A stretch of DNA of 39,572 bases, taken from contig CAMFSN010000002.1 in assembly GCA_945983015.1 (NCBI GenBank), positions 1 through 39,572 on the forward strand, written 5' to 3'. Below, in pieces: positions 1 through 39,572 of this stretch (position 1 is its first letter; each line of letters opens with the position of its first letter). This DNA is from an uncultured Bacteroidales bacterium (GTDB taxonomy: Bacteria > Bacteroidota > Bacteroidia > Bacteroidales > UBA932). A model generated the notes under the pieces. The model was given only the letters and a program-made list of their open reading frames with translations. It was not told the DNA's origin and searched no databases. The position numbers were made by a program, and so were the translations under genes.

Positions 1-50
1 TCAGCGGTAATCTGATCGTTGAACGCTTTCTGAAGATTTTCTGAAATCAT
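1..50 (-). CDS. ftnA: Ferritin, N-terminal fragment (truncated by window start)
   Basis: Reverse complement of 1-50 reads ATGATTTCAGAAAATCTTCAGAAAGCGTTCAACGATCAGATTACCGCTGA = MISENLQKAFNDQITA, resembling the N-terminus of Bacteroidales ferritins. Only 16 codons visible. Confidence 0.7.
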   Translation of the reverse strand, partial: MISENLQKAFNDQITA

Positions 51-242
51 AGTATAAATAATTAAATGTTCAATTTTGTCAGCGGCTTACTGATGCTGCA
101 ATGAATGTGCCAATGGAACAATTGTCAATTATACAAATTCTTCGAAAATGCAGTACTATTTATAAAATAGATTTATATTTGTAGATGGCCGGATGTGGAT
201 GGAGTGAGCCTATAGGTATACTGAAATTCAAATCTTATATAT

Positions 243-2114
243 ATGAACGATAGCATACACGAGTTGATCTGCGAATTTAAATCAGCAGAAGCATTCTGGG
301 CAGCGGCAAAAAACGTACTTACAGATAAGTATAGCCAGAAGATGTTCCTAAATATAGCAAACCAGAGAAACCACATCGTCCATCTGCTGAAGGATATAGA
401 TAAGATACAGGAATTGGCAGAAAAGGGCAATCCCTATATGCAGTATGCCCTCGCACGGCTACACGAGACTCTCGCACTGGAGGCCAATTCGAACGAAATC
501 TGCGAAAAAAACTACGAAGCCGCACTGCAGGCCGGAATAGCTGATGCCGGAGCTCAATTGGCATTTATGTATAGGGATGCTGACCTGGGGGAAGTGGATA
601 TAAGGCGATTCAGAAGCCTTATGGATCAAGCACTTGAAAATGATAGCACGAGAGCGGTGCAATTCCGCCTGCACGAGACGATATTCGGCTCGGACTACGT
701 GGATGCAGATGAGGAAAAGGCGATTGGCCTATTGGATGAATATCTGAAGAATACGCCAGAAGAAGAGGATCCTTACTACTTCCGCCTGAGGGCTGTAGCT
801 AAAGAAAGGCTCGGGAGGAAGGCAGAGGCGGAAGAGGACTATAAAAAGGCGATAGAGCTGGGAGACAGCGAATCCTTTTTCCTGCTCGCATCTTTGAAAT
901 GCTGCGACGATCAAGGCAATGTCGTGGATATGGAGACCTTTATGGAGCTGATGGAAAAAGGTCAGGAGGCGGGTGCGCCTTCAGCTTATTTGGAAACAGC
1001 TTGTCTGATGACAAGTGAGTATTACGAAGGTATGGACGAGGAGACGAGGACACAGGTGAGAGATATTCTGAAAGAGGATTTGGCCCTGGGTGCAAGTTTG
1101 GGTGAAAGCTATGCCGCCTACTTTATGGGCTCCTATTTTGAGAATGGGGATTATGGCTTTGAACAGGACTTCGGACAAGCCTGGCAATGGTACTCAAAAG
1201 GGGCACTTCTTAGAAACAGCAGTTGCTATCAATCTCTGAGCAGGATGGTTCTTGAGGATAAAACTGCTCCGGAACGCTACGACGAGGCTTTTGGCTACGA
1301 ATGTGCCTATAGGGCTTATGCTTTGAAGGCTGATACTCTCGACATTATAATCAGCGGCTATAAAAAAGGATTTCTGACTCATCACGCTGCGGTGATAGAA
1401 GAGTTCTATCTTCCTATTTATGAATCACTTACAGCTGACAAGGATGAGCCAGAGATAGAAGAGGATTGCTTCAGCGAGTATGACGACCCCGACATCGTGG
1501 TGGCGGAGTACAAAAATGAATCTGAAGATAATCTGGAAGAATTGGAAAATATCTGCCGAAGCTGTCTGGAGCAGGCCCAAGAGGCTATGCAGGAATATAC
1601 GGCCCCTTGGAAGATAGGAGAATTGGCCCGAGAATATGCCGATGCCGCAGATAGGCTGAAAGAATATGAACATCTACTGAATACTCTCTACAGTCTGAAC
1701 GACAAGATGCTGGATCTGATCTGTGACCACCCTCGACTAAAACTCAGGCTCAGCCGTATACAGCTGGAAGTACTTGGCTGGATAGAGGCTAAAAGCGGAC
1801 ACGATCTGTCTATCAGGGAGGATTTGGAGAATGAGGCGAGGGAGCTTGAGAGATGCATAGAATTGGCAGACCAGAACCGCCTCGACGAGATTCCACAAAA
1901 GGACTTGCTGAAAAGAGATCCGGTAGAGTGGACCAAGCATTGGGAACAGGTCATAGACAGGGCAGACCAAATGGCCTATGAGAAGCTCAGCGACATCCCT
2001 CACGGAATGGGCTGGTGCTTTGCTTTCTGGAGTGAGAGAAAAGCCGCCCTGAGAAAACTAGGCATAGATTGGAAAGACCCTCACCAGATGAATCCTGGGG
2101 TGATTTTCGACTAA
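243..2114 (+). CDS. TPR/Sel1-like repeat protein
   Basis: 623-aa ORF with degenerate helical repeats (e.g. MQYALARLHETLALEAN, AGAQLAFMYRDADLGE, ESYAAYFMGSYFENGDYG). Confidence 0.7.
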   Translation: MNDSIHELICEFKSAEAFWAAAKNVLTDKYSQKMFLNIANQRNHIVHLLKDIDKIQELAEKGNPYMQYALARLHETLALEANSNEICEKNYEAALQAGIADAGAQLAFMYRDADLGEVDIRRFRSLMDQALENDSTRAVQFRLHETIFGSDYVDADEEKAIGLLDEYLKNTPEEEDPYYFRLRAVAKERLGRKAEAEEDYKKAIELGDSESFFLLASLKCCDDQGNVVDMETFMELMEKGQEAGAPSAYLETACLMTSEYYEGMDEETRTQVRDILKEDLALGASLGESYAAYFMGSYFENGDYGFEQDFGQAWQWYSKGALLRNSSCYQSLSRMVLEDKTAPERYDEAFGYECAYRAYALKADTLDIIISGYKKGFLTHHAAVIEEFYLPIYESLTADKDEPEIEEDCFSEYDDPDIVVAEYKNESEDNLEELENICRSCLEQAQEAMQEYTAPWKIGELAREYADAADRLKEYEHLLNTLYSLNDKMLDLICDHPRLKLRLSRIQLEVLGWIEAKSGHDLSIREDLENEARELERCIELADQNRLDEIPQKDLLKRDPVEWTKHWEQVIDRADQMAYEKLSDIPHGMGWCFAFWSERKAALRKLGIDWKDPHQMNPGVIFD

Positions 2115-2164
2115 AATTTCAGCTTTACTTTGTACAAGGAAATTATAAATAATAACACTCGATT

Positions 2165-3121
2165 ATGAAAAAATCTGTTAAAATCACTTTGATAGTGGCA
2201 GCTGTCCTTCTGGGACTCGTGCTAGTGGTCGCAATAGGCGGCGGACTCTATATGGTGGGCTATGCCCTGGATAGGGACGAGGTCGAAGCTGACAAGCTGG
2301 AAGAGAGAGAAAAAGCTGAACGCAAATGCCCTGGAATCCTCTCCTGGTGGGATACCCTCGAAGCAGAAGGCATCCTGAAGGACACCACTATGATAACTGC
2401 AGACGGCAGAAAACTCTACGCCCAGTATGCCGCAGCGAAAGAGCCTTCCACAAAGACCGCCATACTGCTGCACGGATACAAGAACAATCCGGTAACTATG
2501 GCAGTGTATGCCAAGATGTATCGAGACTCCCTGGGCTACAACGTCTTCATTCCGGCCATGCCTTCTCACGGCTTGAGCGAGGGCAAAGCCATACAGATGG
2601 GATGGAAGGACAGACTTGACATACTCTCCTGGATACCAGTGGCACACGAGCTATTCCAGGACGAAGCTCAGGTGGTTCACGGAATGTCTATGGGAGCAGC
2701 TTGCACGATGATGATAAGCGGAGAAGAGACTCCGGATTATGTTAAGGCTTTCATCGAGGATGCCGGCTATACCGATGTCTGGAATATGTTCGCCGACCAG
2801 CTTAAGGAATTGTTCGGACTTCCTCCTTTCCCTGTGCTTTACGGAGCCAGCTTCATCTGCCAGCTGAAATACGGCTGGTCCTTCCGCGAGGCTTCTGCAG
2901 TAAAACAGGTAGCAAAGAGCAGCAAGCCTATGTTATTCATCCACGGCGGAGCTGACGACTTCGTGCCTACCTATATGCTATACCCTTGCTATGAGGCTAA
3001 GACTCAAGGCTATAAGGAGATATGGGAAGCCCCTGGTTCTGCCCACGTATATTCTATCATCGATCACCCTCAGGAGTATCAGAACAGAGTAAGGGCCTTC
3101 CTCGAAAAGGCAGGAGTCTAG
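2165..3121 (+). CDS. Alpha/beta hydrolase, N-terminal membrane anchor/signal
   Basis: N-terminal hydrophobic segment; AILLHGYKNNP, nucleophile elbow HGMSMGAA, FIHGGADDFVP. Confidence 0.85.
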   Translation: MKKSVKITLIVAAVLLGLVLVVAIGGGLYMVGYALDRDEVEADKLEEREKAERKCPGILSWWDTLEAEGILKDTTMITADGRKLYAQYAAAKEPSTKTAILLHGYKNNPVTMAVYAKMYRDSLGYNVFIPAMPSHGLSEGKAIQMGWKDRLDILSWIPVAHELFQDEAQVVHGMSMGAACTMMISGEETPDYVKAFIEDAGYTDVWNMFADQLKELFGLPPFPVLYGASFICQLKYGWSFREASAVKQVAKSSKPMLFIHGGADDFVPTYMLYPCYEAKTQGYKEIWEAPGSAHVYSIIDHPQEYQNRVRAFLEKAGV

Positions 3122-3993
3122 TATATCTCTATAGTATAAGAAGCTTCAAAGCTTTGATGGGCAGGGAGGGCATTGACCCAGTCTCTGCCCTTATAGTCTC
3201 CAGTGTAGCCTACGCTATCGCATCTTCCATACCAAGGCTCAATGCAGATAAATGGAGCATTTTTCCCTGGAGGAGACCACAGGCCCACTACTGGGGCATT
3301 AAATTTCAAGCCTAGCAAAGGCCTCTTTTCCTTATCCAGCAGTGTCACCTCCTTAAGCTGAGAATCTTGAAGGATGAGAGTGTCCACCTCGTCGAAACTG
3401 TCCCTGGATAAAGGCAGCAAACCTTCTTCATCCAATTCCAGAGGATAGCGTTTCAGAGCATCTACGCAGCCCTTTTGAGCTATCCTGACACATTCCAATC
3501 CCTCCTTTTTATCGAAGGCGAAATAGCCCCTCTCCTTCTGCGCGGCATCGAAATGCGGGTAGAAAAAGGCCGGATGAGCCCCTATCTGAAAATAAATCTC
3601 CTTATCAGAGGGGTTTTCCACCTTCCAGCCCACTTCTATGCAGGAGTCCTTAAGGGTATAGCTGATATCCAGCACAAAAGGATAGGGAAAACACTTGAGA
3701 GTCCTCTCATCTGAACATAGCCTGAAACAGATACTGTCAGAACTCTGTGAGAGCAAACTGAATACGCTGTCCCTTGCAAAACCGTGCTGACTCATAGCAT
3801 AACTCTTTCCTTCCACTCTAAACTCTCCTTCCCAGAGACTTCCCACTATAGGGAAAAGCACCGGAGAATGTCTCTTCCAGAACAAAGGGTCAGCCTGCCA
3901 GAGATATTCGATGCCATTTTTCCGGATGCTGCACAACTCAGCTCCTTCCGGCTTTACTCTAAGCTGAACATACTGATTCTCAAGACTGTACAT
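3118..3993 (-). CDS. Aldose 1-epimerase family protein (galactose mutarotase-like)
   Basis: 291-aa ORF; PEGAELCSIRKNGIEYLWQ, HSPVLFPIVGSLWEGEF, QHGFARD, QIGAHPAFFYP motifs of GalM/LacX-like proteins. Confidence 0.8.
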   Translation of the reverse strand: MYSLENQYVQLRVKPEGAELCSIRKNGIEYLWQADPLFWKRHSPVLFPIVGSLWEGEFRVEGKSYAMSQHGFARDSVFSLLSQSSDSICFRLCSDERTLKCFPYPFVLDISYTLKDSCIEVGWKVENPSDKEIYFQIGAHPAFFYPHFDAAQKERGYFAFDKKEGLECVRIAQKGCVDALKRYPLELDEEGLLPLSRDSFDEVDTLILQDSQLKEVTLLDKEKRPLLGLKFNAPVVGLWSPPGKNAPFICIEPWYGRCDSVGYTGDYKGRDWVNALPAHQSFEASYTIEIY

Positions 3994-4789
3994 ATTCTTT
4001 CTTTCCTTTGGTTTTCTTCCAGATATATCTTATGAGGGCATCAGGGGCCAGTTTAAGCAGAACTGGCAGATAATAGCACATAAATGCCGGATAGCAGATT
4101 TTCCGTCCTCTCCACATACTTCTCAGAGCCCTCTTAGCAGTCTTTGAAGGCTTCTGGATAAAATGTATGTCCGTTCCGAATTTCAACAGCTTCTCGTTCA
4201 GCCCATAAAGGGTGGTGGACACCGCGGCAGGGCATACTGCACAAAGCTTTACTCCGCTGCCTTTCAATTCATTATGCAGGGCTTTGCTGAAAGTCTTCAA
4301 AAAGGCCTTGCTCGCCGCATAACAGTCCAGCCCAGGCACCGGCAGATGGGCCGCGATGGAAGCCACGTTCAAAATATAGCCGCAACCCCGCCTCTTCATA
4401 TCCTCGGCGAAGAGAGTGCAGAGCCTCAGCGGGGTATAGTTATGCAGAATCAGCATCCTTTTCGCCTCTTCCAGCCTGTCCGGCGTCAGCGGCTCGTAAA
4501 AAAACATTCCGGCATTGTTCACCAGGATATCCACTTCGAAGCCCTTTTCCTTACAGTAAGCGTATAGTCTATCCGCCGAGTCCTCGTATGCCAAGTCCAT
4601 CTCTAGTGCCTGCACTTGACCCCCAGCTCTGAGCAGCTCCTGCTGCGCTTTCGGGAGCTTTTCGCTATCGTTACTGACTATCAGCACATTACATCCAGCC
4701 CCCGCGAGGAGTCTGGCTATCTCCAGGCCAATCCCCGAGCTTCCTCCAGTAACCAGCGCATTCGGACTGTGTGCTATCTTCCTGCGCAT
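3980..4789 (-). CDS. SDR family NAD(P)-dependent oxidoreductase (hydroxysteroid-dehydrogenase-like candidate)
   Basis: VTGGSSGIGLEIA (TGxxxGxG), LVNNAGM, catalytic YAASK. Start chosen at the internal ATG (MRRKIAHS), overlapping the OYE gene end. Confidence 0.85.
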   Translation of the reverse strand: MRRKIAHSPNALVTGGSSGIGLEIARLLAGAGCNVLIVSNDSEKLPKAQQELLRAGGQVQALEMDLAYEDSADRLYAYCKEKGFEVDILVNNAGMFFYEPLTPDRLEEAKRMLILHNYTPLRLCTLFAEDMKRRGCGYILNVASIAAHLPVPGLDCYAASKAFLKTFSKALHNELKGSGVKLCAVCPAAVSTTLYGLNEKLLKFGTDIHFIQKPSKTAKRALRSMWRGRKICYPAFMCYYLPVLLKLAPDALIRYIWKKTKGKKEYVQS

Positions 4790-6012
4790 TTCTCTTCTGC
4801 TTTTTCCACTTCCTTTGCCAATTTCGCCGGCAAATTCTCCACACACCTATGGCACCTCATCTCGAGGGTGTACATCCTTCCTATGCAATAGTTCGAGTGT
4901 CCGCAAGTGCTGCATTCACACTCCCCGCTTCGCATCTTGTTCACGAAATCCGTGTCGTGAACCAGGGCCCTTGCCACCTGCACTGCCACAAATCCGCTGT
5001 CCAGCACTTTCTCGATTCCCTGCTTGGACACCATTCCTCCCACATAGATAAGCGGCATCTTCAAGGCCTTTCTAAACTCCAGCGCGTCCTCCAGGAAATA
5101 AGCCTCCTTGTAGGGTACGCTCGGAATCATCTTCCTGCCTGCCACTGCCAGTCCCGCCTTCAGCCACCAGAAGGACTTCATATCCATATAGTAGGCCAAT
5201 GTCTTTAGCGGCATTGAGCCTCTCATCACTTCCATCGGAGCCTTGCTTACGAAGCCCGCCGAGAGCACCAGGGCATCCACACCCAGCCTTTCCAGTTCCT
5301 TTGCGACCTCCAGACATTCCGCCCTCTGCATTCCCTTCTTAAATCCGTCGTGCATGTTCATCTTTACGATGATGCCCATATCGGCAGGGGCCACTTCCTT
5401 TACTTTGTTGATAACCAGACGCATAAAGCGCATCCTATTCTCCAGGCTGCCACCCCAGCGATCCTTTCTGTGATTAGTGTATGGAGAAAGGAATTGGCTT
5501 ATCAGATAACCGTGTCCCGCGTGAATCTCCACGCAGTCGAAACCGGCCTCGTGGGCGAGCAGCACTGCTTTCCCGAAGTCTTCCACGATCTGCAGAATCT
5601 CCTCCTCCTTAAGGCCACGCACGAAGGTCGGGGAATAGAGGTTAAAGCCTCCTGAAGCTCCCACGGGAGTGCAGCCGCAGGTAGATCTGTGAGTCATATT
5701 ACCGCAGTGTCCGAGCTGTATGGAAGCCTTTGCCCCTTCGGCGTGTACGGCATCTGTGAGTTTTTTCAAATCGGGAACTATCTCAGGACGCATCCATAGC
5801 TGGCCTTTGAAGGAGAGTCCGCTCTGGCTGACTGCGGCATAGGCCACAGTGGTCATACCGACTCCGCCTCTCGCTACGGCAGTGTGATAGTTGAAAAGGT
5901 CTTGGGAAGGGCTGTTGTTATAAGCCATATTCTCAAAGGCCGCTGAACGGATTACCCTGTTTCTAATAGTTACAGGGCCTATCTGACAAGGGGTGAAAAT
6001 CTTTGATTCCAT
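4774..6012 (-). CDS. NADH:flavin oxidoreductase / Old Yellow Enzyme family, single TIM-barrel form with Cys-rich C-terminus
   Basis: MESKIFTPCQIGPVTIRNRVIRSA, FDCVEIHAGHGYLISQFLSPYTNHRKDRWGGSLENRMRF, C-terminal CECSTCGHSNYCIGRMYTLEMRCHRC. Confidence 0.9.
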   Translation of the reverse strand: MESKIFTPCQIGPVTIRNRVIRSAAFENMAYNNSPSQDLFNYHTAVARGGVGMTTVAYAAVSQSGLSFKGQLWMRPEIVPDLKKLTDAVHAEGAKASIQLGHCGNMTHRSTCGCTPVGASGGFNLYSPTFVRGLKEEEILQIVEDFGKAVLLAHEAGFDCVEIHAGHGYLISQFLSPYTNHRKDRWGGSLENRMRFMRLVINKVKEVAPADMGIIVKMNMHDGFKKGMQRAECLEVAKELERLGVDALVLSAGFVSKAPMEVMRGSMPLKTLAYYMDMKSFWWLKAGLAVAGRKMIPSVPYKEAYFLEDALEFRKALKMPLIYVGGMVSKQGIEKVLDSGFVAVQVARALVHDTDFVNKMRSGECECSTCGHSNYCIGRMYTLEMRCHRCVENLPAKLAKEVEKAEEKCAGR

Positions 6013-6013
6013 T

Positions 6014-6787
6014 TTAGTAGATGAAAGGTATCAGTCGTTTTGTGTGTTTACTGTCAAATTCTTCAGGAAATTCCTCCTGATATCTGTCGTGGATGCGGGC
6101 TGAGCGAGGGCCGAGATTGGCAAAGGTCCAGAGGACGAAGACGGCTCCGGACAAAGACCAGGTCAGGATAGCAAAGCCGGTCCATTCCAGCAGCTCGCCG
6201 AAATAATTGGCAGAGCTGACATAACGGAACATCCCTCCCTTAGGTAGATAGTGGGCAGTGTCCCCAGGCTTGCGGAGATGACGTATAATGTTATCTGACT
6301 GAATGTTAACGAACATTCCAAAGAAGAAAATCAGGCTTCCGCAGATAAAGCGGGGGTCGAGCAGATAACTGTCGGGGTACATCTCGAGGGGAGAAATATA
6401 AAAGATCCAACCCCCTTGCATAAGGGCGTTCAGGGTGTTGAAAACGACTCCCATCAAAATGATGCTGACCGGCATTCGGCTTTTCCCTTTGATAAGGAAG
6501 GGAAAGATGAAGGATCTCTGGAAGTAATGAAGCTCGAAAAGCAGGAGGAATATCAGGCGGCAGAGGCTGTCTTTTCTCTCGGAAAGGAGCCAGAGCAGGA
6601 GCATCGCGATGAAAACCGGAGACTCCATCAGTACCCAGCCCAGCTTGTTATCCAGGGAAGGTCCCCACTTTTTATTATAAAATTTGCCGTAACCGGCATC
6701 GATAAAATGCAGCGCTATGAAAACCACCAGGGCGATAGCGCTCATTATTAGAAGAAACAAATTAAAATTTTGTACAGTAAGAGTCAT
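6014..6787 (-). CDS. 3-oxo-5-alpha-steroid 4-dehydrogenase (steroid 5-alpha-reductase) family membrane protein
   Basis: Multi-TM ORF with C-terminal DNIIRHLRKPGDTAHYLPKGGMFRYVSSANYFGELLEWTGFAI...RIHDRYQEEFPEE, the characteristic 5-alpha-reductase C-terminal domain. Start moved to MTLTVQNF. Confidence 0.88.
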   Translation of the reverse strand: MTLTVQNFNLFLLIMSAIALVVFIALHFIDAGYGKFYNKKWGPSLDNKLGWVLMESPVFIAMLLLWLLSERKDSLCRLIFLLLFELHYFQRSFIFPFLIKGKSRMPVSIILMGVVFNTLNALMQGGWIFYISPLEMYPDSYLLDPRFICGSLIFFFGMFVNIQSDNIIRHLRKPGDTAHYLPKGGMFRYVSSANYFGELLEWTGFAILTWSLSGAVFVLWTFANLGPRSARIHDRYQEEFPEEFDSKHTKRLIPFIY

Positions 6788-6883
6788 ATATTCTAAATCC
6801 CACAAATTTAGCAATTCTTTCCGAAAAGCCCACAAGTAAGTCTTGGCAGGTCAAAGCTCCTTTTAAATGAATACGAAAATCAC

Positions 6884-6891
6884 TATTTTTG
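6884..6891 (+). promoter_or_regulatory. Candidate Bacteroidota -7 element (TATTTTTG) for the GSCFA gene, very short leader
   Basis: Matches TAnnTTTG; start ATG is 4 nt downstream at 6896. Confidence 0.45.
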
Positions 6892-6895
6892 TGCG

Positions 6896-7747
6896 ATGGT
6901 CAAACTTAGTACTACGGTGGCTGTAGGCAGAAGCTCAAAGCCTATTTCCCTGAAAGACGAAATTGTACTTTTGGGGAGTTGTTTCGTAGATAACATAGCA
7001 GACAAACTTGAAAGTGCAGGCTTTCGGATTACTGCGAATCCCTTCGGTACCATCTACAACCCTGCATCCATAGCCCAGGCAGTGGAACTGCTGGATTCCC
7101 AGAGGCTTTTCACGGCAGAAGACTGCGTAAAGATGGGGGCAGGAGTGGATAAAGTCTGTTCCTTTTACCACCACAGCAGCTTTGCCCGTAAGGAAGAGCA
7201 GGAATTTCTGGACAATGCGAACAAAGAGTTGGAGAGGGCGCGGGAGAATTGGCATAAAGCGAATAAAGTCATAGTCAGCCTGGGCACGGCTATGGTATGG
7301 GAGCACAAGGAAGAGAAAGGAAACAGGCTAGTTAGCAACTGTCTGAAACGCCCTGGCTACGAGTTCGAACATAGGCTCTTAAGCCTGGAAGAAGTGAAGA
7401 GCGCCTTAAGCTCGATAGTGAAAGTTCATCCCGAGAAAGATTTCATATTTACGGTCAGCCCTATTCGGCATTTGGGCGAGGGAGCCCATCAGAATAGCTT
7501 GAGCAAAAGTCTTCTACATCTGGGAGTCGCGGAATTGGGATTGGAGTATTTCCCAGCATATGAAATAGTTCTGGATGAACTGAGAGATTACCGCTTCTTT
7601 GCAGAAGACCTGGTACATCCCAGCAAAACGGCGATAGAAATCATCTGGGAGAGGTTCCTGGACTATGCCGGAGTTCCTGAAGAAAAAATACTCATAGAGC
7701 AGAACGAGAAATCCAGCAAATACCTGAAACATGTCAGAAGAGATTAA
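6896..7747 (+). CDS. GSCFA domain-containing protein
   Basis: LLGSCFVDNIADKLESAGFRITANPFGTIYNPASIAQAV. Confidence 0.9.
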   Translation: MVKLSTTVAVGRSSKPISLKDEIVLLGSCFVDNIADKLESAGFRITANPFGTIYNPASIAQAVELLDSQRLFTAEDCVKMGAGVDKVCSFYHHSSFARKEEQEFLDNANKELERARENWHKANKVIVSLGTAMVWEHKEEKGNRLVSNCLKRPGYEFEHRLLSLEEVKSALSSIVKVHPEKDFIFTVSPIRHLGEGAHQNSLSKSLLHLGVAELGLEYFPAYEIVLDELRDYRFFAEDLVHPSKTAIEIIWERFLDYAGVPEEKILIEQNEKSSKYLKHVRRD

Positions 7748-9983
7748 TTTTGTTCGTGATCTGGCCATTATTCTGGTGTCAGCCGGAATATTTACCATCA
7801 TTTCCAAGGCTCTGAAACAGCCTGTCATTCTGGGCTACATCCTGGCCGGCTTCCTGATAGGTCCAGGGATAGAGTTTTTCCCCGGAATCAGCAGTATGGA
7901 CTCCGTGCACCAGTGGTCAGAGATAGGCATTATCTTTATGATGTTCGGTCTGGGACTGGAGTTTAGTTTCAAGAAGCTGATGAAAAGCGGCAGCACTTCC
8001 ATCATCACCTCCATGTGCAAGCTCCTGGGAATGTTCCTGATAGGCTTTGTGACCGGACAAGCGCTTGGATGGAGCCGTATGGAAAGTATGTTCCTGGGAG
8101 GAATGCTGCCTATGTCCTCCACTATGGTGGTAGCCAAATCCTACGAGGAAATGGGGCTTAAGAGCAAGCCTTACAGCGGGATTGTCTTCGGCACCCTGAT
8201 AATAGAGGACATCGTGGGCATTATCCTGATGGTGCTCTTTTCCACCATAGCCGTCTCTGCCAAATTCAGTGGCAAGGAATTGTTCGGAGCTCTCGGCAAA
8301 CTCGCCTTCTGCCTGGTACTCTGGTTTGTGGTGGGCATCTATCTCATCCCCACCCTGCTTAAGAAAGCCCGCAGATTCCTCAACGACGAGATTCTGCTGA
8401 TAGTCAGCATTGGCCTGTGTTTCGCGATGGTGGCGATGTCCGAAAAGATGGGATTTTCAGCAGCCTTAGGGGCTTTCATAATGGGCTCAATCCTGGCCGA
8501 AACCATAGAAAGCGAGCACATAGAAAGGCTCGTATCCCCTATCAAAGACCTCTTCGGAGCCATCTTCTTCGTGTCTGTGGGAATGATGGTATCTCCTCAG
8601 ATACTGGCCCACAACTGGGCGACGATACTGCTTCTGGTACTGATTCTTCTCATTTTCGACATTATCTTCGTCTGTGGAGGCGTACTGCTCTCCGGCAAGG
8701 GGCTGGACAATGCCATTCATACCGGATTCAGCCTTGCCCAGATGGGTGAATTCGGATTCATCATAGCCAGCGTAGGAGTGGGTCTGGGAGTGGTGAGCGA
8801 TTACATTTATCCTCTGATAGTAGCCGTCTTCGTGCTAAGCAACCTGATAGCTCCTTTTGTAATCCGCAGCTCCACTCCTGTCTATAAATTTCTAAAGAAA
8901 AAACTACCAGAAAAAGTTCTGAACAGAATAGATGGCGAGAGCAAAGACAATTCCGACAGTAGCAATGCAGAGAAGAGCGAATGGAAGGTTCTGATGAAAT
9001 TCTACCTGCTGAGAATAGGAATCTATGGTGTCATACTCATAGCGGTTTACTCTGTCTGCGTTCAGTTCATCTGCCCTGTAGTTCTTAAACTGTTCCCGCA
9101 TCTGAATCCAAGCTGGGTATCCATAGTAAATGTCAGCGTCAAGTTACTGGCGATGTCCCCTTTCCTCTACGGGATGTGCATCAGTTCCGGCTCCATCAAC
9201 AAATCCGCCTATAAGCTGCTCAAGGCCAAGGAGTCTAACAAATGGCCCATCCTGGCCCTCGTCCTGCTGCGCTCCTTCTTCGCTATCGGCATAGTCATAG
9301 CCGTGATAGCCAGTCACTTCAAACTCGCCGGTTGGACTGCCGTGCTGATAGTGTTCGGAGGACTTGTATTCATCATAGTGGGAAGGAATTACTTCCAAAA
9401 ACGCTTCAAGTTCGAAAAGCAGTTCTTTTATAACCTTAACGTCAAAGAGCAGGAAGCTGAGCGGAATGCCCAGGTTCTCAGCTCGGTACAAAAGACCCTC
9501 AACGGCTACGACGTACATCTCGAGCAATTCGAGATTCCATCCAACTCCAGTCTGGCAGGCAAAAAGCTTAAAGACATCGCTCTTAGAGCCCAAAGTGGAG
9601 CCAACATCATAGAAATAAAACGCGGCGGCCGCAGCATCATCATTCCTAACTCGGATCAGGTGCTCTACCCTGCCGACAAGGTGCTTGCCGTAGGCAGCAG
9701 CCAGCAGATAGACAAACTGAAAGATATGCTGAAGGAGGCCACTCAGAGTGAAAGCAGCAATGATGAATTCGAAGTCATCTGCATAGAGATAGACAAAGAG
9801 TCTCCACTCTATGGGAAGACTCTTCGCTCAGCCTCACTGAGAGACTATAAATGTATGGTGATAAGTGTACTTCGGGGAGAATCCTTCATCACAAACCCTA
9901 AACCCGAGTTCCACTTCGAACTCTCAGACAAGGTCTGGATCGCAGGAGAGAAGAGCAGTTGCGAGTGGTTCAGAACTCAGTAA
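7731..9983 (+). CDS. Cation:proton antiporter (CPA2/KefB-like) with C-terminal TrkA-C-like domains
   Basis: ILGYILAGFLIGPG, IGIIFMMFGLGLEFSFKKL, SLAQMGEFGFIIA; C-terminal SSLAGKKLKDIALRAQSGANIIEIKRGG...VLAVGSSQQIDKL. Confidence 0.92.
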   Translation: MSEEINFVRDLAIILVSAGIFTIISKALKQPVILGYILAGFLIGPGIEFFPGISSMDSVHQWSEIGIIFMMFGLGLEFSFKKLMKSGSTSIITSMCKLLGMFLIGFVTGQALGWSRMESMFLGGMLPMSSTMVVAKSYEEMGLKSKPYSGIVFGTLIIEDIVGIILMVLFSTIAVSAKFSGKELFGALGKLAFCLVLWFVVGIYLIPTLLKKARRFLNDEILLIVSIGLCFAMVAMSEKMGFSAALGAFIMGSILAETIESEHIERLVSPIKDLFGAIFFVSVGMMVSPQILAHNWATILLLVLILLIFDIIFVCGGVLLSGKGLDNAIHTGFSLAQMGEFGFIIASVGVGLGVVSDYIYPLIVAVFVLSNLIAPFVIRSSTPVYKFLKKKLPEKVLNRIDGESKDNSDSSNAEKSEWKVLMKFYLLRIGIYGVILIAVYSVCVQFICPVVLKLFPHLNPSWVSIVNVSVKLLAMSPFLYGMCISSGSINKSAYKLLKAKESNKWPILALVLLRSFFAIGIVIAVIASHFKLAGWTAVLIVFGGLVFIIVGRNYFQKRFKFEKQFFYNLNVKEQEAERNAQVLSSVQKTLNGYDVHLEQFEIPSNSSLAGKKLKDIALRAQSGANIIEIKRGGRSIIIPNSDQVLYPADKVLAVGSSQQIDKLKDMLKEATQSESSNDEFEVICIEIDKESPLYGKTLRSASLRDYKCMVISVLRGESFITNPKPEFHFELSDKVWIAGEKSSCEWFRTQ

Positions 9984-10569
9984 TGTCTATATAAGGCATC
10001 CCCACCTTCACACTGCCTCCGTCCACTTCCGGACGGTCGCCTATCATAACGGCCTCCGAAGGCTCGCAACCCACTATCTGACAAGCTGTCAGGAAAACTG
10101 ATGCGGAAGGTTTGAAGCCTCCCAGAGACGGGGAATCCAAAAGGTACTCGAAGAGGGAAGGATCTATCTTCAAAGCCTTCAGCTTATTCTCTATGTTTCC
10201 ATAATCGGAGAGAACCAGGACTCTGCATCCTTCCTTTTTCAAGGCCTTAATCTTATCCACTATCCCTGGACGGGCACAATAGTGCTTCTCCAGCACTTGA
10301 GCCATATGAACCATATAGGAATTATTATACCAATCCCTTACATACTCAGGGCTCTGTCCGCTTTTCTTAGCCACCAGGGCGAAAAACTCTGAATAGCCCA
10401 TAGTTCCGGTATTCTGGAGACGAAGTTCCTTGCGGGCAGCGCGTTCGCTTGACATCAGGACAAGTGAAGACCAAAAACCCTTTCCGAGATATGAGAGGAT
10501 GATACGCTGTTTGAGTTTCTTTCTGTCATACAGCGTACCATCCAGGTCGAATATATATACTTTCTGCAT
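9970..10569 (-). CDS. HAD family hydrolase
   Basis: YIFDLDGTLYD, VLVLSDYGN, GGFKPSASVF, MIGDRPEVDGG. Confidence 0.9.
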   Translation of the reverse strand: MQKVYIFDLDGTLYDRKKLKQRIILSYLGKGFWSSLVLMSSERAARKELRLQNTGTMGYSEFFALVAKKSGQSPEYVRDWYNNSYMVHMAQVLEKHYCARPGIVDKIKALKKEGCRVLVLSDYGNIENKLKALKIDPSLFEYLLDSPSLGGFKPSASVFLTACQIVGCEPSEAVMIGDRPEVDGGSVKVGMPYIDITEF

Positions 10570-11936
10570 TAACTACGAATACCGCCGAAGCGCTCTGTCA
10601 AAATATCACTGACTTCCTTTATTCTAGAGTGAAGCTCCTCCTGAGTCGTGGCCTCACAGATAAACCTGAGATAAGGCTCAGTATTGGAAGGACGGATGTT
10701 AAACCACCAGCTAGGATACTCCAGACGGAAGCCGTCGAAATCCATATACTTCTGAGGCTCTCCCAGAGTCTGTCTGAAATGCTCACATACAGCCTGCATA
10801 GCTCCAGCCTTGTCCTCCAGACGGAAGTTAATCTCGCCGGAGTTCTGATACTTGGCGATGCGGGAGATCTGCTCACTGAAAGAGATTCCCTGCTTTTTGA
10901 GCTGAGAGACTATCCTCAGGACTATCAGAGAAGCCAACAATCCGCTGTCAGAGTAGAAGAAGTCCTTAAAATAGTAATGTCCTGCCAATTCTCCTCCCCA
11001 CAATCCGTCGAGCTCGCGAAGTTTCGGAGCGGCAAAGGCACGGCCCACCCTCCAGGTGTGCACATCGGCATTGTATGCCTCCAGATACTCGGAGACGGCC
11101 TTGGAAGAGCGTATCTCCTGTAACACCACCGGATTCTTAGCCCCGCGCTCGTCACAGAAGTAGAGAGCCATCATAGCGATCAGCAAGTCAGGGGCTACAA
11201 AACCACCTTTTTCATCCACGAACATCACTCTGTCGGCATCTCCGTCATAAATGACACCGATATCTGCACCGGCCTTGAGCACTGCCTCTTTCAAAGGCTC
11301 CACGTTCTTAGCTACCAGAGGATTTGGCTCGTGATTAGGGAAACTTCCGTCAAGAGTATCGAAAAGATACTGAGGCTCATCCCCGAAGACTTCCTTTGCG
11401 AAAAGGTTAGCCATACCGTTGGAGAGGTCAAAGACTATCTTCAGATTCGAATAATCCCCCTTATACTTGAGCATAAAGTCGATATAGTCCTTATGTATGT
11501 CCATAGGATGTACGCTTCCCCTCTGCGCCGCCGCAGGAGTAGGACGAGCCTGCTCTATCCATTCCTTAATCTGTCCCAAACCTCCGTCCAAGCCCACCGG
11601 CAGCGCCTGGCTTCTGGAGACTTTCATTCCGTTGTATTTGGCGGCATTGTGTGAAGCGGTAATCTGAACCGAAGCGTCGAAACCATAATTGGCCGTAGCG
11701 AAATACACCATAGGTGTGCTGGTAAGGCCCAGATCATAGACATCGGCTCCGGCACTGAGAATACCCTCCACAAGGGAATCGTGAATCTCAGGAGAGGATA
11801 CACGGCAGTCTCGTCCCACCGCTATCTTTTTAGTGTTCAACAGTTCAGGTAGGAAATAGCCCACCTTGAACGCGGTTTCTTTATCAAAATCGACTCCGTA
11901 GATACCACGGATGTCATAAGCGTGAAATGCTCCCAT
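10569..11936 (-). CDS. manB: Phosphomannomutase/phosphoglucomutase
   Basis: YDIRGIYG, ITASHNAAKYNGMK, IYDGDADRVMFVDE, RPSNTEPYLRF. Confidence 0.9.
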   Translation of the reverse strand: MGAFHAYDIRGIYGVDFDKETAFKVGYFLPELLNTKKIAVGRDCRVSSPEIHDSLVEGILSAGADVYDLGLTSTPMVYFATANYGFDASVQITASHNAAKYNGMKVSRSQALPVGLDGGLGQIKEWIEQARPTPAAAQRGSVHPMDIHKDYIDFMLKYKGDYSNLKIVFDLSNGMANLFAKEVFGDEPQYLFDTLDGSFPNHEPNPLVAKNVEPLKEAVLKAGADIGVIYDGDADRVMFVDEKGGFVAPDLLIAMMALYFCDERGAKNPVVLQEIRSSKAVSEYLEAYNADVHTWRVGRAFAAPKLRELDGLWGGELAGHYYFKDFFYSDSGLLASLIVLRIVSQLKKQGISFSEQISRIAKYQNSGEINFRLEDKAGAMQAVCEHFRQTLGEPQKYMDFDGFRLEYPSWWFNIRPSNTEPYLRFICEATTQEELHSRIKEVSDILTERFGGIRS

Positions 11937-11938
11937 AA

Positions 11939-12493
11939 TTACTTGATTATAGTTTTATATTGTGTCCTTACTTTTCCTTTCGCTATGTTAGCGAGTTTGC
12001 CCTGCAGCATCTTCCTGCGGATAGGTGGCACCAGGTCTGTAAATACGCAGCCGTCCAGATGGCTCATTTCGTGCTGCACCATACGGCAAGCGAACTTATC
12101 CAACTCCTCCGTCACCTTCTCGAAATTCTCATTATAGTACTCCACCTTGATGCTCTCAGGCCTGCATACGTCGTAGTAAATGTTCGGTAAGCTCAGACAG
12201 CCTTCGGCATACTCGCATTTCTTCTCCGACTCCTCCAGCAGTACTGGATTAATCATAACCCTCTTAAAATCTTTCAGATAAGGCATATCGTCCACCATAG
12301 CGGTGCCATCCACGATGAGGACTCTCAGAGAGACTCCTATCTGAGGGGCGGCAAGGCCGCAGCCGTCAGCCACTTCCAGGGTGTCCCACAAATCCTTGAC
12401 AAGGGAACTGAGAGCCTCCCTGTCATTCAAATCGGCTTCCAGGGCCTTTTTTCTCAAAACCTCCGAGCCGTACAAATAAATCGGTCTAATCAT
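11939..12493 (-). CDS. def: Peptide deformylase
   Basis: GCGLAAPQIG, EGCLSLP, QHEMSHLDG. Confidence 0.95.
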   Translation of the reverse strand: MIRPIYLYGSEVLRKKALEADLNDREALSSLVKDLWDTLEVADGCGLAAPQIGVSLRVLIVDGTAMVDDMPYLKDFKRVMINPVLLEESEKKCEYAEGCLSLPNIYYDVCRPESIKVEYYNENFEKVTEELDKFACRMVQHEMSHLDGCVFTDLVPPIRRKMLQGKLANIAKGKVRTQYKTIIK

Positions 12494-12906
12494 TTCTTTC
12501 TGTCCAAATAACTCTGCAGTATGATGGCGGCACTAATTTTATCCACCTCCGCCTTATCCCTACGGCGGGAATACTTCATCCCCCCGTCTATCATCGCCCG
12601 ATGTGCCAGAACGGAAGTAAATCTCTCGTCTTCAAGGCTAATGGGAATCTCAGGAAAGGCTTCCTGCAATTTTTTTATGAAAACATCCACTTCGGGAGCT
12701 GTTTGAGCTGGAGCCCCATTGAGATTAAGCGGATAACCCAGCACAAATCGTGTAATCCTCTCCCCCGAAGCATCGTATTTTTTAAGATAATCTATTATCT
12801 TTGCAGATGGCAGTGTTTCCAAGCCGGAAGCGAAGATGCCGAGAGGGTCACTTACCGCCAGACCGGTACGCGCCTTCCCGTAATCTATCCCTATGATTCT
12901 GTCCAT
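12490..12906 (-). CDS. ruvX: Holliday junction resolvase RuvX (YqgF family)
   Basis: IIGIDYGKARTGLAVSDP, FVLGYPLNLNG, SLEDERFTS. Confidence 0.93.
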   Translation of the reverse strand: MDRIIGIDYGKARTGLAVSDPLGIFASGLETLPSAKIIDYLKKYDASGERITRFVLGYPLNLNGAPAQTAPEVDVFIKKLQEAFPEIPISLEDERFTSVLAHRAMIDGGMKYSRRRDKAEVDKISAAIILQSYLDRKK

Positions 12907-12928
12907 TGCACTGCAAATTTAGCAAAAT

Positions 12929-13777
12929 ATGGGAAGTAAAAAAACACAAAGAAAGCTATATCGACTGTCTCTGGTGGAAGATGCCACTCACGAGAAGATT
13001 TATGCCCTTAAGTTCAGCAAGGCGAATTTTTTCTGCCTTCTGAGCCTTTTCCTCTGCACCCTTGTCGGAGCCATCTACTCTCTGCTTGTCTTCACCCCTC
13101 TGCATTATAGCATCCCAGGCTATCCGGACGCTGATTTCCGCAGTCAGGCCATTTCCAACGCAGTGAAAATAGACTCCCTTGAGAGCGCGATGATACGCTG
13201 GGAGCTCTATGCCGAGAATCTGCAAAGGACATTGGCAGGAGAACAAAGTCTTTCTCTGGAAGAGGTGGCAAAGGACTCCCACAGAGAGGCTTACCTGCAG
13301 AGCAAGAGCGAAGTCTATCTGCAGCGGCAGGATTCCCTATTAAGGGCCAAGGTCGGGGCGGAAGAGCAGTACGGACTGTCGTCTTCCGGAAAACGCGATC
13401 TGCCTATAGAGGGTGTGCACTTCTTCAGCCCTCTGGTGGGAGTGATCACGAACAGCTTCGATATGGCGACCCATCCGGCGGTGGACATTGCAGCTCCGGC
13501 TAACAGCGTAGTGAAAGCCACCCTCGACGGGACGGTGATATTCGCCGGCTGGAGCAACGAATACGGCTATACCATCAGCCTGCAGCATAGCGGGGATATG
13601 GTATCCACCTACAAACATAACCGTTCTCTGCTGAAAAAACAGGGAGACAGGGTCAGCGCCGGAACTCCTATCGCCTATGTAGGCAATACCGGAAGCACCT
13701 CCAGCGGAGACCATCTGCATTTCGAATTATGGCACAAGGGCAGCGCAGTTGACCCTAGCCTTTATATTTCTTTCTGA
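12929..13777 (+). CDS. M23 family metallopeptidase
   Basis: N-terminal TM segment; HPAVDIAAPANSVVKATLDGTVIFAGW, GDHLHFELWHKGSAVDP. Confidence 0.92.
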   Translation: MGSKKTQRKLYRLSLVEDATHEKIYALKFSKANFFCLLSLFLCTLVGAIYSLLVFTPLHYSIPGYPDADFRSQAISNAVKIDSLESAMIRWELYAENLQRTLAGEQSLSLEEVAKDSHREAYLQSKSEVYLQRQDSLLRAKVGAEEQYGLSSSGKRDLPIEGVHFFSPLVGVITNSFDMATHPAVDIAAPANSVVKATLDGTVIFAGWSNEYGYTISLQHSGDMVSTYKHNRSLLKKQGDRVSAGTPIAYVGNTGSTSSGDHLHFELWHKGSAVDPSLYISF

Positions 13778-14928
13778 TGGAAAAACGTAAAGTAGCCATC
13801 CTGGGCTCCACCGGTTCCATAGGGACCCAGGCCCTGGACGTAATAAGACAGCACAGGGACCTCTTCGAGGTAGAGTTGATCAGCGCTAACAGAAGCCTGG
13901 ACCTGCTCTGCTCCCAAGCCTTGGAATTTGATGCGGCCAATGTAGTAATCTGCGACGAAAGCCTTTATCCTGAGTTGAACGAAAGGCTAAAGCACAGCGA
14001 CAGCAAAGTATTTGCCGGCATAGACAGCCTCTGTGAACTCATTACTTCCCCCCGAGTGGACATAGTACTGGGGGCGATGGTGGGCTTCAGCGGGCTCAGG
14101 CCTACCCTGGCAGCCCTCGAGGCCGGCAAGATAGTCGCCCTCGCTAACAAAGAAACCCTGGTGGCCGCAGGACAGATCGTCACTTCCTGTATGAGGAAGA
14201 ACAATGCGGTAATCCTGCCTGTGGACAGCGAACACTCCGCCATCTTCCAATGCCTGCTGGCCGCCCAGGGCAATGCCCTCAGCCGCATTCACCTGACCGC
14301 TTCCGGAGGGCCATTCCGCTGCTGGACTAAGGACAGGATTATGAAAGCGAAGGCCAGCGAGGCCCTCAAACACCCTAACTGGAATATGGGAGCCAAGGTC
14401 ACCATAGACTCCGCCACGATGATGAACAAGGGATTCGAACTAATCGAAGCCTGCTGGCTCTTCGACGTAGAGCCGGATATGGTGAACGTGCTGGTCCACC
14501 CCGAATCCGTCATCCACTCTATGGTGGAATTTGAAGACGGTGCTGTCATAGCCCAACTCGCCTCCCCCGATATGAGAGAGCCCATAGGCTTTGCCCTCTC
14601 TTTCCCCGAAAGGCTGAGCGTGGGGAACAAGCGCTTGGACTTTGCCAATTTGTCAGGCCTTCACTTCGAAGCTCCGGACACTGAGCGCTTCCCTAATCTG
14701 GAATTGGCCAAATCAGCCTTCCGCCGTGGTGGAAACATCCCTTGCGCCCTGAATGCCGCAAACGAAGTGGCGGTAAAAGCCTTTCTGGAGGACAGGATAA
14801 GTTTCTACGGGATCACCGATTTGATAGAGCACTGCATCAATGGTGTGGCTTTTGTGGCTAATCCGAGCCTGGATGACATTTTCGCCACTCACGAGAATTG
14901 TATGAGAATGGCGCAAGAACTGATTTGA
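13777..14928 (+). CDS. dxr: 1-deoxy-D-xylulose-5-phosphate reductoisomerase
   Basis: VAILGSTGSIGTQALDVI, LANKETLVAAG, LPVDSEHSAIFQ, LTASGGPFR. Confidence 0.97.
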   Translation: MEKRKVAILGSTGSIGTQALDVIRQHRDLFEVELISANRSLDLLCSQALEFDAANVVICDESLYPELNERLKHSDSKVFAGIDSLCELITSPRVDIVLGAMVGFSGLRPTLAALEAGKIVALANKETLVAAGQIVTSCMRKNNAVILPVDSEHSAIFQCLLAAQGNALSRIHLTASGGPFRCWTKDRIMKAKASEALKHPNWNMGAKVTIDSATMMNKGFELIEACWLFDVEPDMVNVLVHPESVIHSMVEFEDGAVIAQLASPDMREPIGFALSFPERLSVGNKRLDFANLSGLHFEAPDTERFPNLELAKSAFRRGGNIPCALNAANEVAVKAFLEDRISFYGITDLIEHCINGVAFVANPSLDDIFATHENCMRMAQELI

Positions 14929-14929
14929 A

Positions 14930-16225
14930 ATGCTGATTTTATTTAAGATTTTACAAGTGATACTGGCTCTCTCGCTGCTGATTATAGTGCACGAAGCAGG
15001 GCATTTTCTCTTTGCCAAACTCTTTCACATAAGGGTTGAGAAATTCTATCTCTTTTTCGACGTGGGAGGAAAGGCTCTGCTGAAATTCAAGAAGGGAGAA
15101 ACTGAATTCGGAATAGGCTGGCTGCCTTTCGGAGGGTATTGCAAGATATCCGGTATGGTGGACGAGTCTATGGATATGGAGAGTCTGAAAAAAGAGCCTA
15201 AGGCTTGGGAGTTCAGAACGCATCCGGCCTGGCAGAGACTTTTGGTGATGGCGGGAGGTGTACTTTTCAACTTCATCTTCGCCATTTTCGCCTATAGCCT
15301 TATCAGCGGAATCTGGGGCAGTGCATACCTGCCTAACAAGGATGCCCAGATATATCCAAACGAATTGGCCCGAGATATGGGATTCAAGGCCGGAGACCAC
15401 ATCATCAGCCTGGACGACTACCAGCCTCAGGACTTTTCAAACCTGCAGGCCGACCTTATCAGAAGGCAGACCCAGAAAGTTACCTTGCTCAGGGGCGCCG
15501 ACACCTTGAATCTGTATATGGACCTGTCCAGAACCTCAGAGATTCTTAATTCCCCATTGATGTTCGACCTGGCGATGCCTTTCATAGTGGATTCAGTGGC
15601 TTCCCCTCAGAACGCCACGCAGCTGAGAAAGCACGACAGAATCCTGAGCGTGGAGGGAGAGGACGTCGCCTTCTTTCAGGATGCCGCTCCGGTACTTGAA
15701 AAATACGCGGGAAGGGAAGTAAATGCCCTCGTGGAAAGACAGGGAGAGCTGATAAGCCTGCCATTGCAGATAGACAGTGCAGGAAGGATTGGCATATATA
15801 TACAGGCGCCGGAGGTGGAGCGCAGAAAGTATAATGTAGTGGAGAGCATAGGAGAGGGCTTCAGACGGACGGGTGGCACCATTAAGGGCTATCTGCAGGA
15901 CTTGAAGCTGGTGAGCAAGCCTTCGACGGGAGCATACAAATCAGTGGGCAGTTTCATCTCCATAGGGCAGATCTTCCCCGACAAATGGGACTGGTACCAG
16001 TTCCTTTCCATCATAGCCCTGCTTTCCATAATGCTTGGAGTTATGAACCTGATTCCGATTCCGGGACTGGACGGAGGGCATATACTCTTTACCCTCTACG
16101 AAATGATTAGCGGAAGGAAGCCTTCGGAGAAGTTCCTGATGGTGGCTCAGCTTATAGGAATGGCCCTGCTGCTGATGCTGCTGGTCCTGGCTTTCGGCAA
16201 TGACATATCGAGATTAATACATTGA
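14930..16225 (+). CDS. rseP: RIP metalloprotease RseP
   Basis: IVHEAGHFLFAKLFHIRVEKF (HExxH), LIPIPGLDGGHILF. Confidence 0.95.
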   Translation: MLILFKILQVILALSLLIIVHEAGHFLFAKLFHIRVEKFYLFFDVGGKALLKFKKGETEFGIGWLPFGGYCKISGMVDESMDMESLKKEPKAWEFRTHPAWQRLLVMAGGVLFNFIFAIFAYSLISGIWGSAYLPNKDAQIYPNELARDMGFKAGDHIISLDDYQPQDFSNLQADLIRRQTQKVTLLRGADTLNLYMDLSRTSEILNSPLMFDLAMPFIVDSVASPQNATQLRKHDRILSVEGEDVAFFQDAAPVLEKYAGREVNALVERQGELISLPLQIDSAGRIGIYIQAPEVERRKYNVVESIGEGFRRTGGTIKGYLQDLKLVSKPSTGAYKSVGSFISIGQIFPDKWDWYQFLSIIALLSIMLGVMNLIPIPGLDGGHILFTLYEMISGRKPSEKFLMVAQLIGMALLLMLLVLAFGNDISRLIH

Positions 16226-16230
16226 GAATA

Positions 16231-17214
16231 ATGAGAAAGACAGTCTTAGCTTTATTAACTTTGGCACTTTGCCTCACGGCCTGTAAAACTAACAGCAGCC
16301 TGCTGCCTTCCATCAGCGGAAAGGCGGGCGAAGTGTTGGTGGTAATCGAGAAAGAGGATTGGGACGGAAGTCTGGGAGAGAGTGTCAGGAGTGTTATGGA
16401 GGACGAATATCCATACCTGCCTATGTTCGAGCCGAACTATACGCTTATCAATGTACCCCAGGGGAATTTCATAGAAATGTTCCAGGTGCATCGCAATATC
16501 ATCTTTTTCAATATCAACCCCCAGAATCAGCTTTCGGGCATAAAGATAGTTAGGGACAGATGGGCCTCCCCTCAGATTATCATAAACATAGATGCCTTCA
16601 CCGCCCGGGAAGCCGAGGAGATTTTCAAAAAGAACCAGGAGAACATAATCAACGCCATAGAGCAGGCTGAAAGAGACAGGGTGGTGAGAAATACCATACG
16701 CTATGAGAACAGGGAGGTATCCGCAAGGGTGCTGCCTGTCTTCGGGGGCTCGGTAAAGGTGCCCTCAGGATATGAGTTGAGGAAACTTTCACACAATTTC
16801 GCCTGGATAGAATATAGCAAGCGCAATTCCAGTCAGGGTATTTTCATCTATCGCTATCCGGTGGAAGGGGATGACCTGCAGATGGAAAAGATCATCAGGA
16901 AAAGAGACCAGATTCTGAAGAACAATGTCCCGGGACCGGACGAAGGCTCTTATATGAAGACGGCGGACTATTGGATGCCGGAGACCAAGTATATCAGCTA
17001 TAGGGGCAGACAGTTTGCCCAGACTCACGGCCAATGGGATCTGGAAGGCGCCTATATGGGAGGACCTTTCGTGTCGCATAGTTTCTACTCCCCTGACGGG
17101 ACGGAAATAATCGTGGTGGAAGCCTGGGTATATGCCCCTAAGATGAACAAGAGACAGCTTTTCAGACAGGCTGAATCTCTGCTTTATACTTGGGAATGGA
17201 AAAAGGAAGAATAA
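16231..17214 (+). CDS. DUF4837 family lipoprotein
   Basis: Signal peptide with lipobox LTAC; GKAGEVLVVIEKEDWDGSLGESVR. Start set at ATG 16231; an upstream in-frame TTG at 16222 is possible. Confidence 0.75.
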   Translation: MRKTVLALLTLALCLTACKTNSSLLPSISGKAGEVLVVIEKEDWDGSLGESVRSVMEDEYPYLPMFEPNYTLINVPQGNFIEMFQVHRNIIFFNINPQNQLSGIKIVRDRWASPQIIINIDAFTAREAEEIFKKNQENIINAIEQAERDRVVRNTIRYENREVSARVLPVFGGSVKVPSGYELRKLSHNFAWIEYSKRNSSQGIFIYRYPVEGDDLQMEKIIRKRDQILKNNVPGPDEGSYMKTADYWMPETKYISYRGRQFAQTHGQWDLEGAYMGGPFVSHSFYSPDGTEIIVVEAWVYAPKMNKRQLFRQAESLLYTWEWKKEE

Positions 17215-17217
17215 TAA

Positions 17218-17249
17218 TTTGCTTTAATAAAATTTATTCTCTATATTTG
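17218..17249 (+). promoter_or_regulatory. Sigma-ABfr-type promoter of tRNA-Glu: TTTG-N20-TATATTTG
   Basis: TTTG at 17218-17221, TATATTTG at 17242-17249, immediately upstream of the tRNA. Confidence 0.8.
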
Positions 17250-17260
17250 CATTCCTTTTT

Positions 17261-17332
17261 GGTCGGTTCGTATAACGGTTAGTACTCAAGATTTTCATTC
17301 TTGCAACAGGAGTTCGATTCTCCTACCGACTA
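17261..17332 (+). tRNA. tRNA-Glu(TTC)
   Basis: Acceptor GGTCGGT/ACCGACT, anticodon arm CAAGA-TTTTCAT-TCTTG (TTC), T arm AGGAG-TTCGATT-CTCCT, discriminator A. Confidence 0.95.
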
Positions 17333-17353
17333 CGAAAAATAAAAAAGATTAAT

Positions 17354-17611
17354 ATGGCAAACACAGCTTCAGCAGAAAAAGCAGCTCGTCAGGGCGAGAG
17401 GCGCAGATTGCATAACAGGTATTATGCAAAGACTACCAGGAACGCGATTCGCGATATCCGTAACACTACAGACAAAAGCACAGCAGAGGCAGCAGCTCCT
17501 GCAGTATATGCTAAGATAGACAAACTTGCTAAGATCGGTGTAATTCATAAGAACAAGGCCGCTAACCTTAAGAGTGGAATTCAGAATTACATCAACAAGT
17601 TGGCAAAATAA
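17354..17611 (+). CDS. rpsT: 30S ribosomal protein S20
   Basis: [36 protein letters not shown]...[22 protein letters not shown]. Confidence 0.95.
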
Positions 17612-17632
17612 AAGTGATTTAGAAATGTAAAG

Positions 17633-17659
17633 CCGAGCTCATTTGAGCTCGGTTTTTTT
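17633..17659 (+). terminator. Rho-independent terminator after rpsT
   Basis: CCGAGCTC-ATTT-GAGCTCGG followed by TTTTTTT. Confidence 0.9.
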
Positions 17660-17797
17660 ATTCCTCGAAGCGGGGCAGGAGGAAGAAAGGGGACAGCCGC
17701 AGCAGGAACGCTTCTGCCTCTTCTTATGCTGAAACCATAGTGAGAGCAGCACCAGCAGCACTACCACCGCGAGGACTATAATGCTAGGCAGGTTCAT
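17639..17797 (-). CDS. FeoB-associated Cys-rich small membrane protein
   Basis: MNLPSIIVLAVVVLLVLLSLWFQHKKRQKRSCCGCPLSSSCPASRNKKTELK: one TM plus CCGCPLSSSC; start overlaps the feoB stop. Confidence 0.75.
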   Translation of the reverse strand: MNLPSIIVLAVVVLLVLLSLWFQHKKRQKRSCCGCPLSSSCPASRNKKTELK

Positions 17798-20148
17798 ATA
17801 CTGAATAAGAGATAAGCTATCCAAGCCACAATCCAGGCCGTAAGACACTGAAAGATAATCACAAAGAGCGACCATTTCCCTCCCAATTCCCTGCGAATGG
17901 CGGTAACGGCGGCCACACAAGGGGTATAAAGCAGACAGAATACCATCATCGCCACGGCAGAGGCGGTAGTGAGCATATTCTCCACCCCGAGTAGGTTCAT
18001 AGTGGAAACCACGCTCTCCTTAGCCATAAAACCGGACACCAGGGATGTTACCACCCGCCAGTCCCCGAGTTCCATAGGAGCGAAAAGTGGAGATAGCAGT
18101 CCGGATATCCTGGCAAGTATGCTGTCAGAATAATCCGTCACCTGATTAAGAGTGAAATCAAAACTCTGCAGGAACCATATCACTATGGTAGCCAAGAAAA
18201 TAACAGTAAAAGCCTTCTGGACAAAGTCCTTGGTCTTATCCCAAAGCAGATGTCCCACGTTGCGCGCCTGAGGAAGCCTGTAGGAAGGCATTTCCATCAC
18301 GAAAGGGGCCGCTTGGGAGCGACGGCGGATGAGCTTGATGCCTATGGCGGAGCAAATCCCCAGCACTATTCCCAGCAAGTACATCGAGATCATCGCCAAG
18401 GCTGCGTGATCAGGGAAAAAGGCTGCCGCAAAGAAGGCATAGATAGGAACCTTGGCAGAACAGCTCATAAAAGGAATCAGCAGTATGGTAGCCCTTCTGT
18501 CTCTGGCGCTTGGCAGGGTCCTCGCGGACATTACGGCAGGCACCGAACAGCCGAAGCCTATGAGCATAGGCACAATGCTTCGTCCGGAAAGACCTATCTT
18601 TCTTAAGAAGGCATCACAGACAAAGGCAATTCTGGCCATATATCCGCTATCTTCCAATATAGACAGGAAAAAGAAAAGGACTATTATTATAGGAATAAAG
18701 CTCAGCACGCTGCCTACCCCGCCGAAAATGGCATCCACCACCAGAGAGCGAAGCATTCCGCTTACTTTCCAGGATTCGAAAAGCGAGTCCACAGTTGCCC
18801 CCAGAGCAGCAATCCCATCAGAGAGAAGTCCCTGAAGTGGCGCCCCTATAACATCGAAACTCAGCCAGAAGACCAGAGCCATTATCAGAATAAAGGCTGG
18901 CAGGGCTGTATATTTTCCGGTGAGAATCTTATCAATCTTATTCGAGCGAAGCCTCTCCTTGCTCATACGAGGCTTTGCTATGGAACGGGCGCAAAGCTTA
19001 CGGATAAAGGAATAGCGCATATCCGCCATAGCGGCATAGCGGTCCAATCCCCTCTCCTCTTCCATTTTAGAGACTATGTCTTCCAGAATTTGCTTCTCCT
19101 TCAGATCGAGCCCCAGAGCCTCAAGCACTTCCTGATCTCCTTCGATAAGTCTGGACGCAGCGAAGCGCTTTGGTAATCCTGCCACCTTCGCCTGATCCTC
19201 TATCAGATGCATAACAGCGTGCAGGCATTTGTGCACCGCCCCTTTATGATCCTCCGGAGAACAGAAATCCTGCCTTGCCGGCTTTTCCTGAAATGTGGCT
19301 ATGTGCACGGCGTGCTCCACCAGTTCTTCCACGCCCTCTCCCTTCGCTGCGCTAATCGGCACCACCGGCAGGCCAAGTTCCCTTTCCAGCACATTCAGAC
19401 GGACCGTTCCTCCATTGCCTTTCAATTCGTCCATCATATTCAAGGCCAATACTATCGGCACGTCCAGTTCCATCAGCTGCATAGTGAGATAGAGATGCCT
19501 TTCTATATTTCCGGCATCCACTATATTGATAATGGCTTTAGGCTTATTTTCAAGAATGAATCGACGAGAGACCAATTCTTCCTGGGTATAGGTGGAAAGG
19601 GAATAGATCCCGGGAAGGTCTGTGACAGTAATCTCCGGATGGTCCTTGAGGCTGCCGTCCTTTCTATCTACTGTTACTCCAGGAAAATTACCCACGTGCT
19701 GATTCGAGCCTGTCAACTGATTGAAGAGAGTGGTCTTGCCACTGTTCTGCTGTCCTACCAGGGCGAAAGTAATCTTTTCTCCCTTAGGCAGAGGATGGGC
19801 GTGATCCTTAGAGTGGTATTTTCCTTCCTCTCCGAAACCAGGATGAGAGTTCAGATCGTGAGCCGATGAGCTATACGCCCATTCCTTACTGATGTTGTCC
19901 TCTTCCTGCTCCAGAACCGAATCCTGAACAGGCTCCACTTCGACTTTATCCGCCTCACTGCTTCTTAGGGTAAGGCTATAGGACTGGATGCTCAATTCCA
20001 AAGGGTCACCCATAGGGGCCTTACCCTGCAGGGTGATGACAGAGCCTGGGATGAGACCCATTCCGAGCAGGTGTTGTCTGAGACTTCCTTCGCCTCCTAC
20101 ACTTAAGACCTGAGCACTTTGGCCTATATTAAGTTCACTGATTTTCAT
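17794..20148 (-). CDS. feoB: FeoA-FeoB fusion ferrous iron transporter
   Basis: N-terminal FeoA-like domain (MKISELNIGQSAQVLSVGGEGSLRQHLLGMGLIPGS), G domain GQQNSGKTTLFNQLTG, DLPGIYSLS, LNMMDE; C-terminal gate domains. Confidence 0.96.
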   Translation of the reverse strand: MKISELNIGQSAQVLSVGGEGSLRQHLLGMGLIPGSVITLQGKAPMGDPLELSIQSYSLTLRSSEADKVEVEPVQDSVLEQEEDNISKEWAYSSSAHDLNSHPGFGEEGKYHSKDHAHPLPKGEKITFALVGQQNSGKTTLFNQLTGSNQHVGNFPGVTVDRKDGSLKDHPEITVTDLPGIYSLSTYTQEELVSRRFILENKPKAIINIVDAGNIERHLYLTMQLMELDVPIVLALNMMDELKGNGGTVRLNVLERELGLPVVPISAAKGEGVEELVEHAVHIATFQEKPARQDFCSPEDHKGAVHKCLHAVMHLIEDQAKVAGLPKRFAASRLIEGDQEVLEALGLDLKEKQILEDIVSKMEEERGLDRYAAMADMRYSFIRKLCARSIAKPRMSKERLRSNKIDKILTGKYTALPAFILIMALVFWLSFDVIGAPLQGLLSDGIAALGATVDSLFESWKVSGMLRSLVVDAIFGGVGSVLSFIPIIIVLFFFLSILEDSGYMARIAFVCDAFLRKIGLSGRSIVPMLIGFGCSVPAVMSARTLPSARDRRATILLIPFMSCSAKVPIYAFFAAAFFPDHAALAMISMYLLGIVLGICSAIGIKLIRRRSQAAPFVMEMPSYRLPQARNVGHLLWDKTKDFVQKAFTVIFLATIVIWFLQSFDFTLNQVTDYSDSILARISGLLSPLFAPMELGDWRVVTSLVSGFMAKESVVSTMNLLGVENMLTTASAVAMMVFCLLYTPCVAAVTAIRRELGGKWSLFVIIFQCLTAWIVAWIAYLLFSI

Positions 20149-20226
20149 ATTGCGCTTAAACTGCGCAAAAATAATAAAAATATCCTATGACTATTATCCC
20201 TATATCTAAGGAGAAGACTGGTCAGC

Positions 20227-21561
20227 TCAGAACGTGAACTTTGACATTAGCTGAATTCGGTGATTGAAAACCCAATGCAGATTATCTGTAGCCAGACCAT
20301 TGAGTCCCACGCAAGTGTAACTGATCTTTCCATCAGCCGACTGGAGTTTCACATAATCGCCATACTGAGCAGCCGTAAGCTGATACTCGAGAGCCAGAGT
20401 GAAGAATTTTCCCACATTCCAGCTCAGTGTAGGAGCTATCCTGAATGCGGAATTCAGGTTAGGATATGCACTCTTGCAGAGGTAATTGCCGGTATCCAAA
20501 TCCTTTTTAGCATCATTGTCATAAGCCGAAGTAGCCGCATACTTGGCTCCTTCCATAGCAGGAAGCAGGGGCTCCAGGGTGCCGAGACAATTGGCATATC
20601 CTAAAAAGAGCGAAGCCTTGTAGGTCTTGCCGTAGGAAATGGAGAGCCAGGAAGAGGATGTGAGGGTCGGAGTGTATTCGCGGGACCCGTCAGCATTGAT
20701 GGAACTGAGTCCATAACCTCCGAAAAGATTCATATGCTCTCCAGCCTGGGCGAGCACGGACTTGGCTTTGAGCCTGAAAAGACCTTTGGAGTACTGCAGG
20801 TATCCAAAGAGCGAGAAAGTGGTGATGCTCTCGTCTATCAAGGCAGTTGCCGTCTTGACCCTGGGACGGATACTGAGCATATCGGCTCCCAGACGGGCAG
20901 TGAGACCCTCGTGGGAATAGTTCAAGCCAGCATATAGCTCGGGAATCATAGAATACTTTTGATAATTGGCCGAAGCTCCCTCAGGACCGGCGGAAGTATA
21001 CTGCACCTGCCAGGTTCCGGCAGTCAGAAGGCTGAATCTGTCGGAGAGTTTCCAGGTGGCGGACAGCTGAGGGCTGCGGGAGAATGGGCCGAAAGGCACG
21101 CCGATCTCCAGGGCTATGCAGTCAGGAATATCGGCTGCCATAGGGTGCCAGGATTGGCCTAATCTGAACTTGTGCCCCTTAGGACTTGCTATATCCATAT
21201 AGGCCTGCCGAAGACGGAAAGTGGCGGTGCCTGTGACTCCGGAAAGCCCGCTGTAAAAGTCCGCCTCTATCTTCGCGCTGAATTTGAAGCCCTGATACTC
21301 ATAGCCTTTGACATCCAAGCCGAGCCTGGAAGTAAGACTGGCCCACTTCATCGTAGGGATGGCGTTCAGGTCCTCTCCGGCCTCGCTTAGACTCCGGTCC
21401 AAAGGCAGATAATTATAGAGTTCCGCCGTACCGGATTTACTAAGATGAGAATCGTAGGTGAAGTAATTCCTGACAAAGCCATAGGGCTTTATCTCTTGAG
21501 CGAAAGCACTGGCGATTATACAGGCCAGTGCTCCCACAAAAAGTATTTTCTTAAAATTCAT
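20227..21561 (-). CDS. Outer-membrane porin (DcaP-like)
   Basis: Signal peptide; KPYGFVRNYFTYDSHLS, TATFRLRQAYMDI, KFRLGQSWHPMAADIPD; amphipathic beta strands to a C-terminal aromatic. Confidence 0.7.
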   Translation of the reverse strand: MNFKKILFVGALACIIASAFAQEIKPYGFVRNYFTYDSHLSKSGTAELYNYLPLDRSLSEAGEDLNAIPTMKWASLTSRLGLDVKGYEYQGFKFSAKIEADFYSGLSGVTGTATFRLRQAYMDIASPKGHKFRLGQSWHPMAADIPDCIALEIGVPFGPFSRSPQLSATWKLSDRFSLLTAGTWQVQYTSAGPEGASANYQKYSMIPELYAGLNYSHEGLTARLGADMLSIRPRVKTATALIDESITTFSLFGYLQYSKGLFRLKAKSVLAQAGEHMNLFGGYGLSSINADGSREYTPTLTSSSWLSISYGKTYKASLFLGYANCLGTLEPLLPAMEGAKYAATSAYDNDAKKDLDTGNYLCKSAYPNLNSAFRIAPTLSWNVGKFFTLALEYQLTAAQYGDYVKLQSADGKISYTCVGLNGLATDNLHWVFNHRIQLMSKFTF

Positions 21562-21563
21562 CC

Positions 21564-22985
21564 TTAAAATCCTATGAAGATCAGAACTGCATAACCCAAC
21601 ACCAGACCTACCACTCCCATTATGATACCCATCTTAGACATATCCTTGGTTCCCACCAATCCGGTAGAAGATGCGATGGCATTTGGCGGAGTGCTGATAG
21701 GCAGTATCATAGCCACTGAAGTAGAGATAGCCAGACCTACGAGCAGGGCTGCCGAGCCACCGAATGCACTGAGGTCAACCGCAGCTGCCACTGTAGCCAG
21801 GATAGGCAGAAGCAGGTTCGCAGCCGAGGTGTGTGAAAGGAAATTCGCGATGGCGTATCCCACGAGTCCGGAGACGATGATAACCACCAGGGCCGGCATT
21901 GTAGCGAAAGGAATGGCCTCCACCAAAACCTTGGCAAGACCTGTCTTCATAAGGGCTGTACCCAAGGCAAGTCCTCCTGCCACCATCCAGAGCACATCCC
22001 AGTTGATCTCTTTGAAGTCATTCTTCGAGAAGACTCCAGTAACTACGAACACGGCGAATGGAATAAGAGCCACCTCATAGGAATTGAGGCCTGTACGCTT
22101 CTCAGGGATAAGCCAGAGAAGTATAGTGACAATGAAAGTAACAGCCACTACCCAGAAACGGAAATCCTTCTTACGATCAGCCTTGATCTCGAGATTGATC
22201 TCCTTAGCCTTGAATGGGAAGAAGAGCAAGAGAAAGAACCAGGCGATGAGCAGCATCACTATTACAAAAGGGACCATCTTCAGGCACCACTCTCCGAAAC
22301 CTATCTCTATACCCAGGTTCTCCTTCAAGTAACCCAGCGCGATGACATTAGGAGGGGTTCCGATAGGAGTTCCGATACCTCCGATATTGGCGCCTATAGG
22401 AATTGCGAGGGCCAATCCGATGCGTCCCTTTCCATCAGCGGGCAGGTTCTTGAGCACAGGTGCGAGGAAGGCAAGCATCATAGCTGCAGTAGCGGTATTG
22501 CTCATAAACATCGAGAAGACGGCTACCACGAGCAGGATTCCCAGAAGGACGGTCTTAGGGTTCTTGCCGAAAGGGGCGAGAAGGACCTTGGCCAAAACCA
22601 CGTCGAGACCCACCTTGGTGGCTGCGATGGCAAGCACGAAGCCGCCCATAAAGAGCATAATGGTAGGGCTTGCGAACTGAGCCATAAAGTCCTTGTAACT
22701 AACCAATGTGCCGAGATTCTCCGCCGAACTCAGGAAGGAGAATTGGCCGTTTGATACTGTGAATATGAGGAGGACCATCGTAATGATGGATGTGGCCCAA
22801 GCTGGAACCACCTCGAGTATCCACATAAATGCTGCAAACACGAAAAGCGCGATTGTCCTCTGCTGAACTACGGTAAGACCTTCTATTCCGAACCACCCTG
22901 TAGGCATCACGAAAAGAAATACGGAGACTACCAACAGAAGGGGCAGGAGCACACAGTGTTTCACACTGAATTTCTTATCTTTCAT
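21564..22985 (-). CDS. SLC13/DASS family anion:sodium symporter (dicarboxylate/sulfate type)
   Basis: Multi-TM; FASPTIMLFMGGFVLAIAATKVGLD, IPIGANIGGIGTPIGTPPNVIALGY, ILPISTPPNAIASSTG. Confidence 0.9.
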   Translation of the reverse strand: MKDKKFSVKHCVLLPLLLVVSVFLFVMPTGWFGIEGLTVVQQRTIALFVFAAFMWILEVVPAWATSIITMVLLIFTVSNGQFSFLSSAENLGTLVSYKDFMAQFASPTIMLFMGGFVLAIAATKVGLDVVLAKVLLAPFGKNPKTVLLGILLVVAVFSMFMSNTATAAMMLAFLAPVLKNLPADGKGRIGLALAIPIGANIGGIGTPIGTPPNVIALGYLKENLGIEIGFGEWCLKMVPFVIVMLLIAWFFLLLFFPFKAKEINLEIKADRKKDFRFWVVAVTFIVTILLWLIPEKRTGLNSYEVALIPFAVFVVTGVFSKNDFKEINWDVLWMVAGGLALGTALMKTGLAKVLVEAIPFATMPALVVIIVSGLVGYAIANFLSHTSAANLLLPILATVAAAVDLSAFGGSAALLVGLAISTSVAMILPISTPPNAIASSTGLVGTKDMSKMGIIMGVVGLVLGYAVLIFIGF

Positions 22986-23000
22986 ATATATACTATAAAA

Positions 23001-23032
23001 AAATTTGCGTCACGAAAATGCGGCGCAAATTT
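23001..23032 (-). promoter_or_regulatory. Inverted repeat in the SLC13 leader, U-rich downstream flank
   Basis: AAATTTGCG (23001-23009) and CGCAAATTT (23024-23032), perfect 9-bp arms, 14-nt spacer; on the minus strand the distal arm runs into TTTTTTT just before the start codon. Confidence 0.6.
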
Positions 23033-23060
23033 AGTCAATATTTTTCGTATATCCTACCCG

Positions 23061-24404
23061 TTAGATAACTCCCTGCTCAAGCATAGCGGTGGCGACCTTC
23101 ATAAAGCCGGCGATATTAGCCCCCTTTACATAGTCTATGCTTCCGTCAGGCTGTGTGCCGTACTTGACACAAGACTCGTGGATGGAATGCATAATAAAGT
23201 GTAGTTTGCTGTCCACCTCCTGAGCGCTCCAGCTGAGATGATTGGCATTCTGAGTCATCTCCAAACCGGAAGTGGCGACCCCGCCGGCGTTCACTGCCTT
23301 GCCAGGGGCAAAGAGCACTCCATTGTGCTGGAAGAACTTGATGGCATCAGGCTGGCAGCCCATATTGCTGACCTCGCAGCAGCACCAGCAGCCATTGGCC
23401 TTAAGTTCAGCGGCATCCTCGGCGTCCAGTTCGTTCTGGAACGCACAAGGCAGGGCGATGTCGCAAGGCACACTCCAAGCCTTCTTGCCAGCTACGAAAT
23501 GAGCCTTTTCAGGGAAACGCTCGGCCATATCCTCCACCCGATTACGGTTAGAAGCCCTCATCTCAAGCATATAGTCTATCATCTCGGAATCTATACCCCC
23601 AGGAATCTGGCAAACCCCGTCCGGACCAGAAATGGCCACCACCTTGGCGCCCAGTTCCACGGCCTTCTTGCAGGCTCCCCAGGCTACATTCCCGAAACCG
23701 GAAACGGCTATCTTATGTCCCTGAACCTCCTTGCTTTCACGCTTGAGCATATTCTGAAGGAAGTACAAGGCTCCATAACCCGTAGCCTCTGGACGCAGGA
23801 TCGAACCTCCCCAGTTCATTCCCTTTCCAGTGAGCACACCGGTATTATATTGACGGGCCAATTTAGTGTACATTCCGTTGAGATATCCTATCTCGCGGGC
23901 TCCCACACCTACGTCTCCTGCCGGAATATCCTGGTCAGGGCCTATGCAACGCCACAATTCCAACATAAACGCCTGACAGAAACGCATTATCTCGGCATCA
24001 CTCTTTCCTACAGGGTCGAAATCGGAGCCACCCTTGGCCCCGCCCATAGGCAAAGTGGTAAGTGCATTCTTAAAAGTCTGCTCGAAGCCCAGGAATTTGA
24101 GCATAGAGGGGTTCACCGCCTTATGGAAACGAAGTCCACCCTTGTAAGGGCCTATGGCGCTGTTAAACTGAACCCTGTATGCCAAGTTCGTCTGAACCTG
24201 TCCTGCATCGTCCACCCAGGTCACCCTGAAGGTGAAAATCCTGTCCGGCTCGACCATTCTCTCCACAATCTTCGCCTTCTCGAATTCCGGATGCTGATTA
24301 TAAATTTCTTCTACACTTTCCAGTACCTCCTGCACCGCTTGGAGATACTCGCTTTCCCCAGGATGCTTAGCCTGGAGTCTGGTCATTAGTTCTGTGGTTT
24401 TCAT
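23061..24404 (-). CDS. gdhA: NADP-specific glutamate dehydrogenase
   Basis: VQFNSAIGPYKGGLRFHKAVNPSMLKFLGFEQTFKNALTTLPMGGAKGGSDFDPVGKSD. Confidence 0.97.
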   Translation of the reverse strand: MKTTELMTRLQAKHPGESEYLQAVQEVLESVEEIYNQHPEFEKAKIVERMVEPDRIFTFRVTWVDDAGQVQTNLAYRVQFNSAIGPYKGGLRFHKAVNPSMLKFLGFEQTFKNALTTLPMGGAKGGSDFDPVGKSDAEIMRFCQAFMLELWRCIGPDQDIPAGDVGVGAREIGYLNGMYTKLARQYNTGVLTGKGMNWGGSILRPEATGYGALYFLQNMLKRESKEVQGHKIAVSGFGNVAWGACKKAVELGAKVVAISGPDGVCQIPGGIDSEMIDYMLEMRASNRNRVEDMAERFPEKAHFVAGKKAWSVPCDIALPCAFQNELDAEDAAELKANGCWCCCEVSNMGCQPDAIKFFQHNGVLFAPGKAVNAGGVATSGLEMTQNANHLSWSAQEVDSKLHFIMHSIHESCVKYGTQPDGSIDYVKGANIAGFMKVATAMLEQGVI

Positions 24405-24422
24405 GGTTTTTTAAACGACAAA

Positions 24423-24998
24423 TCAGTTAGCCGCTGCAGCCTTTGCTGCCAATTCCTGCTGGAGAGTCTCCACAGTGCGTCCCTCAGGAATACCGAGAGC
24501 CTTACGGGCTGCAGGGGTAAGGTCAACACTCTGTGTATCATCTATATACAAAGCTGTATTTACATCGATGACATAAATGTATCCACCTTCTTTGGCCAAT
24601 TTGTTTACAGTATCGATGGCTTTCTTCTGTATAGGTGCCATAAGGGTCTGCTGCTGCTGAGCCAATTCCCTGTCGATGCTGCTTTCAAACTCCTGAATAC
24701 GGGATACGATGCCCTGGATTTCCTTCTCCTTGCTCTGACGAACTGCAGGAGTCCAGGTCTCAGCCTTCTGCTGATAAATGGAATACTTACTGTTATATTC
24801 CTCTATCATAGCCGTATAAGTCTCCTGAATTTCCTTGTTGGAAGCCTCCAAGGCGGCACGAGCCTCATCTGACTCAGGCATAAGTTGAACCAATTCAGTA
24901 AAATTAACGTGTGCGAATTTAGGCTGAGCTGCTGCGCTGAGAGCAAACAACGAGGCCACAGCCACCAAAATTACTTTTTTCATACTATCTAAACTCAT
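24423..24998 (-). CDS. OmpH/Skp family outer membrane chaperone
   Basis: Signal peptide; KFAHVNFTELVQLMPESDEARAALEASNKEIQETYTAM. Confidence 0.9.
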   Translation of the reverse strand: MSLDSMKKVILVAVASLFALSAAAQPKFAHVNFTELVQLMPESDEARAALEASNKEIQETYTAMIEEYNSKYSIYQQKAETWTPAVRQSKEKEIQGIVSRIQEFESSIDRELAQQQQTLMAPIQKKAIDTVNKLAKEGGYIYVIDVNTALYIDDTQSVDLTPAARKALGIPEGRTVETLQQELAAKAAAAN

Positions 24999-27926
24999 TT
25001 AAAATTGCTGTCCTATCACGAAATGGAACTGACTTCCGCCCAAGCCTTTAGCCCTGCCGTCGAAACCGTAGCCCCAGTCCACACCTATCAGACCGACCAT
25101 AGGGAGGAACACTCTCACACCCACACCGGCAGAACGATAAATCTGGAAAGGATTGAAGTCCCTTATATCCGACCAGCAGTTTCCGCCTTCCATGAAAGCC
25201 AGGACAAAGATGGTGGAAGAAGGCTGCAGAATCAGAGGATATCGGAGTTCCACTGTGAATTTATCATATACATTTCCCGAATAAGCCCCACCGTCTGACT
25301 TGTAGGCAGTAGTCGTGTATGGAGTAAGGGAATAATTTTCATAACCTCTAAGGGAGATAACCTCGGAGCCGTAGGTGTTATAACCTGACATACCGTCACC
25401 ACCGAGCAGGAAGCCCTCGAATGGAGAATAGCCCCAATTCCTGTTATAATAGCCCAGATATCCGAACTGAGCCTTGGTCATCAGCACCAGGTCACCTATC
25501 AGCTTGATGTACTGGGTGGCGGATAATTTCCATTTGTGATATTCTATCCAACGATACCTGTCCTGAGCGCTCCAATTGTCATAATTCACGTCCTTGTAGG
25601 AAGGTACCGGAATCCTGTTCCCGTCTTCATCCAAGTCATACTTCCTGAACAGAGAGAAAGGAGGAGTCAAAGAGAGGGAGAAGGAGAACTCCGAACCGGC
25701 TCGAGGATATATCATCTGGTCCGTGGAATTTCTCATCAGATTAAGGGAATAGCTGATATTGTTCGCAAACCCATTATCGAAGATAAAGTATCCGGAATAC
25801 CAGTTGGTAAGCTTATATGTCTGCCAGTTAAGTCCGTTATAAAGCACGAAATAGTTATCCGGCCACTTGAGCCTGGTACCCAGGGAGGCTGACACGCCGA
25901 AGACTTCCATCTGCCTGTCGTGGCTAAGGATGTTAAGAGCCAGATATGAATTCGTCTGACGGGTATAATAGGCGGAGAGATTCAGAGAGGTAGGCTTCTT
26001 TCCGAAAAGCCAAGGCTCTGTAAAGCTGGCGGTGAGAGCAGTGTAGTAGGTACCGTTAGTCTGGAAGCGGAATGCCAGGTTCTGGGCATCTCCCAGAGGT
26101 ACAGGCCTCCAGGCATCCTTATCGAAGAACCTGTGAGTGGAGAAGTTGTTAAAGCTTACGCCCACCGTAGCCACAAAGGTATTACCACCCCAACCACCGC
26201 TGAGTTCCAGCTGGCTGGAAGGTTTCTCTGTCACATTAAGGATGTTAAGAGCCAGATATGAATTCGTCTGACGGGTATAATAGGCGGAGAGATTCAGAGA
26301 GGTAGGCTTCTTTCCGAAAAGCCAAGGCTCTGTAAAGCTGGCGGTGAGAGCAGTGTAGTAGGTACCGTTAGTCTGGAAGCGGAATGCCAGGTTCTGGGCA
26401 TCTCCCAGAGGTACAGGCCTCCAGGCATCCTTATCGAAGAACCTGTGAGTGGAGAAGTTGTTAAAGCTTACGCCCACCGTAGCCACAAAGGTATTACCAC
26501 CCCAACCACCGCTGAGTTCCAGCTGGCTGGAAGGTTTCTCTGTCACATTATAAATGAGGTCCACAGTATTATCCCTCGGATTAGGAATCATACTGTATCC
26601 GGTCTGAGACATAATCGCCTCAGCATCGAACTGCCCCAGAGAGGCAATCTCTCGGATGGAACGTTCGAAATCACTTTGGCTGAAAAGGTAACCCGGCCTG
26701 GTAACTATCTGACGACGAACCACTTTCTCATTCGTCAGGTCATTACCGTTAATGATGATGTTGTTCAACACCGCCTGTTTTCCCTCAGAAATCCTCAGTT
26801 CCACGTCCACGGAGTCATTCTGTATGTTAGTTTCCACAGGATTGATGTTAAAGAAGAGATAGCCCTTGTCCCTATAGAGTTTGGATACGTCGTAATCTCC
26901 CTGCTTACCGCCTCCGAAGAGCCTTTTCTGCATAGAAACCACATCGTACACATCCCCCTTTTCTATACCCAGGATCTGGTCCAAAACCTCGGAAGAATAT
27001 ACGGAATTACCAGTCCAGTTGATGTCCCTGAAATAGTATTTGCTCCCTTCCTCGAGTTCTATGTCTATGTTTATCTTCTTCTTAACCTTTCCATTCTTCC
27101 CGACTATGTCCACAATATAGACACTATCCCTTACTATGCGGGCATCGCGATATCCGGCCTCATTCAGGGTGCTGACCAGATTCTTCTTATCCTCGGGGTA
27201 ATCCTTCTCGCTGAATTTTTTACTATTAAAGAAGTTATAGAATTTGTTAGACTTGGTCTTCTTCATAGATTTGGCGAGCTTGTATTCCGAGATGTCATCC
27301 ACGCCTATGAAGTTAATGTCCTTAATCCTAACTTTAGGGCCCTTATCTATGTGAAAATAAACCCTTATGGCATTCTTTACCACCGTATCCTTCTTCACTT
27401 CCGTATCCACCTCGCAGAGAAGGAAGCCCTTTTCCGCATAGAAGCGTTTGATTATGCCCTCGGCAGTGGTTCTGGAATATTCGGAGAAATCCCCACCCCT
27501 TCTGAAACCTATCCTCTCATTCAGTTCCTTCTTATCTCCGGACTTGATTCCGGTATAATCCCAACCGGACATCCTGGGACGCTCCAGAATGGCTATTCTC
27601 AAAAATACGGAATCCTTTGTCGCGCTGAGAGAATCGGCGTAGATGGCCACGTCCTCAAAATAGTTCTTCGAGATCAGCCTCTTGATGGCAGAGGATACCT
27701 CTTCTCCAGGGAGAGTCACTTTTCTTCCCTCAAAAAGCCCAGACTGGGCGGCTATCTGAGCCGAGTCGAAATAGGTATTACCCTCCACGCTCACTCCAGC
27801 TATAACATATTGTTTAGGTCGGTTATAGTCCACCTCGACCTGAGCCTTCATAGAAAAACAGGCACAGGACAGGGCGAAAACCGTCAACACTCTCTTAAAC
27901 TTCATTCTCCGAGTCATAAAACTCAC
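24999..27926 (-). CDS. bamA: BamA/Omp85 outer membrane assembly factor carrying an internal 104-aa duplication
   Basis: Signal peptide, several POTRA-like segments, C-terminal barrel ending GSQFHFVIGQQF. NVTEKPSSQLELSGGWGG...NSYLALNIL occurs twice in tandem. Confidence 0.95.
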   Translation of the reverse strand: MSFMTRRMKFKRVLTVFALSCACFSMKAQVEVDYNRPKQYVIAGVSVEGNTYFDSAQIAAQSGLFEGRKVTLPGEEVSSAIKRLISKNYFEDVAIYADSLSATKDSVFLRIAILERPRMSGWDYTGIKSGDKKELNERIGFRRGGDFSEYSRTTAEGIIKRFYAEKGFLLCEVDTEVKKDTVVKNAIRVYFHIDKGPKVRIKDINFIGVDDISEYKLAKSMKKTKSNKFYNFFNSKKFSEKDYPEDKKNLVSTLNEAGYRDARIVRDSVYIVDIVGKNGKVKKKINIDIELEEGSKYYFRDINWTGNSVYSSEVLDQILGIEKGDVYDVVSMQKRLFGGGKQGDYDVSKLYRDKGYLFFNINPVETNIQNDSVDVELRISEGKQAVLNNIIINGNDLTNEKVVRRQIVTRPGYLFSQSDFERSIREIASLGQFDAEAIMSQTGYSMIPNPRDNTVDLIYNVTEKPSSQLELSGGWGGNTFVATVGVSFNNFSTHRFFDKDAWRPVPLGDAQNLAFRFQTNGTYYTALTASFTEPWLFGKKPTSLNLSAYYTRQTNSYLALNILNVTEKPSSQLELSGGWGGNTFVATVGVSFNNFSTHRFFDKDAWRPVPLGDAQNLAFRFQTNGTYYTALTASFTEPWLFGKKPTSLNLSAYYTRQTNSYLALNILSHDRQMEVFGVSASLGTRLKWPDNYFVLYNGLNWQTYKLTNWYSGYFIFDNGFANNISYSLNLMRNSTDQMIYPRAGSEFSFSLSLTPPFSLFRKYDLDEDGNRIPVPSYKDVNYDNWSAQDRYRWIEYHKWKLSATQYIKLIGDLVLMTKAQFGYLGYYNRNWGYSPFEGFLLGGDGMSGYNTYGSEVISLRGYENYSLTPYTTTAYKSDGGAYSGNVYDKFTVELRYPLILQPSSTIFVLAFMEGGNCWSDIRDFNPFQIYRSAGVGVRVFLPMVGLIGVDWGYGFDGRAKGLGGSQFHFVIGQQF
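25925..26550. repeat. Perfect tandem duplication, period 312 bp, inside bamA
   Basis: 25925-26238 is identical to 26237-26550 by eye; 2-bp overlap 'ta' at the junction; 312 = 104 codons, in frame. Confidence 0.97.
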
Positions 27927-27939
27927 AAATATAACTCTT

Positions 27940-28638
27940 TTATTTTACTTTTCCGAAACGTCTGTCTCTGGAGGAATACTCTTTGATGGCATCCAGGAGA
28001 TTCTCCTTCTTAAAATCCGGCCACAGGGTATCCGTAAACACAAACTCCGAATAAGCCGCCTGCCAAAGCATATAATTGCTAATCCTCTTCTCTCCGGAGG
28101 TGCGGATAATCAGGTCCGGATCCGGAATCCCCGCGGTCACCAGAGCCGCATCCACATCTTCGTAGCCTATCTGCTCCGCACTCTTCCCGCTCTGCAGCAA
28201 GTGCTTGACAGCCTGTAGGATATCCCACTTTCCGCTGTAGCTGAGCATTACGCACAAGTCCAAAGCGGAGTTCTTCTCCGTCGCCTTCTCCAGCTTATTC
28301 AAGGCCAATTGCAAAGTGCCCGACAGCCTCTCCCTGTTTCCCAGGGCCCGAAAGCGCACTCCGTTATCCATCAAGGTGGCATATTCGTTCTTTATGGCTT
28401 TCATCAACAGCGACATCAAAGCCGAAACCTCATCCTGAGGCCTAGTCCAATTCTCCTCGGAAAAGGTGTAGAGAGACAGGTACCTGACCCCGAGCTCCAC
28501 GCAGGCCTCAGTGATATCCCTCACCCTTTCCACCCCTTCAATATGTCCACTGGAACGCGCTTCTCCGTGAGCCTGTGCCCACCTGCCATTCCCATCCATA
28601 ATGATGGAGATATGTTTAGGAATAATCAAATCTGACAT
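27940..28638 (-). CDS. uppS: Isoprenyl (undecaprenyl diphosphate) transferase
   Basis: HISIIMDGNGRWAQAHG, SLYTFSEENWTRP, DLIIRTSGEKRISNYMLWQAAYSEFVFTDTLWPDF. Start set at MSDLIIPKH. Confidence 0.95.
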   Translation of the reverse strand: MSDLIIPKHISIIMDGNGRWAQAHGEARSSGHIEGVERVRDITEACVELGVRYLSLYTFSEENWTRPQDEVSALMSLLMKAIKNEYATLMDNGVRFRALGNRERLSGTLQLALNKLEKATEKNSALDLCVMLSYSGKWDILQAVKHLLQSGKSAEQIGYEDVDAALVTAGIPDPDLIIRTSGEKRISNYMLWQAAYSEFVFTDTLWPDFKKENLLDAIKEYSSRDRRFGKVK

Positions 28639-28639
28639 A

Positions 28640-29452
28640 TTATTGAGTGTTTCTGACATCCTCGCCCCATAACAGTTTGGTTCGCAAAGCTTGTATGAAA
28701 TTAGACTTGCCGAGTACAAGTTTTTTTAACTTGAAGGGTGCGGAGCTCACCGAAATGGCAGTTCCGCTCGGCACGACGAGGTCCCTGTTATCCAAAGACA
28801 ATGCCAAGGCCGCGGATTTCCTGTCCACAGCCCTGATTTCGATTTTCGAAGCGCCTGGCAGGACCAAAGGCCTTAGGTTCAGGTTATGAGGCGCTATAGG
28901 GCTTAGAATGAGAGCATCCACATCGGGCCGGCATATCGGGCCGCCTACGCTTAGAGAGTAAGCTGTACTTCCGGAACTGGTGGATACCAGAATTCCATCT
29001 GCCCAGTAAGTGGGCAATATTTCAGAATCGACACTGACATCCAAAGCCAGGGTTCCTGTACCCAAACGCCTTACAGCCACTTCGTTAAGGGCATAGGGAT
29101 AGATGTTTTCAAATTCCGGAGCTTCCACCTTCACCTCTATCATAGCCCTTTCCTCTATGCTGTAATCCCCATCTGTCAAAGCCTTGGACACCTCCTCCAC
29201 CTTATTCTCGGACAGGAAGCCAAGTCTTCCCAGATTCACGCCCAGCACCGGAATCCCCCATTGGCAGGCCAGACTGGCAGCCGTCAAAAAGGTCCCGTCC
29301 CCGCCGAAGCTTAGGAGGAGCTCGGTGGAAGGGGCCAATTGGCCTTCAACTTTATAAAGCTCCATACCAGCAGCGCGCAAAGAGGCGAGCAGGGATTCGA
29401 TGGAAGGGTCCTGCTGAAGGGAGTTTTTCTTTATTAAGTAAGCAATTTTCAT
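28640..29452 (-). CDS. nadK: NAD kinase
   Basis: LLSFGGDGTFLTAA, VLGVNLGRLGFLSE, GILVSTSSGSTAYSLSVGGPI. Confidence 0.95.
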   Translation of the reverse strand: MKIAYLIKKNSLQQDPSIESLLASLRAAGMELYKVEGQLAPSTELLLSFGGDGTFLTAASLACQWGIPVLGVNLGRLGFLSENKVEEVSKALTDGDYSIEERAMIEVKVEAPEFENIYPYALNEVAVRRLGTGTLALDVSVDSEILPTYWADGILVSTSSGSTAYSLSVGGPICRPDVDALILSPIAPHNLNLRPLVLPGASKIEIRAVDRKSAALALSLDNRDLVVPSGTAISVSSAPFKLKKLVLGKSNFIQALRTKLLWGEDVRNTQ

Positions 29453-29461
29453 TTACGGCCT

Positions 29462-29490
29462 CAAATTTAGCATAATATTTTTTATTTTTG
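29462..29490. promoter_or_regulatory. Back-to-back divergent -7 elements for nadK (-) and pdxJ (+)
   Basis: CAAATTTA at 29462-29469 (TAAATTTG on minus) and TATTTTTG at 29483-29490 on plus, in a 45-bp intergenic gap. Confidence 0.5.
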
Positions 29491-29497
29491 CACTCCA

Positions 29498-30220
29498 ATG
29501 ACAAGGCTAAGTGTTAATATCAACAAAATCGCCACTCTGAGAAACGCCAGAGGGGAGAATAATCCTGACGTCGAAAAAACTGCTCTCGACATCGAGAGTT
29601 TCGGGGCCGAGGGCATCACCGTGCATCCCCGTCCTGACGGCAGACACATCAGATATGAAGACGTTCGGGCCTTGAAGAAGATACTGCACACGGAATTTAA
29701 CATAGAAGGGAATCCGGAGCCTTCCTTCAGGGACTTGGTTATGGAAGTGGTGCCGGACCAGGTCACCCTGGTTCCTGACGGACACGACGCCATCACCTCG
29801 AACAGCGGCTGGGATACCATCCGGAATGCCAATTTTCTTTCTCAGATGTGCACCCTCTTTCATTCTGCGGGCATACGGGTCTCCATCTTTATCGACCCTG
29901 ATCCCCTGATGGCCGAAGGAGCTGCCCGCTGCGGAGCGGACAGGGTGGAGCTTTACACTGCCGCCTACGCGAAGAATTTCGCTTCGGATCCTCAAAAAGC
30001 CATAGCCCCCTATCTTGAGACTGCCCTGGCGGCAAGGCGCTGTGGACTGGGGCTGAATGCCGGACACGACCTTAATCTGGATAATTTGGAATACTTATTG
30101 AATAAAATAAACTGGATAGACGAAGTGTCCATAGGTCACGCCCTTATCTGCGACGCGCTGTATATGGGTTTGGAGAAAACCGTCCAGGCATATCTGGAAA
30201 AAACCAAGTCAAACATTTAA
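29498..30220 (+). CDS. pdxJ: Pyridoxine 5'-phosphate synthase
   Basis: LSVNINKIATLRNARG, GITVHPRPDGRHIRYEDV, QVTLVPD, GLGLNAGHDLNLDNL, EVSIGHALICDAL. Confidence 0.96.
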   Translation: MTRLSVNINKIATLRNARGENNPDVEKTALDIESFGAEGITVHPRPDGRHIRYEDVRALKKILHTEFNIEGNPEPSFRDLVMEVVPDQVTLVPDGHDAITSNSGWDTIRNANFLSQMCTLFHSAGIRVSIFIDPDPLMAEGAARCGADRVELYTAAYAKNFASDPQKAIAPYLETALAARRCGLGLNAGHDLNLDNLEYLLNKINWIDEVSIGHALICDALYMGLEKTVQAYLEKTKSNI

Positions 30221-30229
30221 ACGTACGAT

Positions 30230-30850
30230 ATGAAAAAAACAGCTTTTATCCTGAGCATCTGCTCATTGCTTGTGGCTATCGCCGCACTTGTCCTGAATTT
30301 CGTTCCTTGTAATAAAACGGCCGAATGCAGCGGAGAAGAAGAGCAGGTATCCAGCAAAACCGAAACTGAGGGCATCGCTTATTTTAACCTCGACGAAGTA
30401 ATCTCTGCATATCAGTTCGCCATCGACCTGCAGCAGGCCTTCGAGCAGAAAGCCAAGGGCATTAACGACGACGTGAACCGCCGCAGGACTAAAATAGAAA
30501 ACGAAGATAAGGAATTGGCCGAGAAATTAAACAAAGGCCTGATTACCAGAAGTGTAGCTGAAGTCAAATACAACGACCTTCAGAACCGCGTAGCGGAATT
30601 CCAGCAGTTCGGCCAGCAGAAACAGAATGAATTGGCAGAAGAGCAGCAGGTAATCCTGAACAATATCGCAAACGCAGTGATGGAATACGTTAAGAAGTAC
30701 AATGCCACTCACAACTATTCCGTCATCCTCAGCACTCAGGGCAATCTCCTGTCCCAGCCTGTAGTGACTGCCGCTGAAAGCCTGAACATCACCGCCGAGC
30801 TTATCGAGGGTCTTAACGCTGAGTATCAAGCTAATAAATCGAAGAAATAA
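30230..30850 (+). CDS. OmpH/Skp-like periplasmic protein
   Basis: N-terminal signal/TM, IAYFNLDEVISAYQFAIDLQQAFEQKAKG, coiled-coil centre. Confidence 0.8.
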   Translation: MKKTAFILSICSLLVAIAALVLNFVPCNKTAECSGEEEQVSSKTETEGIAYFNLDEVISAYQFAIDLQQAFEQKAKGINDDVNRRRTKIENEDKELAEKLNKGLITRSVAEVKYNDLQNRVAEFQQFGQQKQNELAEEQQVILNNIANAVMEYVKKYNATHNYSVILSTQGNLLSQPVVTAAESLNITAELIEGLNAEYQANKSKK

Positions 30851-30852
30851 TT

Positions 30853-32283
30853 TTGAAGAAAAGCCTTTTTACAATCCTGCTACTCCTCTCTTTCACTCCT
30901 TTCGGACTGAAAGGGCAGGAGCAGGAATATCCGAAAGTGGATGTCAGGGTATCCTCGGACAAAATCCGTCGAGGCTCTCAGTTTTTCTATAGCCACGTGG
31001 TCGAGGAAAAACAGACTCTTTACTCCATATCCAAGGCATACGGGGTATCCACTGTCGATATCATAGAAGCTAATCCTCGGCTGGACTTGAACAATAAGCC
31101 CCTACAGGCCGGGAAGATCCTGCTTATACCTATTCTTAACAAGATAGAAAACACTTCCTTGCCTGAAGAGATTGAAGGGATCGAGCAGCCTGACAGTTTG
31201 GAGAAAAGCTTACACATAGTGGATTCTCTAAGTTTCAAGGAAAAGGAAGTAAGTCTCAGCCTGCTGCTTCCATTCGCGGCTGACAGTTCGGCCAAGCGAA
31301 ACTATCTGAACTTCTACTTCGGTTCCCTTCTGGCAGTAAGAGATATGGCGATGCAAGGCCTCAACCTGGATGTGAAGGCTTTGGACATCACCAAAGAATC
31401 TGAATTCGAAGCTATTCGCGAGGCCTTGGGAGAGAGCGACGTCATCATCGGCCCTGTCAGTTCTGCCGACATAAAGAAAGTGTATAGGCTGCTGCCGGAT
31501 AACAAATACATAGTCTCGCCTCTGGACACCAGGACGGAAAGCCTGACGAAAAACGGCAGAATCATACTCGCCTCCACGCCGGCCAAAACTCAGATAGAGG
31601 ATGTGACTATCTGGCTTAAGGAAGATATGGAAGGCGGAACGGATTCTCTGATAGTGGTAAGAGAGACTAACTACAAGATTACTCCTACCGAAATCCTGAT
31701 GTTACAGGCCCTGGATCTGCCGTCCATAGAGAGGCTGGTGGAGATAGACTATGCCCTTTCAAATGGCCTGGAGATGAATGAGTGGTTTAACTCCCACACT
31801 CATCTTGGAGACACTCTTACCAGAGTGGTTGCGGCTTCCGAGCACGACATCTTCGTTAAGGATGTCATACGTAACGTCTATCTGCAGAACAACCTGAAGA
31901 AAAACACCATTATATATGGTCCGGCAAAGACCCGCTCTGAAGAGATGGAGGAAATGTGTGATGCCAGACTTCACTCCAGCGTTAGCTTTCACATTAATTA
32001 CGATGATCCGGAGGTTATCCGTTTCATTAAGGACTACCGAGCCCTGTATCAGTGTGAACCGGACAGTTTCGCCTTTCACGGCTATGACACCACCCGCTAT
32101 TTTATCTCCCTTTACGCCTACTTCGGAGAAGAGTTCTTAGACCACATTCAATCTTATACCTATAGCGGACTGCAGACCTACTTCCGCTTCGAAAGGCCGG
32201 ATGGCTGGGAAGGTGCAGTCAATGCCGGTCTCAGAAGACTGGTGTATTCTCCTGGATTCAAACTCGAGATTTGCGACAAATAG
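30853..32283 (+). CDS. LysM-domain protein with periplasmic-binding-protein-like region
   Basis: Signal peptide; FYSHVVEEKQTLYSISKAYGVSTVDIIEANPRLDLNNKPLQAGKILLIP is a LysM domain. The first codon in the given frame is TTG. Confidence 0.82.
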   Translation: MKKSLFTILLLLSFTPFGLKGQEQEYPKVDVRVSSDKIRRGSQFFYSHVVEEKQTLYSISKAYGVSTVDIIEANPRLDLNNKPLQAGKILLIPILNKIENTSLPEEIEGIEQPDSLEKSLHIVDSLSFKEKEVSLSLLLPFAADSSAKRNYLNFYFGSLLAVRDMAMQGLNLDVKALDITKESEFEAIREALGESDVIIGPVSSADIKKVYRLLPDNKYIVSPLDTRTESLTKNGRIILASTPAKTQIEDVTIWLKEDMEGGTDSLIVVRETNYKITPTEILMLQALDLPSIERLVEIDYALSNGLEMNEWFNSHTHLGDTLTRVVAASEHDIFVKDVIRNVYLQNNLKKNTIIYGPAKTRSEEMEEMCDARLHSSVSFHINYDDPEVIRFIKDYRALYQCEPDSFAFHGYDTTRYFISLYAYFGEEFLDHIQSYTYSGLQTYFRFERPDGWEGAVNAGLRRLVYSPGFKLEICDK

Positions 32284-32301
32284 ATTTTTTGCATAGATTT
32301 G
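32270..32301 (+). promoter_or_regulatory. Candidate radC promoter TTTG-N20-TAGATTTG
   Basis: TTTG 32270-32273, TAGATTTG 32294-32301; the -33 half lies in the end of the LysM CDS. Confidence 0.65.
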
Positions 32302-32323
32302 CGTTTGACTAAAAACGCGAACT

Positions 32324-33010
32324 ATGAAGATCAAAGAAATCTGTCTAAGTGAAAGACCTCGGGAGAGGATGCTTTCCGCAGGGCCTTCAGCCCTTTCAAA
32401 CGGGGAATTATTAGCCCTTATCATTCGTAACGGTACTGCCCAGATGAATGTTCTGGACTTATCCCGACATCTGCTGAATAAATGCCAAGGCTCCCTCGTA
32501 GCCCTTTCCCGTCTGAGCATTGAGCAACTCTGTGAAATCAAAGGTATAAAGGAGGACAAGGCCTGCATTATCCAGGCTGTGTTCGAATTGGGCAGGCGCT
32601 TCATTTCCGAAGGTCAGGAAAGGGAGACTCCCCGCATTGCCAACTCCTTGGATGCTTACAGATTGCTGCTGCCTTTGCTGAAAGGGGTTGCCCACGAAGA
32701 GGCCTGGATTATTATCCTGGACTCTGCCCACAAAGTCCTGAACCTGCAAGCCATAGGGATAGGCAACTCCGAATCAGTGGTGATAGAATCCAAGCAGATA
32801 GTAAGAATGGTATTGGAGAACGGGGGTTCAGCCCTGATTCTGGCCCACAATCACCCAAGCGGGAATGCCTATCCCTCGGAGGCCGACATCAAAATGACTC
32901 AGAATCTGAGCAATGCCTGCGGCATATTCAATATCTCCCTGCTTGATCATCTGATCGTCTGCGACGGAGAATATTATAGTTTCTCGGAGAGCAAATGTAT
33001 TGGAAAATGA
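32324..33010 (+). CDS. radC: DNA repair protein RadC (JAB/MPN domain)
   Basis: LSERPRERML, IKGIKEDKACIIQAVFELGRR, LILAHNHPSGNAYPSEADIKMTQ, LLDHLIVCDGEYYSFSE. Confidence 0.95.
   Translation: MKIKEICLSERPRERMLSAGPSALSNGELLALIIRNGTAQMNVLDLSRHLLNKCQGSLVALSRLSIEQLCEIKGIKEDKACIIQAVFELGRRFISEGQERETPRIANSLDAYRLLLPLLKGVAHEEAWIIILDSAHKVLNLQAIGIGNSESVVIESKQIVRMVLENGGSALILAHNHPSGNAYPSEADIKMTQNLSNACGIFNISLLDHLIVCDGEYYSFSESKCIGK
32965..33010 (+). repeat. Left direct repeat (3' end of radC) flanking hicAB
   Basis: cggagaatattatagtttctcggagagcaaatgtattggaaaatga; matches 33740-33785 at 43/46 positions. Confidence 0.95.
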
Positions 33011-33050
33011 TATAAATGTATATATCTTTGTCTTGCCAAACGATCAGGAT

Positions 33051-33245
33051 ATGAGGAGGTATAAAGTTAGTCAAATCATCAAGCTCCTTGAGCAGGATGG
33101 GTGGGCAATAAAAAAATGGACGGGCGATCACAGGCAATTTACGAACCCGAACAAGCCGGGGAAGGTAACGATAAGAGGAAAACCAAGCGACACTTTAAGT
33201 CAGGAACTATTAAATAGCATTTTCAAACAAGCAGGGTGGAAATAG
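33051..33245 (+). CDS. hicA: HicA family toxin
   Basis: MRRYKVSQIIKLLEQDGWAIKKWTGDHRQFTNPNKPGKVTIRGKPSDTLSQELLNSIFKQAGWK; start set at internal ATG 33051. Confidence 0.9.
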   Translation: MRRYKVSQIIKLLEQDGWAIKKWTGDHRQFTNPNKPGKVTIRGKPSDTLSQELLNSIFKQAGWK

Positions 33246-33268
33246 TCACCCTGCAAAAACAAAGAGAT

Positions 33269-33676
33269 ATGGCAAATAAAATTGGAATAATAATTGACTG
33301 GGATGGTCATAACTACGCATCCTGCACTGAAAACGAAGATATCGCCTGCATCGCTACCGGAAAGACTCTAGAAGACGTAAAGGCAAATATGCTCGATGCC
33401 CTACAGCAGCATATCGATTGGATGAAGGAGGACGGTGATCCGCTTCCTGAAGAGTTCTGCGGAGAATGGGATCCTGAATGGCATCTGACCACAAGGGCCC
33501 AGCTGAAGTATTCAGATGCGTTTATCACTCGAAAAGCGCTTGCAGAGGTCACGGGTATCAATATCCAGCAACTCAGCCATTATGCAAGCGGATGGCGCCA
33601 TCCGCGTCCTGAGATGCAGCGACGCATCACTGAAGGAATTCGAACTATCCGGCAGAAATTAGCCATTATTTCCTAA
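33269..33676 (+). CDS. hicB: HicB family antitoxin with C-terminal HTH
   Basis: MANKIGIIIDWDGHNYASCTENEDIACIATGKTLEDVKANMLDALQQHIDWMKEDG; C-terminal ALAEVTGINIQQLSHYASGWRHPRPEMQRRI. Confidence 0.9.
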   Translation: MANKIGIIIDWDGHNYASCTENEDIACIATGKTLEDVKANMLDALQQHIDWMKEDGDPLPEEFCGEWDPEWHLTTRAQLKYSDAFITRKALAEVTGINIQQLSHYASGWRHPRPEMQRRITEGIRTIRQKLAIIS

Positions 33677-33739
33677 TTATATGCCAGCATCATAATAATA
33701 ACAATGTGAGCAAAAACTCAAATTAATGTGTCAAGCTTC

Positions 33740-33785
33740 CGGAGAATATTATAGTTTCTCAGAGAGTAAATGTATTGGAAAATAA
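33740..33785 (+). repeat. Right direct repeat: orphan copy of radC 3' end
   Basis: ggagaatattatagtttctcagagagtaaatgtattggaaaataa encodes GEYYSFSESKCIGK*, the same peptide as the radC C-terminus, with no ORF in front. Confidence 0.95.
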
Positions 33786-33796
33786 AAAACATTTTG

Positions 33797-33804
33797 TATA
33801 TTTG
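33797..33804 (+). promoter_or_regulatory. -7 element (TATATTTG) of tRNA-His
   Basis: TAnnTTTG match; a possible weak -33 (ATTG, 33774-33777) 19 bp upstream lies inside the orphan radC tail. Confidence 0.65.
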
Positions 33805-33807
33805 CAG

Positions 33808-33829
33808 TCCTTTAGCACGCGCTAAAGGA
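33808..33829 (+). repeat. Leader hairpin upstream of tRNA-His
   Basis: TCCTTTAGC-ACGC-GCTAAAGGA: 9-bp perfect stem, 4-nt loop. Confidence 0.9.
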
Positions 33830-33834
33830 TATAT

Positions 33835-33908
33835 GGTGCGATTAGTTCAGTTGGTAGAGCACTAGATTGTGGTTCTAGGTGTCGTGGGTTCGAGCCCCAC
33901 ATCGCACC
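33835..33908 (+). tRNA. tRNA-His(GTG)
   Basis: Encoded G-1, acceptor GTGCGAT/ATCGCAC, anticodon loop TTGTGGT (GTG), T arm GTGGG-TTCGAGC-CCCAC, C73. Confidence 0.96.
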
Positions 33909-33915
33909 CCCTGAT

Positions 33916-33947
33916 GACGCTCTCGGACAGATCCGAGGGCGTCTTTT
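33916..33947 (+). terminator. Rho-independent terminator after tRNA-His
   Basis: GACGCTCTCGGA-CAGA-TCCGAGGGCGTC (one T-G wobble) followed by TTTT. Confidence 0.85.
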
Positions 33948-33952
33948 CATTA

Positions 33953-33980
33953 AGAGGATGAAGTTCATCCTCTTTTTTTC
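33953..33980. terminator. Second hairpin, possibly bidirectional, at the end of the histidine kinase gene
   Basis: AAGAGGATGAA-G-TTCATCCTCTT followed by T-run on plus; overlaps the HK stop codon (33965-33967). Confidence 0.55.
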
Positions 33981-35239
33981 GTATCCCAGATAAACTCGAG
34001 GCCGCCCTCCTCAGGGATGCGGGCAGAAATGCTACCCCCGTGGAAGTTCACCGCATTCCTTACCACAGAAAGTCCCAGGCCACTCCCGACCTCCTCCCGA
34101 GGATCTTCTGAGCCGAGAATATCCAGACGAAAAAATCGCTCAAAAATCAGCTCCAGCATCTCTGCAGGCACTCCCCTGCCGCTATCCTTATAGATAATAC
34201 GCATAGGCGAGTTCTCCTCCTGTTCCTTTCGGACAGTAATCACAGTGTTCCTCCCCGCATACTTGCATGTGTTTTCCACCAAATTACGGAAGATGGCATA
34301 TATTAAGCTGTAATTTCCCTGCATACGGGCATCGTCTCCCAGCAGGTTGACAGCCGTCATCTCCTTCTCCTTCAATTTATGAGAAAACTCATCCAATACC
34401 CCATCGAGAATCTCCTTCAAGGAAAGATCTTCCACTTTTATTAATTCCGGAGCCTCCTCTATCTTCGTCACTATGGATATGTCCCTGAGCAGATCCGAAA
34501 GCCTGAGAGACTGAAGGTACGCCCTTTGAATAAAGAGTTTCCGGCGTTCCTCATCCAGATCCGGGCAGTCTACCAAGGCCTCCAGATAGCCCCTCATGCT
34601 GCTTACTGGAGTCTTGAGCTCGTGTGCGATATTGTGAGTCATCTCCCTTTTCATCCTTCTGTTCTCTTGCTTTTCACTCTCCACTTTATTCAAGGCCAAT
34701 TCCAATTCCCTATAGTTCTTGAGCATAGCCCTGCCTATGGCAGCCAGCACCAAAAGAAGAAGCAGAACGCTGGCTATCAGATAAAAGGAAGCCGGCCTAA
34801 GAAAATGTTTGATGTCCAGTTCATAAGGTAGTGCCACCCTGACGATGCTGTCGCCATAGTCTTTCGCGAAATAGCAATATTCTCTTTTGTCCGTGTCAGA
34901 CTTCCGGATAGCCCAGCCCCGTCCCGATACTTTACAATCTCTAATCTCCGGACGGCTGCTGTGATTTTCCTTCAGACTGTCTGAAATGGAATCGAAAAGG
35001 ACCTTTCCATCCTCGGAAAGCAAGGTAATACGCACATCCTGCCCAGAAGGAAGCGAGGCAGAAAAATCTTGGCCGTCCTTATACATGTCCGCTATGGTCT
35101 CCATTCTGGCAGCGAGAATAGTCCTCTTACTGTTCTTTTCCAACTCCATTACATAGATGGAGGCGAGCAGCACGAATATCCCAAGCACGGCTCCCAGACA
35201 GATCAGAAGCATCTGTTTAAATGAATATCCTCCTTTCAT
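33965..35239 (-). CDS. Sensor histidine kinase (PhoR-like)
   Basis: TM, extracytoplasmic domain, TM; MTHNIAHELKTPVSSMRGYLEAL, FRNLVENTCKYAG, GSGLGLSVVRNAVNFHGG. Start set at MKGGYSF, overlapping the regulator stop (ATGA). Confidence 0.92.
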   Translation of the reverse strand: MKGGYSFKQMLLICLGAVLGIFVLLASIYVMELEKNSKRTILAARMETIADMYKDGQDFSASLPSGQDVRITLLSEDGKVLFDSISDSLKENHSSRPEIRDCKVSGRGWAIRKSDTDKREYCYFAKDYGDSIVRVALPYELDIKHFLRPASFYLIASVLLLLLVLAAIGRAMLKNYRELELALNKVESEKQENRRMKREMTHNIAHELKTPVSSMRGYLEALVDCPDLDEERRKLFIQRAYLQSLRLSDLLRDISIVTKIEEAPELIKVEDLSLKEILDGVLDEFSHKLKEKEMTAVNLLGDDARMQGNYSLIYAIFRNLVENTCKYAGRNTVITVRKEQEENSPMRIIYKDSGRGVPAEMLELIFERFFRLDILGSEDPREEVGSGLGLSVVRNAVNFHGGSISARIPEEGGLEFIWDTKKRG

Positions 35240-35907
35240 AAGCATCTGTCTGTCAATGAATAACCAAAGCCACAACGGCTGAGCAGCATATCTTTGTAAA
35301 GACCCAGCTTGGCTCTGATGTGAGCGATATGCACATCTATAGTCCGTTCTGTCACATAAGGAGCTTCCGCCCACAACTCCTTTATCAATTCCCCGCGAGT
35401 GAAATAGGTCCCCTTGTGTTTTATAAGGAAAAGGAGGATATCGAACTCTTTTCTGGAGAAAAGAATTTCATCCTCAGCCAGAAAAGCTTTTGCGGACTTG
35501 GCATCTATCTTCAAAGGACCACAATAATACAGTGACTCCTCTTCTGAATAGGATCTCTTCAAAACCGCTTTTACCCTGGCCAGCAACTCCGCGCTGGAGA
35601 AAGGCTTGGAGATATAGTCATCGGCTCCGGAGCGAAAACCATTGAGCACATCCTCTTCTGCCGATCTTGCAGTCAGAAAAATAATGGGAATCTTGCAAGC
35701 CTGAGAGCGCAGGCGTTCAGCCATCTGATACCCGTTCATCCCGGGGAGCATCACGTCCAGAAGAATCAATTTGATGCCCGGCTTAATTTTAGCCATACCC
35801 TGTTCAGCGGAATTTGCCTCCACCGGCTTATAGCCAGCTCTTTCCAGGTTAAAGGACAGAATTTCCCGAAGGTCTCTTTCGTCCTCAACTATGAGAATTT
35901 CTTCCAT
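35236..35907 (-). CDS. PhoB/OmpR-family winged-helix response regulator
   Basis: ILIVEDERDLREIL, LILLDVMLPGMNGYQMAE, FLTARSAEEDVLNGFRSGADDYISKPFS; wHTH YVTERTIDVHIAHIRAKL. Confidence 0.95.
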   Translation of the reverse strand: MEEILIVEDERDLREILSFNLERAGYKPVEANSAEQGMAKIKPGIKLILLDVMLPGMNGYQMAERLRSQACKIPIIFLTARSAEEDVLNGFRSGADDYISKPFSSAELLARVKAVLKRSYSEEESLYYCGPLKIDAKSAKAFLAEDEILFSRKEFDILLFLIKHKGTYFTRGELIKELWAEAPYVTERTIDVHIAHIRAKLGLYKDMLLSRCGFGYSLTDRCL

Positions 35908-35918
35908 ATCGCAAATGT

Positions 35919-35962
35919 AGTTAAAATTGTGTTATGACCCTGTTAAATCTTTGTTAATTCCA
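35919..35962 (+). promoter_or_regulatory. PHO-box-like 11-bp direct repeat array
   Basis: AGTTAAAATTG TGTTATGACCC TGTTAAATCTT TGTTAATTCCA: TGTTA at 35930, 35941 and 35952 plus near-match AGTTA at 35919. Confidence 0.6.
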
Positions 35963-36028
35963 CTGCAGAGTCTTTTCGGACCACAAAAAATATGTCACTT
36001 TTGTCCTCGAAATTACGATTTATTGAAA

Positions 36029-37723
36029 ATGTTGACACAGATTTTTACCCTGTTGGGCGCTCTGGCGATGTTCCTCTACGGAATGAATATGATGAGCTCC
36101 GGAATTCAGAAAGCAGCAGGCAACAAACTCCGCTCCCTGCTCGGAGCAATGACTTCAAAGCCTATCAAAGGCCTTCTCACCGGAATGGGCATCACTGCCA
36201 TAATCCAATCCTCCAGTGCCACTACCGTGCTGGTAGTCAGTTTCGTAAGTGCGGGACTTCTGACATTGAAGCAGTCCATAGGCGTTATTATGGGGGCCAA
36301 TATAGGTACGACCATCACTGCCTGGATCATCTCCCTGCTCGGCTTTAAGTTTGATATCGCTGCCCTCGCGATTCCTTTCTTCCTGCTGGGCTTTATCCTG
36401 CTGCAACTGAAAAAGGACAGATACCACAACATCGGGGAGTTCGTTATCGGCTTCTGCCTGCTCTTCCTCGGCCTTTCACTTATCAAATCTTCTGTTCCCG
36501 ACCTCAAGAGCAATCCCGAGATTCTGTCATTCATTGCCAATTGGACCAACTGGGGCTTTGGAAGCATCCTTATCTTTGTGCTCTTCGGAACTATTCTGAC
36601 TTTGGTACTCCAATCCTCCAGTGCCACTATGGCGATTACCCTCATAATGCTGAACGAGGGCTGGATTCCATTCGAAATGGGGGCAGCGATGGTGCTGGGA
36701 GAGAATATTGGCACCACCATAACTGCGAACATAGCAGCGGCGATGGGAAACATAAATGCGAAAAGAACAGCCCTGACGCACACCGTTTTCAATGTCTTCG
36801 GAGTATTGTGGGCATTGGCCTTATTTCATCCTTTCGTGGCTCTGGACAAGGCGGTGGTCGGAATCGTCGGGGAATTCAATCCACTGGTAGGGCTTTCTAT
36901 GTTCCATACCCTTTTCAATACCATCAACAGCTTCATACTCATCTGGTTCATACCTCAACTTGAGAAATTGGTTATAAGAATCCTTCCGGACAAGAGGCCA
37001 GCTGAAGAGAAAAAGGATAAGCATCTGCGCTACATCAGCGGTGGTCCTGTGGCTACTCCTGAACTTGGGGCGACAATGGCCCTGATGGAGACGGCTAACT
37101 TTGCAGAGATATCCTCCAACGAAGTTCAGATAATAGAAGATGCAGTTGAAAATCTGGGGAATAGTGACTTTGAGCAATACCGCGAACGACTGGTCAAATA
37201 CGAGCAGATTTCTGACAATATAGAGAAAGAAGTAAACAATTTCTTGGGCAGTTTGTCTGAAGAAGAAGTCAGCTCCAAAACTGTCAGAATCATAAAAGCC
37301 CTTTACAGAATCAATTCCGAGCTGGAAAGCCTGGGGGATAGCGGAGAGTGCATTAGCCGCATACTGCAGAGGCTGAAAAGCAGCGGAGCAAGTTTAGGGC
37401 AGGAAAGGAAAAGAGGATTGGCCTTTATGCTGACGGGGCTCAGGAGTGCATATCAGACGATGATAGACAACCTCAAGGCGAAAGTGCCGGGAAGCAGTGA
37501 AAAGCAGTTCAATATGGCTCGGGCATTAGACGAGGAGAAGGCACTTAACTGCCTTAGAGACAAGCTTAGAGATGAGGAAATCGCAAGAATTGAGCGTTGC
37601 AGATTGACAGAAGAAGAGTACGCAGCGAGCACCCTCTACCTCGATGCGGTATCGGAATTGGAGAGGATGGGGGACTACCTTATCAATATCTCTCAGGCTA
37701 TGGAGCAGGCCAAGGTACTATAG
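36029..37723 (+). CDS. Na/Pi cotransporter family protein with C-terminal PhoU-like domain
   Basis: Two QSSSAT signature repeats (IIQSSSATTVLVVSF, LVLQSSSATMAITLI), MGANIGTTITAWI, LGENIGTTITANI; helical C-terminus. Start set at MLTQIFTLLGALAMFLYGM. Confidence 0.92.
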   Translation: MLTQIFTLLGALAMFLYGMNMMSSGIQKAAGNKLRSLLGAMTSKPIKGLLTGMGITAIIQSSSATTVLVVSFVSAGLLTLKQSIGVIMGANIGTTITAWIISLLGFKFDIAALAIPFFLLGFILLQLKKDRYHNIGEFVIGFCLLFLGLSLIKSSVPDLKSNPEILSFIANWTNWGFGSILIFVLFGTILTLVLQSSSATMAITLIMLNEGWIPFEMGAAMVLGENIGTTITANIAAAMGNINAKRTALTHTVFNVFGVLWALALFHPFVALDKAVVGIVGEFNPLVGLSMFHTLFNTINSFILIWFIPQLEKLVIRILPDKRPAEEKKDKHLRYISGGPVATPELGATMALMETANFAEISSNEVQIIEDAVENLGNSDFEQYRERLVKYEQISDNIEKEVNNFLGSLSEEEVSSKTVRIIKALYRINSELESLGDSGECISRILQRLKSSGASLGQERKRGLAFMLTGLRSAYQTMIDNLKAKVPGSSEKQFNMARALDEEKALNCLRDKLRDEEIARIERCRLTEEEYAASTLYLDAVSELERMGDYLINISQAMEQAKVL

Positions 37724-39418
37724 GGAATCCTTCAACACCAGGTCCTTGAACTTGGCATGACGTTTCTCGTCAAGCAGCAGAAGGGTAAGCTTAAATTGGC
37801 CGTCGCGGGCACCTTCATCTATGCACCTCTGCTTGAAGGTCTCGAAGGAATCCTTGATAAGCCTGTAGGTGGCAGGCTCCTTGATGCGAAGACTGTCTCG
37901 CTTCGCCCCGTACTCACAGTTGATTTCCTTTAGGGCTGCATCTACCTTACGGGTAAACTCCTCTGCCTGTGCCTGAGTGGTGTTTCTGTCGCTGAACTCC
38001 CAATAGAAATCGTAGGAAGAACGCTCCTGATCGGCAAAGCCCACAAAGAAACGGGTGAGCATTCCACTCTCCTGTTCCACCTTATGCACTGCATCGCAGA
38101 ACTGTTTTTCGTAAAGTTTCTCACCTGTCATAGAGACTATACCCTTGGTCTTTTGAATAAGGTGAACAGTCGGAGAATTCTTGTATTTAGGCCCCACTTC
38201 GAGAAGGTCTGTCATATTGTAGCGGTAAAGTCCGGCCCATGTGGTGATGAATGGGCAGTAACGCTTACCTTCCTCGAGCTGAGACAGCTGCAGGAATTCC
38301 GGATTCTCCTTATCGAGATCTTCCTCTCGTACAAACTCGTAGTAGTGGAAATGAGGGAAAAGAACAGTATTCAGTGTATCGTCCATCACCAGACCGAAGC
38401 GGCACTCGGAGGCAAAATAGCCGAATTCCATATGGAGAGTATGCTCTGGAAGTGAGCCCTGGAATTTTTCTATGTACTTGTCGGTATTTCCACATTTCCA
38501 GGTGTTAAGAACTTGCAGATTAGGCCAATAATGCTTCGGCAGCACGGTCCCGTACTTGGCCTTCAAGTCCCTAAGCTCCTGTGCTCTCTTCGGATTCGGA
38601 TGTACGCAAGCCTCAAGCTCAGCACGAATCTCCGGAGCTATGTCAAGTTTCTTCGAGATGGTTCCGTTTTCGATGTCCGTTACGTAGTCGTCAAAGTATT
38701 CATTAACATTGTTCTGAAGCTCGACTATGGTGGAAGGATTGGCAGTGATAATGATGCTGATATCCTGCTCGATACCCATTCTCATCAGGACATAATACCG
38801 AGAGTTATAGTCAGTTATGGAGTAAACGCACTGTGGATTACTATAAAGCACTTTCATAAAGTTAGGGCAATCCCTCTGGGTTACTCCCGATACGGAGCCG
38901 TGGACGGTGCCGTCTGGAGCATATCCTTCCACAACCTTACCCACGATACTCAGAGCCTTGCCGGAATAAACCTTCGGGCGATTTCGGATGAAGTTAAACA
39001 GCCAGAGATGAGTCATCTTGCTGTAAACCATCTTCATATACTCCTGAGTCATAGGAATCCATTTCGGCTCAGCAGTAGAGCCTGAGGTGGTGGCATACAT
39101 TATCGGTTTGCCGGGGAAGAGGATGTCAGATTCTCCGTTTTTATGCCTTTCCACATAAGGGCGAAGGTCTTCGTATTCATTTACCGGAACATTCTGCTGC
39201 CAGAGTTTGAAGAGTTCCTCATCTGTTTTGGCTTCTAGGATTTGAGCAAAATTGTGCTCTTTTCCGTAAACGCTGTCTTTAGCGTAATTAATGATGTTTC
39301 TAAGAGTATGTGCGGCCGCATCCTGAGGATTCCGGCTGGCTTTGTTCAATTTTACGAGCTGGATACTGCCTGCACAAGAAAGCAGGAAATTGGCTACCAG
39401 CATATTTTTCACTCCCAT
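37718..39418 (-). CDS. GH3 (auxin-responsive promoter) family protein, adenylating acyl-amido synthetase fold
   Basis: 566 aa; PIMYATTSGSTAEPKWIPMT, YFASECRFGLVMDD, ITTWAGLYRYNMTDLLEVGPKYKNSPTVHLIQKTKGIVSMTGEKLYE. Confidence 0.9.
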   Translation of the reverse strand: MGVKNMLVANFLLSCAGSIQLVKLNKASRNPQDAAAHTLRNIINYAKDSVYGKEHNFAQILEAKTDEELFKLWQQNVPVNEYEDLRPYVERHKNGESDILFPGKPIMYATTSGSTAEPKWIPMTQEYMKMVYSKMTHLWLFNFIRNRPKVYSGKALSIVGKVVEGYAPDGTVHGSVSGVTQRDCPNFMKVLYSNPQCVYSITDYNSRYYVLMRMGIEQDISIIITANPSTIVELQNNVNEYFDDYVTDIENGTISKKLDIAPEIRAELEACVHPNPKRAQELRDLKAKYGTVLPKHYWPNLQVLNTWKCGNTDKYIEKFQGSLPEHTLHMEFGYFASECRFGLVMDDTLNTVLFPHFHYYEFVREEDLDKENPEFLQLSQLEEGKRYCPFITTWAGLYRYNMTDLLEVGPKYKNSPTVHLIQKTKGIVSMTGEKLYEKQFCDAVHKVEQESGMLTRFFVGFADQERSSYDFYWEFSDRNTTQAQAEEFTRKVDAALKEINCEYGAKRDSLRIKEPATYRLIKDSFETFKQRCIDEGARDGQFKLTLLLLDEKRHAKFKDLVLKDSL

Positions 39419-39517
39419 AAATTTATAGTTTTCGGTTTCTTGGATTTAAAAAAAGCCATGCAAGTTAATAAATTTCAAGATAAAATAAAATAGACTTGAC
39501 TCGTACCTTAGGTTATG

Positions 39518-39572
39518 TTGTATATTTGCAGTCCTTTAGCACGCGCTAAAGGATATATGGTGCGATTAGTTC
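39518..39572 (+). repeat. Second copy of tRNA-His promoter/leader/5' end, truncated at window end
   Basis: Exact 55-bp match to 33794-33848, covering TATATTTG, the leader hairpin (39532-39553) and the first bases of tRNA-His. Confidence 0.95.
39559..39572 (+). tRNA. tRNA-His, 5' fragment (second copy, cut by window end)
   Basis: ggtgcgattagttc identical to the start of tRNA-His at 33835. Confidence 0.7.

Follow-up and report, generated by a model that had tools for sequence, protein, structure and literature searches.

A hicAB toxin-antitoxin module lies between two copies of the radC tail in a Bacteroidales genome, an arrangement that recurs with other genes and other cargo

Introduction

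How toxin-antitoxin modules integrate into chromosomes is stated to be unknown in a review of these systems (PMC7167474). The review describes plastic toxin-antitoxin loci in E. coli, i.e. relA-mazG and folA-apaH, at which different modules or none are present at a given site. More generally, a separate study of E. coli, S. aureus and S. pyogenes describes direct repeats, mostly shorter than 30 bp, on both sides of 10-18% of the small variable segments (PMC2884548).

The 39,572-nucleotide stretch of DNA analysed here (the window) comes from contig CAMFSN010000002.1 of an uncultured Bacteroidales bacterium (GCA_945983015.1; genome G000). In the window, a hicAB module lies between radC and a tRNA-His gene, and the 3' end of radC is found on both sides of the module. 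The locus raises the questions of how the module came to lie there, and which of the two tails is the original one. An initial sequence-only reading proposed a target-preserving insertion with gene-tail attachment sites.

Results

The radC tail is present on both sides of hicAB

The features of the locus, all on the plus strand, are as follows.

32324..33010, plus: radC, intact; TGA stop at 33008-33010; Pfam RadC and UPF0758_N, NCBIfam TIGR00608
32965..33010, plus: radC tail, copy 1; in frame and fused to the putative hicA promoter (repeat search)
33000..33030, plus: putative hicA promoter; -33 TTGG at 33000-33003 (inside radC), -7 TATCTTTG at 33023-33030
33051..33245, plus: hicA, predicted toxin, 64 aa; Pfam HicA_toxin, E=3e-17; 87.5% amino acid identity to G115
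33269..33676, plus: hicB, predicted antitoxin, 135 aa, C-terminal HTH; 87% amino acid identity to HicB of G115
33677..33739, plus: 63-bp spacer, from comparison with G115 and G145
33740..33785, plus: copy 2, the orphan radC tail; TAA stop; non-coding where it now sits
33775..33804, plus: putative tRNA-His promoter; -33 TTGG at 33775-33778 (inside the orphan tail), -7 TATATTTG at 33797-33804
33835..33911, plus: tRNA-His (GTG; ARAGORN), the native downstream neighbour of radC, as in G115

HicA (PF07927, 62.8 bits against a cut-off of 27) and RadC both score above their own Pfam cut-offs. The HicB-like and HTH Pfam matches of HicB are weak and below cut-off, and we identify this protein because its gene adjoins hicA and because it matches dozens of HicA-linked homologues in a homologue search; in most hicAB relatives, the hicB homologue lies downstream of hicA. 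By homology, the pair is a HicAB type II toxin-antitoxin module, with toxicity and its neutralisation predicted. The two genes are the only open reading frames between the tail copies and, as the sequence-only reading had stated, no integrase is encoded there. The first ~25 bp of the spacer resemble the DNA that follows hicB in G115 and G145, and the likeness stops at that point.

The two 46-bp tails are spaced 775 bp apart and differ at three positions (32986 G/A, 32992 C/T and 33009 G/A). Copy 1 is the in-frame end of radC, which reads GEYYSFSESKCIGK followed by the stop codon, and copy 2 starts sharply at 33740 with no matching flank. A genome search returned these two occurrences only, and the radC tail is absent from the viral contigs searched. 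The tail pair has an ungapped match score of 38, and none of 400 cross-locus flank pairs exceeds 14; thus, the tail duplication is far above chance. Repeat search and alignment in this way bear out the duplicated tail with three differences, the hicA and hicB genes between the copies and the tRNA-His gene behind them, all of which had been read from the sequence.

The radC stop codon is fused to the putative hicAB promoter/operator

In G115 and G145, hicAB homology starts at the module's own promoter (...TTTGGAATATGATATAAAATTGTATATCTTTG...) and includes no radC sequence, and in the window the transition from radC tail to hicAB promoter is at TTGGAAAATGATATAAA. Most hicAB relatives, of which 40 were compared, conserve the motif TGATATAA..TATATCTTTG ahead of hicA. 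This motif forms part of a palindromic operator-like site, GATATAA..TATATC, between the hicA promoter elements, and this site also provides the TGA stop of radC: TGA is the first part of the conserved TGATATAA half-site. Alignment, therefore, shows the radC stop fused to the putative hicAB promoter/operator. The TGA/TAA difference is consequently not a radC divergence, and the radC-derived match is, as judged from these alignments, 44 bp with two differences, the third sitting in hicAB-derived sequence. The proposal that all differences are synonymous or stop-preserving changes within radC thus holds for 32986 and 32992, which are both synonymous in the radC frame, and fails for the stop codon, which stems from the hicAB operator.

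The -33 TTGG elements of hicA (33000) and of tRNA-His (33775) are identical radC-tail bases, one in each copy. Both promoters were called by motif only and we infer their function; the -33/-7 elements are of the promoter type usual in Bacteroidota. At three other loci (L023, L025 and L027), tRNA-Ala directly follows radC and the -33 region of the tRNA promoter is inside the radC tail.

At seven loci (L072, L073, L084, L087, L098, L102 and L108), an inverted repeat of 12-14 bp frames the hicAB transcript, for instance with ACCAAACAATCAGG before hicA and CCTGATTGTTTGGT at the hicB end. The repeat covaries on both sides (GTC..GAC vs ACC..GGT) and is eroded in the window. It could reflect pairing of the mRNA ends or represent terminal repeats.

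hicAB is an insertion between radC and tRNA-His

None of the 400 genus genomes sampled lies close to G000, and no relative closer to it than G115 was found (400 + 222 genus genomes, GTDB contigs). On contig C2 of G115, tRNA-His lies 66 bp after the radC stop in the same orientation and without hicAB, i.e. the site is empty, and the hicAB of G115, which is 82% identical to that of the window, is on another contig. Because the site is empty and the related module is located elsewhere, hicAB in the window is, by comparison with G115, an insertion between radC and tRNA-His, as had been proposed. Where G115 matches neighbouring DNA of the window, identity is mostly 66-76%, and the two RadC proteins share 49% identity. 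In view of these values and the 82% identity of hicAB, the module was most likely acquired separately from its surroundings and is probably of horizontal origin.

The radC/tRNA-His order in G115 places the orphan copy beside its native neighbour and supports the earlier suggestion that the orphan is the original tail. At the positions aligned with 32986 and 32992, the radC tail of G115 has third bases A and T, like the orphan copy; this agrees with the same suggestion, though two sites prove little. A microhomology at the right end (CCGGAG) with the terminator of G115 was considered and rejected, since the spacing differs by ~30 bp.

No toxin gene was found within 1.4 kb downstream of radC in 29 other genomes, and no orphan tail at 35 other radC loci; therefore, radC is not a recurrent site. 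Among phages and plasmids, HicB has distant matches only, and in IMG/VR two contigs match at 51%, and hence no clear vehicle emerges.

Duplicated gene tails recur at other toxin-antitoxin loci

At 100 hicAB/HicA loci of the genus, we looked for direct repeats on the two sides of the module. Five of these loci, including the window, lie between duplicated gene tails or terminators; the other four are listed here.

G014: repeat of ~50 bp, a vapBC terminator flanking hicAB
G203: repeat of 22 bp, a comM tail with stop flanking hicAB
G266: repeat of 28 bp, a comM tail with stop flanking hicAB
G033: repeat of 17 bp, half a terminator flanking hicAB

In G203 and G266, the two tail copies are identical. 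L090 has a repeat of 28 bp that does not come from a gene tail, and this locus was left out of the five. Sliding pseudo-cassettes at 2267 positions gave one unrelated locus with a repeat, and pseudo-cassettes near toxin loci at 1611 positions gave six, among them L075 and L096, at which the repeats surround toxin-antitoxin modules. With spanning repeats at a threshold of at least 16, the count is 7 of 100 loci (a looser set that includes L090 and L096) versus 23 of ~3850 pseudo-cassettes (Fisher p ~7e-6, indicative only: positions are non-independent, the window is an ascertainment case and the flank windows differ slightly between sets).

The arrangement extends to other cargo. In G132, phd/yoeB lies behind tRNA-Leu, and the tRNA end together with the terminator is duplicated; in G012, vapBC is followed by a diverged tail. 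An effect specific to hicAB was rejected, as ParE/RelE and PIN controls have repeats as well; those at L189, L196 and L209 are dispersed repeats or other duplications, not gene tails. At L189, repeats of ~210 bp surround a parDE-like module. At L205 (G111), a glycerophosphodiester-phosphodiesterase-like gene behind vapBC has 150-bp direct repeats on both sides. At L111 (G056:C24), two different hicAB modules are arranged in tandem; one and the same intergenic block (well >84 bp) stands before both, and their hicB 3' ends are identical (gene conversion or unequal exchange). At L079 (G014), L103 (G203) and L266 (G044), hicA is internally deleted or truncated and hicB is intact: the toxin has decayed and the antitoxin is retained.

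Gene X and comM are hotspots with alternative cargo

Gene X (L075:2919-3389, minus strand; homologues L234-L263) is a core gene that 182 of 190 genomes carry, and a Pfam search assigned it to no family. In G243, the order is gene X, higBA, orphan gene X tail and hicAB. In G175, gene X is followed by a Bro-N gene and then by a 77-bp orphan tail that differs at two positions. The alternative cargo with the same duplicated tail that the sequence-only reading had asked for is thus present at gene X, with higBA and Bro-N, and not at radC. In G175, the sequence behind the orphan matches what follows gene X in ~22 of 29 other genomes, whereas the sequence behind gene X's own end has no such match in any of the 29. 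The orphan is, therefore, the original tail, still joined to its native neighbour; this settles the polarity at gene X and independently supports the one proposed for radC. The tail now fused to gene X came with the cargo or was copied with it. The tail pairs encode different ends, i.e. ENNNLGLK-stop and ENF-stop in G243, and EY-stop and EL-stop in G175, as expected if one tail came from another lineage. In G243, there are also synonymous differences between the copies upstream of the differing C-termini, and the orphan is diverged.

Among 160 toxin loci, 13 follow gene X at a distance of no more than 700 bp (6 HicA, 7 PIN), and five follow comM within 70 bp. By a rough estimate (2 genes of ~2000), well below one toxin locus per gene would be expected. 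Thus, the tails of gene X and comM are toxin-antitoxin hotspots. These loci are probably partly inherited together, so there were fewer events than loci. Depending on the genome, the gene X 3' end is followed by hicAB, vapBC, higBA, AbrB-PIN plus hicAB, or a Bro-N gene, and the comM/yifB 3' end is repeatedly followed by hicAB of different types (L154, L264, L266, L171, L103, L110 and L270). RadC and ComM are both tied to competence or recombination; the link here may be coincidence.

The order is comM, hicAB and next gene in G207, and comM, hicAB, comM tail, vapBC and the same next gene in G266, and G211 has comM without a module. Thus, two modules are stacked at one site in G266 with a comM tail between them.

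Discussion

Based on these comparisons, we suggest that hicAB entered by additive, non-reciprocal recombination, in which homology in the radC tail served as the anchor at one end and the other end was illegitimate; this is the best explanation in our judgement, and we hold it with somewhat more confidence than doubt. In this model, the donor DNA would have borne a radC tail, and this tail would have provided the homologous anchor, a type of junction for which G243 and G175 give the best support. The other end would have been joined illegitimately just upstream of the resident tail. Nothing would be lost: radC would keep a full end, i.e. copy 1, which runs into the module's own promoter, while the resident tail would remain with tRNA-His as copy 2 and retain the -33 element. 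The same process could account for gene X with higBA, gene X with Bro-N and comM with hicAB, all with orphan tails, and for the loci in G266 and G243 at which two toxin-antitoxin modules are stacked. Once in place, the module would presumably be kept by ordinary HicAB addiction. The sequence-only reading went further in assigning the replacement tail to another lineage; an islet with a replacement tail partly stands, but a donor from another lineage is not proven, because the copies differ at just two radC-derived positions and those in G266 and G203 are identical. A donor arrangement, i.e. radC-hicAB without an orphan tail, was not found in any genome examined, no known donor sequence accounts for the right-hand junction, and anchors of 17-28 bp at some loci are short for RecA.

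The identical copies in G203 and G266 would suit a local event, in which hicAB was captured by template switching or staggered-break repair without incoming radC homology, so that the recipient tail was copied twice and the two differences came later. The variable repeat length, from 17 to 77 bp, and the lack of a radC tail at hicAB relatives elsewhere fit such a duplication during capture, which is possible for the window. On the other hand, the copy ends differ in G243 and G175, and the G243 copies differ synonymously further upstream, as if from two lineages; overall, we regard this explanation as unlikely. Still less probable is the reverse order of events, in which an older radC-hicAB allele gained a fragment with the radC tail and tRNA-His from an empty allele, so that two alleles became stacked. 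G266 and G243 resemble stacked alleles, and a second tRNA-His start is present at the contig end, but none of 29 other genomes has a radC-hicAB allele and G115 has radC followed by tRNA-His.

Site-specific integration, in which a tyrosine recombinase supplied in trans would use the gene tail as its attachment site and hicAB would be a minimal integrative islet, would explain why the gene is kept at its 3' end, the classical layout for such sites, and why the comM and gene X tails are reused. However, the repeats range from 17 to 77 bp with no sequence common to the loci, the cassettes extend from a promoter to a stop codon or shortly past it rather than to a conserved end, hicAB elsewhere starts at its own promoter, no integrase is present in the cassette, and different cargo families have the pattern in common. 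These features argue against site-specific recombination; we consider it very improbable, and the idea of gene-tail attachment sites is not supported here. Least probable of all is an artefact of metagenome assembly, in which an empty-allele contig was attached after the one with hicAB. The genome is in draft form, with 123 contigs, a few of the exact stretches have lengths near 21-29 bp, and a 55-bp exact repeat at the contig end is typical of graph overlap; yet the junction contains no N, the copies differ inside the repeat, the repeat lengths match no single k-mer, and unrelated assemblies have the same pattern, G243 and G012 with diverged orphans. The contig-end repeat itself (39518-39572) consists of a second tRNA-His start with its leader, an exact copy of 33794-33848; it looks like a k=55 assembly-graph overlap, and tRNA-His may be duplicated or two alleles may meet there.

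The additive recombination that we favor would have a counterpart in homology-facilitated illegitimate recombination, by which foreign DNA enters with one homologous and one illegitimate end in Streptococcus pneumoniae, Acinetobacter and Pseudomonas stutzeri, and in E. coli conjugation (PMC3240628). This process could plausibly supply a gene tail together with the cargo. However, it is known from laboratory transformation and conjugation, while here it is deduced from scars in draft genomes, the anchors are short and the recipient has no deletion. For type VI effector-immunity modules of Vibrio cholerae, the same recombination has been proposed, and there displaced 3' ends make the event recognisable (PMC5361080). 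In the orphan immunity arrays of V. cholerae (PMC5361080) and in Rhs loci, a conserved gene has received a new toxin module at its 3' end and the old end is pushed downstream, as here; the displaced tail is the toxin gene's own in those systems, whereas it belongs to an unrelated host gene (radC, comM or gene X) in our case. Integrative elements with attachment sites in gene 3' ends likewise restore the gene by a duplicated 3' end, but here there is no integrase between the copies and no conserved core sequence, and the cargo is minimal. The plastic loci of E. coli resemble our loci in having variable modules per site, and the consulted part of the review makes no mention of gene-tail duplication (PMC7167474). 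For small variable segments, the consulted part of that study reads the repeats mainly as deletion substrates and does not tie them to gene tails or toxin-antitoxin modules (PMC2884548). Our literature search found no description of orphan host-gene tails as scars of toxin-antitoxin insertion, which is not proof of absence.

Orphan tails provide a handle on the question of how toxin-antitoxin modules enter chromosomes. They are a readable scar with a polarity, in which the original tail stays by the native neighbour and the other tail by the cargo, and they mark independent insertions and predict donor genomes. As a result, comparative genomics and simple transformation assays can be used to test the question of integration. 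At radC, we see how an insertion can leave the upstream gene intact together with a putative tRNA promoter that has its -33 element in that gene. For the genus as a whole, we tentatively speculate, with more doubt than confidence, that toxin-antitoxin modules and single-gene cargo may spread mainly as a gene tail plus cargo that docks by one-sided homology at the 3' ends of a few core genes such as gene X and comM. If true, the resident tail would be kept and insertions would be additive, stackable and later excisable by recombination between the tails, and there would be a general, recombinase-free route for toxin-antitoxin mobility.
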